The notes beneath the pieces were generated by a model. The model saw only the letters and a list, made by a program, of their open reading frames with translations, was not told the origin of the DNA and ran no database searches. The position numbers were made by a program, and so were the translations under genes. A DNA stretch of 64,000 nt from Acidimicrobiia bacterium (GTDB lineage Bacteria; Actinomycetota; Acidimicrobiia; Acidimicrobiales; AC-14): the NCBI GenBank assembly GCA_023264995.1, contig JAHFUR010000009.1:62001-126000 (forward strand). The letters run 5' to 3'. This document shows, piece by piece, positions 1-64,000 of the stretch; within the stretch, counting starts at the first letter, position 1; every line of letters starts with the position of its first letter.

Positions 1-91
1 CGCCGGCGCAGAACCCCCGCGGCGCGGCGAGGAGAACCCGGTCGACGTCCATGCGGGAAGCCTACCGGTGGGCGTCCCGTATCCTTGGGTC

Positions 92-1456
92 GTGTCCCTG
101 CCCCGGGTTGTTGCCGTCGCGCCCGGGTCGCCGGCGTCGTTGGCCGGTTTGCAGCCCGGCGACGAGGTGGTTTCCCTGGCCGGCCGCCGGCCCCGTGACG
201 TCATCGAATGGCGGCTGCTGGCCGACGAGGCCGACTTGGAGATGGAGGTCCGCCGGGGTGGGCTCGACTTCGAGCTGACCGTCGCCAAGGCCGAAGGGCA
301 GGCCCTCGGTGCCGAGGTGTCGTCTGCGCTGTTCGACAAGGTCCGCACCTGCGACAACCACTGCGACTTCTGTTTCATCTACCAACTCCCGCCCAAGCTG
401 CGCGAGAGCCTGTACCTGAAGGACGACGACTACCGCCTGTCGTTCCTCTACGGGAACTTCACCACCCTCACCCGGTTCACCGAGATGGACCTCGAGCGGG
501 TGGTCACCGAGCGCCTGAGCCCCCTGAACGTCAGCATCCATGCCACCGACCCCGAGCTGCGGGCCCGCATGCTGCGCAACCGGCGCGGTGCCACCAGCCT
601 GCGCTGGCTGCGGGCCCTGCTCGACCACGGGATCGAGGTGCACGGCCAGGTCGTCGTCTGCCCCGGCGTCAACGACGGCGCCGTGCTCGACGGCACCCTC
701 GTCGGGATCCTCGACGAGTACCCCGAGCTGGCCACCGCGTGCATCGTTCCCCTGGGCGTGAGCCGCTACAACACCGAGGCGGCCATGCGGCCCCACACCG
801 TCGAGGAGGCCCAGGCTGTCGTCGACTGTGTCGAGGACTGGCAGGACGTGTTCCGCTCCGTCCTCGGCCGGCGCCTGGTGTACGCGGCTGACGAGTACTA
901 CCTGCTGGCTGGCCGCCCGTTCCCGGAGGCCGAGACGTACGAGGGCTTCCCCCAGCACGAGAACGGGATCGGCATGGCCCGGGCCTTCCAGATGGAACTG
1001 GCCGGCCAGGTCGAGGCCGATTCGGGCATCGGCGTGCAGCCCGGGTTCTTCGCCTGGGTCGACGGCGCCCCTGCCGAGGGCTACCGGGCGCCCCGGGCCG
1101 ACGGGCTGATCAGCCTGACCCCTCGGCGGAACGCGCCGGTCGCCATCCTCACCGGCGAGTACGGCGCCGCGGTGATCGGGCCACTCGTCGCCGGCCTCGG
1201 CCGGCCCGACGTGCGCGTCCTCCCCGTGCCCAACCGCTTCTTCGGCGGCAACATCGGCGTCACCGGGCTCCTCGTCGGCGAGGACCTGGCCCCGGTCCTG
1301 GCCGCCCAACCCGAAGGTCACCGCTACCTGCTGCCCGACGTCTGCCTCTCCGGCGGGCTGTTCCTCGATGGCACCAAGCCCGAGGACCTGCCCCGCCCCG
1401 TCGAGGTCGTCCGCTCCGACGGCATCTCCCTACGTCAGGCCCTGGAACAATCATGA
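92..1456 (+). CDS. DUF512 / PDZ-domain putative Fe-S protein
   Basis: 454 residues from the GTG at 92; an in-frame GTG at 68 adds eight residues that do not look conserved. A PDZ-like segment comes first (AGLQPGDEV, about residues 18-30), then a cysteine cluster CDNHCDFCF near residue 85 with the CxxxCxxC spacing typical of radical-SAM [4Fe-4S] binding, and a C-terminal DUF512 region. The biochemical role of this family is not established; an iron-sulfur enzyme with a substrate-tethering PDZ module is inferred. Its stop overlaps the start of der (ATGA), so the two are translationally coupled, an arrangement seen in other bacteria. Confidence 0.88.
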   Translation: MSLPRVVAVAPGSPASLAGLQPGDEVVSLAGRRPRDVIEWRLLADEADLEMEVRRGGLDFELTVAKAEGQALGAEVSSALFDKVRTCDNHCDFCFIYQLPPKLRESLYLKDDDYRLSFLYGNFTTLTRFTEMDLERVVTERLSPLNVSIHATDPELRARMLRNRRGATSLRWLRALLDHGIEVHGQVVVCPGVNDGAVLDGTLVGILDEYPELATACIVPLGVSRYNTEAAMRPHTVEEAQAVVDCVEDWQDVFRSVLGRRLVYAADEYYLLAGRPFPEAETYEGFPQHENGIGMARAFQMELAGQVEADSGIGVQPGFFAWVDGAPAEGYRAPRADGLISLTPRRNAPVAILTGEYGAAVIGPLVAGLGRPDVRVLPVPNRFFGGNIGVTGLLVGEDLAPVLAAQPEGHRYLLPDVCLSGGLFLDGTKPEDLPRPVEVVRSDGISLRQALEQS

Positions 1457-2751
1457 GTCTCCCCGTCATCGCCATCGTCGGCCGCCCCAACGTCGGCAAG
1501 TCCACGCTCGTCAACCGCATTGTCGGCCGGCGGGAGGCCATCGTCGAGGAGCGCCCCGGCGTCACTCGCGACCGCAAGGAGCTGGAGACCGACTGGCGGG
1601 GCCGGCGCTTCACCATCGTGGACACCGGCGGGTGGATCGCCGCCGGCGACGGCCTCGACGCCAAGGTCAGCGAGCAGTCCGAGCGGGCCATCATGAGCGC
1701 CGACGTCGTGCTTTTCGTGGCCGACGGCGCCATCGGCCTGACCGAGGACGACGATCGGGTAGCGGCGGTCCTGCGCAAGGCCAAGCGCCCGGTGATCATG
1801 GTGGTCAACAAGGTCGACAGCGAGCACCGCGAGACCGACGCGTGGGACTTCGCCCGGCTCGGCCTGGGCGAACCGATGACGGTCAGCGCCCTCCACGGCC
1901 GGCAGGTGGGCGACCTGCTCGACGCCGTCTTCGAGCGGCTCCCACCCCCGGGGCCCGACGAGCTGCCGGCGGACGAAACGGCCAAGGTACCGTCGATCGC
2001 GGTGGTCGGGCGGCCCAACGTGGGCAAGTCGACCCTCTTCAACCGGCTCATCGGCGACGACCGTTCCGTCGTGCACGACATGCCCGGCACCACCCGCGAC
2101 TCCATCGACACCGTGGTCGACACCCCCGACGGCCCCATCTGTTTCATCGACACCGCCGGCATGCGGCGGAAGAGCAAGATCGTGGACGGCACCGAGTACT
2201 ACTCACTGGTGCGGGCGCTGCAGACGGTCGACCGGGCCGACCTGGCCATGCTGGTGATCGACGCGTCGGAGGGCGTGACCCACCAGGACCAGCGCCTGGC
2301 CGAGCGGATCGACATCGCCGGCAGCCCCGTCCTCATCGTCCTCAACAAGTTCGACCTGCTCGGGGCCACCGCCCGGGCCGCGATCAGCGAGGACGTGGCC
2401 GACCGTCTGGCGTTCCTCGGCTACGCGCCGGTGCTGAAGATCAGCGCCCTGACCGGCAAGGGCGTGCAGCGCATGCTGCCGGCCATCCAGGAGGCCATCG
2501 AGGCCTACCACCGCCGGGTGCCGACCCGAGAGCTGAACGAGGTCGTCCAGGCCGCCCAGGCCCAGCAGCCGGCCCCCGGCGCCCGGGTCCTCTACGCCAC
2601 CCAGGGTGCCACCGACCCGCCGACGTTTACCCTGTTCACCAACCGGGCGCTGCCGGCGCCCTACCTGCGCTTCCTGGAGCGGCGCATCCGGGAGCATTTC
2701 GGGTTCGGGCCCACGCCGCTGAAGCTGCGGGTACGGAGCCGGACGAGCTGA
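1453..2751 (+). CDS. der: Ribosome biogenesis GTPase Der (EngA)
   Basis: 432 residues with the tandem GTPase arrangement unique to Der. The first G domain has GRPNVGKST at about residues 10-18, DTGG and NKVD; the second has the same P-loop near residue 185, DTAG and NKFD. A C-terminal KH-like domain follows (TLFTNRALPAPYLRFLERR). Der acts in late maturation of the 50S subunit and is normally essential. The length fits the family. It overlaps the DUF512 gene by 4 bp. Confidence 0.97.
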   Translation: MSLPVIAIVGRPNVGKSTLVNRIVGRREAIVEERPGVTRDRKELETDWRGRRFTIVDTGGWIAAGDGLDAKVSEQSERAIMSADVVLFVADGAIGLTEDDDRVAAVLRKAKRPVIMVVNKVDSEHRETDAWDFARLGLGEPMTVSALHGRQVGDLLDAVFERLPPPGPDELPADETAKVPSIAVVGRPNVGKSTLFNRLIGDDRSVVHDMPGTTRDSIDTVVDTPDGPICFIDTAGMRRKSKIVDGTEYYSLVRALQTVDRADLAMLVIDASEGVTHQDQRLAERIDIAGSPVLIVLNKFDLLGATARAAISEDVADRLAFLGYAPVLKISALTGKGVQRMLPAIQEAIEAYHRRVPTRELNEVVQAAQAQQPAPGARVLYATQGATDPPTFTLFTNRALPAPYLRFLERRIREHFGFGPTPLKLRVRSRTS

Positions 2752-2757
2752 TCGTCC

Positions 2758-2781
2758 TGCCGGCGCCGGATCCGGCCGGCA
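2758..2781 (+). terminator. Candidate hairpin after der
   Basis: Arms TGCCGGC and GCCGGCA flank a further CCGGATCCGG palindrome, six bases after the der stop. There is no T-run, so this is an intrinsic terminator or an RNA-processing hairpin only by inference. The next gene starts 22 bp later. Confidence 0.35.
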
Positions 2782-2803
2782 CCCTCTAGGATCTCGACGG
2801 GCC

Positions 2804-3886
2804 ATGGTCGATTACCCGCTTCTGCTGGTCGTCTCGTTCTCGTGCGTGGTGGCCGCTGTCGTCTGGGCCCGGTCGGCGCGGCGGCTCGAGCGTTCCTGGC
2901 GGCGGCTCCTCGAGGGCAGCGGCCAGTCGGGCTCGATGGCAGCCAGGCTGGCCCGCTCGGCGTACCGCAAGGAGGTCCACACCTCGCTGCTGTACCTGAT
3001 CGTGGGCGTGGTCACCGGCGCCTCGTCGATCTCCGGGAGCTGGCCCCGGATCACCCAGATCCTGCTCGGCGTGCCCGTTGCCATGACCCTCGTCTGGGGC
3101 CGGCGCTTCCTGGCCGAGGCCGACCTCATCGAGGAGCGGGCCGCCCTGGAGCGGCGAGCCGAGGAGGTGCTGTCCCAGGAGAACCTGGCCCCGCGACGGT
3201 GGGCCGCACGGCTGGCGCCCGAGGAGCTGCCCGAGTTCGAGGGTTTCGAGGTGGGCCGGGCCTACGAGGCGGGTACGGGCTTGATGGCCGGCGACTTCTA
3301 CGACGTCACGCCCACTGGCCCCAAGCGGGTGGCTGCGGTGATCGGCGACGTCTCAGGCCACGGCATCGAACCGTCGATCACCGCGTTCCAGGTCAAGTAC
3401 CTCCTGCGGGTGTTCCTTCGCCAGTACCGCGACCCAGCCCAGGCGCTGGAAGAGCTGAACGCGGTCATCTCGGCGCAGACCCGCAACGAGGAGTTCGTGT
3501 CACTGTGCCTCGTGGTCTTCGACCAGGCCGCCGGCACCCTCCGCTACGCCTCGGCGGGCCACCCACCGGCCTGGCTCTGGCACGATGGCGAGGTGCGACC
3601 CCTGCGCTCCACCGGCCCGCTGCTGACCCTGAACCCCAAGGCGTCGTACGGCAGCCGGGAGGTGGCGCTGGACCCAGGCGACCTCCTCCTGCTCTACACC
3701 GACGGGTTGGCCGAGGCCCGGGCCGGCGGCCAGCTCTTCGGCGAGGAGCGCATCGCCGCCCATATCCGGCGCGACCCCGGCGTCGCCGCCGACGTGCTGT
3801 GCAAGTCGCTGCTGGCCGCAGCCCGCGACTTCGCCACCGGGCCCATCCGGGACGACGTCGCCATCCTGGCTGTCCGCCGGACCTGA
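2804..3886 (+). CDS. Membrane-anchored PP2C-family (SpoIIE/RsbU-type) Ser/Thr phosphatase
   Basis: 360 residues. Two hydrophobic segments lie near the N-terminus (about residues 3-20 and 63-85), then a short helical linker, then a SpoIIE phosphatase domain. The metal-binding acidic motifs are visible: MAGDFYDV, IGDVSGHG, YTDGLAEA and the terminal RDDVAILAV. Such enzymes dephosphorylate anti-anti-sigma factors in partner-switching control of sigma factors. No anti-sigma partner is encoded nearby, so the target is unknown. Confidence 0.9.
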   Translation: MVDYPLLLVVSFSCVVAAVVWARSARRLERSWRRLLEGSGQSGSMAARLARSAYRKEVHTSLLYLIVGVVTGASSISGSWPRITQILLGVPVAMTLVWGRRFLAEADLIEERAALERRAEEVLSQENLAPRRWAARLAPEELPEFEGFEVGRAYEAGTGLMAGDFYDVTPTGPKRVAAVIGDVSGHGIEPSITAFQVKYLLRVFLRQYRDPAQALEELNAVISAQTRNEEFVSLCLVVFDQAAGTLRYASAGHPPAWLWHDGEVRPLRSTGPLLTLNPKASYGSREVALDPGDLLLLYTDGLAEARAGGQLFGEERIAAHIRRDPGVAADVLCKSLLAAARDFATGPIRDDVAILAVRRT

Positions 3887-3896
3887 TCGCCGACCC

Positions 3897-4097
3897 GTGC
3901 CGAACTGTGAGGACTGTGACCACTACTGGCGGGCGGACGAGCTGGGGGAGGGGGGCACCTGCCCGACCTGCGGGCGGACGCTCGACACCACCCCGTCGAA
4001 GACGCCTTGGCACTTCAAGCTGCTGATCGCCACCCTGACGATCTACCTGAGCTGGCGGGCCGTCCAGGGCATCGAGTGGGTGATCCACAAGATCTAG
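3897..4097 (+). CDS. Small zinc-ribbon membrane protein
   Basis: 66 residues from a GTG ten bases after the phosphatase stop. CEDCDHYW and CPTCG give two CxxC pairs, a zinc-ribbon knuckle; residues about 42-58 form one hydrophobic helix (FKLLIATLTIYLSW). Probably co-transcribed with the phosphatase gene. The function is unknown. The stop overlaps the stop of the convergent L,D-transpeptidase gene by four bases. Confidence 0.75.
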   Translation: MPNCEDCDHYWRADELGEGGTCPTCGRTLDTTPSKTPWHFKLLIATLTIYLSWRAVQGIEWVIHKI

Positions 4098-4813
4098 CTG
4101 GCGACGACCACCATCTGCATGCCGTTGGTGATGTGCGCCGGGAACCACTCGGCTGAGTACATCGAGATCCGCACGCAGCCGTGCGACGCCGGCTGGGCCG
4201 GGACCGACGTCGACCCGTGGACGGCGTAGCCGCCGACGAAGTACTCGGCGTTGTAGAGGCGGCCCAGCCGGCTCGTGTGCCAGCCGGCGTCAAAGCGGTA
4301 GAAGCGATAGGTGCCGGTGGGCGTGGGTGTCGCCGGCGTGCCCGTCGAGACGGCGAGGATCTTGGTGAGGCTGCCGCCCCCGTACAGGAACAGGACCTGG
4401 CGAGCCAGGCTGACCTCGACCCGGTCCGGCTCGCCGTTCGCCACCATCGGCGGGGGGCTGGCCTGCGTCGACATGATCAGGTTCGTCACCGGGTCGGTCA
4501 GGCCTCCAGTCCGCTCGAAGCCGTTCACCTTCTGGAACGCGGTGATGGCACTGACCGTCTGGGCGTCGACAACCCCGTCGATCGGGCCGACGTCGTAGTG
4601 CAGGGCGTCGAGCTTCCGTTCGACGTCGAGCATCGTGAGGGGCGCCGGCGCCCCGGTGGCTCCCGGGGTGGGGCGGGCCGGCGGCGGGGCGAACAACCCG
4701 GTGCCGAGCAGCCCGCCGCCGCCGGCGCTGGCCGCCGGCGCCAGGGCCAGCTGGGCTCCCATGAGGACGAGGAACAAGGCTGGGAGGCGACGGGTCAACG
4801 GCGGGAGCTTCAT
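4094..4813 (-). CDS. Secreted L,D-transpeptidase with peptidoglycan-binding domain
   Basis: 239 residues from the ATG of MKLPPLTRR, chosen because a signal peptide (LFLVLMGAQLALAPAASA) follows directly. A peptidoglycan-binding domain type 1 repeat (LDVERKLDALHYDVGPIDG) spans about residues 55-115. A YkuD catalytic domain follows with the signature HGSTSV...SHGCVRIS, in which the Cys is the nucleophile. Predicted to form 3-3 or lipoprotein cross-links in peptidoglycan outside the membrane. Confidence 0.92.
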   Translation of the reverse strand: MKLPPLTRRLPALFLVLMGAQLALAPAASAGGGGLLGTGLFAPPPARPTPGATGAPAPLTMLDVERKLDALHYDVGPIDGVVDAQTVSAITAFQKVNGFERTGGLTDPVTNLIMSTQASPPPMVANGEPDRVEVSLARQVLFLYGGGSLTKILAVSTGTPATPTPTGTYRFYRFDAGWHTSRLGRLYNAEYFVGGYAVHGSTSVPAQPASHGCVRISMYSAEWFPAHITNGMQMVVVAS

Positions 4814-4882
4814 GTCCGGACACCTTCCCACAACCGGTCCGGGGGAAGCCCTGCCCCACTGCGGCTAGAGTCGGCCTCGGTA

Positions 4883-4960
4883 CGGGCTGTGGCGCAGCTT
4901 GGTTAGCGCGCTTGACTGGGGGTCAAGAGGTCGGGAGTTCAAATCTCCCCAGCCCGACCA
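4883..4960 (+). tRNA. tRNA-Pro (anticodon GGG)
   Basis: Complete cloverleaf. The acceptor stem CGGGCTG (4883-4889) pairs with CAGCCCG (4950-4956); the D arm is GCGC/GCGC; the anticodon stem CTTGA/TCAAG encloses the loop CTGGGGG with anticodon GGG at 4918-4920; the T arm is GGGAG-TTCAAAT-CTCCC. The discriminator A and the CCA end (4958-4960) are encoded. It reads CCC codons, which are frequent in this genome. Confidence 0.97.
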
Positions 4961-4975
4961 CAAAGCCGCAGGTCG

Positions 4976-4994
4976 GAGGGGTAAGGGACCCCTC
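4976..4994 (+). terminator. Hairpin downstream of tRNA-Pro
   Basis: Perfect 7-bp arms GAGGGGT / ACCCCTC with a five-base loop, 15 bases after the tRNA end. A likely transcript end or processing structure for the tRNA; it lacks a U-tract. Confidence 0.45.
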
Positions 4995-5041
4995 TGGCCA
5001 GAGGCTCCCCGAAGGCCGCGACGCCGGCAGCCGTGGCCATC

Positions 5042-5056
5042 GTCATCGACCCTGGC
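5042..5056. repeat. Left target-site duplication of the IS
   Basis: GTCATCGACCCTGGC, identical over all 15 bases to 6797-6811 on the other side of the element. This fits a duplicated insertion target. Confidence 0.93.
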
Positions 5057-5060
5057 TGTG

Positions 5061-5164
5061 CAGTCCCGGTACATAGTGGACACCGTGGCTCCGGTACCTC
5101 CCTGACACTTCTCGGACGCGGCTCCGGTACCTGGGCGACAGTGGCTCCGGTACCTGCACGACAC
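5061..5164 (+). repeat. Iterated 23-bp motif at the left IS end (4 copies)
   Basis: Copies at 5061-5083, 5086-5108, 5119-5141 and 5142-5164. The inner three share GGCTCCGGTACCT followed after a few bases by GACA; the outermost is a CCCGGTAC variant in the terminal repeat. They lie between the end and the transposase start at 5252. Inferred to be transposase-binding sites, possibly also repressor sites over the promoter. Confidence 0.8.
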
Positions 5165-5251
5165 CCCTCGCCGTGAGGAGGGTCCACCACTTCCCGGTCG
5201 CCACCTTCTTCGCTGTGGTCGTTCGCGCCCACAGGACCGAAGGAGGCCGGC

Positions 5252-6733
5252 GTGCTCGTGGAGTTGGGGTTGGTGGAACAGCGCTACAAGGCGGTGTGCG
5301 ACGTGCTCGACGGCGCCACCGTCACCGATGTGGCCAGACGAAACGGGGTGGCCCGCCAAACGGTGCACGACTGGCTGCGTCGCTACGCGTCCGGGGGCCT
5401 GGCCGGCCTGGCCGACGCCTCGTCCAAGCCGCAGTCCTGCCCCCACCAGATGGCGCCGGAGGTGGAGGCCCGGGTCCTCGAGCTGCGGCGGGCCCATCCC
5501 GGTTGGGGGCCACGGACCATCGGCCACCGGCTGGGCCGCGACGGCGTGGAGCCGGTCCCGGGCCGTTCGTCCATCTATCGCTGCCTGGTCCGCCACGGCC
5601 TGGTCACGCCCGAGCCACGCCGGAAGCGCCGGAGTGACTACAAGCGCTGGGAGCGCTCCCGGGCCATGGAGCTGTGGCAGATGGACATTGTCGGCGGGGT
5701 CGTCCTCACCGGCGGGCGGGAGGCCAAGATCGTCACCGGCGTCGACGACCACTCCCGGTTCTGCGTGTCGGCCTACGTGGTGGCCCGGGCCACGGCGCAG
5801 CCCACCTGTGACGCCCTGGCCCTGGCCATGCGCCGCCACGGCGTGCCCGAGCAGGTACTCACCGACAACGGCAAGGTGTTCACCGGCCGCTTCGGCCCCG
5901 GTACCGGGGAGGTGCTCTTCGACCGCATCTGCCGGGAGAACGGCATCAAGCACCTGCTCACCGCCCCGCGCTCGCCGACGACGACCGGAAAGGTGGAGCG
6001 CTTCCACAAGACCCTGCGGGCCGAGTTCCTCACCGGCAAGGTCTTCGCCTCGGTGGAGGAGGCCCAGGCTGCCCTCGACGTCTGGGTGACGCACTACAAC
6101 ACCGAGCGCCCGCATCAGAGCATCGGGATGGTGGCGCCCTTCGAGCGCTTCCGGCTGGCGGCCTCCGAGCCGGTCGAGACCACTGCGCCTGCGCCGGCGA
6201 AGGACACGGCAGCGAAGACGACTCCGTCGTCGCCGACGCCACCGTCGGCGCCGGCGACGACCCGGCGGGTGGGAGCCAACGGCCTGATCAGCTTCGCCTC
6301 GGCCACCTACCGGGCCGGGGTGTGGCTCGCCGGCCAGGAGGTCACCGTGGTCTGTGACGGCGGCCTGGTGCACCTACAGCACCGGGGCGTGCTCATCGCC
6401 ACCCACGCCCGCCGCCACAGCGTCGACAAGCAGGCCGCCGGCCTGCGCCGGGGCAAGCCCGCCAAGGACTCGGTGCGGCGGCCGACGCCCACCGCGGCCT
6501 CGGTCACCCGCAAGGTCGACTCCTCGGGCAACGTGTGCTTCGCCGGCGCCCACTACCGCGCCGGCAGCCAGTACCGGCGCCGCCAGGTCCAGGTGGCCGT
6601 GGTCGGCGACATGGTCGAGATCTCCATCGGCAACGAGCTCATCCGCTGCTACCCAGCCAAGCACGACCGCACCCGCGAGCACGGCGCCCTGGCCAACCCC
6701 GGCGGCAGGCCCCGCAGGAGCAACGCCGCCTAA
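5252..6733 (+). CDS. IS481-family DDE transposase with duplicated C-terminal beta domain
   Basis: 493 residues. An N-terminal helix-turn-helix region (TVTDVARRNGVARQTVHDWL, about residues 24-45) precedes an integrase/RNase-H core with the acidic triad: D in LWQMDIVGG, D in LTDNGKVF and E in GKVERFHK. After the core there is a proline/alanine/threonine linker, then two related units of about 50 residues, both with YRAG followed by a beta-rich stretch; they resemble the C-terminal beta domain of Mu/IS-type transposases. The frame is intact, so the element may be active. Confidence 0.93.
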   Translation: MLVELGLVEQRYKAVCDVLDGATVTDVARRNGVARQTVHDWLRRYASGGLAGLADASSKPQSCPHQMAPEVEARVLELRRAHPGWGPRTIGHRLGRDGVEPVPGRSSIYRCLVRHGLVTPEPRRKRRSDYKRWERSRAMELWQMDIVGGVVLTGGREAKIVTGVDDHSRFCVSAYVVARATAQPTCDALALAMRRHGVPEQVLTDNGKVFTGRFGPGTGEVLFDRICRENGIKHLLTAPRSPTTTGKVERFHKTLRAEFLTGKVFASVEEAQAALDVWVTHYNTERPHQSIGMVAPFERFRLAASEPVETTAPAPAKDTAAKTTPSSPTPPSAPATTRRVGANGLISFASATYRAGVWLAGQEVTVVCDGGLVHLQHRGVLIATHARRHSVDKQAAGLRRGKPAKDSVRRPTPTAASVTRKVDSSGNVCFAGAHYRAGSQYRRRQVQVAVVGDMVEISIGNELIRCYPAKHDRTREHGALANPGGRPRRSNAA

Positions 6734-6744
6734 CCCATGCTTGA

Positions 6745-6792
6745 GTGTCGTATACCTACCGGAGCCAAAGTGTCGTGCGGGTACCGGGACTT
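6745..6792 (-). repeat. Iterated 23-bp motif at the right IS end (2 inverted copies)
   Basis: Copies at 6745-6767 and 6770-6792 in the opposite orientation to the left-end set. The offset between the outer two copies is 25 bp at both ends of the element, so the terminal pair is arranged symmetrically; the left end has two additional internal copies. Confidence 0.78.
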
Positions 6793-6796
6793 GACA

Positions 6797-6811
6797 GTCA
6801 TCGACCCTGGC
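6797..6811. repeat. Right target-site duplication of the IS
   Basis: GTCATCGACCCTGGC, an exact copy of 5042-5056. Confidence 0.93.
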
Positions 6812-6875
6812 GTCCCCGGCCGCCCATGGCGCCGATCCGGCACCGTCGGGCAGGCGCTGGTTTACGATCGGCGTT

Positions 6876-7433
6876 GTGACGGAGGCGATCGCAGTCATCT
6901 CGTTCGAGGAGTTCCTGAAGGGCGAGGAGCAGAGCGAGCGGCGGCACGACCTGGTTGGCGGCCGGGTGTACGCCATGGCCGGAGGGACCGAGCGTCACGA
7001 CCTCGCCGCCGGGCTCATCTACGAGCTGCTGGCCGCCGGCGCCCGGGCCAAGGGATGCCGGCCGTTCACCTCCAACCGGCTCGTCCGGACGCGGAGCGGC
7101 AATGCCTACTACCCCGACGTGATGGTGGCCTGTGGCCCAGCACCACACCGCCTGTACGAGGCCGATCCCGCACTCGTCGTGGAGGTGCTGTCGCCGTCGA
7201 CTGGGGCGGTCGACCGCAGGGAGAAGGCCGTCGCCTACGCCGAGGCCGCCTCGTTGCGCATGTTGGTGCTTGTCGACCCCGAGTCGCGGCGGATGGAGGT
7301 GGCACGGCCTTCCGGAGGCGCCATCGACGCCTGGGAGGTCTGTGGGCCGGGTGACGTGCTCGCCACCGAGTTCGGGGACATCGACGTGGACGCGCTGTAC
7401 GACGTCATCGAACGCACGGCGACAGCTTCCTGA
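6876..7433 (+). CDS. Uma2-family (DUF820) PD-(D/E)XK nuclease-like protein
   Basis: 185 residues from a GTG. The Uma2 pattern is clear: F-E-E-F near residue 10, RHDLVGGRVYAM, then YYPDVMVACG with the conserved Asp, and LVVEVLSPSTGAVDRREK with the E-x-L-S-P motif and catalytic Lys. This is a restriction-endonuclease fold. Uma2 proteins are abundant in cyanobacteria and actinobacteria, but their targets are mostly unknown. It is outside the IS (80 bp past its end). It converges on the phosphotransferase gene. Confidence 0.9.
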   Translation: MTEAIAVISFEEFLKGEEQSERRHDLVGGRVYAMAGGTERHDLAAGLIYELLAAGARAKGCRPFTSNRLVRTRSGNAYYPDVMVACGPAPHRLYEADPALVVEVLSPSTGAVDRREKAVAYAEAASLRMLVLVDPESRRMEVARPSGGAIDAWEVCGPGDVLATEFGDIDVDALYDVIERTATAS

Positions 7434-7461
7434 GCTGACTGCACGTCCGACCGAACGGCGG

Positions 7462-8448
7462 TCAGAGATCGAGGCTCTGGCGGTCGATGGCCTGGGCGAC
7501 CCGCTCCTCCCACCAGTGCAGCTCGTCGTCGTCGCCCAGTGCCTTCTCCCACCCGAAGGTGGCCATGATGCCAACCAGGCAAAGGTCGAGCTGGCGCTGC
7601 CACCAGCCGCCGGTGGCGATCCCGGCCCGGTCGAGGGCGGCCCGGAACCGCTCGATGGCCGCCTCCTTCGACTCCGGCAGCCGGGCCCGGTTCAGGGCCA
7701 GGTACCACCACAGCTCCCAGCAGGCGGGCCCGATGCCCGGGTAGGCCCAGTCGATCAGGATGGTGCGGCCGTCGGGGTGGGTGCCCAGGTTGCCCATCTT
7801 CCAGTCGCCGTGGAGCAGGGTGGTCGGCGTCTCCGCCAACAAGCCGGTGAGCAGGCCGGGGTCGTCGTGCACGGCGCCGGCCGCGGCGGCCAGCGCCGGC
7901 GACCGCTCGGTCAGCAGTCGCCAGCCCCGGTCGGCGGCGGCGATCGGCCCCGGTACGTCGTCGACGGACAGCTCGCCGGCGATGTTGCCCGGGGCGAAGA
8001 AGCGGAACCGTTCCTCCATGGTCGAGAGCCCCGGTACCCCTGGCCACTCCCAGAAGGCCGCGCTCAGGTCGGCCATGTGCTCGATGAAACCCTGGTGCTG
8101 GGCGCCGGCGACGACCTCGTCGCCTTCGGGGACGAGGTGCTCGCCCACATCGTGCATGACCATCGTCAGCACGGCGTCGTCGCCGGTCCCCACCACGTCC
8201 ATAGCCACGAGGGCGTGGTCGATGCTCGGGGGGAGCCGGTCGAGCGCGCCCGATCTCCAGATCAGCCAGGGACGGTGCACGTGGTCGTTGGTCACCCGCA
8301 TGATCCAGTCCGATGCCGGGCTCAGCCGCTTCACGAAGTAGCGCTGGCCGTCGACGACCACCTTCTCGAACTCCGATGTGGAGCGAGCATCGCCCGGGTT
8401 CACCACTTCCCGGTGCGACGCCCGGCTGAGCAGCTCGTCAACGTTCAT
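7462..8448 (-). CDS. Aminoglycoside-phosphotransferase-fold kinase
   Basis: 328 residues from the ATG of MNVDELLSRASH. The open frame runs further upstream, but that part overlaps the divergent lipoprotein gene and looks non-coding. The kinase fold shows an N-lobe Lys (RYFVKRLSP), the catalytic loop LLHGDWKMGN with Asp and Asn, and LIDWAYPG for metal binding. The family phosphorylates small molecules; nothing here argues for antibiotic resistance rather than a metabolic substrate. Confidence 0.87.
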   Translation of the reverse strand: MNVDELLSRASHREVVNPGDARSTSEFEKVVVDGQRYFVKRLSPASDWIMRVTNDHVHRPWLIWRSGALDRLPPSIDHALVAMDVVGTGDDAVLTMVMHDVGEHLVPEGDEVVAGAQHQGFIEHMADLSAAFWEWPGVPGLSTMEERFRFFAPGNIAGELSVDDVPGPIAAADRGWRLLTERSPALAAAAGAVHDDPGLLTGLLAETPTTLLHGDWKMGNLGTHPDGRTILIDWAYPGIGPACWELWWYLALNRARLPESKEAAIERFRAALDRAGIATGGWWQRQLDLCLVGIMATFGWEKALGDDDELHWWEERVAQAIDRQSLDL

Positions 8449-8548
8449 GCCGGCGTTTCCTACATGTTCACCGCCGCGATGTCGAGGCGGCCGGTTGGCG
8501 TACCCGCCGGCGACTGCCATGCTGGGAGCGACAAGGGAGGAACGCTCG

Positions 8549-9187
8549 ATGAGACGGACTGCGGTCGCTCTCACGGCCATGGTGATGACGCTCACGGGCT
8601 GCGGCGGGTCGACCCAGAAGGCCCAGCCGGCGGTCACGTCGACAACCAGCCTCCTCCCGACCACCACGACGACGGCCGGGTCCTCGCCCACGACCGCTGC
8701 CGGCGCCACCACGTCCACCGCGGCGTCGAGCGGCTTGCCGGTCCCGGTGGGCACGCAGCCCTACAAAGTCGAACGGAGCGTGAAGGTCCCGCCGGCGGCC
8801 AAGCTCACGGCCGTGCGCGCCGGGACGCAAGACGGCTTCGACCGGGTGGTCTTCGACTTCGCCGGCGCCCTGCCCGGGACGGAAACCGTGTCCTACGTGG
8901 CCGGTCTCTCCGAGGACGGGTCGGGCGCGCCGGTCACCGTACGCGGCACGGCGTACCTGAAGGTCGTGTTCTCGGTCGCCGAGGCCCACAACGTCGACGG
9001 GACGCCGTCGTTCCCGCAGGGCCGCCGGGTCGACCCCGGGCTCGCCGCGGTGAAGGAAGTCGCCCTGCTCGGGGACTACGAGGGGTACGTGAGCTTCGGC
9101 CTCGGGCTGGTCGGCAAGGTGGGGTTCCGGGTCTTCGAGCTCTCCAACCCGTCCCGCGTGGTGATCGACGTGGCCCGCACGCCCTGA
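8549..9187 (+). CDS. Secreted lipoprotein with AMIN-like domain
   Basis: 212 residues from an ATG preceded by GGGAGG. A lipoprotein signal peptide ends in the lipobox LTGC (about residues 15-18). A Ser/Thr/Ala-rich linker of some 45 residues follows, then a beta-rich domain: FDRVVFDFAG, YLKVVFSVAEA, FRVFELSNPSRVVIDV. The last motif matches the AMIN-type fold found in envelope proteins that bind peptidoglycan or glycans. A role on the outer face of the membrane is inferred. Confidence 0.82.
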   Translation: MRRTAVALTAMVMTLTGCGGSTQKAQPAVTSTTSLLPTTTTTAGSSPTTAAGATTSTAASSGLPVPVGTQPYKVERSVKVPPAAKLTAVRAGTQDGFDRVVFDFAGALPGTETVSYVAGLSEDGSGAPVTVRGTAYLKVVFSVAEAHNVDGTPSFPQGRRVDPGLAAVKEVALLGDYEGYVSFGLGLVGKVGFRVFELSNPSRVVIDVARTP

Positions 9188-9188
9188 G

Positions 9189-9232
9189 GCCCCATCAGCG
9201 GGGCTTCCAGCCCTCTGTGAGCGACCTCACAG
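9189..9232 (+). terminator. Two adjacent hairpins after the lipoprotein gene
   Basis: GCCCC/GGGGC at 9189-9204, then CTGTGAG/CTCACAG with a four-base loop at 9215-9232, directly after the stop codon. A probable transcript end. Confidence 0.5.
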
Positions 9233-9297
9233 CGGGCACAGAATGTCGGGCCCTGCCCGGCGAAGGCCCCGCCGCGTGACTATTGTCAATGTGCACC

Positions 9298-10163
9298 ATG
9301 AGGGACGGGCGAGGGCCGACCGAGCAGCGCCCCGCCCCGCCGGTGGCTGACACCCCGCCCGCGCCGTCCCCGACCCGCCGGCGGCGCCCGCGGCCGGTGT
9401 GGGTCGGATCCGCGGTAGCCGTGGTGGTGATCGCCGCGCTCGTGGCCGCCAACCTGCGGGCGACGGACAGACCGTCCACCAGCGCGGCCGACGTCAACAA
9501 GATCGTCGACCGGAAGGTGGGCGACGCCGTCAAGGCCCTCCAGGCCCAGCCCCCGGCCAGCGTGACCGTCTACGACGCCATCCGGGGCCCGCTCGTCGTG
9601 GTCCGCTCGGAACGGCCCCGGGGCACCGGCCCGGGGACGGCCTCGGGGCTGGGGTCCGGTGTGATCGTCAACGCCCAGGGCGACATCCTCACGTCGCTCC
9701 ATGTCGTCGCCGATGCGGCCACCCTCAAGGTGACGTTCTCCGACGGCACCGAATCGCCGGCGTCGGTGAAGTCCACCGATCCCGACCATGACATCGCGGT
9801 CCTGACGCCGGCGAAACTGCCCGAGGTGGTCGTGCCGGCCGTGCTGGGCGGCGGCGCCCGGATCGGCGAGGAAACATTCGCGGTCGGGCACCCGTTGGGA
9901 CTGCTCGGCTCGCTGTCCGCCGGCGTGATCTCCGGGCTCAACCGCTCCTTCCCATTGTCCAACGGCAAGACGCTGCAGGGCATGATCCAGTTCGACGCGG
10001 CGGTGAACCCCGGGAACTCCGGGGGCCCGCTCCTCAACCGAAAGGGACAGGTGATCGGCATCGTGACCGGCCTGGCCAACCCGGCGGGCGACGACGACTT
10101 CATCGGTATCGGCTTCGCCGTGCCGATCGGTACGGCCGGTGGCGCGGCGGGGGCACCGCAGAA

Positions 10164-10167
<4 letters not shown>
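9298..10167 (+). CDS. Membrane-anchored HtrA-like serine protease without PDZ
   Basis: 289 residues from the ATG at 9298; an ATG at 9289 and a TTG at 9283 are in frame. No Shine-Dalgarno is visible and TATTGT lies at 9281-9286, so a near-leaderless transcript is possible. One transmembrane segment (about residues 36-52) is followed by a trypsin-like domain with His in SLHVV, Asp in DHDIAVL and Ser in NPGNSGGPLL. The protein ends soon after the catalytic domain, so the usual PDZ is missing. The stop overlaps the moxR start (ATGA), tying it to the AAA/VWA operon. Confidence 0.9.
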
Positions 10168-11182
<1,015 letters not shown>

Positions 11183-11204
<22 letters not shown>

Positions 11205-12079
11205 CGGCCGACCGGATCCTGCGCCGGCTCGATTGGCACGTGGTCCGTCGCCTGGAAGGGCGGTTGCAGGGGAACTACCGCACGGTGCTGCGCGGCCACG
11301 GTACCGACTTTCGCGATGTCCGCGAGTACGTCACCGGCGACGACGTCCGTCACATCGACTGGAACGTCACCGCCCGCATGGACGAGATGTACGTCCGGGA
11401 GTACGCGGAGGACCGCGAGCTCACGGTATGGCTCCTGCTCGATCATTCCCCGTCGATGGGCTTCGGGCCGGTGGACCGGACGAAGGAGCACGTGCTGTGC
11501 GAGGTGGCGGCCACTGTTGCCCAGCTCTTCGTCCAGGGTGGCAACCGCGTGGGCGCCATGGTCTACGACAACCAGCAGGTCACGACCATCCCGCCCCGCC
11601 AGGGCCGCGACCAGGTCCTGAGGCTGATCGACGAGCTCCTCCGCCCGATCGAAGGGCGAGGAGGGGTCACCGACCTACGGACGCTGCTCGATAGTGCCGC
11701 TCGGGTGGTCCGCCGGCGCTCGCTCGTCGTGCTCGTCTCCGACTTCATCAGCGAGCCCGGTTGGGAGCGGTCACTGCTGCGCCTCACCGAGCGTCACGAG
11801 GTGGTGGCCGTACGCCTCGTCGACCGGCGCGAGTACGAGCTTCCCGACACCGGCCTCATCGTCGTCGAGGATGCCGAGACCGGTGAACAGCTCATGGTCG
11901 ACACGAGCGACCCGGAGTTCCGTCGCCGGCTGCGGGCGGCCGGGGAGGCTCGCGAGCAGGCGGTACGGGATGCGGCCCGCCGAGCCGGCGTCGACTTGCA
12001 TCTCGTGTCCACCGACGACGACCTGGTCAACGCGTTCGTACGCATCGTGGCGGCGCGCAAGGCGCAGCGACGCTCGTGA
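11183..12079 (+). CDS. DUF58 (VWA-like) protein
   Basis: 298 residues. The DUF58 signature lies at about residues 47-60 (VRHIDWNVTARMDEMYVREY), followed by a VWA-like fold with a MIDAS-type DHSPSMGFG and a SDFISEPGWERSLLRL segment. DUF58 proteins are standard partners of MoxR. No membrane segment is obvious. It starts inside moxR and overlaps the next gene by 4 bp, so the module is tightly coupled. Confidence 0.93.
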
Positions 12080-13065
12080 CGTTCGGCGCGCCGTGGGTGC
12101 TGGTGCTGCTGCTGGGCATCCCGGGCCTGGTGGCGGCCTACGTCCGGTCGCGCCGCCGGCGTTCGCAGCGCTCGGCCGCCCTCTCGGCCCAGGGCCTGGT
12201 GATGACCGGGGCGTCGCCTCGGATGCGGGTGCGGCGCCACGTGCCGTTCGGCCTGTTCGCGGCGGCGCTGACGTTCATGGTCGTCGGGATGGCCCGCCCC
12301 ATGACCACGGTGAAGACGCCCAAACGGGAGGGCACGGTGATCCTCGCCGTCGACGTGTCGAACAGCATGAAGGCCGACGACGTGAAGCCGACCCGCATCG
12401 AGGCGGCCAAGACCGCGGCCAAGGCCTTCGTCGACCGCCAGCCCCCGGCGGTGAAGATCGGCGTCGTGGCCTTCGGCGACGGAGCGGTGGTGGTGCAGGC
12501 GCCGACGACCGGGCACCTCGAGGTGACCAAGGCCATCGACCGGCTCTCCATCGGCGGCGGGACGTCGCTCGGGCAGGGGCTGGTTGCCGCCCTCGGCGCC
12601 ATCGCCGGCAAGCCGGTCGCCATCGACCCGGAGGCGCTGGCCAGTGACTCGGCCCAGGTCGACATCGGGTACTTCGGATCCGGCACCGTCGTGCTGTTCT
12701 CCGACGGCGAGGAGACGAGCCGGCCCGACCCGGTCTCCGTCGCCGAGGTGGCCTCGGTGGCCGGCGTCCACATCCACACCATTGGCGTCGGCACGGAGGC
12801 AGGCACGGTCGTACAGGTCAACGGGTTCAGCGTGGCCACTGCCCTCGACGCCGACCTGCTGCAACAGGTGGCCGAGACCACCGACGGCTCGTACTACCAG
12901 GGCGACGACGCGGCCGGACTGGCCGCCATCTCGAAGACGATCGACCTCCGCTTCAAGCTCGTGTCCCGCCACTCCGAGGTCAGCGGGCTGTTCTCCGCCG
13001 CCGGGGCGGTGCTCCTGGTCGCCGGGGCGCTGCTGTCGGTCCTCTGGTTCGGACGGGTGGTCTGA
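12076..13065 (+). CDS. VWA-domain membrane protein (BatA-like)
   Basis: 329 residues from a GTG. The protein has an N-terminal membrane helix (PWVLVLLLGIPGLVAAYV), a second one near residue 60, a VWA domain with the MIDAS motif DVSNSMKADD, and a C-terminal helix (AGAVLLVAGALLSVLWF). This BatA-type layout places the VWA domain on the outer face of the membrane. It may be one of the clients or partners of the MoxR ATPase encoded upstream. Confidence 0.92.
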   Translation: MTFGAPWVLVLLLGIPGLVAAYVRSRRRRSQRSAALSAQGLVMTGASPRMRVRRHVPFGLFAAALTFMVVGMARPMTTVKTPKREGTVILAVDVSNSMKADDVKPTRIEAAKTAAKAFVDRQPPAVKIGVVAFGDGAVVVQAPTTGHLEVTKAIDRLSIGGGTSLGQGLVAALGAIAGKPVAIDPEALASDSAQVDIGYFGSGTVVLFSDGEETSRPDPVSVAEVASVAGVHIHTIGVGTEAGTVVQVNGFSVATALDADLLQQVAETTDGSYYQGDDAAGLAAISKTIDLRFKLVSRHSEVSGLFSAAGAVLLVAGALLSVLWFGRVV

Positions 13066-13068
13066 GCC

Positions 13069-14160
13069 ATGACCTTCACCTGGCCGTTCGCCCTCCTGCT
13101 CGTCCTGGCCGTGCCGCTCGTCCTTGGCGTGTACGCCCTGGCCATGCGCCGCCGGCGTAAGCAGGCCATCAGCTACTCCAGCGTGGCGTTGCTCCGCTCG
13201 GTGCTACCGCCCCGCTCGAAGTGGCGGCGCCACCTCCCCGTCGCCCTTCTCCTGTCGAGCATCGGCGTCCTGTCGGTGGCATCGGCCCGGCCTCAGCTTG
13301 TCCGCGATGTGGCGACGGCCCGTACGTCGATCATCCTGGCGCTCGACGTGTCGCGGTCGATGTGCGCCACCGACGTGGCCCCGAACCGGATCACCGTGGC
13401 CCAGCAGGCGGCGCGCGACTTCGTCGAGAACCAGCCCTCGGGGATGCGGGTCGGCCTCGTCGTGTTCTCCGGCTTCGCGCAGCTGGCGGTGGCGCCGACG
13501 AACGACCGGAAGGCCCTGATCAGCGCCATCGACGGGCTCACCACCTCCCGGGGCACGGCCATCGGCGCGGCCATGCTCAAGGCGCTCGACGCCATCGCCG
13601 AGATCAACGGCGACGTGAAGCCGGTTGGTGACGTGGTCACCGGCGGGGCGCCGGCGCCGGGCGCCCAGGCCAAGCCGAACGGGGACTTCGTCCCCGACAT
13701 CATCGTGCTCCTGACCGACGGGGCCAACACCCGGGGGATCGCCCCGCTCGACGCCGTCCCGTACGCCGTCGAGCGGCGGGTGCGGGTCTACACGATCGGG
13801 TTCGGCACGGCCCAGCCGGCGTCGCTGGTGTGCTCGGCGCAGCAGCTCGGCGGCGACCAGCGGGGCGGCTTCGGTGGCGGTGGCGGCGGCTTTGGCGGCG
13901 GCGGCGGCTTCGGCGGCGGCGGCGGTGCCTCCCCGCTCCGGGCCGACAACGAGACGCTGAAGAAGGTGGCGGAGAGCACGGGTGCGTCGGCCTACAGCGC
14001 CGAGGACGCGCAGCAGTTGAAGAAGGTATTTGCCGACCTGCCCCGTGACGTGACCGTCCAGAAGCAACCCCGGGAGGTGACGGCGCCGTTCGTGGCCCTG
14101 GGCGCCATCCTGGCCGCAGCGGCGATCGGCGCGTCGATCCGGTGGAGCGCCTACCCGTAG
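13069..14160 (+). CDS. VWA-domain membrane protein (BatB-like) with Gly-rich insert
   Basis: 363 residues, three bases after the preceding VWA gene and a clear paralogue. An N-terminal helix (FALLLVLAVPLVLGVYAL), a second helix, a MIDAS motif DVSRSMCATD and a C-terminal helix are visible. An insertion of about 28 residues near residue 262-288, made almost only of Gly and Phe, lies between the VWA core and the last strand-helix; it is coded by GGC/GGT repeats. Probably forms a heteromeric complex with the preceding protein. Confidence 0.9.
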   Translation: MTFTWPFALLLVLAVPLVLGVYALAMRRRRKQAISYSSVALLRSVLPPRSKWRRHLPVALLLSSIGVLSVASARPQLVRDVATARTSIILALDVSRSMCATDVAPNRITVAQQAARDFVENQPSGMRVGLVVFSGFAQLAVAPTNDRKALISAIDGLTTSRGTAIGAAMLKALDAIAEINGDVKPVGDVVTGGAPAPGAQAKPNGDFVPDIIVLLTDGANTRGIAPLDAVPYAVERRVRVYTIGFGTAQPASLVCSAQQLGGDQRGGFGGGGGGFGGGGGFGGGGGASPLRADNETLKKVAESTGASAYSAEDAQQLKKVFADLPRDVTVQKQPREVTAPFVALGAILAAAAIGASIRWSAYP

Positions 14161-14167
14161 CCGGCAG

Positions 14168-15922
14168 CTACCCGGGGTAGCGGTCGTGGATGATCCGCAC
14201 GAGACGGTCGCGGCTCTCGGCGACCCGGCCGCCCGTACGCACGCCGGCCTCGACCTCGGCGACCTCAGCCCCCAGCGGCGGGTCGCCGAGCACGTCGACG
14301 ATCCAGCGCGAGATGTCGCGATGCTCGCAATGGTGGGCGATGACGGCGTCGTCACAGACCCGCAGTACGTACTCCAGCTCCTGGATGCTGCCGGCTGTCG
14401 CGCCCGTCGCGTTGTCCCAGTCGGACCGGAAGTAGAACCGCCGTTCCTGGGGGAGCCGCCCGAGGGAGTACTTGTGCCAGTGGCGGAGATGAGGCGTTTC
14501 CCGCTGGGCGATGGTGAAGACCACCGGCGGCTTGGTCTGGGTACGGTCGACGAGGACCGCCTGTCCTGGGTGGGTGTGGCGGACAAGGGCACCCGCGCGT
14601 TTCTCCGTCACGCCACCGGTGCGGGCCACGAGTTCGATGATGGGCTCGAGGTCCTCGCGTCCGGGGAGGGCCAGCAAGACGTCAGCACCGTCAAGCGCGG
14701 CCATGCTCAGCTCCTGGGGCTGATGAGTGACCAGGCAGTAGCCGGTGACGCCGGCGTCGAGGACACTGCTGTGGGGCGCGTCGCGCCCAAGGCTGCTCTG
14801 GGCCTCGTCCACGACGACCCAGTGCGGGAGGCCCGTTTGTGCCCGCAGGACTTCGACGGCGGGGAGGGCGACCCGGAGGTACTCGACCCGTTCGGGTTCG
14901 GGCACGCCGGAGAGGTCGACCACGACGCTCCCGAACCGGTGGCGGAGGAGGCCGACCAGCTCGTCGGGGGCCGGCAGCCGACCACCGCCGCCGACGACGA
15001 GCGCGCCGCGGAGCTGGCCGAGCCCGACGTGGTCCCCCTCGGGGTCGCTCACGAGGACGGAGTAGCCGAGGCCGATCAGGCGCTCGGCTACCAGGCCGGC
15101 CACGTAGGACTTGCCGCGGCCCGAGGATCCGGCGATGACCATGTTGAGCTGCGATGCCGGGACCGAGGCCGGACTGCCGTCGGCGAGGGGCCCGAGGTTG
15201 AGGCGCCAGCGCTTCGGGTGCACCCGCTGCCGACCGGACACCACGTCGCCCCGGAGGAACGCCGTCACGCCCTCGCCATTGGCCCGGTCGAGCGTGACGT
15301 CGGCGTGGGCCTTGAGCGCGTCGACGGCATTGGCGACGGCGACACCGAGCTCGGCGACGTCGAGGAGCGAATGGTCGTTCTCGGCATCGCCGATCGCGAT
15401 GGTGTTGTGGTGTGAGATCCCCAGGTCTCCCAGGCCGTTGTACAACCCGGAGCCCTTGGAGACGCCGGTCGGGAGGATCATGAGGGAGCCGCGGTTGCGG
15501 ATGAGCTGGCACTCGAGCTCGAGCCGGCGTAGCTCGGTGAGGATGGCTGGCTCGTCGGCGGCCTCGGCGGCGAGCAGCACCTGGCCGCGGCGGAACGAGA
15601 TCCTCCGCTGGGCGAGGGCGGCGTCGAGCTGGCGGGGCACAGGGGCCACCAGGGCGCGCTCGACGCCCCGGTGGCAGACCACGGCCCCGTTCTCGGCCAC
15701 GATCAGGTCGAAATGGCGGTCGACCTCGGGGAACGAGCGCCGCAGCTCGACGAGGATCCGCCCGGTCACGAGGACCACTGAACACCCGGCGGCGCGGGTC
15801 TCAGCCAGGGCGTCGAGCACGACGGCTGTGGGCCGGTCTCGATCGGTCAGCGTGCCGTCGTAGTCGAAGGCGATGGCATGGAAGTGGCCCGGTGGTGTCG
15901 GAGCGGGACCGTCATTTGCCAC
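14168..15922 (-). CDS. HAD-IIB phosphatase fused to HerA/VirB4-like ATPase
   Basis: 584 residues from the GTG at 15922, which has AAAGGGG upstream; the frame is open beyond this but looks non-coding. Residues 15-225 form a Cof-type HAD hydrolase with FDYDGT (Asp20, Asp22), VTGR, Lys156 and IGDAENDHSLLD. From about residue 255 a P-loop ATPase follows, with GSSGRGKS at 265-272 and WVVVDEAQ at about 368-375, then LVTHQPQEL like a HerA/DUF87 domain. HAD-IIB enzymes dephosphorylate sugar phosphates or related molecules; the ATPase type usually pumps DNA or remodels complexes. The joint function is unknown. It converges on the VWA operon. Confidence 0.85.
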   Translation of the reverse strand: MANDGPAPTPPGHFHAIAFDYDGTLTDRDRPTAVVLDALAETRAAGCSVVLVTGRILVELRRSFPEVDRHFDLIVAENGAVVCHRGVERALVAPVPRQLDAALAQRRISFRRGQVLLAAEAADEPAILTELRRLELECQLIRNRGSLMILPTGVSKGSGLYNGLGDLGISHHNTIAIGDAENDHSLLDVAELGVAVANAVDALKAHADVTLDRANGEGVTAFLRGDVVSGRQRVHPKRWRLNLGPLADGSPASVPASQLNMVIAGSSGRGKSYVAGLVAERLIGLGYSVLVSDPEGDHVGLGQLRGALVVGGGGRLPAPDELVGLLRHRFGSVVVDLSGVPEPERVEYLRVALPAVEVLRAQTGLPHWVVVDEAQSSLGRDAPHSSVLDAGVTGYCLVTHQPQELSMAALDGADVLLALPGREDLEPIIELVARTGGVTEKRAGALVRHTHPGQAVLVDRTQTKPPVVFTIAQRETPHLRHWHKYSLGRLPQERRFYFRSDWDNATGATAGSIQELEYVLRVCDDAVIAHHCEHRDISRWIVDVLGDPPLGAEVAEVEAGVRTGGRVAESRDRLVRIIHDRYPG

Positions 15923-16223
15923 AGGGAACCCCTTTGTCCGAAGCGGGCTTTCCGATAGCCGACCCAAGTCGCCACGTACGCGTCCGGGCAGGCCGTCTGC
16001 CGCACCGCCGCCGCCCGCCCAGGGTAGTGGCGCCCGGCCGTCAGCGCCCGCCCTCCGTCGTCGACGAAACGCGAGCAGCCGTACCGTGGCTCCACCCGGT
16101 GGTGCCGTCTGCTTGGGAGCATACGCGTTGAGCACGCCGGCACCTGCGCTCGTCCTGGTGATGCCCGATGGCCGGCCCGTGGCGCGCCCGGCCTGATCGC
16201 CCGTGCCGGTAGCGTCGGCAGAA
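15923..16223. other. 301-bp intergenic region
   Basis: Lies between the divergently transcribed HAD-ATPase gene and the response-regulator stub. It must hold the HAD-ATPase promoter. I see no convincing gene, tRNA, terminator or repeat in it; short open frames here have no recognisable product. Confidence 0.5.
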
Positions 16224-16283
16224 ATGCCTCGTGTGCTCGTTGTCGAAGATGACGCCGCGCTCGACCAGGCCGGCCGGCCCTGA
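16224..16283 (+). pseudogene. Response-regulator N-terminal remnant
   Basis: An ATG opens a 19-codon frame reading MPRVLVVEDDAALDQ and ends at TGA. The start is the classic first strand and acidic pair (VLVVEDD) of a receiver domain, and nothing of the rest of the receiver follows. The TGA overlaps the CTG at 16280 where the apbE frame begins to look coding, one base out of frame. Either a deleted regulator gene or a short leader peptide. Confidence 0.4.
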
Positions 16284-17059
16284 GCGGCATCCGCCGGGTC
16301 GAGGAGATCTGGGGTACGGCCATCGGGGTCGACATCCGCGGCGACGTCGCGGCCGCGGTCGTCGATGGCGTCTTCACCTGGTTCGCTCGGGTCGACGACC
16401 TCTTCAGCACCTGGCGCAACGACACCGAGATCGTGCGCATCGCCCGGGGAGACCTGGCGGTCGTCGACAGCAGCGCCGAGGTGCGGACCGTCCTCGACCT
16501 CTGCGCGGCCATGTCGGTGGCGACGGGTGGGGCGTTCGACATCGCCGCCCGGGCGGCGCTCCCGCCCCCGCACCCGCCGGGCTGGTGCCCCCTCGACCCT
16601 TCCGCGCTGGTCAAGGGGTGGGCCCTCGACCGGGCCGCCGATCGCCTGCGGGCCGCCGGTGCGACGCGGTTCTGCCTCAACGCCGGGGGCGACGTGCGCG
16701 TGGGTGACGGCCCAGCGCCAGGGGAGGCGTGGCGGGTCGGCGTCCAGCACCCCCGGGAGCGGGACCGGGTGGCCGCCGTGCTGGCCGTGACCGGCGCCGG
16801 CGTGGCCACGTCGGGCACCTACGAGCGCGGGGACCACATCGTCGACCCCCGGACCGGCCGGCCAGCGGGCGGCCTCGTCTCGGTCACGGTGGTGGCCCCG
16901 GAGCTGGCGGTCGCCGACGCCTACTCGACCGCCGTCCTGGCTCTCGGCCGGGATGGCCTCGACTGGCTCGGGGACCACCCGGCCGTCGACGCCATGGCCA
17001 TCACCCCCGACGACCGCGTCTTCACGACTGCGGGCTTCGATCGCTGGCGCGCCCAGTAA
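16280..17059 (+). CDS. apbE: ApbE-family FAD:protein FMN transferase, abnormal 5' end
   Basis: About 259 residues if read from CTG 16280. ApbE motifs are clear: LVKGWALDRAAD, NAGGDVRVGDG, GVATSGTYERGDHIVDP and the Mg-binding ADAYSTAVLALG. ApbE links FMN to Thr/Ser of membrane flavoproteins. The first standard start in this frame is GTG 16433, which would remove the conserved VEEIWGTAIGVDI...DDLFSTWRNDTEI segment. So the gene uses a CTG start, is read by a frameshift from the upstream stub, or is truncated. It lies upstream of the PNPOx-like flavin protein gene. Confidence 0.8.
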   Translation: MSGIRRVEEIWGTAIGVDIRGDVAAAVVDGVFTWFARVDDLFSTWRNDTEIVRIARGDLAVVDSSAEVRTVLDLCAAMSVATGGAFDIAARAALPPPHPPGWCPLDPSALVKGWALDRAADRLRAAGATRFCLNAGGDVRVGDGPAPGEAWRVGVQHPRERDRVAAVLAVTGAGVATSGTYERGDHIVDPRTGRPAGGLVSVTVVAPELAVADAYSTAVLALGRDGLDWLGDHPAVDAMAITPDDRVFTTAGFDRWRAQ

Positions 17060-17087
17060 AGGGTCCGGGGGGCGGGTCTGGCCGAAC

Positions 17088-17104
17088 GTGACCTTTGACC
17101 CTGG
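17088..17104 (+). promoter_or_regulatory. DosR/DevR-like box, site D
   Basis: GTGACCTTTGACCCTGG, matching 13 of 16 positions of the local consensus GGGACYTTYGGCMCTG. It ends 32 bases before the chosen ATG of the first PNPOx-like gene. A second GGGTC half-site precedes it. Confidence 0.5.
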
Positions 17105-17136
17105 ACGCGAGGCCGGCGAGGGCGGATGGTTCGCCT

Positions 17137-17814
17137 ATGAACGTCGACCGCAACGGGTTCGAGGTCCTCTCACGGTCCGAGTGCTTGGACCTGCTGGGCC
17201 GCAGCGTGATCGGTCGGGTCGTGGTCACCCAGAAGGCCCTACCCGCTGCCTTCCCGGTCACCTTTGCCCTGCTCGACGAGGACATCGTCTTCCTCAGCGC
17301 TGAAGGGAGCAAGCTCGACGCCGCATCCGGCGAGGAGGTCGTCGCGTTCGAGGTCGACGACTTCGATCGCGAGTCTCAAACGGGATGGAGTGTCCTCGTC
17401 CAGGGTTGGGCCGGCGTGATCGTCGACCCGGACGTATTGGCCCGGGCGCGGGCCTTGGGGCTGCGGCCCTGGGTGCGTGGGCGGTGGCTCAGCTACGTGC
17501 GGATCCGAACCGAGCTCGTCACCGGGCGAAGGATCGTCCCCCTCGCCCCGACCGTCCTCCGCGTTCCCGAGCGGGCCGAGCCCGTCGACGCGGCATGTCC
17601 GCTTTGCGGATCGGAGCACCTCCTCCCCGTGACCGATGGGAGCCGGCAGAACTTCATCTGCGAGACGTGCGCCGCGTGCTGGCATGTCGACGAGGGCAGG
17701 ATGGGCCGGCTCCGGCCTGACACCTGCCCGGGGTGTGCCTTCAAGCCGATGTGCACGGCGGCTGCGGCCCGGGACCGGTTGATCTCGGTCATCGAGGCGG
17801 GCCGTCACCGCTGA
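17137..17814 (+). CDS. PNPOx-like flavin-binding protein with Cys-rich C-terminal domain
   Basis: 225 residues from the ATG of MNVDRNGFEVLS; an upstream ATG at 17095 would overlap the putative operator. Residues 5-140 form a split-barrel flavin (PNPOx-like) domain with GRVVVTQ, FPVTFALLDEDIVF and a WSVLVQGWA strand. After it comes a cysteine-rich tail with CPLC, CETCAACW, CPGC and a further Cys, consistent with one or two zinc ribbons. It is a paralogue of the protein at 18282, which has no such tail. A redox-stress role is inferred. Confidence 0.86.
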   Translation: MNVDRNGFEVLSRSECLDLLGRSVIGRVVVTQKALPAAFPVTFALLDEDIVFLSAEGSKLDAASGEEVVAFEVDDFDRESQTGWSVLVQGWAGVIVDPDVLARARALGLRPWVRGRWLSYVRIRTELVTGRRIVPLAPTVLRVPERAEPVDAACPLCGSEHLLPVTDGSRQNFICETCAACWHVDEGRMGRLRPDTCPGCAFKPMCTAAAARDRLISVIEAGRHR

Positions 17815-17824
17815 CGCGGCTCCT

Positions 17825-17840
17825 GGGACTTTTGGCACTG
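17825..17840 (+). promoter_or_regulatory. DosR/DevR-like box, site A
   Basis: GGGACTTTTGGCACTG, 68 bases before the start of the 17909 gene. It matches site B upstream of the alcohol dehydrogenase at 14 of 16 positions, and the spacing to the start codon is nearly the same (68 versus 65 bases). Confidence 0.65.
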
Positions 17841-17908
17841 TCGGGCAGAGTCCTCCAAGCGCACGCTGAGGGTGCCACAGGTACTGCCCTCGCCAAGGAG
17901 GCCCAATC

Positions 17909-18244
17909 ATGACTTCGGCCCTTTCGCACCCTCACCGGCTCGCCTTGATCGAGGCGGCCAAGGCGCTTGCGTCCGGCGCCACCGCGGAGGCTCGGGCCGC
18001 CGAGCCCGGCTCCCCTCGGTCGCACTTCTTCCACGGCGTGGAGGTCGCGGCCCTGCACGTCCTGTTCCCCGAGATGGCCTCCGTGCGAGAGGGCACGGCA
18101 TGGCTCGAGCGGGAGGCGCCGGCGTTCCGCGACGGCTTCACCGAGGCGTCGACGCTGCTGGCGACGGCGTCGACCGGCCCGGACCCGGCGCTACGTCTCC
18201 CGCTCCCGCAACCGTCGGCCCGCCCCCTCGCCGCCAACGGCTGA
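17909..18244 (+). CDS. Small uncharacterised protein
   Basis: 111 residues from an ATG with AAGGAGG at a good distance (17896-17902). The composition is Ala-rich and helical, with no membrane segment and no motif I recognise; the central part (SHFFHGVEVAALHVLFPEM) holds three His. It follows regulatory site A and precedes the second PNPOx-like gene by 37 bases, probably in the same transcript, which suggests a part in the same stress response. Confidence 0.7.
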   Translation: MTSALSHPHRLALIEAAKALASGATAEARAAEPGSPRSHFFHGVEVAALHVLFPEMASVREGTAWLEREAPAFRDGFTEASTLLATASTGPDPALRLPLPQPSARPLAANG

Positions 18245-18281
18245 AACCGGCCGGACGCCTGACCATCGACGGAGGTCGCAG

Positions 18282-18710
18282 ATGGAAAGCCCCTACGCCC
18301 GTACCGGGATGGAGATCCTCTCCCGCCGGGAGTGCCTCGAGCTCCTCGGCAATCACCGCGTAGGCCGGCTCGCGTATGTCGTGGGCGACCAGCCCATGGT
18401 GGTCCCCGTGAACTACGGCATCCTCTCCGGCATGATCGTGTTCCGCACCGGCGAGGGCGAGAAGCTGGCCGCGGCGGTGCCGGCGAACGTCGCCCTCGAG
18501 GTCGATGAGATCGACGCCGCCTCCAAGAGTGGCTGGAGCGTGGTCGTCCGGGGTCGGGCGGAGGAGCTCTCCGATGCGAGCGACTGGTTTGGCACCTCGC
18601 TGCGCGATGCGGACGTGCCGACGTGGCTCCCCGAGGCGCCCGACCACATCGTGCTCATCCGGCCAACGGTCATCAGCGGCCGGCGCCTCCGCCCCTTGCC
18701 TTCCACCTGA
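18282..18710 (+). CDS. PNPOx-like flavin-binding protein
   Basis: 142 residues from an ATG with GGAGG at 18271-18275. Only the split-barrel domain is present: VGRLAYVVGDQPMVVPVNYG, VALEVDEID, WSVVVRGRAEEL, then HIVLIRPTVISGRR. N-terminal sequence (MEILSRRECLELLG) is nearly the same as in the paralogue at 17137. The family binds FMN, FAD, F420 or heme; the cofactor cannot be decided here. Probably co-transcribed with the 17909 gene. Confidence 0.88.
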   Translation: MESPYARTGMEILSRRECLELLGNHRVGRLAYVVGDQPMVVPVNYGILSGMIVFRTGEGEKLAAAVPANVALEVDEIDAASKSGWSVVVRGRAEELSDASDWFGTSLRDADVPTWLPEAPDHIVLIRPTVISGRRLRPLPST

Positions 18711-18725
18711 CCCGCGGCCGCCATG

Positions 18726-18762
18726 CACAGGAGCGGGGCGGCGGTGCCGCCCCGCTCCTGTG
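18726..18762. terminator. Strong bidirectional hairpin
   Basis: A perfect 17-bp stem (CACAGGAGCGGGGCGGC and its complement) with a GGT loop, placed between the convergent PNPOx-like and alcohol dehydrogenase genes. Followed by a C/T-rich stretch on the plus strand. Confidence 0.85.
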
Positions 18763-18782
18763 GCGTCTCTTCCGTCTGGTGC

Positions 18783-19826
18783 TCAGCTTCTGGTGAGCAC
18801 GACCTTGAGCGCACCCGTGTCGGCGGCTCGGGCGAACACGTCGTAGGCCTCCATGAACTGGTCGAGGCCGAAGTGGTGGGTCACGAACCGCCCGGCGGCC
18901 ACGTGGTGGCTGGCGATCAGGCGGAGCAGCGTCGGCGTCGAGTAGGTGTCGACCAGCCCGGTCGTGATGGTCACATCGCGGATCCAGAGCTCCTCGAGGT
19001 GCAGCGTGACCGGCTCGCCGTGCACGCCAATGTTGGCCACCCGCCCACCGGGGCGGACCAACGCCGCCGACAGCTCGAAGGTGGCCGGGATGCCCACGGC
19101 CTCGATGGCCACGTCGGCGCCCAGCCCGTCGGTGAGGCTGCGGACGGCGGCCAGCGGGTCCTCGCGGCTGTTGTTGACGACGACGTCGGCCCCGAACTGC
19201 TTGGCTGCCTCGAGCCGGCTATCGGCCATGTCGATGGCCACGATGTGGCTCGGGCTGAACAGCCGGGCCCCGATGATCGCGGCTAGGCCGATGGGCCCCG
19301 AGCCGACGACGGCCACGACGTCGCCGGGCCGGATCTTCCCGTTGAGGACACCGACCTCGTAACCGGTCGGCAGGATGTCGGCCAGCATCAGCAGCTCCTC
19401 GTCGGCGACGCCCGCCGGCGCCTGGTACGTGGAGGTGTCGGCGAACGGGACCCGCACGTACTCGGCCTGGGTGCCGTTGATCTTGTGGCCGAGGATCCAG
19501 CCACCCCCGCCGAGGCACTGGCCGTAGCGGCCCTCTCGGCAGAAGCGGCACGCGCCGCAGGCCGTGATGCAGGACACGAGGACGCGGTCGCCGGCCTTGA
19601 CCGTCTTGACGCCGGCGCCGACTTCCTCGACCGTCCCGACCGCCTCGTGGCCGAGGATGCGACCGTCAGTGACGGCGGGGACATCCCCCTTCAGGATGTG
19701 GAGGTCGGTGCCGCAGATCGTGACTGCATCGACGCGGACGATGGCGTCAGTGTCGGCTTGCAGTGTGGGCTTGGCTACCTCCTCCCACGCCTTTTCACCT
19801 GGTCCGTGGTAGACGAGAGCACGCAT
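18783..19826 (-). CDS. Zinc-dependent alcohol dehydrogenase (MDR superfamily)
   Basis: 347 residues. Catalytic-zinc residues lie in ICGTDLHI and GHEAVGTVEEVG; the structural-zinc cysteines are in CGACRFCREGRYGQC; the Rossmann motif is VVGSGPIGLAA near residue 170. The sequence ends in ALKVVLTRS, as in class III-like and formaldehyde-type dehydrogenases, but the substrate cannot be assigned. The start has AGGAGGCGG upstream on the minus strand, and regulatory site B lies 65 bases upstream. Confidence 0.92.
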   Translation of the reverse strand: MRALVYHGPGEKAWEEVAKPTLQADTDAIVRVDAVTICGTDLHILKGDVPAVTDGRILGHEAVGTVEEVGAGVKTVKAGDRVLVSCITACGACRFCREGRYGQCLGGGGWILGHKINGTQAEYVRVPFADTSTYQAPAGVADEELLMLADILPTGYEVGVLNGKIRPGDVVAVVGSGPIGLAAIIGARLFSPSHIVAIDMADSRLEAAKQFGADVVVNNSREDPLAAVRSLTDGLGADVAIEAVGIPATFELSAALVRPGGRVANIGVHGEPVTLHLEELWIRDVTITTGLVDTYSTPTLLRLIASHHVAAGRFVTHHFGLDQFMEAYDVFARAADTGALKVVLTRS

Positions 19827-19891
19827 GTGCCGCCTCCTGAGCGATATGCCGATGAGTCACGTTCACCGTACGAAGGCCCCGGTCCGGCTGC

Positions 19892-19907
19892 CAGTGCCGA
19901 AGGTCCC
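19892..19907 (-). promoter_or_regulatory. DosR/DevR-like box, site B
   Basis: On the minus strand this reads GGGACCTTCGGCACTG, 65 bases upstream of the alcohol dehydrogenase start. It differs from site A only at two pyrimidine positions. Confidence 0.65.
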
Positions 19908-19921
19908 GGATGCGCCACGGT

Positions 19922-20335
19922 TCACGGGGTGATGGTGAGGATCCCGGCTTGGCCGAGCTGTGTGTGGCCCGGCTGGTCGCAGTAGATCGTGTAGGTACCC
20001 GGGGGGACAGCGGCCAGGAAAACGATGATCGATTGCCCAGGAGGGAGGCCGGCGGTGCCGACACCCGCACCCTTTACAACCCAGCTGTGCACGAGGGAGC
20101 CCTCGTTCACGATCGTGATCTTCGAGTTGCGGGGAACGACGACATCGGCCGGCTGGTAGAAGTACTCGCCCATGCGCACTGTCACCGACGGCGCAGCCGC
20201 CTGGGAGGGAGTAGTCGAGCACCCGGCCAGACCGAGGCCGAGGGTTACCGCCAGGCACACCGCGGCAGCCGCGGCGCGCGCTGGCCGAGAGCGGCGGGAC
20301 CGGACGTGGAGTGCGGGCAATGGTTCGTTGTGCAT
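19922..20335 (-). CDS. Cupredoxin-domain lipoprotein with Gln in the axial position
   Basis: 137 residues. An N-terminal signal peptide ends in the lipobox LAGC (near residue 39). One cupredoxin domain follows, with the first copper His in LVHSW and the ligand loop YCDQPGHTQLGQAG. In plastocyanin-like proteins the fourth ligand at C-x4-H-x4 is Met; here that residue is Gln. Small periplasmic-side electron carriers of this type serve copper-dependent redox chains. A palindromic candidate operator lies 34 bases upstream of the start. Confidence 0.88.
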   Translation of the reverse strand: MHNEPLPALHVRSRRSRPARAAAAAVCLAVTLGLGLAGCSTTPSQAAAPSVTVRMGEYFYQPADVVVPRNSKITIVNEGSLVHSWVVKGAGVGTAGLPPGQSIIVFLAAVPPGTYTIYCDQPGHTQLGQAGILTITP

Positions 20336-20369
20336 TCCTCACTTGTCGTCCCGCAAGGGGCGGCGGCGC

Positions 20370-20396
20370 ACCGGCCGAAAGTCACCTTCGGCCCGG
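20370..20396 (-). promoter_or_regulatory. DosR/DevR-like double site, site C
   Basis: A perfect inverted repeat GGCCGAA(7 nt)TTCGGCC at 20373-20393. It contains overlapping matches to the local motif in both orientations: 12 of 16 on the minus strand and 13 of 16 on the plus strand. Located 34 bases upstream of the cupredoxin start. Confidence 0.55.
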
Positions 20397-20412
20397 CATC
20401 GGGCCCGCCGGC

Positions 20413-20853
20413 TTACCGGGAGCGCCTGGAGGCGTTGCGGTGCACGGCCGACATCACGCTGAACGCCAGTTGCCCCGGGCGGAGGGAGGGCGAGCTGGGC
20501 GAGCGGATCAGCTCCAACTCGAGGGGCACGAGCGTGGTCCGTTGCAGCTCGGCCAAGTCGGTGCCCGCGTCGTCGATATAGCTCAGGATCTCGCCGGCGA
20601 GGAAGGTTTGGGCCGCTCGCCATTCGCCCGTGTCGAGGGCCTCACCGGGTCGGCGGGCGGGCTCCATCGCAACTGCGGCCTCCAGCTCCTCACGAGATGC
20701 ATGGGCCAGGCTGTTGAGCCAGGCCCACGGGGGCGCCCAGCGACCGGCGGCGACCAGGAACTCAGCGGCGGCGCCGGCCAGGATGGCATCGCATTCGGCG
20801 AGCAACGTGGTGGCCTGGGTCTCGATGGGGTCCGTGTGCCGGGGCTTCCACAC
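20413..20853 (-). CDS. Uncharacterised protein in the stress cluster
   Basis: 146 residues from a GTG preceded by AAGGAG on the minus strand; the frame is open further upstream, but that region overlaps the LysR gene. Largely helical, with PPWAWLNSLAHASREEL in the middle and a Pro/Ser-rich segment near the C-terminus. No domain is recognised and no signal peptide is visible. It lies upstream of the cupredoxin gene, 77 bases apart, in the same orientation. Confidence 0.65.
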   Translation of the reverse strand: MWKPRHTDPIETQATTLLAECDAILAGAAAEFLVAAGRWAPPWAWLNSLAHASREELEAAVAMEPARRPGEALDTGEWRAAQTFLAGEILSYIDDAGTDLAELQRTTLVPLELELIRSPSSPSLRPGQLAFSVMSAVHRNASRRSR

Positions 20854-20933
20854 GACGTTCTCCTTCCGTCTCCCGCAATCGTCGACCGAAGGCCTCGCCC
20901 GCAATAGATACGAACGCACATTCTGCCGACCGT

Positions 20934-21911
20934 TCAGCGGCGCGGGAGGGTGTCGGGCGGCCCCGCCATGGCCGGCATCCCAGCGCCCTTCAGGTGCCGG
21001 GCCAGGGCGTCGAGGTGCGGCGCCCGGCTGGTGGTGGACGACCAGACGGCCTCGAAGCGGATCATTGCCGGGCGCCCGTTGCTGAGGAGGAGGGGGTGGC
21101 CGATCTCCGGCGACGACAGCTTCGACCGGGGGAGGATCGCCGAACCGACGCCGACGCGCGCCCACTCCTCGAGGACCTGGTAGCTGACGGCCTTGCCTTC
21201 GTACGCGGTGAGTAGGAGCCGGCGAGACCGGAACATCTGGCGGGTCAGCGATGTCAGCCCGCACGTGTCCTGCAGGAGCAGGAACACGTCGTCAGCGATC
21301 TCGTCAAGGCGGACCGGCGCGTTGCTTGCCTCCGGGTCGGTGGCGTCGCCGCCGCGCACGTAGACCAGGACGTCGTCGTACAGCCTCGATCGCTCGAGCC
21401 GGGTCCGGCGGGGCTCGACAGGGCCGAGGACGAAGTCGAACATCCCCTCCTCGAGGGCTTCCCTGGTCTCTCGTCCCTGGAGCTGCTCAAGCACCACCTT
21501 CACGTTCCGGTTGGCCTCACGGTACGGCGCAAGCAGTTGTTCCATGCGCCTGGAGTCGACGAGGGGGCACACGCCGATACGGGCCAGCAACGCCTCGGGG
21601 TCGAGGAAGCTCTCCGCCGCGGCGGAAAGTGCCTCCTGCGCGATCAACACCTGGTCGACAAGAGGAAGCAGGCGGCGGCCGAACGGCGTGAGGGCGACCG
21701 ACCTGGTTGTGCGCAGGAAGAGACGTTCGCCGAGCTCCCGCTCGAGAAGGGCAATCCCGGTCGACAGCGTCGATTGCGTGACATAGCAAATCTTCGCTGC
21801 CCCGGTGAAGGTCCCGGCCTCGACCACGGCGCGCACGAAACGGAGTTGGTTGAGGTTCGTCCTTGCATCTCCCTGACAGGGGTCGGACCGATCGTAGCGT
21901 GGGCATTCCAT
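20934..21911 (-). CDS. LysR-family transcriptional regulator
   Basis: 325 residues from an ATG with GAGGAAGG directly upstream. The N-terminal winged helix-turn-helix reads NLNQLRFVRAVVEAGTFTGAA...STLSTGIALLERELGERLF (about residues 18-65). The effector-binding domain follows and contains a YVRGGD loop and an ILPRSKL segment, similar to CysB/OxyR-type sensors only in fold. It is divergent from the GNAT/acyl-CoA ligase gene, which is its most likely target. Confidence 0.9.
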   Translation of the reverse strand: MECPRYDRSDPCQGDARTNLNQLRFVRAVVEAGTFTGAAKICYVTQSTLSTGIALLERELGERLFLRTTRSVALTPFGRRLLPLVDQVLIAQEALSAAAESFLDPEALLARIGVCPLVDSRRMEQLLAPYREANRNVKVVLEQLQGRETREALEEGMFDFVLGPVEPRRTRLERSRLYDDVLVYVRGGDATDPEASNAPVRLDEIADDVFLLLQDTCGLTSLTRQMFRSRRLLLTAYEGKAVSYQVLEEWARVGVGSAILPRSKLSSPEIGHPLLLSNGRPAMIRFEAVWSSTTSRAPHLDALARHLKGAGMPAMAGPPDTLPRR

Positions 21912-21926
21912 CGCCTTCCTCAATAA

Positions 21927-21950
21927 ATTGGATCGAAGCCCACGATCAAT
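21927..21950. promoter_or_regulatory. Candidate LysR operator
   Basis: An interrupted inverted repeat, ATTGGATCG - 7 nt - CGATCAAT, 16 bases before the LysR start and about 100 bases before the divergent GNAT/ligase start. Position and symmetry fit an autoregulatory LysR box; this is an inference. Confidence 0.5.
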
Positions 21951-22053
21951 TGCCTTGGTCGGCGAGTGATGGGCGCGGCCGGCAGGATCGATGTGATAGT
22001 TGGCGTGGCGCATCCCTGGGCGATGTGCCTCGACCAGGCGGAGGAGGCGGTTC

Positions 22054-24765
22054 ATGAGCCCGAGCGACGAACGGCCACCGGCGCACTGGGCCTGCGACGT
22101 GGTCGTCGCCGACGGTGGCACCGTCCGCGTCCGGCCGGTGCAGAGCTCGGATGGGCCGGGACTTGTGGCGTTCCATGCCCGGCTGTCGCCGGAATCGGTG
22201 TACTTCCGGTTCTTCGGTGGCCACCCCAGCCTGACCGATGCCGAGGTGGCCCGGTTCACCGTCGTCGACTATGTCGACCGCGTGGCGTTGGTTGCCGAGC
22301 TCGGCCACCGGCTTGTCGGCGTGGCCCGCTACGACCGGTTGCCCTCGGACCCGCAGCGGGCCGAAGTCGCCTTCGTGGTGAGTGACGAGCACCAAGGCCG
22401 GGGGATAGGCACCGTGCTGCTCGAGCACCTCGCCGCGGCGGCACGCGAGCGCGGCGTCACCACGTTCCTGGCCGAGACGCTGGTGGCCAATGCCAAGATG
22501 CTCGACGTCTTCGAGCAGGCGGGTTTCGAGGAGCGCACCCGTCTCGACGAGGGGACCGTGATCGTCGAGCTCACCATCGAGCCGACCGATCGGAGCCGCG
22601 CTGCCATGGAGGAACGCGAGCGGCGGGCCGAGTCGCGTTCGGTCTCGCGGCTGCTGTCGCCCCGGTCGGTGGCTGTGATCGGCGCCAGCCGCAAGCCGTC
22701 CACCATCGGTCACCAGGTGTTGCGCAACCTGCTCGACGGCGGCTTCGCCGGGCCGGTGTACCCCGTCAACCCGAGCGCGTCGCACGTGGCCAGCGTCAAG
22801 GCGTACCCGACGGTGCTCGACGTCCCCGGCGATGTCGACCTGGCGGTCGTCGCTGTCCCCGCGGCTGCGGTGGCCGAAGTGGTGGCCGACTGCGCCGAGA
22901 AGGGGGTGGTGGGCCTCGTCGTGCTCTCCGCCGGGTTCGGTGAGACCGGCCCGGCCGGGGCGACCGCACAGACCGAGCTGCGTGACCTCATCCGGCGCAA
23001 CGGCATGCGATTGGTCGGGCCCAACTGCATCGGCGTGGCCAACACCGCCGTCGGTCTCAACGCCACGTTCTCTCCGTACGCCCCTTTGCCGGGCCGCATC
23101 GCCATGCAGTCGCAGTCGGGTGCCCTCGGTATCGCCATCCTCGAACGATCGGCCCGGATCGGGCTCGGGGTCTCGAGCTTCGTGTCCGTCGGCAACAAGG
23201 CCGACGTCAGCGGCAACGACCTGCTCCAGTACTGGGAGACCGACCCTGGCACCGACGTCGTGCTGCTCTACCTCGAGTCGTTCGGGAACCCCCGGAAGTT
23301 CGGCCGCATCGCCCGGCGGGTCTCGCGCCGGAAGCCGATCGTGGCCGTCAAAAGCGGGCGGTCGGCGGCCGGGATCCGGGCCGCGTCGTCGCACACGGCG
23401 GCGATGGCCAGTTCCGACGTGGCCGTCGATGCCCTGTTCCGCCAGACGGGGGTGGTCCGGGTCGACACGCTCGACGAGATGTTCGACATGGCGCTCGTCC
23501 TGTCGTCGCAGCCCCTGCCCGGCGGCCGGAGGATCGCCATCGTCGGGAACTCGGGCGGCCCGGGGATCCTCGCCACCGACGCCTGCGAAGGCGCCGGCCT
23601 GGAGGTCCCGGAGCTGTCAGCCTCGACGCAGGCCGCGCTTCGGGCCGTCGTCGATGTCAACGGGGCGGTCGCCAACCCGGTGGACCTGGTGGCCGGCGCG
23701 ACCCCCGCCACCTACGAGGACGCGCTCCGGGTCGTCCTGGCCGACGATTGCGTTGATGCCGTGATCGCCATCAATACGGCGACGTTCGCCGCACCCTCTG
23801 CGGACGTGGCGGGCGTGCTGCGCCGAGTGGCGACCGGCGCCGGCAAGCCGATCGTGGGCACGTTCCTGGCCTGGCCGGAGATGGCGCCGCTCCTGGGCGG
23901 CGACACCGGGGAGGCCAGGGTGCCCGCGTTCTCGTCGCCGGAGCCGGCGGCGCGCGCCCTGGCCCGTGCCGCGGACTACGCGGAGTGGCGCCGGCGCCCA
24001 CCGGGTGGTGTCCCGCCGCTCGACGGGTTCGACACCGATCGGGCGCAGGGGCTCGTGGACGCGTGCCTCACGGCCAACCCGGCCGGCGGTTGGCTAGCCC
24101 CGGAGGAGATCGCCGGGCTCCTGGGCGCGGCCGGCATCCCGATGCTCGAGACGGTGACAGTGACAACCGGTGCCAGGGCGGGCGACGAGGCCGAGCGGCT
24201 GGGCTTCCCAGTGGCCCTCAAGGCAATCGGGCCGGATCTAGTCCACAAGAGCGATGTCGGCGGGGTCAGGCTGGGCCTGCGGTCGGCGGGCGAGGTGGCC
24301 GAGGCCTACCGGGCCATGGCCGCCGACGTGGGCGGGGCCATGACCGGTGCCGTGGTCCAGCGCATGGCCCGGCCGGGCGTCGAGACGATCGTCGGAGTGG
24401 TGCACGACCCGCTGTTCGGTCCCCTCGTCATGTTCGGCTTGGGCGGCGTGGCCACCGAGCTCCTGGGCGACCGGGCCTTCCGGATCCTGCCCCTGACCGA
24501 CGTCGATGCCGCCGAGCTGGTCCGCGGCCTCCGTTCGTCACCCCTCCTCTTCGGGTACCGCGGAGCACCCGCGGTTGCCGCCGGCGCCGTGGAGGACGTC
24601 CTCCAGCGCGTCGCCTGGTTGGCTGACGCCGTGCCTGAGCTGGCGGAGGTCGAGTTCAACCCGGCGATCGCTTCGGCCGACGGTGTGGAGGTGGTCGATG
24701 CGCGGGTGCGGGTGGCGCCGGTCGGCCGCCTCCCTGACGAACACCTGCGGCGCATGAGCGGATGA
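22054..24765 (+). CDS. GNAT acetyltransferase fused to NDP-forming acyl-CoA ligase
   Basis: 903 residues from an ATG with GGAGGAGGCGG upstream. Residues 15-185 form a GNAT domain with the acetyl-CoA loop SDEHQGRGIGTVLL. The rest is an ADP-forming acetyl-CoA synthetase: CoA-binding VAVIGASRKPSTIGHQ, ligase domains with the phospho-His motif SHTAAM, and ATP-grasp with LKAIGPDLVHKSDVGG. The layout matches Pat-type protein acetyltransferases, which modify lysines (often of acetyl-CoA synthetase). Whether the ligase half is active cannot be told. It is adjacent to a LysR gene. Confidence 0.93.
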   Translation: MSPSDERPPAHWACDVVVADGGTVRVRPVQSSDGPGLVAFHARLSPESVYFRFFGGHPSLTDAEVARFTVVDYVDRVALVAELGHRLVGVARYDRLPSDPQRAEVAFVVSDEHQGRGIGTVLLEHLAAAARERGVTTFLAETLVANAKMLDVFEQAGFEERTRLDEGTVIVELTIEPTDRSRAAMEERERRAESRSVSRLLSPRSVAVIGASRKPSTIGHQVLRNLLDGGFAGPVYPVNPSASHVASVKAYPTVLDVPGDVDLAVVAVPAAAVAEVVADCAEKGVVGLVVLSAGFGETGPAGATAQTELRDLIRRNGMRLVGPNCIGVANTAVGLNATFSPYAPLPGRIAMQSQSGALGIAILERSARIGLGVSSFVSVGNKADVSGNDLLQYWETDPGTDVVLLYLESFGNPRKFGRIARRVSRRKPIVAVKSGRSAAGIRAASSHTAAMASSDVAVDALFRQTGVVRVDTLDEMFDMALVLSSQPLPGGRRIAIVGNSGGPGILATDACEGAGLEVPELSASTQAALRAVVDVNGAVANPVDLVAGATPATYEDALRVVLADDCVDAVIAINTATFAAPSADVAGVLRRVATGAGKPIVGTFLAWPEMAPLLGGDTGEARVPAFSSPEPAARALARAADYAEWRRRPPGGVPPLDGFDTDRAQGLVDACLTANPAGGWLAPEEIAGLLGAAGIPMLETVTVTTGARAGDEAERLGFPVALKAIGPDLVHKSDVGGVRLGLRSAGEVAEAYRAMAADVGGAMTGAVVQRMARPGVETIVGVVHDPLFGPLVMFGLGGVATELLGDRAFRILPLTDVDAAELVRGLRSSPLLFGYRGAPAVAAGAVEDVLQRVAWLADAVPELAEVEFNPAIASADGVEVVDARVRVAPVGRLPDEHLRRMSG

Positions 24766-24773
24766 CGGATCGC

Positions 24774-26264
24774 TCAGGGGCCTGGCCACTCCTCGGGCAG
24801 CACCTTCACCCCCGGCACGTAGACGTCGAACTGACCGACGCGCTCGTGCTGGCCGGCCCGCCCGGTCGAGGCCAGGAAGCGCTCCAGGCGGACCTGCTCG
24901 GCGGAACCGGCGATCAGCACATAGCCCGGACGGGGGCTTGACCGGACCTGGTCGTTGAACGGCCGCCATCGGACCACGTCCAGGGGTGAGACGATGATCC
25001 GCTCGCGGCCATCGAAGTCGAGCCGGTAGGCGATGTGGTAGGGAGCGAACGCCCGGTCGACCCCCTGCCGGCGGAGCGCGTCGAGCACCGGGGTGAGCGG
25101 GGCACGCGGGCTCAGCGGATCCTCGACCGTGAGCGTGTGGATGCCGACGATCGACAGGGTGGCGACCAGGACGACGCCGACCACCTGACGGGCGGGCGTC
25201 GCGAGAGCCCGGGCCAGGAGCAGGGCGATCACGGGGGAGAGCAGGTAGAGGTACCGCGGCTCGCCGGCGTAGAACGACGCCGGCGAGATCGCGAACACGA
25301 AGGGGTAGGCGACGGCGGCGACGAGGAGGAGCCTCAGGCGCTCCGGCCGCTTCCAGAGCAGGAGCCCGAACACGGCGAGGAGGGCGACGTACGCAGCGAT
25401 ACCGACCAGCGGGCCCGGGTACCACTTCTCGGCATAGGGGATCCGCAACCCGAGGGCCTCGGGCAGCAGCGGCCCGAAGAAGTGCTGGAGGTGGGACAGG
25501 TAGGTGTTGTGGGGGGCGGCGATGTCTGACCGCAGCGCGGCCCAGCCATGGGTGGCGGTCCAGCACAGCCACGGTGCGGCGCCGGCGACCGCGCCGGCCA
25601 GCACGAGGTGCGCCCTCCGGAGCAGGCCGGGCGCCTCGACCGCCAGCCAGACCAGGGCGGGGGCGGCCACGAACACGATCTGTGGAGTGGCCCACCATCC
25701 GACGCCGGCCGCGAACCCGAGCCACAACAGGTCGGGCCTCGTCGCCCGCTCGCGTAGCCGCAGGACGGCAAGGAGGATGGCGCACGACGCCAGGAGGGCC
25801 GTCGAGTAGAAGCCGTAGGCCCGGGTGGACCGCAGGACGAAGAAGGTCGGACCGAGGAGGAACAGCACAGCGGCCACCGGCGCTTGCCGGTCCCCGAGGG
25901 TGCGCCGGCCTATGCGCCAGACCAGCCAGGCCGAGGCCAAGGTCGACAGCATGGGCACGACCTTCACGGCCACCCTGCTCGGGCCCAGAAGGGCGAAGAC
26001 GACGGCTGTGGCGATGGACTCCTGTGACCCGCCGTAGGTCTGTCCCCAGAAGAAGACCGAGACGTGGCCGTGCAGGGCGTGGCGGGCCATGAGCCCCGAT
26101 ACCGCTTCGTCCATGTCGACGGCGCCGAGCCCTGCCGACAGGATCCAGATCCGCAGCGCCACGGCGACCACGATGCCGAGGCCGACGAGCGCGAGGGTGA
26201 CGGTCGACCAGTTCCGGCCGCAAACGTCGTCGGCCGTACCCGTCGCCGTGTCCGCCTGTCGCAC
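24774..26264 (-). CDS. GT-C type membrane glycosyltransferase (family 39-like)
   Basis: 496 residues from a GTG. About ten hydrophobic helices follow a first one at residues 20-40; the first outside loop holds VDMDEAVSG, matching the Asp-Glu motif of GT-C enzymes that use polyprenyl-phosphate sugars. A soluble C-terminal domain of about 100 residues follows. Predicted to transfer a sugar on the outer face of the membrane; donor and acceptor are unknown. Convergent with the GNAT/ligase gene by eight bases. Confidence 0.83.
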   Translation of the reverse strand: MRQADTATGTADDVCGRNWSTVTLALVGLGIVVAVALRIWILSAGLGAVDMDEAVSGLMARHALHGHVSVFFWGQTYGGSQESIATAVVFALLGPSRVAVKVVPMLSTLASAWLVWRIGRRTLGDRQAPVAAVLFLLGPTFFVLRSTRAYGFYSTALLASCAILLAVLRLRERATRPDLLWLGFAAGVGWWATPQIVFVAAPALVWLAVEAPGLLRRAHLVLAGAVAGAAPWLCWTATHGWAALRSDIAAPHNTYLSHLQHFFGPLLPEALGLRIPYAEKWYPGPLVGIAAYVALLAVFGLLLWKRPERLRLLLVAAVAYPFVFAISPASFYAGEPRYLYLLSPVIALLLARALATPARQVVGVVLVATLSIVGIHTLTVEDPLSPRAPLTPVLDALRRQGVDRAFAPYHIAYRLDFDGRERIIVSPLDVVRWRPFNDQVRSSPRPGYVLIAGSAEQVRLERFLASTGRAGQHERVGQFDVYVPGVKVLPEEWPGP

Positions 26265-26306
26265 GGCGCACAGCCTCTCACCCGCCGACGAAGGGGGCCG
26301 ATTGGC

Positions 26307-26324
26307 GGGACGTTCGTCCCTGGG
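26307..26324. promoter_or_regulatory. DosR/DevR-like palindrome, site E
   Basis: GGGACGTTCGTCCCTGGG. The core GGGAC-GTTC-GTCCC is a perfect palindrome with the four-base spacer of the DosR box, and 14 of 16 positions match the local consensus. It sits between the divergent GT-C gene (42 bases) and the universal stress protein gene (45 bases). Confidence 0.65.
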
Positions 26325-26369
26325 AGCGCGGGCCCGAGCCGGCGAAACTCGGGGCAGGAGGTGTTGCAG

Positions 26370-26996
26370 ATGTCCGGAGACGTGGTAGCGATCCTGTTTG
26401 GTGTGGTGATCTGGTTGGCGACGGGCGTGGTCCTGTCGGTGGTGATGGGCCGCCGCGGTCATTACGGGGCCGGCTGGGGTGTCCTCGGCGCCATGCTCGG
26501 GCCCTTCGCGGTGGTGGCGGCGCTGGCCACGGTCCGGCTCGAGGGCGAGGAGAGGCCGTCCGTCGTCGTGGCCGGCGCCAGCCACGGCGGCCCGGTCGAC
26601 GTGCTGGTCGGGATCGACGGCTCGCCCGAATGTGCCCTGGCGGTGGAGCGGGCGGTCACGATGCTCGGGCCGCGGCTCGGCCGCCTGACCCTGGCCACGG
26701 CGGTCGCCTACGACGACGTCGCCCCGCACACCACGGAGATCTTGCGGGAGCTGGACCGCCGGGCCCGCCTGAGCGGCGTGGCTGAGGTCGGCCAGGAGGT
26801 GCTCCACGGGCAGCCGGCCCGGGCGCTCGCCGAGTTTGCCACCGGTCACGGCTACGACCTGCTCGTCGTCGGGACCCGGGGCCGAGGGATGGCGAAGGCG
26901 ATCATGGGCAGCACCGCCAGCGCGCTTGCCGCCGGGTGCGCGGTGCCGGTGCTCATGGTCGGGGACGAGGCCCGCATGGGTCGCGCCGCCGCGTAG
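26370..26996 (+). CDS. Universal stress protein with N-terminal membrane segments
   Basis: 208 residues from an ATG with CAGGAGG upstream. Two hydrophobic segments (about residues 4-25 and 33-53) precede a UspA domain of about 130 residues: DVLVGIDGSPECALAVERA, LLVVGTRGRGMAKAIMGSTA with the G-x2-G-x9-G-S/T ATP-binding pattern, and CAVPVLMVG. Membrane-anchored Usp proteins are unusual. DosR-type regulons in other actinobacteria contain several Usp genes. Confidence 0.88.
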   Translation: MSGDVVAILFGVVIWLATGVVLSVVMGRRGHYGAGWGVLGAMLGPFAVVAALATVRLEGEERPSVVVAGASHGGPVDVLVGIDGSPECALAVERAVTMLGPRLGRLTLATAVAYDDVAPHTTEILRELDRRARLSGVAEVGQEVLHGQPARALAEFATGHGYDLLVVGTRGRGMAKAIMGSTASALAAGCAVPVLMVGDEARMGRAAA

Positions 26997-27056
26997 TCGC
27001 ACCGCCGGCGGGTGCCGGTCACTCCCCGCGAGCCTTGAGTGAGGGACAGTAGGGCC

Positions 27057-28169
27057 GTGGCTCGACACCGGTTGCCCAGGTCGCTCCGACGGGTGCTCTT
27101 TGGGCTGGCCGTGATCGTCGTCGTCGAGTACCTGGTCCTGCCCCAGATCGCCGGCGCCCGCCACTCGCTCGACCTGCTGGCGTCAGTGCACGTCGTCGAC
27201 CTCTTGGCGGCAGTCGTCCTGGAGGTGGCGGCGATCGCCGCCTACGCCAAGCTGACTCAGGCCGTCCTCCCCTTGGGCGGCCGGCCGGGCTTCTCCACCC
27301 TCTTGCGTATCGACCTGTCGACCCTGGCGGCCAGCCATATCGTGCCGGGGGGCTCGGCCGCCGGCGCCGGCCTCGGCTACCGGCTGCTCGTCGGCGCCGG
27401 CGTGAAGGGCACTGACGCCGGCTTCGCCCTGGCCACCCAGGGCCTGGGCTCGGCGCTGGTCCTGAACCTGGTCCTGTGGCTTGGCCTGCTGATCTCCATC
27501 CCGCGGCGGGGATTCAACCCGCTGTACGGGACGGCGGCGGTGTTGGGCGCGCTGCTGATCACCGGTTTCGCCCTGGCCGTCGTGCTCCTGACCCGGGGCG
27601 AGGACCGGCTCGCCCGGCTGGTGTGCCGACTGGCCGACCGGATCCCGATGCTCGACGGCGAGGGGGTGAGCCGGGTGCTGGCCCGGGTGGCCGAACGCCT
27701 GCGGCTGCTCGGCGCCGACCGCCGGCTCCTCGCCCGGGCCGCGCTCTGGGCCTCGGCGAACTGGCTTCTCGACGCGGCATCGCTCTGGGTCTTTGTCGCC
27801 GCGTTCGGCCATCGCGTCGGCATCGACGGGCTGATCGTCGCCTTCGGGCTGGCCAATGTGCTGGCCGCCATCCCCCTCACGCCGGGCGGGCTCGGGGTGG
27901 TCGAGGCCGTCCTGACCTCGGCGCTGGTCGGGTTCGGGACGCCCCGGGGGACCGCGGTGCTGGGGGTGGTCCTCTACCGGCTCGTCAACTTCTGGTTGCC
28001 GATCCCCATCGGCGGGCTTTCCTACCTCTCCCTGAAGGTGGGCCCGGCGTCGACCAGGGCCGAGCGGACGTCCGAGCTGCGGCGGGCGGCCGAGGAGTCG
28101 ATGGCCGAGGCCCACGACCCGAGGCAGTGGGCCAAGGACCGGGGGATCAAGCTGCCCGGGGGGGACTAG
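27057..28169 (+). CDS. Flippase-like membrane protein (UPF0104/LPG synthase TM family)
   Basis: 370 residues from the GTG at 27057, which has GAGGGA ten bases upstream; a GTG at 27039 is an alternative. Seven or eight hydrophobic helices run through the protein, with family motifs SHIVPGGSAAGAGLGYRLL and ANVLAAIPLTPGGLGVVEA. Related domains move lipids or lipid-linked precursors across the membrane. The C-terminal 45 residues are charged and cytoplasmic. Confidence 0.87.
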   Translation: MARHRLPRSLRRVLFGLAVIVVVEYLVLPQIAGARHSLDLLASVHVVDLLAAVVLEVAAIAAYAKLTQAVLPLGGRPGFSTLLRIDLSTLAASHIVPGGSAAGAGLGYRLLVGAGVKGTDAGFALATQGLGSALVLNLVLWLGLLISIPRRGFNPLYGTAAVLGALLITGFALAVVLLTRGEDRLARLVCRLADRIPMLDGEGVSRVLARVAERLRLLGADRRLLARAALWASANWLLDAASLWVFVAAFGHRVGIDGLIVAFGLANVLAAIPLTPGGLGVVEAVLTSALVGFGTPRGTAVLGVVLYRLVNFWLPIPIGGLSYLSLKVGPASTRAERTSELRRAAEESMAEAHDPRQWAKDRGIKLPGGD

Positions 28170-28196
28170 GCCGGGAGCCGAGCACCGGGCCGAGCG

Positions 28197-29615
28197 TCAG
28201 CAGGCCGGGACCGGCGCCTTGGTGGTGACGGGCCCGGGGGCGGCGGTGGTAGGTGCGCCGGCCGCCACGGTGGTGGGGGTGGACGACGAGGTGGACCGGA
28301 GCCCGGTGTAGTCGAAGCCGACGACCAGGGTCAGGTCGGAACCGACCAGGGTCTTGTCTTCCTCGACGCCGGCGCTCCCGGCCAGGGTGGTACGCAGCAG
28401 GTCGGCCTTGGCCTTCTGGCCCGGCCCGTACTGCACGACCGTGTGGGCGTAGTCGTAGCTGGGGGCATTGCCCGTGGAGGCCACCAGGAACCCGGCCTGG
28501 GCCAGGGCGGTGGCGGCCAGGGTGGCCGCCGCGTCGCCACCGTTGCCGTTGAGCACCTTGACCGACACGTCGGCGGGACGGACCGCGGGGACCTCCGGGG
28601 GAGGCTTGACCCCGTTGAGGCGGTCGATGAAGTCCTGGGCCATCTTGGTGTCGAGCAGTTGGACGGCGGCACCCCCGATATAGGCGTCGGTGGTCGGCAG
28701 GGTGAGCATGTCCACCGAGTCGGCGTCGATGCTGCGGAACCGCTTGGCCACGGTGGTGATGTCCTTGGTGGACATGCCCTGGTCGACCCGGAGGTTGTCC
28801 ACGCCGATCCCGATGAGGCGGTTGAGCGTCAGCGGGTTGCTGAGGCCCGATGAGACGGCCTTTTTCATCATGCGGCGGATGAAGTCCTGCTGGCGGGCGA
28901 TCCGGTCGATGTCGGAGTTGGTCCCGAAGACCCAGCGGCCCCGCTCCCACTTCTCGTAATAGCGGCTGCGGACGTAGGCCAGGGCCTGGTAGCCGTCGAG
29001 CTCGTTGCACCCGGCCACGGGCAGGTCGAGGCCGGTCATCTCGTCCTTGGCCGGGGCGTCGGCGTAGACCTTGATGCCGCCGATGGCATTGACGATGCGC
29101 TCGACGCTGTTGAAGTCGACCTCGACGTAGTGGTTGATGTCGATCCCCAGGGCATCGTGGATCGTCTGGATGAGCAGCTGCGGGCCGCCGATCGAGAAGG
29201 ACGCATTGATCTTGTCCCGGCCGTTGCCGGCGATGGGCACATAGAGGTCACGGGGGATCGAGAGGATGGCCGCCTTCTGCTGCGAGGGGTCGATGTGCAG
29301 CACCATGATCGTGTCGCTGCGCTGGCCGCTCGTGCCGGGGTCACCTTTCCCGGTGGCATCGGCCACGTCGCCGGTGGCGCCCTCGCGGCTGTCAGAGCCG
29401 ACCAGGAGGACGTTCATCACCTTGCCGGGGTCGTCGTCGACCAGGCCAGGGATGTCGAGCCGGGTCAGCCGGCCCAGCTGGTGGCGGAAATAGAAGTAGC
29501 TGCTCCCGACGAGGAGCACGCAGAGCGCCAGGAAAACGATGAGCGAAGCGCGCAAGCGTGCACGCCACGGGCTGGGCGGCAAGCCGGCGCGCGGCGGTTC
29601 GGCCGGGTGAGCCAC
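28197..29615 (-). CDS. LytR-CpsA-Psr (LCP) ligase with LytR_C domain
   Basis: 472 residues from a GTG. A single membrane helix (LIVFLALCVLLVGSSYFYF, about residues 25-44) is followed by an LCP domain with LLVGSDSREG, RSDTIMVLHID, SIPRDLYVPI and the RQQDFIRRMM segment. A LytR_C domain (VSVKVLNGNGGDAAAT...) and a Thr/Pro/Ala tail end the protein. LCP enzymes attach polymers such as arabinogalactan or teichoic acids to peptidoglycan, outside the membrane. Convergent with the flippase-like gene. Confidence 0.93.
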   Translation of the reverse strand: MAHPAEPPRAGLPPSPWRARLRASLIVFLALCVLLVGSSYFYFRHQLGRLTRLDIPGLVDDDPGKVMNVLLVGSDSREGATGDVADATGKGDPGTSGQRSDTIMVLHIDPSQQKAAILSIPRDLYVPIAGNGRDKINASFSIGGPQLLIQTIHDALGIDINHYVEVDFNSVERIVNAIGGIKVYADAPAKDEMTGLDLPVAGCNELDGYQALAYVRSRYYEKWERGRWVFGTNSDIDRIARQQDFIRRMMKKAVSSGLSNPLTLNRLIGIGVDNLRVDQGMSTKDITTVAKRFRSIDADSVDMLTLPTTDAYIGGAAVQLLDTKMAQDFIDRLNGVKPPPEVPAVRPADVSVKVLNGNGGDAAATLAATALAQAGFLVASTGNAPSYDYAHTVVQYGPGQKAKADLLRTTLAGSAGVEEDKTLVGSDLTLVVGFDYTGLRSTSSSTPTTVAAGAPTTAAPGPVTTKAPVPAC

Positions 29616-29724
29616 GGGCCAATCCTAGCGGGCGGTGACCCCTGGAACCCGTCATCCCCGGGGTCGGGCGTCGCTCGCCCACCGCTCGGCGGTACGATCG
29701 GGACAGGCATCGACGGGAGGGCCC

Positions 29725-32700
29725 GTGGGCGAAACAGCCGGCGAGGACGACCCGGAGGCGGACGACCCGGAGGGCGCCGGCGTCCTCACCTCGGTCCTCG
29801 CCGTGCTCGGGCTCGCCGGCCCCAGGGCCCCGCTCGTGACGGAGTTCGCCGGGGCTGTCCTGCGGCGTGTCCCGCGCCAACAGCTCGCCGTGGGCGACGC
29901 CGAGGCGATCGCGGCGGCGGTGGCCGACTCGTTCCGGTTCGTCGACACCCGGGAGCCCGACGAGGTCAGCATCCGGGTACTCGACCCCGTCATCGCCCTC
30001 GACGGCGGGCGCCCGGCCGGCTCGGTCGTCCAGGTGAGCTGCCAGGACCGCCCGTTCATCGTCTCGAGCGTCACCGAGGAGCTGCGCCGGCTCGGCCATC
30101 GCGTCGTCCGGGAGCTGCACCCGGTCTACGGCTGCGAGCGCGACGGTGCGGGGCGGCTGGTCAGGGTCCTGCCGGCCCGCCCGGCGGCCTGGCGGGAGTC
30201 CTTCGTGCAGCTCGAACTCGCAGACCGCGTCCCTGCCGAAGGCCGCCAGGCCCTGGTCGGGGCGCTGGAGGCGGTCCTGGCCGACGTCTTCGCCGCCACC
30301 GGCGATTACCTCGCCATGCGGGCCCGTGTGGTCGATGCCGCGGCTGCCCTGCGGGCCGAGGTCGGCCCCGTCCCGTCCGACGAGGCCGAGGAGGCGGCCG
30401 ACCTGCTGGAGTGGCTCCTGGAGGGGAACTTCGTGCTGTCCGGTTGCTGCCAGTTCGGGGGCGATGGCACGCCGGGCCGGGTCGCGGTGGCTGATGCCCT
30501 CGGGGTCCTGGCCCGTCCGGGGGCTGGTCTGCTGGCCCAGCGCCCGCTCGCCGCCGACGCCGGCGTGCTGCGGATCGTGCGCACGGCGGAGGCCAGCACC
30601 GTCCATCGCCAGGTGCCGATGCACAGCATCGACGTGGCGGCGCACGGAGGCGTCTTCCGCGTGGTCGGCGTCTTCACGGCCAAGGCCGCGGCAGAGCCGT
30701 CGGCGATCACACCGGTGCTGCGCTACAAGCTCCGGCGCATCCTCGAGCTCGAGGACGTCGTCGAGCGCAGCCAGGACGAGGCCGCCTTGTACTCGCTGTT
30801 CCAGGTCGTGCCGAAGGACCAGCTCTTTGAATCCGACATCCCCTCGCTGCGGCGCCTGCTGGTGGAGCTGCTGGCCGCCGAGGACGAGCACGACGTGCGG
30901 GTCCTGGTGCGGGTGGACCGGGAGAACCACACGGTGTCGGCCCTGCTGTCGGTACCGGCCGACGTGTACAACCCGGCGCTGCGGCGCCGGCTGGAACGCT
31001 TCCTGATGGCCCGGCTCGACGGTGACCGGGTTGACGCCGACGTGGCCCTGGGGGACCGGCCGGAGGCCATCGTCCGGTTGGTGGTCCACGTGCCGGGGCC
31101 ACTGCCCGAGCCGCCCCTCGACACCCTCCGCCGGGAGCTCCGTCTCGTCTGCCGCACCTGGGACCAGCAGCTGACGGAGGCGCTGGAGCGGGCCATCGGC
31201 GAGACGGCCGGCCGGCGCCTGGCCCGCGCCTGGGCCGACTGGTTCCCGCCGGCCTACCGCGACGCCGTGCCCGCCGAGCTGGCCGTCGACGACGTCGTCC
31301 AGCTCGAGGAACTGTTCGCCGGCGACGCGCCGGTGCGCGTCGTCCTGGCGCCGGGCCCCGTCGGCGGCCCGCCTGTGCGGCTGAAGGTGTTCACTTCCGG
31401 CCCAGCCGTGGAGCTGTCGGGGTTCTTGCCTATCCTGGAGAGCCTCGGCCTGTGGGCGGTCGAGGACCAGCCCTACTCGCTCGGTGGCGACGGCGGGCGG
31501 GCGCACCTCCACGACTTCGGGGTCACGGACCCCGGTGGGGCTCTCGATGTGGGGCGGGACGGCCCGCGGCTGGCGTCGGCCGCCCTGGCGCTGTGGCACG
31601 GCCGGGCCGAGGTCGACCCCCTGAACCGGTTGGTCCTCCGGTCGGGGCTGGAGTGGGACGACGTCGCCCTCCTGCGGGCCTACCGGCGCTACCGGAGCCA
31701 GGTCGGCACCACCTTCACCACCGCGTACGTGGACCAGGTCCTGGTCGACAATGCACCGATCGCCGCGGCCCTGGTCGAGCTGTTCGCGGCGATGTTCGAC
31801 CCGCGCCACGGCGCCGGCGGCCCCGACCTCGTCGCCGATCTCCACCAGCGGGTCGTCTCGGCGTGCGACGGCGTGGCCCGCCTCGACCACGACCGGATCC
31901 TCCGCGGGTTCCTGGCCCTGGTCGACGCCACCCTCCGCACCAACCGGTACCTCGACCCGGAGCTGCGCTCGGGCACGGGCGACCACCTGGCCCTGAAGTT
32001 CGACAGCGCCGCGGTGCCCGGTGCCCCCCGGCCCGTGCCGTTCCGGGAGATCTTCGTGCACGGGCCGGCGGTGGAGGGCGTCCATCTGCGGTGGGGGCCG
32101 GTGGCCCGGGGCGGCATCCGCTGGAGCGACCGGGCCGACGACTACCGCACCGAGGTCCTCGACCTCATGCGGGCGCAGGTGCTCAAGAACGCAGTCATCG
32201 TCCCGACCGGCGCCAAGGGCGGCTTCGTGGCCAAGCGCCGGCCCGGGACGCAGGCCGGCGCGGCCGACGTGGCCCAGGCCTACGAGATCTTCGTCGCCTG
32301 CCTGCTCGAGGTGACCGACAACGTGGTCGGCGACGAAGTCGTCGGGGTGCCGTGCCGGCGTGATGGCGACGACACCTACCTGGTCGTGGCGGCCGACCGG
32401 GGGACGGCCTCCTTCTCGGACCTGGCCAACCGGGTCAGCGCCGACCGGAGATTCTGGCTGGGCGACGCCTTCGCATCAGGCGGGTCGAGCGGCTACGACC
32501 ACAAGGGCCTGGGCATCACCGCCCGGGGCGCATGGGTGGCGGTACGCCACCACTTCGCCGAGCTCGACATCGACGTGCAGTCCGAGCCCGTCACCGTCGT
32601 CGGCATCGGGGACATGTCCGGCGACGTGTTCGGCAACGCCATGCTGCGCTCCGACCAGATCCGCCTGGTGGCCGCCTTCGACCACCGGGACATCTTCGTC

Positions 32701-34479
32701 GACCCCGACCCCGACCCGGCGGCGTCCTACCGCGAGCGCGCCCGCCTGTTCGCGCTGCCCCGGTCCTCGTGGCAGGACTACGACCGGTCCCTGCTGAGCG
32801 CGGGCGGCGGCGTGTGGTCGCGGATGGAGAAGCGCATCGCCCTGAGCGACACGGCGCGCGCCGTCCTACGCGTCGACGCCGTCGAGGTGACGGCGCCGGA
32901 GCTGATCCGGGCCATCCTCCAGGCCCCGGTCGGCCTGCTCTTCACCGGGGGCGTCGGCACCTTTGTGCGGGCGAGCACCGAGCCCGACCAGGAGATCGAC
33001 GACCGGGCCAACGCCGACCTCCGGGTCGAGGGGTCGTCGGTGCGCGCCCGGGTGGTCGGGGAGGGGGCCAACCTGGCATTCACCCAGCGGGCTCGCATCG
33101 AGTACGCCCGGCGCGGGGGCCATGTCAACACCGATGCCATCGACAACGCCGCCGGCGTCGACATCTCCGACCACGAGGTCAACATCAAAGTCCTCCTGGG
33201 GATGGCCGTCGATGCCGGACGCCTCGACCGGGCCGAGCGCGACGCCATCCTCGACGAGGTCTGCAGCGATGTCGTCGCCGCCGTGCTGACCGATTGCGCC
33301 CTCCAGAGCGCGGCCCTGGCCCGGGCGGCGGCCGCCAGCCCGACGGGAATGGCCGCCACCGAGTCCCTGATGGAGGAGCTGGAGGCCACCGGGGTGGTCG
33401 ACCGGGCCGTCGAGGGACTCCCCAGCCCGGCCGAGATGCGGGCCAGGGAGGAGGCGGGGGCCGGCCTCACCCGTCCGGAACTGGCCGTCCTCCTCGCCGG
33501 CGGCAAGCGGAGCCTGGCCGCCCGGCTGCTGGCGTCGAACGTGCCCGACCAGCCGGCGCTGCGGGCCGCGCTGGCCGGGTACTTCCCGCCGCGACTGTCG
33601 GAGCGCTTTGCCGACCTGCTCGACGGCCACCGGCTGCGGCGGGAGCTGGTGGCATCGGTCGTGGCCAATGACGTGGTCAACCGCATGGGCGCCACCTTCG
33701 TCACCCGGCTGGCGGGCGACACCGGCGCCGCGCCGGCGGCGATCGCCGCCGCGTACTGGATCGCCCGCAGCGTGGTCTCGGCGCCGGCGCGCTGGGCCGA
33801 GCTCGACGGTGCCGAAGGCCTCCCCGCCCCGGGTGCGCTCCTTGCCGCCGCCCCGGTGATGGCCGACCTTCTGGAGGCTCTGACCCGTGACTACCTCCGG
33901 CGCCTCGACACGGTGGACATCGCCGGGAGCATCGCCCGTGACGGGCCGCCGCTGGCCGTGCTGGCCGCCGAGATCGTGCGGGTCGGCACGCCGTACCGCC
34001 TCCGCCTCCGGGCCCGCCGCGCCGAGGCCCTCGTCGACGGTGGCCTCGACCAGCACCTGGCCACGGCCTGGGCCGCGCTCGCCGACCTGGAGGTCGGCCC
34101 GGACGCGGCCGCCCTGGCCCGCGAGACCGGTCGTCCGGTGACCGCCGTGGCCGAGGCCGTCCTGCAGCTCGGGGAGTCCCTCGGCATCGACCGCCTGGGG
34201 GAGCGGCTCCGCCAGGCAGCGCCGGCGGGCCGATGGGGCCGCGCCGCCTGGCGAGGTCTGGTCGACGACCTCGACCACGTGCGTCGGGCGGCAGCGAGAC
34301 GGGCGCTGAGCGAACATCCCGGGCACAGCGAGCCTGACGCGGTCCTCGCCTTCCTCGTCGACCGGGCCAGCCAGGTCGGCGAGATCACTCGACTGCTCCG
34401 GGAGATCGAGAGCGAACCGCAACCGTCGCTCGACGCGGTGGCGGTGGCCACGCGCGCCGTGCGACGGGCGATCGGGTGA
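29725..34479 (+). CDS. gdh: NAD-specific glutamate dehydrogenase (large, GDH-180 class)
   Basis: 1584 residues from a GTG with GGGAGG just upstream. The N-terminal 600 residues carry ACT-like regulatory domains. The catalytic part has RGGIRWSDRADDYRTEVLDLMRAQ and the Lys motif TGAKGGFVAKRRPG, then GIGDMSGDVFGNAML of the NAD domain, and a C-terminal helical domain with GAGLTRPELAVLLA. This enzyme oxidises glutamate to 2-oxoglutarate plus ammonia, feeding the TCA cycle. The length is typical of the class. Confidence 0.96.
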   Translation: MGETAGEDDPEADDPEGAGVLTSVLAVLGLAGPRAPLVTEFAGAVLRRVPRQQLAVGDAEAIAAAVADSFRFVDTREPDEVSIRVLDPVIALDGGRPAGSVVQVSCQDRPFIVSSVTEELRRLGHRVVRELHPVYGCERDGAGRLVRVLPARPAAWRESFVQLELADRVPAEGRQALVGALEAVLADVFAATGDYLAMRARVVDAAAALRAEVGPVPSDEAEEAADLLEWLLEGNFVLSGCCQFGGDGTPGRVAVADALGVLARPGAGLLAQRPLAADAGVLRIVRTAEASTVHRQVPMHSIDVAAHGGVFRVVGVFTAKAAAEPSAITPVLRYKLRRILELEDVVERSQDEAALYSLFQVVPKDQLFESDIPSLRRLLVELLAAEDEHDVRVLVRVDRENHTVSALLSVPADVYNPALRRRLERFLMARLDGDRVDADVALGDRPEAIVRLVVHVPGPLPEPPLDTLRRELRLVCRTWDQQLTEALERAIGETAGRRLARAWADWFPPAYRDAVPAELAVDDVVQLEELFAGDAPVRVVLAPGPVGGPPVRLKVFTSGPAVELSGFLPILESLGLWAVEDQPYSLGGDGGRAHLHDFGVTDPGGALDVGRDGPRLASAALALWHGRAEVDPLNRLVLRSGLEWDDVALLRAYRRYRSQVGTTFTTAYVDQVLVDNAPIAAALVELFAAMFDPRHGAGGPDLVADLHQRVVSACDGVARLDHDRILRGFLALVDATLRTNRYLDPELRSGTGDHLALKFDSAAVPGAPRPVPFREIFVHGPAVEGVHLRWGPVARGGIRWSDRADDYRTEVLDLMRAQVLKNAVIVPTGAKGGFVAKRRPGTQAGAADVAQAYEIFVACLLEVTDNVVGDEVVGVPCRRDGDDTYLVVAADRGTASFSDLANRVSADRRFWLGDAFASGGSSGYDHKGLGITARGAWVAVRHHFAELDIDVQSEPVTVVGIGDMSGDVFGNAMLRSDQIRLVAAFDHRDIFVDPDPDPAASYRERARLFALPRSSWQDYDRSLLSAGGGVWSRMEKRIALSDTARAVLRVDAVEVTAPELIRAILQAPVGLLFTGGVGTFVRASTEPDQEIDDRANADLRVEGSSVRARVVGEGANLAFTQRARIEYARRGGHVNTDAIDNAAGVDISDHEVNIKVLLGMAVDAGRLDRAERDAILDEVCSDVVAAVLTDCALQSAALARAAAASPTGMAATESLMEELEATGVVDRAVEGLPSPAEMRAREEAGAGLTRPELAVLLAGGKRSLAARLLASNVPDQPALRAALAGYFPPRLSERFADLLDGHRLRRELVASVVANDVVNRMGATFVTRLAGDTGAAPAAIAAAYWIARSVVSAPARWAELDGAEGLPAPGALLAAAPVMADLLEALTRDYLRRLDTVDIAGSIARDGPPLAVLAAEIVRVGTPYRLRLRARRAEALVDGGLDQHLATAWAALADLEVGPDAAALARETGRPVTAVAEAVLQLGESLGIDRLGERLRQAAPAGRWGRAAWRGLVDDLDHVRRAAARRALSEHPGHSEPDAVLAFLVDRASQVGEITRLLREIESEPQPSLDAVAVATRAVRRAIG

Positions 34480-34480
34480 A

Positions 34481-34498
34481 GGGAGCCCTCGGGCTCCC
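34481..34498. terminator. Short bidirectional terminator hairpin
   Basis: GGGAGCCC-TC-GGGCTCCC, a perfect 8-bp stem one base after the glutamate dehydrogenase stop and four bases from the stop of the convergent gene. Confidence 0.7.
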
Positions 34499-34502
34499 GG
34501 GC

Positions 34503-34934
34503 TTACTGCCCTCGGCCGATGCCGGCGGCCTTGAGGACCCGAGGCTCGACACCGGCGGCTCGCCAGGCCTCGTAGCCGATGCCCTTGCGCTGGCTGTACG
34601 GGCCGGCGGCCTTGGTGAAGGCGGCCTCGAGCGCGCCGAGGTCGACACCGTCGGACGACGACGCCAGCTCGGCCTGGAGGTCCATCCGCTCCTGGGCCAG
34701 GTGGAGGCGGCTGAGCGCGTCGGCCGTGGCCAGCCGCTCCTCGATGGCGACCAGCCGGCGTGAGATGCCCTCGGCCGTCCGCTTCCGCCCCCGCCGCGGC
34801 TTGTTCGCTTCGAGAGCCTCGAGATAGCGGCGGACCGCTCTCCCTTGCTCCCGGCCTTCGGCAAGAGCTTCCTTATGGGCGTCGGACATCGATCGAGGTG
34901 CCTTCTCGACCGGTGCAGCGGACTTTTTAGCCAC
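34503..34934 (-). CDS. Conserved small basic actinobacterial protein
   Basis: 143 residues from a GTG, chosen because the product begins MAKKSAAP and the frame above it looks non-coding. The Lys/Ala-rich N-terminus is followed by MSDAHKEALAEGREQGRAV and RRYLEALEANKPRRGRKRT, then a long helical, probably coiled-coil segment (SRRLVAIEERLATADALSRL). The basic tract might bind nucleic acid. I do not know a function for it. Confidence 0.72.
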   Translation of the reverse strand: MAKKSAAPVEKAPRSMSDAHKEALAEGREQGRAVRRYLEALEANKPRRGRKRTAEGISRRLVAIEERLATADALSRLHLAQERMDLQAELASSSDGVDLGALEAAFTKAAGPYSQRKGIGYEAWRAAGVEPRVLKAAGIGRGQ

Positions 34935-35117
34935 GCAATATCTCGCTTTCCCCGCCGGCTGTGGGTGAGCTGATCTGAGAATAGCAGCGCTGATGAGGCA
35001 ATCCTGGGACCTCCATTCCGCCAATCTGGCTGGTAACGGAGCCGTCGATGCGAGGTTTCTCAGCCGGCGCGCCCGGGGGGCGATTGATCGCCACGACAGG
35101 TGCAACGGGCATTCAGC

Positions 35118-35885
35118 TCAAGTCCACTGGCCCCGTTCCATCAGGACCTGCTTCAGGAGCGTCGGCCGGTCGGAGAGGATGGCGTCGACGCCGAGCCCGA
35201 GGAGGCGCTCCATCTCGGGTCGGTCATTGATGGTCCAGGCGTGGACGCCGACGCCGCGACGGTGGGCCGTGGCCACGAACCGGCGGTCGAGAAGGGGCAG
35301 CCGGCCCTGGCGCACCGGGACCTGGGTGCAGCCGGCGACGGAACGGGGCGCAGGCAGGCCGAGGCTGGCCAACCGGAGGGAGAGGATCTCCGCCCGTCCC
35401 ATCCACGTGCAGATCCGACCGCGGCTGAGCCGGCGCAGGGCGGCAACGGTGCGGTCGGAGAAGGCGCCGATGCAGACCCGGTCATGGGCCGCGGTCCGGT
35501 CGATGGCGGCGACAAGAGGCGCCGCCGCCTGCAAGTGCTTGGCGTCGATATGGACCCGCAGGTCGGGCCACGCCCCGAGCAGGTCCTCGAGCCGGGGAAT
35601 GGGCGCACCACCGACTCGGGCGTCGCGCAGGGCGGCGTACGGCATGGTGGCGATCTCACCGGTCATATCGGTGACCCGGTCGAGGGTGTGATCGTGGAAG
35701 ACAAGGAGCTCGCCGTCGGCGGTGGCGTGCACGTCAGTCTCGACATAGTGGTAGCCCAAGGACACGGAGGCGGCGAAGGCCGCCATGGTGTTCTCCGGTT
35801 GCTCGGCCGCGCCGCCACGGTGGGCGACCGCGATCGGGCCCTCCCAGTCGAGGAAGGCCCAGCCCGCTTTGGCCGGCCCGTTCAA
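35118..35885 (-). CDS. Glycerophosphodiester phosphodiesterase
   Basis: 255 residues from a TTG. The GDPD signature is intact: VAHRGGAAEQPENTMAAF, ETDVHATADGELLVFHDHTLDR (the metal-binding E/D pair and catalytic His), VHIDAKH and a C-terminal VHAWTINDRPEM. It hydrolyses glycerophosphodiesters to glycerol 3-phosphate and an alcohol. There is no signal peptide, so it is probably cytoplasmic. It is 28 bases downstream of the ClC gene in the same direction, so the two may be co-transcribed. Confidence 0.93.
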   Translation of the reverse strand: MNGPAKAGWAFLDWEGPIAVAHRGGAAEQPENTMAAFAASVSLGYHYVETDVHATADGELLVFHDHTLDRVTDMTGEIATMPYAALRDARVGGAPIPRLEDLLGAWPDLRVHIDAKHLQAAAPLVAAIDRTAAHDRVCIGAFSDRTVAALRRLSRGRICTWMGRAEILSLRLASLGLPAPRSVAGCTQVPVRQGRLPLLDRRFVATAHRRGVGVHAWTINDRPEMERLLGLGVDAILSDRPTLLKQVLMERGQWT

Positions 35886-35913
35886 GGCGCCGCACCAGGA
35901 GCGATGATCGGTC

Positions 35914-37695
35914 TCACGGCAGCCTGTTCATCCCCTCGCCCACCAATCTACGCCTATGCCGCAACGCCGTGGGCAGGTGCCAGCCGGGCTGGAGGCGCTC
36001 GTGGTCGAGCTGGGCCAGGCGGGTACGCAGGAGATCGGTGCGGGTGCAGATGCCGACCAGCCTCCCGTCGGCGACCACGGGCAGGTGTTCCACGCCCCTT
36101 CGCAGCATGAGGTGGAGCGCGTCGAAAGCGAGCGTGGTCGGGGTGACGACGCTGGGGTCGGGCGAGGTGATGGTCGCGAGGGGCGCGCCACCGTCGAGGT
36201 CGGGCTGGAGGAGGTCGGTCCGGGTCACGATGCCCACGCAGGCGCCGGCGGCGTCGACGACGGGGTAGCCCCCATGCCCGGTGGCCCCGAACGACCGGAG
36301 CGCGTCCCCGATCGTGGCGTCGGTGCCGAGCACCTGGACCGCGCTGGTCATGATCGTGCCCACCGACGTGGTGCGGAGCACATCCACCTCGTAGTCACCG
36401 CGCACGGTCATGCCGCGCCGGGCCAGCTTCTCGGTCATGAGGCTCTCGGTCATGAGAGATGAGGCAACGAGGTCGGCGACCACGCTGGCCAGCATGAGCG
36501 GCACCATGACGTGGTAATCGCCGGTCAGCTCGAACACGAAGACGATCGAGGTGAAGGTCGCCCTCGTGGCCGAGCCGAAGGTCGCGGCCATGGCGACCAG
36601 GGCGAAGGCGCCGGGGTCGATATGCATGCCGGGCGCCATGGCATTGGCGGCATGGCCCACCAGCGCGCCGAACGACGCCCCGATCAGCAGGATCGGGGCG
36701 AGGGTCCCCCCGGAGGTGCCCGACGCCAGGGCGACCCACCAGGCGATGAGCTTGGCGAGGCCGAGGACGGCCAGGGCGCCGAGGGCGATGCGGCCGAGGA
36801 GGGCATCGCTGATGGCGTCGTAGCCGACGCCGAGGGCGCGCGGCACGGCCAGGCCGACCAGCGAGAAGCCGACGGCGCCGATCACCGGGTGCCAGAACTC
36901 GTCGATCGGGAGGCGGCGGAAGCCGTCCTCGAGAAGGAACAGGCCCTTGCTCAGGACGACGGCCAGCAGCCCGCACCCGACGCCCAGGAGGGCGTAGAGG
37001 GGCAAACGGCCAAGACCGGTGAAGTCGTGCGGTGGGACGGCGAACAGCGGCCCCGGGCCGAACAGGGCGATGTGGGCCGCGCCGGCGACGCTGGCGGCCA
37101 CGACCAGGGGGATGAACGCCCGGGTGGAGAACTCGAACAGGAGGAGCTCGATGGCCAGGACGACCGCGGCCAGGGGGGCGCCGAAGGTGGCCGCCATCCC
37201 CGCGGCCGCGCCGGCTGCGACCAGGATCTTTCGCTCCGATGCGGAGACGGGGAGGAGCTGGCCGACGAGAGACCCGAGGGCGCCGCCGGTGACGATGATC
37301 GGCCCTTCGGCGCCAAAGGGGCCACCTGTGCCGATGGCCACCGCGGCCGACAGCGGCTTGGCGATGGCGGCCCGAGGTGAGATGCGGCTCTGCCTGGTGA
37401 GGACCGCCTCCATGGCCTCGGGGAGGCCGTGGCCCCGGATCATCGGCGCCCACCGGGCCAGGACCGACACCGCTGTCGCCCCGAGGACGGCCGCGATGAC
37501 CAGGCCCGGCCCGGGGGCGAGGTCCCGGAACGATGGCAGGCGCCAGCCGACGCGGTGGAAGAGCGCCAGGTTGGTGATCAGGGCGATGAGGTGGATGAGC
37601 ACCCATGCCGCTCCGCCGCCGGCCAACCCCAGCCCGGCGGCGAGCGCGCAGAGCAGGAGCAGGCGGCGGGAGGAGGTCCTCGAGGCTTCGGTCAT
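35914..37695 (-). CDS. ClC-family chloride transporter with CBS pair
   Basis: 593 residues. The start at 37695 was chosen because the first helix (LLLLCALAAGLGLAGGGAAWV) follows immediately. ClC filter motifs are visible: GHGLPE, GPFGAEGP with the gating Glu retained, and SGTSGGTLAP. The Glu favours a coupled H+/Cl- exchanger over a pure channel. Residues from about 450 form two CBS domains (TIMTSAVQVLG..., TITSPDPSVVTP...), which usually sense adenine nucleotides. It is divergent from a marR gene, with a palindrome in the 47-bp gap. Confidence 0.93.
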   Translation of the reverse strand: MTEASRTSSRRLLLLCALAAGLGLAGGGAAWVLIHLIALITNLALFHRVGWRLPSFRDLAPGPGLVIAAVLGATAVSVLARWAPMIRGHGLPEAMEAVLTRQSRISPRAAIAKPLSAAVAIGTGGPFGAEGPIIVTGGALGSLVGQLLPVSASERKILVAAGAAAGMAATFGAPLAAVVLAIELLLFEFSTRAFIPLVVAASVAGAAHIALFGPGPLFAVPPHDFTGLGRLPLYALLGVGCGLLAVVLSKGLFLLEDGFRRLPIDEFWHPVIGAVGFSLVGLAVPRALGVGYDAISDALLGRIALGALAVLGLAKLIAWWVALASGTSGGTLAPILLIGASFGALVGHAANAMAPGMHIDPGAFALVAMAATFGSATRATFTSIVFVFELTGDYHVMVPLMLASVVADLVASSLMTESLMTEKLARRGMTVRGDYEVDVLRTTSVGTIMTSAVQVLGTDATIGDALRSFGATGHGGYPVVDAAGACVGIVTRTDLLQPDLDGGAPLATITSPDPSVVTPTTLAFDALHLMLRRGVEHLPVVADGRLVGICTRTDLLRTRLAQLDHERLQPGWHLPTALRHRRRLVGEGMNRLP

Positions 37696-37703
37696 GGGCC
37701 AAC

Positions 37704-37722
37704 TATATCGTGACACGATGTA
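37704..37722. promoter_or_regulatory. Palindromic operator between clc and marR
   Basis: The core ATCGTG-A-CACGAT (37707-37719) is a perfect palindrome in the only non-coding gap between the two divergent genes. Length, symmetry and site are as expected for a MarR-dimer operator that would control both genes. Confidence 0.72.
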
Positions 37723-37742
37723 TCTGGTCCTATGATGTCCAG

Positions 37743-38180
37743 GTGGCCCCGCTGACGACGTCCGAGCCGTCCGACGCCGAGTACCGGCGCTTGTTGGAGT
37801 TCCGCACCGGGCTGCGCCGGTTCCTCCGGTGGAGCGAGGAAGCGGCGACGGCGCTGGGCGTGACGCCGGCGCACCACCAGCTGCTGTTGGCGGTGCGGGG
37901 CCACGGCGGCGGCAAGGATCCGACGATCGGTGAGGTCGCCGACCACCTGCTCCTACGCCATCACAGCACCGTGGAGCTGGTCGACCGGGCGACAGGGGCC
38001 GGCTTGGTGGAGCGGTCCGTCGATCCTGATGACGCCCGGGTGGTGCGGGTGCGCCTGACGCCGGCCGGCGCATCAATGCTCGCCGCCCTCTCCGAGGCCC
38101 ACCTACAGGAGCTCGACCGGCTGGTGCCGAGGATGGCTCAACTGTGGGAGGGGTTAAAGAGTGGCGCCCCGACCGCCTGA
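37743..38180 (+). CDS. MarR-family transcriptional regulator
   Basis: 145 residues from the GTG at 37743; no ATG is in frame nearby. The winged helix-turn-helix spans HHQLLLAVRGHGG...IGEVADHLLLRHHSTVELVDRATGAGLV and the wing DPDDARVVRVRLTPAG. MarR proteins dimerise and are released from DNA by small ligands. The 24 bases between the operator palindrome and the start fit autorepression. The likely partner gene is the divergent ClC transporter. Confidence 0.9.
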   Translation: MAPLTTSEPSDAEYRRLLEFRTGLRRFLRWSEEAATALGVTPAHHQLLLAVRGHGGGKDPTIGEVADHLLLRHHSTVELVDRATGAGLVERSVDPDDARVVRVRLTPAGASMLAALSEAHLQELDRLVPRMAQLWEGLKSGAPTA

Positions 38181-38295
38181 CGGCGGACCAGGCGGGCGAG
38201 GGCGCCACACACAATGTGACAGATCAGAATGGTAAATGCAAGGCACATCTAGAAGTTTTCTTCCCTCTACCCGGAACGCGAGGTGACAGGGGGAG

Positions 38296-38370
38296 GGGCT
38301 ACGCCGGCCGCGCCCTCGACGGGCTATGCCGGCCGCGCCCGGGACGGGCTATGCCGGCCGCGCCCGGGAC
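38296..38370. repeat. 25-bp tandem repeat, three copies, overlapping the typA stop
   Basis: Units 38296-38320, 38321-38345 and 38346-38370 with consensus GGGCTATGCCGGCCGCGCCC plus GGGAC. Copies 2 and 3 are identical; copy 1 has two changes. The third copy encodes the last residues of TypA and its stop (the TAG is the complement of 38349-38351), so each unit repeats the same short frame and stop. Confidence 0.85.
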
Positions 38371-40205
38371 GGGCGGCGCATCCGGGCCCGCTCGTTGGCC
38401 GGGAGGGTCACCTTCCGGAGGCGGACCGCCGACGGCGTCACCTCCACGCACTCGTCGTCGGCGATGAACTCGAGGGCCTGCTCGAGCGACATGGTGCGGG
38501 GGGGCGTCAGCCGGACCAGCTCGTCGGCCGTGGAGGACCGGATGTTGGTGAGCTTCTTCTCCTTGCACGCGTTGACGTCCATCTCGTCGGAGCGGGAGTT
38601 CTCGCCGACGATCATGCCCTCGTAGATGTCCACGCCGGGGCCGACCATGAGCTCCCCCCGGTCCTGGAGGTTCATCAGGGCGAAGGTGTTGGTGACGCCG
38701 CGGCGGTCGGCCACGATGCTGCCGCGGTCGCGGGTGCGCAGCTCGCCGTGCCAGGGCTCGTAGCCCTCGAACACGTGGTGGAGGATGCCGGTGCCCCGGG
38801 TCTCGGTCATGAACTCGGTGCGGAAGCCGATCAGGCCCCGGGCCGGGATCAGGTACTCCATGCGGATCCAGCCGGTGCCGTGGTTGACCATCTGCTGCAG
38901 GCGGCCCTTGCGGGTGGCCAGCAGGCGGGTGACGGTGCCAAGGTGCTCCTCGGGAACGTCGACGGAAAGGCGGTCGACCGGCTCGTGGACCTTGCCCTCG
39001 ACCTCCCGGGTCACGACCTGGGGCTTGCCCACGGTGAGCTCGAAGCCCTCCCGGCGCATGATCTCCACCAGGATGGCCAGCTGCAGCTCACCCCGGCCCT
39101 GCACCTCCCAGGTGTCGGGCCGGTCGGTGGGGAAGACCCGCAGGGACACGTTGCCGACCAGCTCGGTGTCGAGCCGGTTCTTGACCTGGCGGGCCGTCAT
39201 CTTGGAGCCGTCCTGGCCGGCGAGCGGCGAGGTGTTGATGCCGATGGTCACGGCCAGGCTGGGCTCGTCGATCAGCATGACGGGCAGAGGCCGGGGGTCG
39301 GAGGCGTCAGCCAGGGTCTCGCCGATGGTCACGTTGTCGAGCCCGGCGACGGCGATGATCTCGCCCGGGCCGGCCTCGGCCGCCTCGACCCGCTCGAGGC
39401 CCTCGGTGACGTAGAGCTCGACGATCTTGGTCTTCTCAATGGAGCCGTCGGCCTTGCACCAGGCCACGGTCTCGCCCTTGTGGATGACGCCTTCCCGCAC
39501 CCGGCAGATGGCCAGCCGGCCCAGGTACGGCGACCGGTCGAGGTTGGTGACCAGGGCCTGCAGGGGGTGGCCGGTCTCATCCTCGTCGTAGGTGGGGGCG
39601 GGGATGCGCTCGATCAGGAGCTCGAAGAGCGGCTGCAGGTTCGTGCCCGTGCCGCCCTGCTCCATGGTGGCCCAGCCGGCCTTGGCGTTGGCATAGACGA
39701 TCGGGAACTCGATCTGCTCGAAGTCGGCGTCGAGGTCGAGGAACAGCTCGTAGACCTCGTCGACCACCTCCTTGATGCGGGCGTCGGGGCGGTCGACCTT
39801 GTTGATCACCAGGATTACCGGGAGCTTGGCCTCCAGGGCCTTGCGCAGGACGAAGCGGGTCTGGGGCTGGGGGCCCTCGGCCGCGTCGACCAGGAGGAGC
39901 ACACCGTCGACCATGGTGAGGGCTCGTTCCACCTCACCGCCGAAGTCGGCGTGGCCGGGGGTGTCGACGATGTTGAGCTTCACATCGCCCAGCTTCTCGG
40001 TGGGGAAGTGGACGGCGGTGTTCTTGGCCAGGATGGTGATGCCCTTCTCCCGCTCCAGGTCCATCGAGTCCATGACCCGTTCGTTGACGTCCTGGTTCTC
40101 ACGGAAGATGCCGGATTGCCACAGCATGGCGTCGACGAGCGTGGTTTTTCCGTGGTCCACGTGGGCCACGATGGCGAGGTTGCGCAGGTCTTGGCGCGCG
40201 GGCAT
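38349..40205 (-). CDS. typA: Ribosome-binding GTPase TypA/BipA
   Basis: 618 residues from an ATG with GAAAGG upstream. The GTPase domain has [39 protein letters not shown] and [11 protein letters not shown]-like domains follow, and the TypA-specific C-terminal domain begins near [20 protein letters not shown]. TypA acts at the ribosome in stress and low temperature and assists 50S assembly. The C-terminus [10 protein letters not shown] lies partly in a tandem repeat. Confidence 0.97.
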
Positions 40206-40327
40206 GAACGGCCTTTCGGTAGGGCTGCCGCGGCGATAGGGCCGCCAGCCGGGCCATTCTACGTGGTGGGTGCCCCAAGGCGGGACATGGCCGTAGCCTG
40301 AGGCCTCGACCAACGGGAGGACCGCTG

Positions 40328-41341
40328 ATGCAACTGGCAATGATCGGTCTCGGCCGGATGGGTGCCAACCTGGTCCGGCGCCTCATGCGCGACGGCCACG
40401 AGTGCGTGGTGTACGACGTCAACCCTGCGTCGGTCGAGGCGATGGCGGCCGAGGGCGCGGTGGCGGCCAGCACGCTCGCCGACCTGGCGTCCAAGCTCAG
40501 CACGCCTCGCGCCGCGTGGGTGATGGTGCCGGCCGCCTTCGCCGGCGCCACAGTGATGGACCTGGCCCAGTACTTCGAGGCGGGCGACATCATCATCGAC
40601 GGTGGGAACTCGTACTACCGCCTCGACATCGAGCGGGCCGCGGCGCTGGCCCCCCGCGGCATCCATTACGTCGACGTGGGCACCAGCGGCGGGGTATTCG
40701 GCCTGGAGCGGGGTTTCTGCCTCATGATCGGCGGCGAGACCGACGTCGTGGGCCATCTCGAGCCGCTCTTCGCCACCATCGCCCCTGGCGTGGGCTCGGC
40801 CCCCCGTACCCCGGGCCGGGTGGGGGAGCCGTCGCCCGCCGAGCAGGGGTGGCTCCATTGCGGCCCGAACGGCGCCGGGCACTTCGTGAAGATGGTCCAC
40901 AACGGGATCGAGTACGGGCTCATGGCCGCCTATGCCGAGGGGCTGGCCATCCTGCGCAAGGCCAATATCGGGAAGGCCACCCATGCCGCCGACGCCGAGA
41001 CGGCGCCGCTCACCAACCCGGAGGCCTACCAGTACGACATCGACACCACCGAGGTGGCCGAGGTCTGGCGCCGGGGGAGCGTGGTGGGCTCCTGGCTGCT
41101 GGACCTCACTGCGTCGGCGCTGTTCAAGGACCCCGACGTGGCCGGCTTCAGCGGCCGGGTCTCCGACTCCGGCGAGGGCCGGTGGACGGCACTGGCCGCC
41201 ATCGACGAGGGGGTGCCGGCGTACGTGCTCACCACCGCCCTCCTCGAGCGGTTCAGCTCGCGAGGCGAGGGTGACTTCGCCGACAAAGTGCTGTCGGCGA
41301 TGCGCAAGGAGTTCGGGGGCCACATCGAGAAGCCGGCGTAG
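40328..41341 (+). CDS. gnd: 6-phosphogluconate dehydrogenase, decarboxylating (short form)
   Basis: 337 residues. Rossmann motif [15 protein letters not shown] at residues 5-19, then [14 protein letters not shown] and the substrate segment [20 protein letters not shown], and the catalytic [12 protein letters not shown]. The short length and the Asp (VVYDVN) after strand 2 fit the NAD-preferring GndA-type enzyme. It produces ribulose 5-phosphate and CO2. It is divergent from typA. Confidence 0.95.
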
Positions 41342-41362
41342 CCGCGGGAAGAGGTGGCGGCC

Positions 41363-43591
41363 TCAGGTGCGGGCGCAGGAGCGGGCCAGGACGACGGCCA
41401 GCGTGCCCTGGTCGAGCGGCTTGGGGAGGTAGTCGTCCATGCCGGCGGCCAGGCACTTCTCCCGGTCGCCGACCATGGCCGACGCGGTGAGGGCGATGAT
41501 CGGGGTCCGGCCGGCCGCGCCGGCGAGGTCTCGGATGCGCCGCGTCGCCTCGTAGCCGTCCATGACGGGCATCAGGCAGTCCATGAGGACCGCGTCGTAG
41601 CGGTGTTGGCGCACGGCATCGACTGCCTCGGCGCCGTTCGTCACCACGTCGACGACGTAGCCGAGGCGCTCGAGCAGAGCGACGCCGACGAGGCGGTTGA
41701 TGTAGGCGTCGTCGGCGAGGAGCACCCGCCCTCCAGGCTGGCTGTCGGCACCCGCTGAGGCGGGGACCGAAGGGGAAGGGCCGGACGGGGCGTCGAGGAT
41801 GGCCGCCGGCGACGTGGAAGGCACCAGGGGGATGTCGAACCAGAAGACGCTGCCCTCACCGAGGCGGCTCTCGAAGTCGAGGGTCCCGCCCATCAGGTCG
41901 ACCAGCTGTGCGCAGATGGCCAGGCCCAGCCCGGTGCCACCGAAGCGACGGGTGGTGGAACTGTCGGCCTGGGAGAAAGGGTCGAGCAGGAGGTGGCGGA
42001 CCGACGGGTCGATGCCGATGCCCGTGTCGGACACCGTGAAGCGCAGGCCGCCGGGACGGGCGCGCACGGCCAGGGTGACCGTGCCCCGGTCGGTGAACTT
42101 CACCGCGTTGCTGGCCAGGTTGAGGAGCACCTGGCGCAGCCGCAACGGGTCGCCCGTCACCCATGCCGGGACGTCGTCGGCGATGTCCAGCCGGAGGACG
42201 AGCCGCTTGTCCTGGGCTTGGGCCGAGATGACCCGGGCCACGCTGCGCACGGCACCGCCGAGGTCGAACTCGACGGCCTCGAGGTCGAGCTTGCCGGCTT
42301 CGATCTTGGAGAAGTCCAGGATGTCGTTGATGAGGGCCAGGAGGGTCTCGCCCGACTCTTGGAGCGCGGTCAGTTGGAAGCGTTGGGTGGCGTCGAGGTC
42401 GCTGTCGAGGAGCAGTTCGGCCAGCCCGAGCACCCCGTTCATCGGGGTCCGGATCTCGTGGCTCATGTTGGCGAGGAACGCCGACTTCAGCCGCGACGCC
42501 TCACGGGCCTGGGCCAGCGCCGACGCCACCTCGGCCTCGAGCCGGTGGCGCTCGGTGGCGTCGCTGAAGCTCCAGACCCGGCCGACGATCTCGCCGCCGA
42601 CGGACTGTGGTTTCGACGTCCGTTCGAACACCCGGCCGTCGGCGAAGTGGAGGACGTCGTAGCTCTCGGCCTCGGGATGGCGGTAGAGCTCCTCGACCCG
42701 GGCCGAGAACGCGGCGGGGTCGGTGAGCTGGTTGACCGCGATGGAGAGCGCCGCCGCGTCGTCGCCAGTTTCCAGGAGGGCCTGGGGGAGGTCCCACATC
42801 TCGGCGAACCGCCGGTTGAAGCTGGTGATGCGGCCGAACGGGTCGACGACGAGGATGCCGTCGGCGGTGGCGTCAAGGGTGGCGGCCAGCAGGGACAGGG
42901 CTTCCTGGAGCGCCTTCTCGTCGCGCTTGCGGGTGCTGATGTCCTGGAACTGGCCGACCCAACTGACCGGGTTGCCGGCGTCGTCCCGCAGGAACGTGAG
43001 GTTGGCGATGGCCCACACCACGGTGCCGTCCGGTCGCAGGAAGCGCTTCTCGCACTGCCAGACGTGGATCTCGCCCCGGAGGATGCGCCACGCGGCATCG
43101 ATGTCCCGCTGGCGGTCGTCGGGATGGGTGTACTCCTGGTCGCGCGACCCCAGGAGCTCGGCCTCGCTCCGGCCGAGGAGCTGGCACAGCGCAGCGTTGA
43201 CCCGCACGTACTCGCCGTCGGTGTTGAACAGGGCCATGCCGATCGGCGCGGCGTCGAAGGCGATGTCGAAGTAGCGCTGGGCCTCGTAGGCGACGCGCTC
43301 CCTGTCGGGCTCCTGGACCAGGCACAGCGCGCCCGACTCGAGCCGGCGGGCGCTGAGGTCGACCGTGACCGGGACGCTGCTGGGGCGCTCGACCTTGAGC
43401 CGGCCGCGGAAGACCGCCGGGCCGGGTGCAGCCAGCCATGCCGCGAACCCCGGGATCCCCGACAGCGGCGGTCCGTCGGGGCCGTAGAGGGCGCCGGCCG
43501 CGGCGTTCCGGGCCAGGACGGCGCCGCGGTTGTCGACCAGCACGGCCGCCTCCGGCAGTACCTCAAGCCAGTCTTCGCCAGGCATCTGCAC
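41363..43591 (-). CDS. Soluble hybrid histidine kinase (PAS-PAS-PAS-HK-REC)
   Basis: 742 residues from a GTG at 43591; an ATG two codons later is equally possible. Three PAS-like domains (the second with YTHPDDRQRDID and its PAC part WQCEKRFLRPDG) are followed by HisKA with NMSHEIRTPMNGVLG, HATPase with VLLNLASNAVKFTD and GTGLGLAIC, and a C-terminal receiver with DAVLMDCLMPVMDG. No membrane helix or signal peptide is seen, so it should sense a cytoplasmic signal. Output partner unknown. Confidence 0.93.
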   Translation of the reverse strand: MQMPGEDWLEVLPEAAVLVDNRGAVLARNAAAGALYGPDGPPLSGIPGFAAWLAAPGPAVFRGRLKVERPSSVPVTVDLSARRLESGALCLVQEPDRERVAYEAQRYFDIAFDAAPIGMALFNTDGEYVRVNAALCQLLGRSEAELLGSRDQEYTHPDDRQRDIDAAWRILRGEIHVWQCEKRFLRPDGTVVWAIANLTFLRDDAGNPVSWVGQFQDISTRKRDEKALQEALSLLAATLDATADGILVVDPFGRITSFNRRFAEMWDLPQALLETGDDAAALSIAVNQLTDPAAFSARVEELYRHPEAESYDVLHFADGRVFERTSKPQSVGGEIVGRVWSFSDATERHRLEAEVASALAQAREASRLKSAFLANMSHEIRTPMNGVLGLAELLLDSDLDATQRFQLTALQESGETLLALINDILDFSKIEAGKLDLEAVEFDLGGAVRSVARVISAQAQDKRLVLRLDIADDVPAWVTGDPLRLRQVLLNLASNAVKFTDRGTVTLAVRARPGGLRFTVSDTGIGIDPSVRHLLLDPFSQADSSTTRRFGGTGLGLAICAQLVDLMGGTLDFESRLGEGSVFWFDIPLVPSTSPAAILDAPSGPSPSVPASAGADSQPGGRVLLADDAYINRLVGVALLERLGYVVDVVTNGAEAVDAVRQHRYDAVLMDCLMPVMDGYEATRRIRDLAGAAGRTPIIALTASAMVGDREKCLAAGMDDYLPKPLDQGTLAVVLARSCART

Positions 43592-43767
43592 ATTGCGCCA
43601 ATCGGTCAGCGTGTCGGATGGTTTTTCGGCACAGGGTGGCCACGGCTTGAGCCAGCTCGCACCGTGCAGGGTCGTTGACCTCCCGCGGCCGGCGGTCTAG
43701 GGTCACGGCTGGCGGGATCGTCAGCGTAGCCTGCGTTGACGGCGCCCCGGAGCGGAGGGGAACGAAG

Positions 43768-44613
43768 ATGAGGATGAGACGCGTCATGGTGCTGTTCGGG
43801 GTGGCGGCGGCCTTGGTCACCGGGATGGCGCCGGCGATCGCCGCCGACGCTCCGAGGCCGGACGGGATCGTGACGAGCGACGACATGCCGGAGGCGGCCC
43901 TGCACGCGGTGGCGCCCGAGACCGGCCCGGTGCCGGACACGCCGGCGGAGATCATCGGCACCGACGACCGGATCCCTCTCCGGGGGACGCGCACGTTCCC
44001 CTTCCGGGCCACCACGCTCATCTCCTTCGGGGACGGCATGGGCAGCTCGTTCCAGTGCACCGGCTTCCTGGTCAGCGCCGACACCGTGGCCACGGCGGGC
44101 CACTGCGTGGCCCCCGGCGGGACCAGCACGTTCTACCCGCCGTCGACCTACCGGATCTCCGCCGGCGCCGACGGCGCCAACCGGCCCTACGGCACCTGCC
44201 GGGTCGTGTCGCTCACTGTCTCGGGCGCGTGGTTCACCTCGGGAGTGACGACGGCGGACTACGGGGCGATCAAGCTGAACTGCCAGGTGGGGAACACCAC
44301 CGGCTGGTTCGGCATCACCGGGGTGGAGTCCGCGCTCGGTACCACCGTCTACACAGACGGGTACCCGGGCGACAAGGGGCAGACCCACTGGTTCAGCCAG
44401 GGCCGGGTGACCGACAGCACGCCGGCCCTGCTCTTCTACGACAACGACACGATCGGTGGCCAGAGCGGCTCACCGGTCTGGCGCAACGTTGGCCGCTGCG
44501 GGATCTGCGCAGTCGCCATCCACACGACCGGGTCGCAGCTCCCGCCCTTCAACCATGGGACGCGGATCACCGCGCCGGTGGCGGCGCTGCTCCAGTTCGT
44601 GATCGCCTCGTAG
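43768..44613 (+). CDS. Secreted trypsin-like (V8/glutamyl endopeptidase-type) protease
   Basis: 281 residues from the first of two close ATGs, with GGAGGGG upstream. A signal peptide (VMVLFGVAAALVTGMAPAIAA) and a short prosegment precede a catalytic domain with His in VATAGHCVA, Asp in TTADYGAIKL and Ser in IGGQSGSPVW. Four Cys in the domain could form disulfides. Likely exported; no inhibitor or activator gene is near. Confidence 0.9.
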   Translation: MRMRRVMVLFGVAAALVTGMAPAIAADAPRPDGIVTSDDMPEAALHAVAPETGPVPDTPAEIIGTDDRIPLRGTRTFPFRATTLISFGDGMGSSFQCTGFLVSADTVATAGHCVAPGGTSTFYPPSTYRISAGADGANRPYGTCRVVSLTVSGAWFTSGVTTADYGAIKLNCQVGNTTGWFGITGVESALGTTVYTDGYPGDKGQTHWFSQGRVTDSTPALLFYDNDTIGGQSGSPVWRNVGRCGICAVAIHTTGSQLPPFNHGTRITAPVAALLQFVIAS

Positions 44614-44616
44614 CCG

Positions 44617-44647
44617 CCCCGTGACGGGCCGCCGGCTGGTCACGGGG
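44617..44647. terminator. Hairpin between convergent protease and mannosidase genes
   Basis: Perfect 9-bp arms CCCCGTGAC / GTCACGGGG with a 13-base loop; the right arm contains the stop codon of the minus-strand gene. Confidence 0.65.
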
Positions 44648-47633
44648 TGACGCGCACCGTGACCAGCTGGAACGGCCTGAGGGCCAGCAGGACGGCCCCG
44701 GCGTCGACCTCGAGGTCGGCGCCGGGGCGCTCCAGGAGGTCGGTCAGCCAGGCGCGCCCCAAGGGCATGGCCAGGCGCAGCCGGGCCCGGCGGTGGCCGC
44801 CGTAGGCCTCGTAGCCGCGGACGACGATGTCGCCGCTGCCGTCGTCGGCCCGCTTGACGGCGGTCACGACGAAGCCGGGGTTGTCAACCGACACGAACGA
44901 CGCGGTGGCGGGCAACGGGCCGGGCCGGCGCTCGGTCGGCAGCACGGTCACGGGCGAGTTGAGGGCGGCCGCGGCGTCGAGCACGCCGCCAGCCAGAGGG
45001 TCGCCGGCGTGGGGGAACAGGGCGTAGGTGAACCGGTGCCGGCCCTGGTCGCACTCGGGGTCTGGGGCGGTGGGAGCCCGCAGGAGCGACAGGCGCAGGA
45101 CGTTGCCCCGCACGTCGTAGCCGTACTTGCAGTCGTTCAGGAGGGCGACGCCGTAGCCGGCTTCGGAAAGGTCGGCCCACCGGTGGGCGCACACCTCGAA
45201 GCGGGCGCGCTCCCATGAGGTGTTCTCGTGCGTGGGCCGGCTGATGTGGCCGAACTGGATCTCGAAGGTGGCCCGGTCGGTGTGGACGGCCACCGGGAAG
45301 GCGACCTTCAGGAACCGGTGGCGCTCGTGCCAGTCGACCTCGGTGACGAAGTCGAGGCGCCGCGAACCGGCCTCCAGCACCAGCCGTTGGTCGATCGACG
45401 ACGACGCGAAGCGCCGGGTGAACCGGACCTGGCCGCGCGTGCCGCCGGCGCCGACGTCGATCACGACCGGGCCGGCCAGCTCCTCGTAGTCGTCCAGGTA
45501 GGCCCGGTCGACGTCCCATGCGTCGTACTCGGCCGGCCGGTCGCGGTGCAGGTGGAACACGTTGCCCAGCCGGCCGGGGGCCAGGACCTCGCGCTGGTGT
45601 TCCAGGTCGTACACCGAGGTGAGCCGGCCGGCGCCGTCCCACGCCACCCGGAGGAGGCCGTTCGACATCCAGGCGTCGCCGGCCTCGACGGGCGCCAGCG
45701 CCGCCGGCGGGCCGTCGAGGTCGACGACCGAGTAGCCCATCGCCGGGATGTCGGCGACGACCGGCCCGACTCGCTCCCGCCGGCGGTGGGCCGTTGGGTT
45801 GAAGACGACCGCCGGCGAGGCCGCACCCGAGGTGTCGACCGCGGCGGCAATGGCGGCGAGGGCGTCACCGGACAGGCGGCCGGCGACCGCCTGGACCTCG
45901 GCGTGCTCGGCGGCGGTGTCCCGGTAGACCCAGTTGATGGAGGAGCCGGGGAGGATGTCGTGGAACTGGTTGACCAGGAGGAGCTTCCACGCCCGGTCGA
46001 GGTCGGACGCCGGCCACGGCGCGCCGTCGGGGCGGACCGTCGACCACAGCTCGGCCGCGGCGAGGGCCAGCTCCCCCCGCCGGTTCCCGAGCTTCACCGC
46101 CGCCTGGCTGGTGAAGGTACCGCGGTGCTTCTCCAGGTACAGGTCGCCCGACCAGACGGGCAGCGGCGCGGGGTCGGCCTCGACGGCGGCGAAGAAGTCG
46201 CCCGGCGACCCCAGGTCGACCCGGGGGGCGCCGGCCAGGTCGGCGGCCCGCAGTGCGGCCTCGACCATGTCGCGGGTTGGCCCGCCACCGCCGTCGCCGT
46301 ACCCGAACGGGTACAGCGAGCGGGCGCCGGCGGCGGGGACGGCCGGGGCGCGGAGCAGCTCGGGCAGCGACATGTCGCCGTTGTAGGTGTCAGCCGGCGG
46401 GAAATGCGCCCGCACACGGGTCCCGTCGAGGCCTTCCCACCAGAAGGTGTGGTGGGGGAAGCGGTTCACCTCGTTCCACGAGAGCTTCTGGGTGACGAAC
46501 CAGCCCATCCCGGCCTGGGCCAGGATCTGGGGGAGGGTGGCCGGGAACCCGAACCCGTCGGGCAGCCACATCTCGCGGCATTCGTGGCCGAAGCGGCTGA
46601 GGTACCAGCGCTGGCCGTGGACGATCTGGCGGACGAGGGACTCTCCGGACGGCATGTTGCAGTCGGCCTCGACCCACATGCCCCCGGCCGGCCGGAACTG
46701 GCCGGCGGCCACCCGGTCGGCGATGCGGGCGAACAGCGCCGGGTAGCGCTCCTCGACCCACGCCAGGTGGCGGGCGGCCGAGCACACCAGCTCGAAGCCG
46801 GGGTACTCCTCCATGAGGGTCACCGCGTTGGCGAAGCTCCGGGCGCATTTCCGCGCCGCTTCCCGTGCCGGCCACAGCCAGGCCGTGTCGATGTGGGCGT
46901 GGCCGACCGCGGTGATGCGGTGGGCCCCGGCCGGCGCCGGCCGGCCCAGCACGTGGGCCAGCGCCTGGCGTCCCGCCGGCGCCGTGGCGGCCACGTCCTC
47001 AGGGTCGACGGCGCCCAGCACGGCGGCCAGCGGTTCGAGCAGGGAGAAGTCAGTCCCTGTGGCCTCGGCCGCCTCGGCCAGCTCGAGCACGGTACGCAGG
47101 TCGCAGGCCAGGCCGTGGACCTCGCGCCGGCGCACCGCCAGCTCGCAGGCCACCAGGCGGTGCAACGGCGGCCCGCCCGGGTCGGCGAGGAGCAGGGGCC
47201 AGTCGACCCCGGCGTCGTGGGCCGGCACGGCCGGGTTGGCCGCGGCCTCGACGTACAGCTCAATGGCATCCTGGGCCTCGGCCCGCCGGCGGAGGACGGC
47301 GTCGCGCCGGAGCCAGGACAGGCCGACGGCAGGGGCACCGTCCTGCCAGAGCAGCCCCTCGGCGGGCGCGGTCATCTCGAACCGGAGCGCCACCTCCTCT
47401 CCCGCCCACCCAGGCGGGACCGTCCCCCGGAGCCGGAACCAGGTCGTTCCCCACTGGGGCCCCCACCAGCCCCCGACGTCGAACGGCTCGAAGGCGCCGG
47501 CGACGGCCTCCTCGTAGGTGAGCGGCTCGCCGGGCAGGTGGCGGGCGGCGACCTCGAGGGGGGCCCGCGAGCCGAGCACGGCGGGCCCGACGACGTCGGT
47601 GAGCAGCTCTCGCGCCCGGCCAAGGATCGACAC
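44640..47633 (-). CDS. Glycoside hydrolase family 38 alpha-mannosidase
   Basis: 997 residues from a GTG. Upstream sequence to 49229 is open but overlaps other genes. GH38 features: AVGHAHIDTAWLWP (zinc-binding His and Asp), GMWVEADCNMPSGESLVRQ with the catalytic Asp, WLPDGFGFPATLPQIL and NQFHDILPGSSI. A C-terminal beta domain follows. It hydrolyses alpha-mannosidic bonds and has no signal peptide, so it is cytoplasmic. It is divergent from the solute-binding lipoprotein gene by 63 bp. Confidence 0.94.
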   Translation of the reverse strand: MSILGRARELLTDVVGPAVLGSRAPLEVAARHLPGEPLTYEEAVAGAFEPFDVGGWWGPQWGTTWFRLRGTVPPGWAGEEVALRFEMTAPAEGLLWQDGAPAVGLSWLRRDAVLRRRAEAQDAIELYVEAAANPAVPAHDAGVDWPLLLADPGGPPLHRLVACELAVRRREVHGLACDLRTVLELAEAAEATGTDFSLLEPLAAVLGAVDPEDVAATAPAGRQALAHVLGRPAPAGAHRITAVGHAHIDTAWLWPAREAARKCARSFANAVTLMEEYPGFELVCSAARHLAWVEERYPALFARIADRVAAGQFRPAGGMWVEADCNMPSGESLVRQIVHGQRWYLSRFGHECREMWLPDGFGFPATLPQILAQAGMGWFVTQKLSWNEVNRFPHHTFWWEGLDGTRVRAHFPPADTYNGDMSLPELLRAPAVPAAGARSLYPFGYGDGGGGPTRDMVEAALRAADLAGAPRVDLGSPGDFFAAVEADPAPLPVWSGDLYLEKHRGTFTSQAAVKLGNRRGELALAAAELWSTVRPDGAPWPASDLDRAWKLLLVNQFHDILPGSSINWVYRDTAAEHAEVQAVAGRLSGDALAAIAAAVDTSGAASPAVVFNPTAHRRRERVGPVVADIPAMGYSVVDLDGPPAALAPVEAGDAWMSNGLLRVAWDGAGRLTSVYDLEHQREVLAPGRLGNVFHLHRDRPAEYDAWDVDRAYLDDYEELAGPVVIDVGAGGTRGQVRFTRRFASSSIDQRLVLEAGSRRLDFVTEVDWHERHRFLKVAFPVAVHTDRATFEIQFGHISRPTHENTSWERARFEVCAHRWADLSEAGYGVALLNDCKYGYDVRGNVLRLSLLRAPTAPDPECDQGRHRFTYALFPHAGDPLAGGVLDAAAALNSPVTVLPTERRPGPLPATASFVSVDNPGFVVTAVKRADDGSGDIVVRGYEAYGGHRRARLRLAMPLGRAWLTDLLERPGADLEVDAGAVLLALRPFQLVTVRVTP

Positions 47634-47696
47634 CCCCCAACCTACCGGCCGTTCCTCTACGATCCCGCCATCACGTGGGCACGGCGCAGGGGAGGG

Positions 47697-49217
47697 TTGC
47701 CGCGCAGGACGGTTGTCCTGACGCTTGTTCTCGCCTGCCTCGGCGCGGCCTGCTCGGGTGGCGGCGGCGCCGGCCCGCCGGCCGCCGGCCCGCCGGCACG
47801 CCCGGGGGAGATCCGCATCGGCGTCGGCGAGGACATCTGGCCCCTCACCGGGGTCGGGCCGAGCTCGAAGCACTTCGCCGCTGGCGAGCTCAACGTCGGC
47901 GTCTACGAGCCCCTGGTGTCGATGGCGCCCGACTTCACCGTCCGTCCCGGCCTGGCCGAGCGGTGGGAGCTGGTCGGGCCGGCCACCTGGCGCTTCCACC
48001 TCCGCCCCAACGTGACGTTCCACGACGGCCGGCCGTTCGGCGCCGACGACGTCGTGTGGTCGTGGACGGGCCGGGAGTTCATGCCCCGCTCCGTCACCGC
48101 CACGCTCGACAAGGTGGTCAAGGTCGACGACCTGACGGTGGACTTCGTGTCGACGGCGCCCAACCTGCGGCTCCCGGAGCAGTTGGTGCACCCCGAGGGA
48201 CCGATCGTCCCCAAGGGCTCCCACAACGACGCCACGCCGCCGGTGGGGACCGGACCGTTCAAGGTCGTCGACTACCAGCCCCGCCGGGAGGTCGTCGTCG
48301 AGCGCTTCGACGGCTATTGGGGCGCCAAGGCGCGCGCCGGGCGGCTCACCTTCCGGTTCATGCCTGACGCCGACGTGCGTCTCGATGCCCTGCGCCGGGG
48401 CGAGATCGACGCCGCCACCGGCGTCCCCGGCCCGGCGGTGGCCGCCCTCGAGGCCGACCGGCGGTTCCACGTCGTCCGGGCACCCGCCGGCGCCACCCAG
48501 ATCCTGACCTTCAACGCGGCCAGCCCGTTCGGGACCGACCGGGTCGTGCGCCAGGCCGTGGCTCTGGCCGTCGACCGCTCCCGCTACGTGGCCGACGTCC
48601 TGGCCGGCAACGGGGAGCCGGGGCGGTGGACGTCGCCGCCGGCTGTGCTCGGGGCCGCGGCCCAGGCGGTGCCGGCGCCGGCGTTCGACCCGGCCCGGGC
48701 CCGCCAGCTCCTCGACGACGCCGGCTGGAAGCCCGGCCCCGACGGTGTGCGCCTGCTCGGCGCCCGCCGGCTGGCCCTGACGATGATCGGCGGGCCGACC
48801 GTGCCCGAGGCGGGCATGCGGCTGGTGGCGGCGGCGCTGAAGGACGTGGGTATGGACGTCGTGGTGAAGAAGGCGGTCGACATCCGCACGTCGGAGCAGA
48901 ACCGCGACCGCGGCTACGACGTGGAGCTGGCCATACCGAACCAGAACGACGCCAACCCCGCGTTCCTGCTGGCGTCGCGCACCTCGCCCGAGGCCGACTA
49001 CACGGCGCTGGCCGCCCAGTCCGTCGCCGCCCCGAGCCGTGAGGAAGTGCAGCGGGCGGCCTCGGCCATGACCGCGTTGGCGGTCAGCCGGGACTTCACG
49101 GTCGTGCCCCTCGCCGGCGTGGCCCAGACCTACGCCATGCGGGCCGGCGTGGACTTCGGCGAACCCCACCCGTCGGCCATCAACCAGACGTGGGCGACAC
49201 TGGCCGTGGCCGGGTAG
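47697..49217 (+). CDS. Family 5 extracellular solute-binding lipoprotein
   Basis: 506 residues from the TTG at 47697, chosen because a lipoprotein signal (VVLTLVLACLGAAC) follows at once; its GGGAGGG is unusually close. A Gly-rich linker precedes an SBP_bac_5 domain: YEPLVSMAPDFTVRPGLAERW, FHLRPNVTFHDGRPFGADDVVWSW and GTGPFKVVDY. These bind oligopeptides or sugars for ABC importers. No permease or ATPase is encoded near. The following regulator begins two bases after its stop, so the two may act together. Confidence 0.88.
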   Translation: MPRRTVVLTLVLACLGAACSGGGGAGPPAAGPPARPGEIRIGVGEDIWPLTGVGPSSKHFAAGELNVGVYEPLVSMAPDFTVRPGLAERWELVGPATWRFHLRPNVTFHDGRPFGADDVVWSWTGREFMPRSVTATLDKVVKVDDLTVDFVSTAPNLRLPEQLVHPEGPIVPKGSHNDATPPVGTGPFKVVDYQPRREVVVERFDGYWGAKARAGRLTFRFMPDADVRLDALRRGEIDAATGVPGPAVAALEADRRFHVVRAPAGATQILTFNAASPFGTDRVVRQAVALAVDRSRYVADVLAGNGEPGRWTSPPAVLGAAAQAVPAPAFDPARARQLLDDAGWKPGPDGVRLLGARRLALTMIGGPTVPEAGMRLVAAALKDVGMDVVVKKAVDIRTSEQNRDRGYDVELAIPNQNDANPAFLLASRTSPEADYTALAAQSVAAPSREEVQRAASAMTALAVSRDFTVVPLAGVAQTYAMRAGVDFGEPHPSAINQTWATLAVAG

Positions 49218-49219
49218 CC

Positions 49220-52200
49220 GTGCACCCACCGAGCGCAGGACAGCCCGACGGGAGGGCGCTGCAGTTCCGTCTCCTCGGCCCCTTCGAGGTCGCGCTCGAC
49301 GGCCGGCTGCTCGACATCGGCCGGCCGAAGCAGCGCGCCGTCCTGGCCAACCTCCTCCTCCACGCCAACACCGTGGTATCCGTCGACCGGTTCACCGATG
49401 TGCTCTGGCCGGACGGCCCGCCGCCGCGCTCCACCGGCAACCTCCCGGTGTACATCGCCAACCTCCGGCGCCTGATCGAGCCGGAGCGCCCGGCTCGCAC
49501 CGCGCCCCAGCGCATCCTGACCCGGGCGCCCGGCTACCTCGTGCGGGTCGGGGCCGGCGAGTACGACGTCGCCGACTTCGAGCGGCTCAGGGCCGAGGGC
49601 AGCCGCCACCTGGTCGAGAGCCGGCCCCGGGCCGCCCGCCGGGCGCTGGCCGACGGTCTGGCCCTCTGGCGGGGGCGGGCCATGGAGGAGTTCCCGTTCG
49701 CCGAGATGGAGGCGGCCCGCCTCGACGGGGCCCGGGTGGCGGCCACCGAGGACCGCATCGCCGCCGACCTGGTCCTCGGCGCCCATCTGGCCGTCATCGG
49801 GGAGCTGGAGCACCTCATCGGCGAGCACGGGCTCCGGGAGCGCCTGGTGGAGCTGCTGATGCTGGCCCTGTACCGCTCGGGCCGCCAGAGCGACGCGCTG
49901 CGGGCCTATGCCACGGCCCGGGACCGTCTCCGCGAGGAGCTGGGCCTCGAGCCCGGCCCGGACCTGCGCCGGCTCGAGGCCGAGATCCTGGCCCAGTCGC
50001 CGGCCCTCGACTGGCACCCGCCGGCCCCCGAGGGCGTGGCCGCGCCGGTGGACACGGGGCCACCGCCGGCCCCGGCCGACCCCTTCGTCGGCCGGGCCGC
50101 CGAGCTGGCTGCCATCCGGGGGGCCCTCGGGGGCCCCGACGGCGGGCCGGGCGCCGTCGTCCTCGTGGCCGGCGAGCCGGGGATCGGCAAGACCCGCCTG
50201 GTCCGGGAGGCGCTGACCGCGGCAGCCGACCGCGGGTGGGCCGTGGCGTGGGGCCGGTGCGACGAAGTCGACGTGGCCCCACCGTTCGGGCCGTGGATCC
50301 AGGTCATCCGGGCTCTCCTGGCCCACCCCGACACCGGCGTGGTCCGGGCCGCCGTCGCCCCCTCGGCGGCGGAGATCGGCCAACTGGTCCCCGAGGTGAA
50401 GGAGCTCGTCGGCGAGCTGGCGCCGCCACCGCCGCTCGACCAGGCGTCGGCCCGGTTCCGCCAGTTCGAGGCGGTGGGGGACTTCCTGGCCCGCCTGGCC
50501 CACCAGCTCGGCGTGGTCGTCGTGCTCGACGACCTCCACTGGGCCGACCCGCCGTCGCTCCAGCTCGCCGGGCACCTGGCCCGGCGGCTGGCCGGCCAGC
50601 CCGCCCACCTCGTCATCACCTACCGCGATGTCGACCCGGCGCCCAACGCCGGCCTCCGCGACCTCCTGGCGTCGCTCGCCCGCCAGCCCGGCCGCGTCGA
50701 CCTGTCGCTCACCGGCCTCAGCCACGAGGAGGTGGCCGAGTTCGTCGCCCACGAGGCCGGCGTGGCGCCGTCCGCCGGCGTGCTGGCCGCGGTATGGGAC
50801 CGCTCGGGTGGGAACCCGTTCTTCGTGGGCGAGCTGACCCGCCTCCTGGTGGCCGAGCGGACGCTCACCGTCCCGTCGCCGACGACCGCGGGCGTGCCCT
50901 GGGCCGTCCGCCAGGTCGTCGGCCGGCGCATGGAACGGCTCCCCGAGCCGACGCAGCAGCTCCTTGTGGTCGCCGCAGTCGCCGGCACGGACTTCGACCT
51001 GCGGGTGGTCGCCCGCGCCGCCGGCGTGTCCCTCGACCAGGCCCTCGACCTGGTCGACGTGGCCGTGGCCGCCGGGCTGGTCGCCGAGGTGCCGGGCGAG
51101 GTGGGCCGGTTCGGGTTCTCCCACGCCATCGTCCAGGAGACGATCTACGGCGACCTGGCCGGGCTGCGCCGGGCCGGCCTGCACGGGTCGGTCGCCGACG
51201 CCCTCGAAGAGGCGGGGGGCACGGGCCGGGCCATCGAGATCGTCCACCACCTCTACGAGGCCGCCCCCGTCCTCGGCCCGGAACGGGCCATCGCCGCGGC
51301 TGGGCGGGCGTCGGCCGCCGCCCAGGGCGCGCTGGCCTACGAGGTGGCCGAGGACCACCTCCGCCGGGCCCTGGCCCTGGTGACGGCGATGGCCGAGGGC
51401 CCCGAGCGCGACGGGTACGAGCTTGACGTGCAGGTCCAGCTGGCCGTGCTGCTGACCGTCGTGAAGGGGGTGGCGGTGCCGGAGACGGCGGCGGCGTGGG
51501 AGCGGGCCACCGAGCTGTGCCTGGCCGTCGAGGACCAGCGCCGGCTCCTGCTCTCCCTCTGGGGACTGCTCACCTTCGCGTGGGCCAGCGGCGACCTCGA
51601 CGGGGCCCGGTCGCTCGCCGACCACATGCTCCAGCTCGAACGGTCGTCGGCCGACCCGGTCGTCACCACCACGGCGCAGCTCGGCCTGGGCCTCGTCGCC
51701 CTGAGCTGCGGCGACCTGGCCGGCGGGACGGCCCACCTGGCCGCGGCCAAGGAGGTGGTCGACGCCCTCGACGACCACCTGCTGGTCGACGTGACCTTCG
51801 CCGACCTGCGGGTGCAGGTCGACAGCTGGCTGAGCATGGCCTGCCACCTCCGGGGCGACCACGCCGGGGGCCGGCGCCTGGCTGACGGCGCGGTGAAACG
51901 GGCCGGTACCACTGGAGGCCCCTTCACCATGGCCACGGGGCTCTCCTTCGCCGTCGTCGGCCGGGTGCTGAGCGCCGAGCCGGCCGACGGCCGGCGCCTG
52001 GCCGAGGAGCTCATCGACCTGGCCGACCGCCTCCAGGTGGCCGACTTCACCTACCACGGGCGGGTGGTCCGGGCGTGGGCCATGGCCCACATGGGTGCGC
52101 CCGAGGACGAGGTCGTGGCCCTGCTCGACGACTTGCCGCCGGCGCTGGCCGCGGGGATCCGGCCCTGGCACCCGTTCTGGCTGGCCCTCACTGCCGAGGT

Positions 52201-52477
52201 GTGGCAGGGCCTCGGTCGCCCGGCCGAGGCCTTGCGGCTCGTCGGCGACGCCATGGCCGAGATCGACGCCATGGGCGCGTCGTTCTCTGTTGCCGAGGTA
52301 CTGCGCCTCCGCGGTGAACTCACCCGGGCGATGGCGCCGGCCCGATTACCCGAGGCCCAGGCCGATCTCGACGAGGCGGCACGATTGGCGAGCGAGCAGG
52401 GCGCCGCCCTCTACCTCGATCGCGCCATGGCCGCAGGGGCGCGCCTGCCAGAGGCCGGCGGACCGGAGCGGCGATGA
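49220..52477 (+). CDS. SARP/AfsR-type regulator: OmpR-like DNA-binding, BTAD and STAND ATPase
   Basis: 1085 residues from a GTG two bases after the preceding stop. The winged helix-turn-helix (PKQRAVLANLLLHANTVVS...LWPD, residues 35-70) is followed by a BTAD domain to about residue 250, an AAA-type ATPase with GEPGIGKTRLVREAL and VVVLDDLHWAD, and a helical C-terminal part resembling TPR repeats. SARP proteins activate secondary-metabolite or stress genes. No target cluster is visible here. Confidence 0.93.
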   Translation: MHPPSAGQPDGRALQFRLLGPFEVALDGRLLDIGRPKQRAVLANLLLHANTVVSVDRFTDVLWPDGPPPRSTGNLPVYIANLRRLIEPERPARTAPQRILTRAPGYLVRVGAGEYDVADFERLRAEGSRHLVESRPRAARRALADGLALWRGRAMEEFPFAEMEAARLDGARVAATEDRIAADLVLGAHLAVIGELEHLIGEHGLRERLVELLMLALYRSGRQSDALRAYATARDRLREELGLEPGPDLRRLEAEILAQSPALDWHPPAPEGVAAPVDTGPPPAPADPFVGRAAELAAIRGALGGPDGGPGAVVLVAGEPGIGKTRLVREALTAAADRGWAVAWGRCDEVDVAPPFGPWIQVIRALLAHPDTGVVRAAVAPSAAEIGQLVPEVKELVGELAPPPPLDQASARFRQFEAVGDFLARLAHQLGVVVVLDDLHWADPPSLQLAGHLARRLAGQPAHLVITYRDVDPAPNAGLRDLLASLARQPGRVDLSLTGLSHEEVAEFVAHEAGVAPSAGVLAAVWDRSGGNPFFVGELTRLLVAERTLTVPSPTTAGVPWAVRQVVGRRMERLPEPTQQLLVVAAVAGTDFDLRVVARAAGVSLDQALDLVDVAVAAGLVAEVPGEVGRFGFSHAIVQETIYGDLAGLRRAGLHGSVADALEEAGGTGRAIEIVHHLYEAAPVLGPERAIAAAGRASAAAQGALAYEVAEDHLRRALALVTAMAEGPERDGYELDVQVQLAVLLTVVKGVAVPETAAAWERATELCLAVEDQRRLLLSLWGLLTFAWASGDLDGARSLADHMLQLERSSADPVVTTTAQLGLGLVALSCGDLAGGTAHLAAAKEVVDALDDHLLVDVTFADLRVQVDSWLSMACHLRGDHAGGRRLADGAVKRAGTTGGPFTMATGLSFAVVGRVLSAEPADGRRLAEELIDLADRLQVADFTYHGRVVRAWAMAHMGAPEDEVVALLDDLPPALAAGIRPWHPFWLALTAEVWQGLGRPAEALRLVGDAMAEIDAMGASFSVAEVLRLRGELTRAMAPARLPEAQADLDEAARLASEQGAALYLDRAMAAGARLPEAGGPERR

Positions 52478-52636
52478 CGGGGAATGTTCGGGACCCGCCG
52501 TCGTACGAGCCCCGCACAGACCGTGCCTGTCAACGTTCGTCCCCCGGCACATTGATCGACCGAAGTGATGCCAACCATGCGCTATGGCGATTAACACCGG
52601 ATTAACCCGCCGCTCCTGACCGGCCCCACGGTGCCC

Positions 52637-54808
52637 TCAGGACGGTCCCGGCCCCGCTCCGGGTGGGGCATCGTCACGCCCGAGGGCTCGGCGGACGTAA
52701 CGCGTGTGGCCGTGGTCAGGCCCGTAGGTGGCCTCGAAGATGACCAGCGCCCGCTCGTGGGCATCGACGGCGCCGGCGGGGTCGCCGAGGTCCCGGCGGA
52801 CGAAGCCCAGGTTGGTGAGGGTGATGGCGACCTGGGGGTGGTCGGGCCCGTAGGTGGCCTCCTTTATAACCAGTGCCCGCTCGTAGGCCTCGACGGCACC
52901 AGCGTGGTCGCCGAGATCCTGGCGGACGTTGCCCAGGTTGGTCAGGGTCATGGCGACGTGGGGGTGTGGGGGCCCATAGGCGGCCTCGAAGATGGCCAGC
53001 GCCCGCTCGTGGGCATCGACGGCGGCGGCGGGGTCGCCGAGATCTTGGCGGACGATGCCCAGGTTGGCGAGGGTGATGGCGACCTGGGGGTGTTGGGGCC
53101 CATAGGCGGCCTCGAAGATGGCCAGCGCCCGCTCGTAGGCCTCGACGGCGCCGGCGTGGTCGCCGAGATCCTGGCGGACGATGCCCAGGTTGGCGAGGGT
53201 GATGGCGACCTGGGGGTGTTGGGGTCCATAGGCGGCCTCGAAGATGGCCAGCGCCCGCTCGTAGGCCTCGACGGCGCCGGCCTGGTCGCCGAGCTCCCGC
53301 CGGACGAGGCCCAGGCTGGCGAGGGTGATGGCGACCGAGGGGTGGTCGGGCCTGTAGGCCGCCTCCTTGATGGCGAGCGCCCGCTGGTGGGCCTCGACGG
53401 CGCCGGCGTGGTCGCCGAGGTCTTGGCGGACGAGGCCCAGGTTGGTGAGGGTGACGGCGACCGAGGGGTGGTCGGGCCCATAAGCGGCCTCCTTGATGGC
53501 CAGGGCGCGAACCAGCAGGTCGTCCGCCGGCCGGAACGAGGCCTGAAGGCGCAGGGAGATGCCCGTCTGGTTGGCCGCGCGGGCCAGGGCGCCGGCGTCG
53601 GCACCGAGCGCCTCGGCGTGGTCCATGAGGGCCAGGACGTGGGGGGCCACGTCGGCGAACCAGGCGAAGTTTCGGTGGTCCTCGGCGTCGGGGGCCGAGG
53701 CTTCGAGGTGGGCGGCCCACGCCGCCACCAGGGCGGCTTCGCGGTCGGCGTCGAGGGACCACCGGGTGATGTCCTGCACGAGGCGGTGCAGGCGCAGGTG
53801 GGCGCCGGCGGCTCGCACCAGGCCGTAGCGGCGCAGGGCGGCCAGGGCGTCGGCGACGTCGGTGCCGCCCAGCAGCCCGTCCAGTACGGCGATGGGGACG
53901 CGGTCGGGGGCGACGAAGGCCAGGGCGCCGAGCAGCTCGACGGCGGCGGGTGCCTCGGTGGCCAGGGCCTGGATGGCCAGGTCCCAGGTGGCAGCGACGG
54001 GCAGGGGGTAGCCGGGGGGCGCCTCGCTGCCGTAGGCTTTGCGCTGGCCGTCCTTGGTGGTCAGCAGGGCGACATAGCCACCGGCGGTGGTGCCGGGGCG
54101 GGCGGCCAGGTAGGCCAGGGCCTGGACCACGGCCAGGGGCAGGCCCCCCAGCCGCTTGGCCAGGGCGGCGATGTCGGCGGGCGCCGAGGTGGCCAGCTCC
54201 CGGCCGAGCCAGCCCACCACCACCTCGGGGGCGAGGTACTCGAGCTCGAAGGCCACCTCCCGGCGCGCCGTCCAGGTCTCGTTGCGGGTGGTGACCAGCA
54301 CCGTGACGCCGCCGGACGGCAGGTAGGGGTGGAGGGCGGCGGCGGTGGTGGCGTTGTCGAAGACCACCAGGGCCGGCGTTCGGCTGGCCAGCAGAGTCCG
54401 GGCCGCGGCCACGGCATCGGCCTCGGTGACGTCGTGGGTGGTGGCGTTGCGCACCAGCGTCCGGTACTGGCCGGCGATGAGCTCGGGGCGCTCGGCGTCG
54501 ACCCACGCGATCACGTCATAGCCCTCGCCGTGGGCGGCGACGTAACCCATGGCCAGGGCGGTCTTGCCGATGCCCCCTGTCCCCGCCACCGGCACGACGG
54601 TGGCCTGGCCGTGCCGGGCCAGGTGCTCGTGCAGGCGGGCCAGCTCGTCGCTGCGGCCCACCAGGGGCCACTCCCCGGGGGCGGGCGGGGCCAGGGCGAA
54701 GCGGCCCCCCAGGGCGGCCAGGCCCTGGGCCAGGTTGACGGTGACGACGTCGCGCCCGGCGGTGTTGCCGGCGCTCAGCGCGCCGGCCGACGGCCCGGTG
54801 GCCGTCAA
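52637..54808 (-). CDS. NB-ARC/TPR STAND NTPase (NLR-like)
   Basis: 723 residues from a TTG that overlaps the stop of the upstream gene (TTGA). Residues 1-30 are a linker with AGRDVVTVN. NB-ARC motifs follow: GTGGIGKTALAM (Walker A), PALVVFDNAT (Walker B), VLVTTRNETW and LGGLPLAVVQAL. A winged-helix-like part is followed by six full 42-residue TPRs and one partial repeat, with the consensus ALAIxEAAYGPxHPxVAxTL. This architecture is that of signal-sensing STAND NTPases, which include antiphage sensors and regulators. No effector domain is on the protein itself. Confidence 0.9.
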   Translation of the reverse strand: MTATGPSAGALSAGNTAGRDVVTVNLAQGLAALGGRFALAPPAPGEWPLVGRSDELARLHEHLARHGQATVVPVAGTGGIGKTALAMGYVAAHGEGYDVIAWVDAERPELIAGQYRTLVRNATTHDVTEADAVAAARTLLASRTPALVVFDNATTAAALHPYLPSGGVTVLVTTRNETWTARREVAFELEYLAPEVVVGWLGRELATSAPADIAALAKRLGGLPLAVVQALAYLAARPGTTAGGYVALLTTKDGQRKAYGSEAPPGYPLPVAATWDLAIQALATEAPAAVELLGALAFVAPDRVPIAVLDGLLGGTDVADALAALRRYGLVRAAGAHLRLHRLVQDITRWSLDADREAALVAAWAAHLEASAPDAEDHRNFAWFADVAPHVLALMDHAEALGADAGALARAANQTGISLRLQASFRPADDLLVRALAIKEAAYGPDHPSVAVTLTNLGLVRQDLGDHAGAVEAHQRALAIKEAAYRPDHPSVAITLASLGLVRRELGDQAGAVEAYERALAIFEAAYGPQHPQVAITLANLGIVRQDLGDHAGAVEAYERALAIFEAAYGPQHPQVAITLANLGIVRQDLGDPAAAVDAHERALAIFEAAYGPPHPHVAMTLTNLGNVRQDLGDHAGAVEAYERALVIKEATYGPDHPQVAITLTNLGFVRRDLGDPAGAVDAHERALVIFEATYGPDHGHTRYVRRALGRDDAPPGAGPGPS
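52751..53506 (-). repeat. Six tandem 126-bp repeats coding TPR units
   Basis: Six direct units of 126 bp, each coding one 42-residue TPR. Units 3 and 4 are almost identical in protein and DNA. A partial seventh unit precedes the stop. The identity suggests recent expansion or gene conversion of the sensor region. Confidence 0.85.
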
Positions 54809-55263
54809 CCTCGTGGGCGCTCGGGTGCCCCCTGGGCCCGGGCCACCACGTCCTGGCCGGCGGAGGAGCCCCGGACGGTGGCCGACCGGCCCTCGGCCCA
54901 GATGTCGCGCCCGGCGCGGACGCCCTCGACCAGGGCGTGGCCGTCGACCACCTGGCCGGCCGCCTTGGCTTCGGAGACCAGGGCGGCGACCTCGGTGGCG
55001 AGGGCCTCGTCGCGGGCCATCGCCCGGTCGATCTGGCGGGCCAGCTCCTCCAGGGCGTCGGGCGAGCCAGGATCGTCGGCGGCCGCTTCGATCGCCCGGT
55101 GGCCTCGCAGGCGGTCCCACAGGCGGCCGACCACCCCCCGGGCCTCCTCGGAGACGATCTCGGTGCCCGCCTCACCGGCGGCCTCACCGGCAGAGGATGC
55201 CGCCCCCCGCAGGAGTGCCCACACCAACTGCGCCGCCTCGGCGGCCACCGTCACCAGGTCCAT
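54805..55263 (-). CDS. Small helical protein coupled to the NB-ARC/TPR protein
   Basis: 152 residues. The first 20 residues are fairly hydrophobic (LVTVAAEAAQLVWALLRGAA), then come amphipathic helices (RGVVGRLWDRLRGHRAIE, ALEELARQIDRAMARDEALATEV). Its C-terminus repeats an AGRDIWAEGRSATVRGSSAGQDVV pattern that also starts the next protein (AGRDVVTVN). No known domain is recognised. It could be the N-terminal effector or adaptor module of an NLR-like protein, encoded separately with an overlap of 4 bp. Confidence 0.72.
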   Translation of the reverse strand: MDLVTVAAEAAQLVWALLRGAASSAGEAAGEAGTEIVSEEARGVVGRLWDRLRGHRAIEAAADDPGSPDALEELARQIDRAMARDEALATEVAALVSEAKAAGQVVDGHALVEGVRAGRDIWAEGRSATVRGSSAGQDVVARAQGAPERPRG

Positions 55264-55431
55264 CGGTCCCCCTCGCCGGGTGCATGCCCGTGCCGACAGT
55301 AGCGCCGGGCGTGCCGGGCCGGACGGCTCGGGCGCGGCCGCCCGCCGTGCCCACGGCCGGCGTCGAGGCCCCGCCGGTACGGGGAGCCCTCGGGTTGCGA
55401 CCGGCCCGGCGCGGCGCGTACTGTCACGGCT

Positions 55432-55478
55432 GGCCCCGATGCCAGCGGACGTCCGCCGTGTCCGGCTGCATCGGGGCC
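55432..55478 (-). terminator. Hairpin downstream of the NADH dehydrogenase-like gene
   Basis: Long arms GGCCCCGATG-C-CAGC and GCTG-CATCGGGGCC, with one bulge, 36 bases after the stop of the minus-strand flavoprotein gene. A GGACGTCC palindrome is in the loop. Confidence 0.6.
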
Positions 55479-55513
55479 ACTCCGCGCCCGGTGGGCCACG
55501 CCGGCGCCGGCGC

Positions 55514-56806
55514 TTACGCGAGCGGCGCCCGGCGCCCCAGCGAACCGAGCTGGGACAGGTCGCGGGGGAACAGCATGGAGGTGGTCCAGTCGGCGACGAC
55601 CCGGACCTTGCGGGCCAGCCCCGGCATCATCAGCAGGTGGTACGAGCGGCCCATGAGCCACGCCGGCAGGCCGGTGAAGGTGAACCGCAGGACCTGGGCC
55701 GTGCCCTGGTTGCGGCCGAGGGTGACGGCCAAGCCCCGGTTCCGGTAGGTGAACGTGGTCGGCTGCCCCACGCCCAGGGCGGCGGCCACGTTCTGGGCGC
55801 ATACCTTGGCCTGGCGCACGGCGTGCTGGGCCGTCCCCGGGCAGACGCCGCCGTCAGGGTCGGGGACGGCGGCGGCATCGCCCAGGGCGAACACGTCGGA
55901 CCGCCCCACGGCCCGGATGCCGTCGTCCACGATCAGCCGGCCGGCCTCGTCGGTCTCCAGGCCCAGCCCCGAGCCGAGGGGCGACGGCCGCTGGCCGGTG
56001 GCCCACACGATGGTGGCCGACACGTAGGGCGCCACCGCCGGGTCGGAGAGGACGACCGTCTGGTCGACGCAGCTCTCGAGCCACGTGTTCAGGCGGATCT
56101 CGACGCCCCGCCGGCGGAGGCGTTCCTCGCAGTAGCGGGCCAGCTTGGGGTCGAGCCCGGGGAGCAACGAGTCGCGGGCCTCGACCAGCACCCACCGCAG
56201 GTCGTTGCGGCCGAGCCGGGGGTAGGTGTGGAGGGCGTCGGTGACCAGCGACTCCATCTCGGCCAGGGCCTCGACGCCGGCGTACCCGCCACCGACGAAG
56301 GTGAAGGTGAGCAGCTCACGCCGGCGCACCGGGTCGAGCGTGGCGTCGGCGGTCTCGAGCTGGCGCAGCACCTGGTTGCGGAGCCAGATGGCGTCGGCCA
56401 GCGTCTTGAACCCCACGGCGTGCTCGTCCAGGCCGGGTACGGCGACCACGCTGGGCACCGAGCCGGGGGAGAGGACGAGCTGTTGCCAGGAGATCTCGTG
56501 CTCGGCGCCCGTGAGGTCGCGTGCGACGGCCGTGTGGGCGGCCAGGTCGATGCTGGTCACGTCGCCGACGAGGAGCTGGGTGCGTCGCAGCATCTCCCGA
56601 AGCGGGATCACCGCGTGGCGGGGCTCGATGGTGCCCGAGGCGGCCTCGGGGAGGAGGGGCGCGAAAAGGAAGAAGTTCTCCGGGGCGACGAGCAGCACCC
56701 GCGGCCCGCCGGGGCGGTCGCGGCCGGCGAGGAGGTGCTGGAGGTGGCGGGCGACGGTGGCGCCGCCGAAGCCGCCACCGACGATCAGGACGTCGAAGGT
56801 TCTCAG
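55514..56806 (-). CDS. Type II NADH dehydrogenase-like FAD oxidoreductase, non-standard start
   Basis: About 430 residues if started at CTG 56806. The FAD-binding motif FDVLIVGGGFGGATVARHL lies upstream of the first ATG/GTG/TTG (GTG 56698), which would remove it, so the true start must be earlier. The second Rossmann motif is TFVGGGYAGVEALAEME, and VFALGDAAAVPD is the final FAD motif. A hydrophobic C-terminus (FTGLPAWLMGRSYHLLMMPG) is typical of membrane-attached NDH-2. It would pass electrons from NADH to quinone. It begins 10 bases after the hydrolase stop. Confidence 0.88.
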   Translation of the reverse strand: MRTFDVLIVGGGFGGATVARHLQHLLAGRDRPGGPRVLLVAPENFFLFAPLLPEAASGTIEPRHAVIPLREMLRRTQLLVGDVTSIDLAAHTAVARDLTGAEHEISWQQLVLSPGSVPSVVAVPGLDEHAVGFKTLADAIWLRNQVLRQLETADATLDPVRRRELLTFTFVGGGYAGVEALAEMESLVTDALHTYPRLGRNDLRWVLVEARDSLLPGLDPKLARYCEERLRRRGVEIRLNTWLESCVDQTVVLSDPAVAPYVSATIVWATGQRPSPLGSGLGLETDEAGRLIVDDGIRAVGRSDVFALGDAAAVPDPDGGVCPGTAQHAVRQAKVCAQNVAAALGVGQPTTFTYRNRGLAVTLGRNQGTAQVLRFTFTGLPAWLMGRSYHLLMMPGLARKVRVVADWTTSMLFPRDLSQLGSLGRRAPLA

Positions 56807-56816
56807 GCCGCCGACG

Positions 56817-57881
56817 TTACTGGCGGGGCGCGGCGATCTTGGCGCTGAGGTACGCGGTGATGGCGGCGACGGCCGGCTGGTCGCGGTCGGCGGTGTCGGG
56901 CGGGCGGCCCCCGCCGTGGGCCCGGTGGTCGTTCGGGTCGAAGGCCTGGGGCAGGGCGGCGGTGATCTTCTGGAGGGTGGCGGTGGACTCGGCGGTGAAG
57001 GTTTGGGCCGAGGTCAGGGCCGCCGCCAGCTTGGTACCGTCGGCCGGGTTGACCAGGGTGGACTGCTTGCCGGTGACCACCAGGGTGGGAACCTTGACCT
57101 TGGCCGCCTCGGCCACCGGGTCGAGCCCGTAGATGGCCCGCTGCAGGGCATCCTGGCCGACGGGCAGGACGGTCTGGTGCTCGGGCAGGATGCCCGACCG
57201 GTCGGGGAACGACCCCGTGGCCAGCAGCGTCGAGATGACGCCCCGGAAGGCGTCGGCCGAGTCCCGGCTGACGGTGGCCTCGAAGTTGCCGGCCATGACG
57301 TCGACCAGGGGGCGGCCCGGCGTGGACAGGAGGACCAGGCTTTTGACCTTGTCGTCGGTGGCCGCCAGCCGCATGGCGATCACGCCGCCGATGTCGTGGC
57401 CGACGACGGCCATGTTGGCCGCGTCGATGCCGGTGCGCTGGGAGAGGAACTGGAGGGCCAGCCGGGCGTCGGTGACCATGTCCTCGAAGGTGAGCTGCTC
57501 GCCGGCCTCCATCTTGCTGACGCCCATGCTCCGCCGGTCGTAGCGGAAGGCGGCCATGCCGGCGGCGGTGATGGACTTGCTCAGGTCCTGGTACACCGCG
57601 TCACCCGGGACGATGTCGAGGTACCCGTTGCGGTCGTTGCGGGCCACCGTCGGCACGATCAGCACGGCCCCGACCGGCCGCCCGCCCGTGGCTTCCGGCA
57701 TGGCCAGGGTGCCGCCCATGTGCAGCTTGGCCGCCCCGTCGAACTGCAGGATGGTCTCGCCCTGGCCGAGGCGCAGGTCGGCGATGTCGTTGCTGGTGCC
57801 ACCCCCTCCCGAGCACCCGGCGGCCAGCAGGCCGATCGACACCAGGACCGCCGCCGACCATCGCCTGCCCAGACCGCGCAT
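56817..57881 (-). CDS. Secreted alpha/beta-hydrolase lipoprotein with Asp nucleophile
   Basis: 354 residues. A lipoprotein signal ends in LLAAGC (residues 18-23). The alpha/beta-hydrolase core has AFRYDRRSMGVS, and the nucleophile elbow reads VVGHDIGGVIA, with Asp where most esterases have Ser. A Asp elbow is known in haloalkane dehalogenases and epoxide hydrolases. Residues YDRRSMG resemble the S9/BAAT-like group, so the substrate is uncertain. It is probably co-transcribed with the flavoprotein gene. Confidence 0.83.
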   Translation of the reverse strand: MRGLGRRWSAAVLVSIGLLAAGCSGGGGTSNDIADLRLGQGETILQFDGAAKLHMGGTLAMPEATGGRPVGAVLIVPTVARNDRNGYLDIVPGDAVYQDLSKSITAAGMAAFRYDRRSMGVSKMEAGEQLTFEDMVTDARLALQFLSQRTGIDAANMAVVGHDIGGVIAMRLAATDDKVKSLVLLSTPGRPLVDVMAGNFEATVSRDSADAFRGVISTLLATGSFPDRSGILPEHQTVLPVGQDALQRAIYGLDPVAEAAKVKVPTLVVTGKQSTLVNPADGTKLAAALTSAQTFTAESTATLQKITAALPQAFDPNDHRAHGGGRPPDTADRDQPAVAAITAYLSAKIAAPRQ

Positions 57882-57924
57882 GTCGCGAATCTATCCCTCC
57901 TTCGCCGCGCAAGACTGCGTCCTC

Positions 57925-58728
57925 ATGGCCAAGCTGACGACGCTGGCAGACGCGGTCGCCGATCTGGTCCATGACGGGGACCTCGTGGCCCTCGAGGGCT
58001 TCACCCACCTCATCCCGTTTGCCGCCGGCCACGAGATCATCCGCCAGGGCCGGCGCCGGCTCACCCTGGCCCGGATGACGCCCGATGTGGTCTACGACCA
58101 GCTCATCGGCATGGGCTGCGCCGAGCGCTTGATCTTCTCCTGGGGCGGGAACCCGGGCGTCGGGTCGCTCCATCGCCTCCGCGACGCGGTGGAGCACGAC
58201 TGGCCGGTGCCGCTGGCCCTGGAGGAGCACAGCCACGCCGGCATGGCCAACCGCTACGTCGCCGGCGCCGCCGGCCTGCCCATGGCCGTGCTGCGGGGCT
58301 ACACCGGGACCGACCTCGGGCGGGTGACGGCCTCGGTGGCCACGGTGACCTGCCCGTTCACCGGCGAGGAGCTGACGGCGGTCGCCGCCTTGAACCCCGA
58401 CGTCACCGTGGTCCACGCCCAGCAGGCCGACCGCCGGGGGAACGTGGCCGTGTGGGGCATCACGGGCGTCCAGCGCCAGGCCGTCCTGGCCGCCCGGCGG
58501 TCTCTGGTGACCGTCGAGGAGCTGGTGGACGTGCTGGCGCCCCGGCCCGGCGGGTTCGTGCTCCCGGGGTGGGCGATCACGGCGGTCGCCGAAGTGCCCG
58601 GTGGCGCCCACCCGTCCTACGCCTCCGGCTACAGCGTCCGGGACAACGACTTCTACCGGGCGTGGGACGCCATCAGCCGCGACCGCGACCGCTTCACCGC
58701 GTGGATGGCGGAGCACGTCGTTGGGTGA
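57925..58728 (+). CDS. catI: 3-oxoadipate CoA-transferase subunit A
   Basis: 267 residues. The sequence closely resembles CatI of the chlorocatechol/protocatechuate-type pathways: GDLVALEGFTHLIPFAAGHE, FSWGGNPGVGSLHRLRDA, LEEHSHAGMANRYVAGAAGL and VHAQQADRRGNVAVWGI. With CatJ it moves CoA from succinyl-CoA to 3-oxoadipate. An upstream ATG at 57880 overlaps the start of the divergent hydrolase gene and is less likely. It overlaps the next gene by 8 bp. Confidence 0.93.
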   Translation: MAKLTTLADAVADLVHDGDLVALEGFTHLIPFAAGHEIIRQGRRRLTLARMTPDVVYDQLIGMGCAERLIFSWGGNPGVGSLHRLRDAVEHDWPVPLALEEHSHAGMANRYVAGAAGLPMAVLRGYTGTDLGRVTASVATVTCPFTGEELTAVAALNPDVTVVHAQQADRRGNVAVWGITGVQRQAVLAARRSLVTVEELVDVLAPRPGGFVLPGWAITAVAEVPGGAHPSYASGYSVRDNDFYRAWDAISRDRDRFTAWMAEHVVG

Positions 58729-59425
58729 CGGGTACACCTCCGACGAGATGATGACGGTCGCCGCCGCCCGCCGCCTGGCCGACGGCGACGTCTGCATGGT
58801 CGGCATCGGCCTCCCGAGCCTGGCCGCCAACCTGGCCCGGCGCCTCCACGCGCCGGCGTGCGTGCTGGTCTACGAGTCCGGCACCATCGGCTCGAAGCCC
58901 TGGGTGCCGCCACTGTCGATCGGCGACGGCGAGCTGGCCGACACGGCCGATACGGTCGTACCCGTTCCTGAGATCTTCAACGACTGGCTCCAGGCCGGCC
59001 GCATCGACGTCGGTTTCCTTGGCGCGGCCCAGATCGACCGCCACGCCCGGCTGAACACCACCGTCATCGGCCCGTACGAGGCGCCGGAGGTGCGGCTGCC
59101 CGGGGCGGGGGGCGCGCCCGAGATCGCCTCCTCGGCCCGGCGGGTAATCGTGGTGCTCCGCCATTCGCGGCGGGCGTTCGTCGACCGGCTGGACTTCGTC
59201 ACGTCGGTGCCCGGTCGCGGCCCGACCGCGGTGATCACCGACCTGGGGGTGCTGGAGGCGGGCTCGACCGACGGGGAGCTGGAGCTCGTGTCGGTCCATC
59301 CCGGTGTGGCCATCGACGCGGTGCGGGCCGCGACGGGCTGGGACCTGCGCATCTCGGCCACCGTGCCGGTCACGCCGGCGCCGACCACCCTCGAGCTCGA
59401 CACCCTGCGGGCGTTCACGGCGTGA
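58721..59425 (+). CDS. catJ: 3-oxoadipate CoA-transferase subunit B
   Basis: 234 residues from a TTG, giving MGDGYTSDEMMTVAAARRL, which aligns with the start of known CatJ. The active-site Glu is in LVYESGTIGSKP. Other conserved parts are GRIDVGFLGAAQIDRHARLNT and RLPGAGGAPEIASSARRV. Forms a heterodimer with CatI. The frame overlaps both neighbours (8 bp and 4 bp), so the four genes form a coupled operon. Confidence 0.92.
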   Translation: MGDGYTSDEMMTVAAARRLADGDVCMVGIGLPSLAANLARRLHAPACVLVYESGTIGSKPWVPPLSIGDGELADTADTVVPVPEIFNDWLQAGRIDVGFLGAAQIDRHARLNTTVIGPYEAPEVRLPGAGGAPEIASSARRVIVVLRHSRRAFVDRLDFVTSVPGRGPTAVITDLGVLEAGSTDGELELVSVHPGVAIDAVRAATGWDLRISATVPVTPAPTTLELDTLRAFTA

Positions 59426-60483
59426 CGGCCGGCGGCTTCACCTACGAGGGCGTGCCGACGCGGGTGGTGTTCGGCCTCGGTGCCCGGCACGGCTTGGCCG
59501 AGGAGCTCGACCGGTTGGGCCTCTCCCAGGTGGTCCTGATCGCGTCGGGGTCGTCGCGGGCCGAGGCCGATGCCATGGTCGCTCGCCTCGACCACCGGCT
59601 GACCTGGCGGGTCGACGGGGTCCGCCAGCACGTCCCGGCCGAGCTGGCGCAGGCCGTCACCGCCGATGCCGTCCGCGTCGGCGCCGACGGGGTCGTCACC
59701 CTCGGCGGCGGGTCGGCGACGGGCCTGGGCAAGGTGCTGGCGTTGTCAGGCCTCCCGCTGGTGGCCGTCCCGACCACCTACGCCGGCTCGGAGATGACGC
59801 CGGTCTGGGGCCTGACCACCGGCGGCCGGAAGGAGACGGGGCGCGACCCGCAGGTCGTGCCGAGGACGGTCGTCTACGACCCCGAGCTCACCTACGGGCT
59901 GCCTCCGCTGGTGACCGCGGCCAGCGGGCTGAACGCCCTGGCCCACTGCCTCGAGGCCCTGTGGGCCGAGGGCGCCAGCCCGCTCTCGGGCCCGATCGCC
60001 CTCGACGGCGCCCGCACCCTGTGCGAAGCATTGCCCGCGGCCCTGGCCCACCCGCAGGATCCCAAGGCGCGGAGCCGGGCGCTGGTCGGAGCGTGCCAGG
60101 CTGGCCTGGCGCTGGCCACCGCCGGCGCCGGCCTGCACCACAAGCTGTGCCACGTCCTCGGCGGGCGCTACGACCTGGACCACGCCCAGACCCACGCCGC
60201 CCTGCTCCCGCATGTGGTGGCCTTCAACGAGCCCGCCCTCGGGTCGCTGGCCGCCAAGATGGCGGTGGCCGTCGGCGCCGGCCGGGCGTCGACGGGGGTG
60301 CACGACCTGGCCGTGCGCATGGGCCTGACGCCGGCGCTGTCGGAGCTGGGGATGCCCGAGTCGGCCATCGACGAGGTGGCCGCCGAGGTGGCCGCCGCCC
60401 CGCCCGCCAACCCGCGCCCGGTCGACGAAGCCGGGTTGCGCTCGGTCCTGCGGGCGGCGTGGGAGGGCGACGGGCCGGGGTGA
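59422..60483 (+). CDS. Maleylacetate reductase (iron-containing alcohol dehydrogenase family)
   Basis: 353 residues from a GTG. Family motifs: TLGGGSATGLGKVLAL (NAD-binding GGGS), PTTYAGSEMTPVWG, which is typical of maleylacetate reductases, GLNALAHCLEALWA and HHKLCHVLGGRYDLDHAQTHA. It reduces maleylacetate to 3-oxoadipate with NAD(P)H. Together with catI-catJ and the following thiolase it forms the full lower pathway. It overlaps both neighbours by 4 bp. Confidence 0.92.
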   Translation: MTAGGFTYEGVPTRVVFGLGARHGLAEELDRLGLSQVVLIASGSSRAEADAMVARLDHRLTWRVDGVRQHVPAELAQAVTADAVRVGADGVVTLGGGSATGLGKVLALSGLPLVAVPTTYAGSEMTPVWGLTTGGRKETGRDPQVVPRTVVYDPELTYGLPPLVTAASGLNALAHCLEALWAEGASPLSGPIALDGARTLCEALPAALAHPQDPKARSRALVGACQAGLALATAGAGLHHKLCHVLGGRYDLDHAQTHAALLPHVVAFNEPALGSLAAKMAVAVGAGRASTGVHDLAVRMGLTPALSELGMPESAIDEVAAEVAAAPPANPRPVDEAGLRSVLRAAWEGDGPG

Positions 60484-61649
60484 GCGCGGGCGTCTACGTC
60501 CTGGACGCGGTGCGCACGCCGATCGGCCGCTACCGGGGCGCACTGGCGGGCGTGCGGCCCGACGACCTGGCCGCCGGCGTGGTGCAGGCCCTGCTCGACC
60601 GTGCCCCCGGGATCGGGGCGGCGACGGTCGACGACGTGGTGCTCGGTGCGGCCAACGGGGCGGGGGAGGACAACCGCAACGTCGCCCGCATGGCCGCCCT
60701 GCTGGCGGGCCTGCCCGTGACCGTGCCGGGCGTGACCGTGAACCGCCTGTGCGGGTCGGGCATGGAGGCGGTGGCCCAGGCCAGCCGCGCCATCCTGGCC
60801 GGCGACGCCCGGGTGGTGGTGGCCGGCGGCGTCGAGTCCATGAGCCGGGCGCCGTGGGTCACGCTCGACCCTGCCGGGGCGGGCCTGGTCTCGACGGCGC
60901 TGGGCTGGCGGCTGGTCAACCCCCGCATGCCGCCGGCGTGGACGGTGCCCCTGGGCGAGGGCGCCGAGCTGCTGGCCGACCGGTCGGGCATCTCCCGGGA
61001 GGACCAGGACGCCTTCGCCCTGGCCAGCCACCGGAAGGCGGCGGCGGCCTGGGATGCCGGGCGCTTCGCCGGCGAGGTCGTGCCCGTCGCCGGGGTGGGG
61101 TTGGTGACCGACGAGTGCTTGCGGCGGGACACCTCGGCGCCGGCGCTGGCCGCCCTCCCGCCGGCGTTCCGGCCGGAGGGCGGGACCGTGACGGCCGGGA
61201 ACGCATCGCCCTTGGCCGACGGGGCCGCCGCCCTCCTCCTGGCCGACGGCAACGTCGTGGCCGCCACCGGCCGCCGGCCGCTGGCGCGCGTCGTGGCCCG
61301 GGCGGTCAGCGCGGTCGAGCCCCCCTTCTACGGCATCGGCCCGGTGGAGGCGGCCCGGACGGCGCTGGCCAGGGCCGGCGTGGGCTGGGCCGACCTGGTG
61401 GCCGTCGAGCTGAACGAGGCGTTCGCGGCCCAGGCCCTGGCCTGCCTGGGCGAGTGGCCGGCGCTCGACCCGTCGCTCGTGAACCCCAACGGCGGGGCCA
61501 TCGCCCTCGGGCACCCCATCGGCTGCTCGGGCGCCCGCATCGTCGGCGCCCTGGCCCACGAGCTGCGCCGGCGGGGCGGGGGCTTCGGGCTGGCCGCCAT
61601 GTGCATCGGCGTCGGCCAGGGCATCGCGGTCGTGCTGGAGGGTTGCTGA
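60480..61649 (+). CDS. pcaF: 3-oxoadipyl-CoA thiolase / acetyl-CoA C-acyltransferase
   Basis: 389 residues from a GTG overlapping the reductase stop. The nucleophilic Cys is in VNRLCGSGMEAV; NPNGGAIALGHPIGCSGARI carries the catalytic His; the C-terminal motif is CIGVGQGIAVV (usual CxGGGxG). It cleaves 3-oxoadipyl-CoA to succinyl-CoA and acetyl-CoA. The position next to catI-catJ supports this over a general beta-oxidation role. The stop lies three bases from the convergent VOC gene. Confidence 0.92.
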   Translation: MSAGVYVLDAVRTPIGRYRGALAGVRPDDLAAGVVQALLDRAPGIGAATVDDVVLGAANGAGEDNRNVARMAALLAGLPVTVPGVTVNRLCGSGMEAVAQASRAILAGDARVVVAGGVESMSRAPWVTLDPAGAGLVSTALGWRLVNPRMPPAWTVPLGEGAELLADRSGISREDQDAFALASHRKAAAAWDAGRFAGEVVPVAGVGLVTDECLRRDTSAPALAALPPAFRPEGGTVTAGNASPLADGAAALLLADGNVVAATGRRPLARVVARAVSAVEPPFYGIGPVEAARTALARAGVGWADLVAVELNEAFAAQALACLGEWPALDPSLVNPNGGAIALGHPIGCSGARIVGALAHELRRRGGGFGLAAMCIGVGQGIAVVLEGC

Positions 61650-61652
61650 ACC

Positions 61653-62153
61653 TCAGCCGAGGTGGCGGCCGTCCATGACCCGGAGGGGCTCGGCGATGAG
61701 CTCGATCTGTACGCCGTCGGGGTCCTTCAGGTAGATCGAGTCGGTGAGGCCGCGGTCGGGGCCGAGGTAGGGGAGGCCGGCGGCGTCCACCCGGTCACGG
61801 ATGGCCTCGAAGCTGGGCCGGTCGACGGAGATGGCCAGGTGCTGGACGGCCCCGATGGCCTCGACCGCCTGGGCCAAGCCCAGCCCGGGGAAGTCGAAGA
61901 ACGCCAGCAGGTTGTCGTGGCCGATGTCGTGGAAGAAGTGGGTCGAGCCCGGGTAGTCGCGGTTCTCCATGACGTCGACGAGCGGGAAGCCGAGCACGTC
62001 CTGGTAGAACCGCACCGTCGTCTCCACGTCGCTGCAGATCATGGCCAGGTGGTGCACGCCCCGGGCGCTCGACGCCGGCCGCTCCTCCGCCGGCTTCAGA
62101 TGGGCGGCGGCGATGGCCTGCCGCCGGGCTTCGAAATCGGTTGCCGTGGTCAT
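61653..62153 (-). CDS. VOC-superfamily (glyoxalase/dioxygenase fold) protein
   Basis: 166 residues. The fold has two beta-alpha-beta-beta-beta halves. Putative metal residues are His in GVHHLAMICS, His in VQHLAISV and Glu in DPDGVQIELIAEP. It follows the aromatic operon in convergent orientation. It might be an extradiol-type ring-cleavage enzyme, an isomerase, or a lyase; the sequence does not settle the reaction. Confidence 0.83.
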   Translation of the reverse strand: MTTATDFEARRQAIAAAHLKPAEERPASSARGVHHLAMICSDVETTVRFYQDVLGFPLVDVMENRDYPGSTHFFHDIGHDNLLAFFDFPGLGLAQAVEAIGAVQHLAISVDRPSFEAIRDRVDAAGLPYLGPDRGLTDSIYLKDPDGVQIELIAEPLRVMDGRHLG

Positions 62154-62221
62154 GGGCGCTCACGGTAGCCCGATGCTCCGGCGACCGGGCCGGGCCTGAT
62201 GCGTGCCGGCCGTCCGGCTTG

Positions 62222-62266
62222 CCCACGACGGGTGGGACTGTCCCGCTTTCCCACCACGGGTGGGAC
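62222..62266. repeat. Two 17-bp direct repeats upstream of the receiver gene
   Basis: CCCACGACGGGTGGGAC at 62222-62238 and CCCACCACGGGTGGGAC at 62250-62266, one mismatch, 28 bases apart. Each copy is an inverted repeat (CCCAC...GTGGG), so they may be tandem binding sites for a dimeric regulator, ending 11 bases before the start. Confidence 0.6.
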
Positions 62267-62277
62267 AATGGAGCACA

Positions 62278-62628
62278 ATGCGGGACATGCGCTCCGTGGT
62301 ATGCGACGACGACCCGATGATCGCCATGATCGCCTCCATGCTGCTCAAGAGCGAGGGCTTCGAGGTGACCACCGTGGGCTCGGCAGCCGAGCTGGCCAGC
62401 GAGCTGGCCGTCGGGCCGCCGGATCTCGTGGTCCTCGACCAGGAACTTCCCGATGCATCGGGCGAGGAGCTGATCGCCGTGATCAAGGCCGCGGCCCCGG
62501 CCTGCCGGATCATCCTGTTCTCGGGCCGCGAACCGGAGGCCGATGCGTCCAGTGAGGTGTTTGCCCGGGTCTCTAAGCAGGGTACCGACGGGCTTGCCGC
62601 GGCCATCCACCGCGCCGCGACCGAATAG
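62278..62628 (+). CDS. Single-domain response regulator (receiver only)
   Basis: 116 residues from an ATG; a second ATG lies three codons later. The receiver fold has VVCDDDPMIA (acidic pair), VVLDQELPDASGEEL with the phospho-acceptor Asp, ILFSGRE and VSKQG with the conserved Lys. No output domain follows. No kinase gene is adjacent, but a chemoreceptor gene lies downstream; CheY-like or diffusible phosphate-sink use is possible. Confidence 0.88.
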   Translation: MRDMRSVVCDDDPMIAMIASMLLKSEGFEVTTVGSAAELASELAVGPPDLVVLDQELPDASGEELIAVIKAAAPACRIILFSGREPEADASSEVFARVSKQGTDGLAAAIHRAATE

Positions 62629-62778
62629 GTCCCCGGTGGGAGGCGGGTGGCCCGAGCCGGTGGCACCGGGCCGCGAGCCGGTGCTTGCTAGGGTCGGGTC
62701 GTCGGCGAGGGGACCGTGTCACGGTCTCGACCAAGCCAGGCGGCCCAGGTGTTCCGGTTGCCCTGAGAGGAGCTGGTG

Positions 62779-64000
62779 GTGAGCGTGCGGTCGTTCGTCA
62801 ACCGGCTGGGGAGCCGGTACCGCCACCGCGTCGTCGCCGGGCTGCTCGTCGTCTGCCTGCCGATCGTGGCCGTGCTCACCGCCCTCTTGACCACCAAGGC
62901 CTCTCGGAGCCTGACGGCGGCCGCCGGCCACAGTGGCGAGGTCGTCGCCCGGGCGGTGGCCCTCAACGTCGAGGCGTTCGTGAACGAGCGGAAGGCTGAC
63001 CTGCGGGTGCTGGCCGGCACCGCGTCGGCGTCGCTCACCGATCCCCTGCTGGCGCCGGCGCTCGTGCGCAGCGACAAGGCCTCCGGCGCGTTCGACCTGT
63101 TGGAGGTCGTCGACCTCACCGGCCGGGTGGCGGCGAGCAGCCGGCCCGAAGCGTCCTTCGACCCCAGCGGTGAGCCCTGGTTCCGGATGGCGGCGAGCGG
63201 TCAGAGCGTGGTGACCACCCCCGCCGAGGTCGGCGGCGACTTCCGCTGGCTGATCGCAGCTCCGGTGCTCGACAGTTCGGGCCGCCCCTCGGGCGTGGTG
63301 GTCGGTGATCTCGACGAGGCCGCGCTCCACGGGCTCCTGAACGCCGAGCTGGTGGATGGCACCGGTCAGGTCGTGGCCATCGACGGGGCGCACCACGTGG
63401 TCTACGACACGAGCTTCGGTACGGTCGACGGTGCCGGCCTCCTGGCCAAAGGGGGCCTGCGCACCACGGTCACGAACCCGGCCGTCCTCGCCGCCCTCGA
63501 CGGCCGTTCGGGTTGGGCCCGCTTCCGGCAGAACGGCAATGAGCTGGTCGCCGGGTACGACCACGTCGAGAGCCTCGGCTGGGCGCTGGTGGTCGAGCAA
63601 CGGTCGTCGGCGGTGCTGGCACCCGTCCGCAACGAGCGCAGGGAAGCGGTGCTGTTCGCCATCGCCGCCGCCGTGGTGGCGACGCTGCTCGCCCTCGTGT
63701 TCGCCCGGCGGGAGGCCCGCTTCCTTGTCCGGCTGGCCGACGAGTCCCATGCCGCCAGCGCCGACGTGAGCTCGGCGGCGGCCGAGCTGTCGGCATCGTC
63801 GGAGGAGCTGGCGGCCACGACCACCGAGCAGAGCGCGGCGGTGACCGAGGTGTCGGCCACCACCGAGGAGCTGGCCCGGGCGTCGGGCTCCATCGCCGAC
63901 ACCGTCGACGAGGTGGCCGCCCAGTCGGCGGAGACCCGTGACAACCTGGAGCAGGCCGAGTCCGACATCATGGCGTCGAGCGAGCGGACCCTGGCCCTCG
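62779..64000 (+). CDS. Methyl-accepting chemotaxis protein, 5' part (runs off window)
   Basis: At least 407 codons from a GTG (one codon later than another GTG), open to the window end. A membrane helix (VVAGLLVVCLPIVAVLTALL, about residues 18-37) is followed by an extracellular double-Cache-type sensor domain, with WFRMAASGQSVVTTPAE and YDHVESLGWALVVEQ. A second helix is near residue 300 (VLFAIAAAVVATLLALVFA), and a cytoplasmic Ala/Ser/Glu coiled coil begins after it, with TTTEQSAAVTEVSATTEELA typical of the signalling domain. It senses an outside ligand. The rest is outside the window. Confidence 0.9.
   Translation, partial: MSVRSFVNRLGSRYRHRVVAGLLVVCLPIVAVLTALLTTKASRSLTAAAGHSGEVVARAVALNVEAFVNERKADLRVLAGTASASLTDPLLAPALVRSDKASGAFDLLEVVDLTGRVAASSRPEASFDPSGEPWFRMAASGQSVVTTPAEVGGDFRWLIAAPVLDSSGRPSGVVVGDLDEAALHGLLNAELVDGTGQVVAIDGAHHVVYDTSFGTVDGAGLLAKGGLRTTVTNPAVLAALDGRSGWARFRQNGNELVAGYDHVESLGWALVVEQRSSAVLAPVRNERREAVLFAIAAAVVATLLALVFARREARFLVRLADESHAASADVSSAAAELSASSEELAATTTEQSAAVTEVSATTEELARASGSIADTVDEVAAQSAETRDNLEQAESDIMASSERTLAL

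Follow-up and report, generated by a model that had tools for sequence, protein, structure and literature searches.

We find that a single gene in the window (the whole 64,000-nucleotide stretch of Acidimicrobiia bacterium DNA that was analysed) encodes a protein of three domains: a HAD-IIB phosphatase, a HerA-fold P-loop ATPase and a C-terminal OrfY/DUF5752 unit. Our analyses confirm that this fusion is genuine and beyond chance. Each of the domains was already known and the combination is present in databases, where it is listed as "HAD-IIB family hydrolase"; no description of the fusion or of DUF5752 was found in the literature searched, and the database label has concealed a protein found in a dozen phyla. 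We tentatively propose that the fusion is a stress-associated phosphatase that acts on small molecules (probably sugar phosphates), is controlled in an ATP-dependent way and is tied to trehalose/alpha-glucan metabolism, a reading that we prefer while giving it somewhat less than even odds.

A three-domain protein in one reading frame

The fusion gene is a single minus-strand open reading frame for 584 residues at positions 14168-15922, with a GTG start at 15922 and its stop at 14168, and a candidate ribosome-binding site read from the sequence (AAAGGGG, minus strand, 15929-15935) lies 6 nt upstream of the GTG. The frame is open further upstream, up to 16978; since this extension overlaps the ApbE gene on the opposite strand and homologues of the protein start near residue 11-14, position 15922 is the sensible start. 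The genome carries one copy of the gene. All three domains are found in fixed order in 85/85 aligned homologues from about 12 phyla, and the catalytic residues of both active sites are 96-100% conserved in this 85-row alignment. An AlphaFold2 model built from the same alignment reached a pLDDT of 93.3, and its pTM of 0.88 suggests that the packing of the domains is predicted with confidence. An earlier note on this DNA had described one frame that joins a HAD-IIB domain with all four motifs to a HerA-like ATPase with intact Walker A and B, and this description holds across the family; its two-domain makeup missed the OrfY/DUF5752 unit at the end of the chain.

The HAD-IIB phosphatase domain

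Residues 13-231 (15230-15886, minus strand) form a HAD-IIB phosphatase domain, as seen from matches to Pfam Hydrolase_3 (E 7.5e-29) and to the HAD-IIB model TIGR01484 (62.7 bits, above the cut-off of 41.8). The nearest solved fold is PH1421 (1wr8), with a VIA Z score of 27.8 over 218 aligned residues at 2.4 Å. The narrower "Cof-type" assignment of the earlier note did not hold, as the score to the Cof model TIGR00099 is 98.7 bits and falls short of the curated cut-off of 137, and the trehalose-6-phosphate phosphatase (T6PP) model TIGR00685 is absent among the 25 best matches listed for the protein (the last of them at E 0.012). Catalytic positions of motifs I-IV, including the two Asp of motif I, are kept in 84-85 of the 85 homologues. 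Motif I is DYDGT (D20 and D22; 15851-15865), with D, D and T in 84/85 rows and a gap in the remaining one, and motif II is TGR (T53-R55; 15758-15766), assigned from conservation in the 85-row alignment. Both K156 of motif III (15455-15457) and all six positions of motif IV, GDAEND (178-183; 15374-15391), are invariant (85/85; all four motifs on the minus strand).

A minimal HerA-fold ATPase without motor features

The central part of the protein (residues 236-482; 14477-15217, minus strand) is a minimal HerA-fold P-loop ATPase domain that matches the structure of Sulfolobus solfataricus HerA (4d2i) with a Z score of 23.4 at 2.6 Å over 237 residues, and modelling the C-terminal half of the fusion on its own again gave a HerA fold. 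By sequence, the Pfam DUF87 match is barely over the gathering threshold (25.0 vs 23.2). Three motifs, all on the minus strand, are well conserved: Walker A, GSSGRGKS (265-272; 15107-15130), with G265, G270 and K271 in 85/85 homologues; the HerA-type DPxGD/E motif, DPEGD (293-297; 15032-15046), with D293 and E295 in 85/85 and G296 and D297 in 84/85; and Walker B, VVVDEA (369-374; 14801-14818), with the catalytic E373 in 85/85 and D372 in 82/85. The domain thus combines a HerA-type RecA fold with the Walker A, DPxGE/D and Walker B motifs that define HerA/DUF87 ATPases, and the ATPase folds nearest to it are those of the motors HerA, VirB4 and FtsK. A plain sugar kinase, named in the earlier note as a possible refutation, is ruled out by the HerA fold, and no kinase is among the nearest structures listed.

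Several features of HerA are missing from this domain. A comparison with genuine HerA sequences shows fewer residues between Walker B and the sensor of the fusion, where the "GRKFG" segment is missing and where no Arg is conserved across the 85 fusion sequences; this is the region in which HerA carries its trans-arginine finger. The THQP segment that the earlier note had pointed out is present in this protein but is no feature of the family, as the sensor Gln (in the "THQP" / "xQRP" segment) is a Q in only 10/85 homologues. Also the HAS barrel of HerA is absent, and the N-terminus is the HAD domain instead. The missing finger segment, the unconserved sensor Gln and the absent HAS barrel make a case against a canonical ring translocase and weaken the idea of a pump or DNA motor that had been raised before; the loss of the arginine finger is seen from the alignment, and some form of oligomer or ring would be compatible with it.

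The C-terminal OrfY/DUF5752 unit

The chain ends in a unit of about residues 490-584 (about 492-584 at 14171-14449, minus strand) that is entered through a conserved R-H-x-x-K-Y motif (480-485; 14468-14485, minus strand), with R480 in 85/85, H481 in 83, K484 in 82 and Y485 in 84 of the homologues. The family profile matches Thermoproteus tenax OrfY (4cso) at E 3.3e-13, with one alignment to each half and hence to both of its repeats, and matches stand-alone DUF5752 proteins in hhalign with 98% probability (E 2.4e-13). In a single-sequence Pfam search DUF5752 scores below the cut-off (11.2 vs 23), so the unit normally goes unannotated. Among the VIA structure matches listed, which were HAD and HerA folds, 4cso did not appear, and the assignment to OrfY is the one indicated by sequence profiles.

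Distribution of the fusion

A scan of genome contigs retrieved 255 relatives, the best 80 of which span about 12 phyla. The search of other genomes of the phylum that the earlier note had proposed gave strict-threshold matches in 9/296, the own genome included, and matches at this threshold were found in 9/369 genomes of the class that includes the L071 genome and in 22/198 genomes of the phylum to which the Nitrospira genome L067 belongs. The full fusion was found in 0/2 same-genus and 0/7 same-family genomes sampled. Absence from close relatives, which had been suggested as a sign of an assembly error, was therefore observed, but the inference from it fails because the fusion is widespread in other phyla; an assembly error is excluded by the presence of the same fusion on many independent contigs and in single-contig genomes. 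The tree of fusion homologues intermixes phyla, and the patchy occurrence fits an accessory gene that is frequently moved or lost, with the caveat that a tree alone is no proof of transfer. Cargo of phages or mobile elements was likewise considered and rejected, as every full-length copy found lies on a large replicon typed as non-mobilizable, and phages gave none.

Some copies depart from the common form. In two Nitrospirota loci (L219 and L220), the fusion is divided over two overlapping frames; the break lies near DPEGD in one locus and between the HAD and ATPase domains in the other, and would be a frameshift, an assembly error or a natural split. Two genomes (G850 and G824) carry two divergent fusion paralogues each (L175/L190 and L179/L192), with identities to the query used of about 52% or more vs 32%, and another one (G130; L143 and L144) has a second ATPase-OrfY copy with in-frame stops that is apparently decayed. 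In Mycobacterium sp. E2733 (L017:3721-7725), the fusion frame apparently has an extra N-terminal segment, and the gene comes after KaiC (NCBIfam match) and a KaiB-like gene (recognised by eye).

Gene neighbourhoods point to stress and metabolism

Neighbourhoods differ among the loci examined and no universal operon partner of the fusion was found in them. Genes in unannotated loci were called with a home-made composition score, which probably introduced some false genes or left some out. Universal stress proteins (USPs) are encoded at most 6 kb from the fusion in 15/80 loci (the best 80 of 255), a density far above the background of roughly one per 420 kb, which was summed over 60 genomes of one phylum while the fusion loci come from many phyla. 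Other genes at fusion loci encode BON, TerC, Hsp20 and histidine kinase/response regulator proteins. Annotated proteobacterial and cyanobacterial copies lie near genes for Dps, manganese catalase, hemerythrin, PRC-barrel, CBS, USP, GT4 and PQQ dehydrogenase, and on the flanks of a Rhodococcus copy there are genes for several USPs, a nitroreductase and a response regulator (named by eye except for the USPs). The window itself carries genes for ApbE, two PPOX-type flavoproteins, a Zn-ADH, a cupredoxin, a GNAT/CoA-ligase protein and a USP.

Directly around the fusion gene in the window, a VWA gene ending at 14160 is convergent and the ApbE gene at 16433 is divergent. The former belongs to an aerotolerance-type cluster of MoxR-like, DUF58-like and VWA/BatA genes (10164-14160, plus strand) that converges on the fusion gene; the VWA/BatA gene alone was checked with Pfam, and the MoxR-like and DUF58-like genes were recognised by eye. 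Further away, a GNAT acetyltransferase is fused to an acyl-CoA ligase/ATP-grasp protein (22000-24762, plus strand), and the USP gene lies close to it at 26064-26996 (about 26.6 kb). In six Rokubacteria/Methylomirabilota loci (L053, L059, L060, L069, L072 and L082), genes for a LigD-type ligase and a 3'-phosphoesterase adjoin the fusion on the opposite strand.

A suggestive link to trehalose and alpha-glucan genes

Stand-alone DUF5752 genes were found in 11/149 genomes sampled in the own phylum, and in 11/11 of these (L105-L115) a TreT gene adjoins DUF5752, with OtsA and OtsB adjacent in many. Similar genes lie beside a subset of the fusions: in locus L086, TreZ and a glycogen debranching enzyme (GDE) are encoded directly upstream on the same strand, and at five Nitrospirota loci a TreZ-GDE pair is found within about 1-9 kb of the fusion. 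This pair occurs in 0/20 control regions of the same genome set, one of which has another GDE type; the Nitrospirota loci are related to each other, so these cases amount to few independent events. Elsewhere, a DUF5752-TreT pair lies about 4 kb from the fusion (L045), an Aminobacter copy has OtsA, GDE and GT4 genes beside it, and a Caballeronia copy has two GT4 genes directly upstream. Trehalose genes are absent near most fusion loci, including that of the window, and we consider the tie of fusion loci to trehalose/alpha-glucan genes suggestive. The idea that the fusion serves as the missing trehalose-6-phosphate (T6P) phosphatase of its own genome is weakened, since a canonical OtsB is already encoded there on another contig, beside an OtsA-like gene.

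Proposed function and alternative explanations

In the mechanism that we propose, the HAD-IIB domain would remove phosphate from a sugar phosphate or a comparable small metabolite through the Asp-phosphate chemistry typical of such enzymes, with D20 as the likely nucleophile and D22 as the likely acid/base. The HerA-fold domain would bind and probably hydrolyse ATP and, because it lacks the trans-arginine finger, sensor Gln and HAS barrel of HerA, may serve not as a ring-shaped translocase but as a switch or regulator that works through ATP sensing, conformational gating or assembly. The OrfY/DUF5752 unit could be a partner- or ligand-binding module that connects the protein to trehalose/alpha-glucan enzymes. 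A more far-reaching idea is that the HerA fold of a DNA motor has been converted into an ATP-driven switch within one molecule, with DUF5752/OrfY as a shared plug-in to trehalose/alpha-glucan synthesis; it is speculative and we consider it doubtful.

Two other explanations assign a different task to the P-loop. A bifunctional enzyme would use it as a kinase and the HAD domain for the reverse step on one small molecule, by a logic like that of PFK-2/FBPase-2; the two invariant active sites in fixed order on each chain would suit this arrangement and the missing ring features would leave the P-loop free for another use, but an invariant glutamate in Walker B and the DPxGD motif are marks of HerA-type hydrolases, and with no kinase among the nearest structural neighbours listed for this HerA fold we regard the explanation as unlikely. 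Alternatively, the protein might be a hexameric HerA-like motor or pump that moves DNA or a large assembly by hydrolysing ATP, with the HAD domain acting on an end or a ligand. Such a motor would agree with the HerA, VirB4 and FtsK folds nearest to the ATPase, with its intact Walker A/B and DPEGD motifs and with the LigD-type ligase genes that adjoin the fusion in the six Rokubacteria/Methylomirabilota loci and in L086, yet this adjacency falls almost wholly within one clade, the HAD-IIB cap type suits small molecules, and the missing finger segment without a conserved Arg, the sensor Gln in only 10/85 and the absent HAS barrel make it quite unlikely.

Regulation and defence were considered as well. 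The PDB label of OrfY (4cso) is "transcription factor", which could make the fusion a DNA-binding metabolic sensor that regulates via its third domain; this label is the depositors' own wording and looks doubtful, as DUF5752 is tied to TreT operons and a comparative-genomics paper refers to OrfY-like as an enzymatic domain that is uncharacterised (PMC5906684), so that we judge this role very unlikely. A defence protein with a HAD effector on a HerA-type scaffold, like SIR2-HerA or DUF4297-HerA, would be in line with the anti-phage complexes among the nearest HerA structures, a weak PADLOC match to mad8 and the patchy distribution. However, the neighbours of the fusion are stress and metabolic genes and not defence genes, and most of the PADLOC hits are to generic helicases or sigma-54 regulators; a defence island around the fusion thus found no support from either, and we consider this role highly improbable.

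For the ATP-controlled phosphatase that we prefer, the OrfY/DUF5752 unit together with its trehalose genes is the best functional lead, and DUF5752/OrfY, a domain of unknown function with a solved structure, gains a pathway context from the TreT and OtsAB gene clusters. The architecture of the fusion suggests a use of the HerA fold other than as a motor. If the ATP-switch reading is true, the protein would represent a new and widespread class of metabolic enzymes that are gated by ATP and take part in the stress physiology of bacteria.

Comparison with known systems

The fusion shares the core, cap fold and four motifs of HAD-IIB phosphatases such as PH1421 (1wr8), TA0175 and the sucrose-6-phosphate and trehalose-6-phosphate phosphatases. 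These known enzymes are single-domain proteins or are joined to synthases, whereas the HAD domain of the fusion has an ATPase and an OrfY unit as its partners and falls outside the cut-offs of the Cof and T6PP models. With HerA/DUF87 ATPases and the minimal packaging ATPase B204 it has in common the RecA-like core and the Walker A, DPxGE/D and Walker B motifs. It differs from HerA in having neither HAS barrel nor arginine-finger segment, in its unconserved sensor Gln and in the far shorter insert that separates DPEGD from Walker B. The conserved F-x-F, A-x-x-L, H, D-F-x-x-W and D-x-x-L pattern of T. tenax OrfY (4cso) and Pfam DUF5752 recurs in the fusion, but OrfY consists of two tandem units while the fusion ends in one, and the DUF5752 that adjoins TreT as a stand-alone gene is here the end of a chain.

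Two characterised systems may serve as analogies for the fusion, not as tests of its function. A non-canonical HAD phosphatase of S. acidocaldarius is reported to be active on T6P and other sugar phosphates (PMC7688234), and the bifunctional TPS/TPP of T. tenax (TPSP) has a fused phosphatase under complex-dependent control (PMC3634074). The likeness to TPSP would lie in a HAD phosphatase that is joined to a second module and controlled by complex formation in the synthesis of a compatible solute; unlike TPSP, the fusion has no glycosyltransferase domain, and its partner module is an ATPase.
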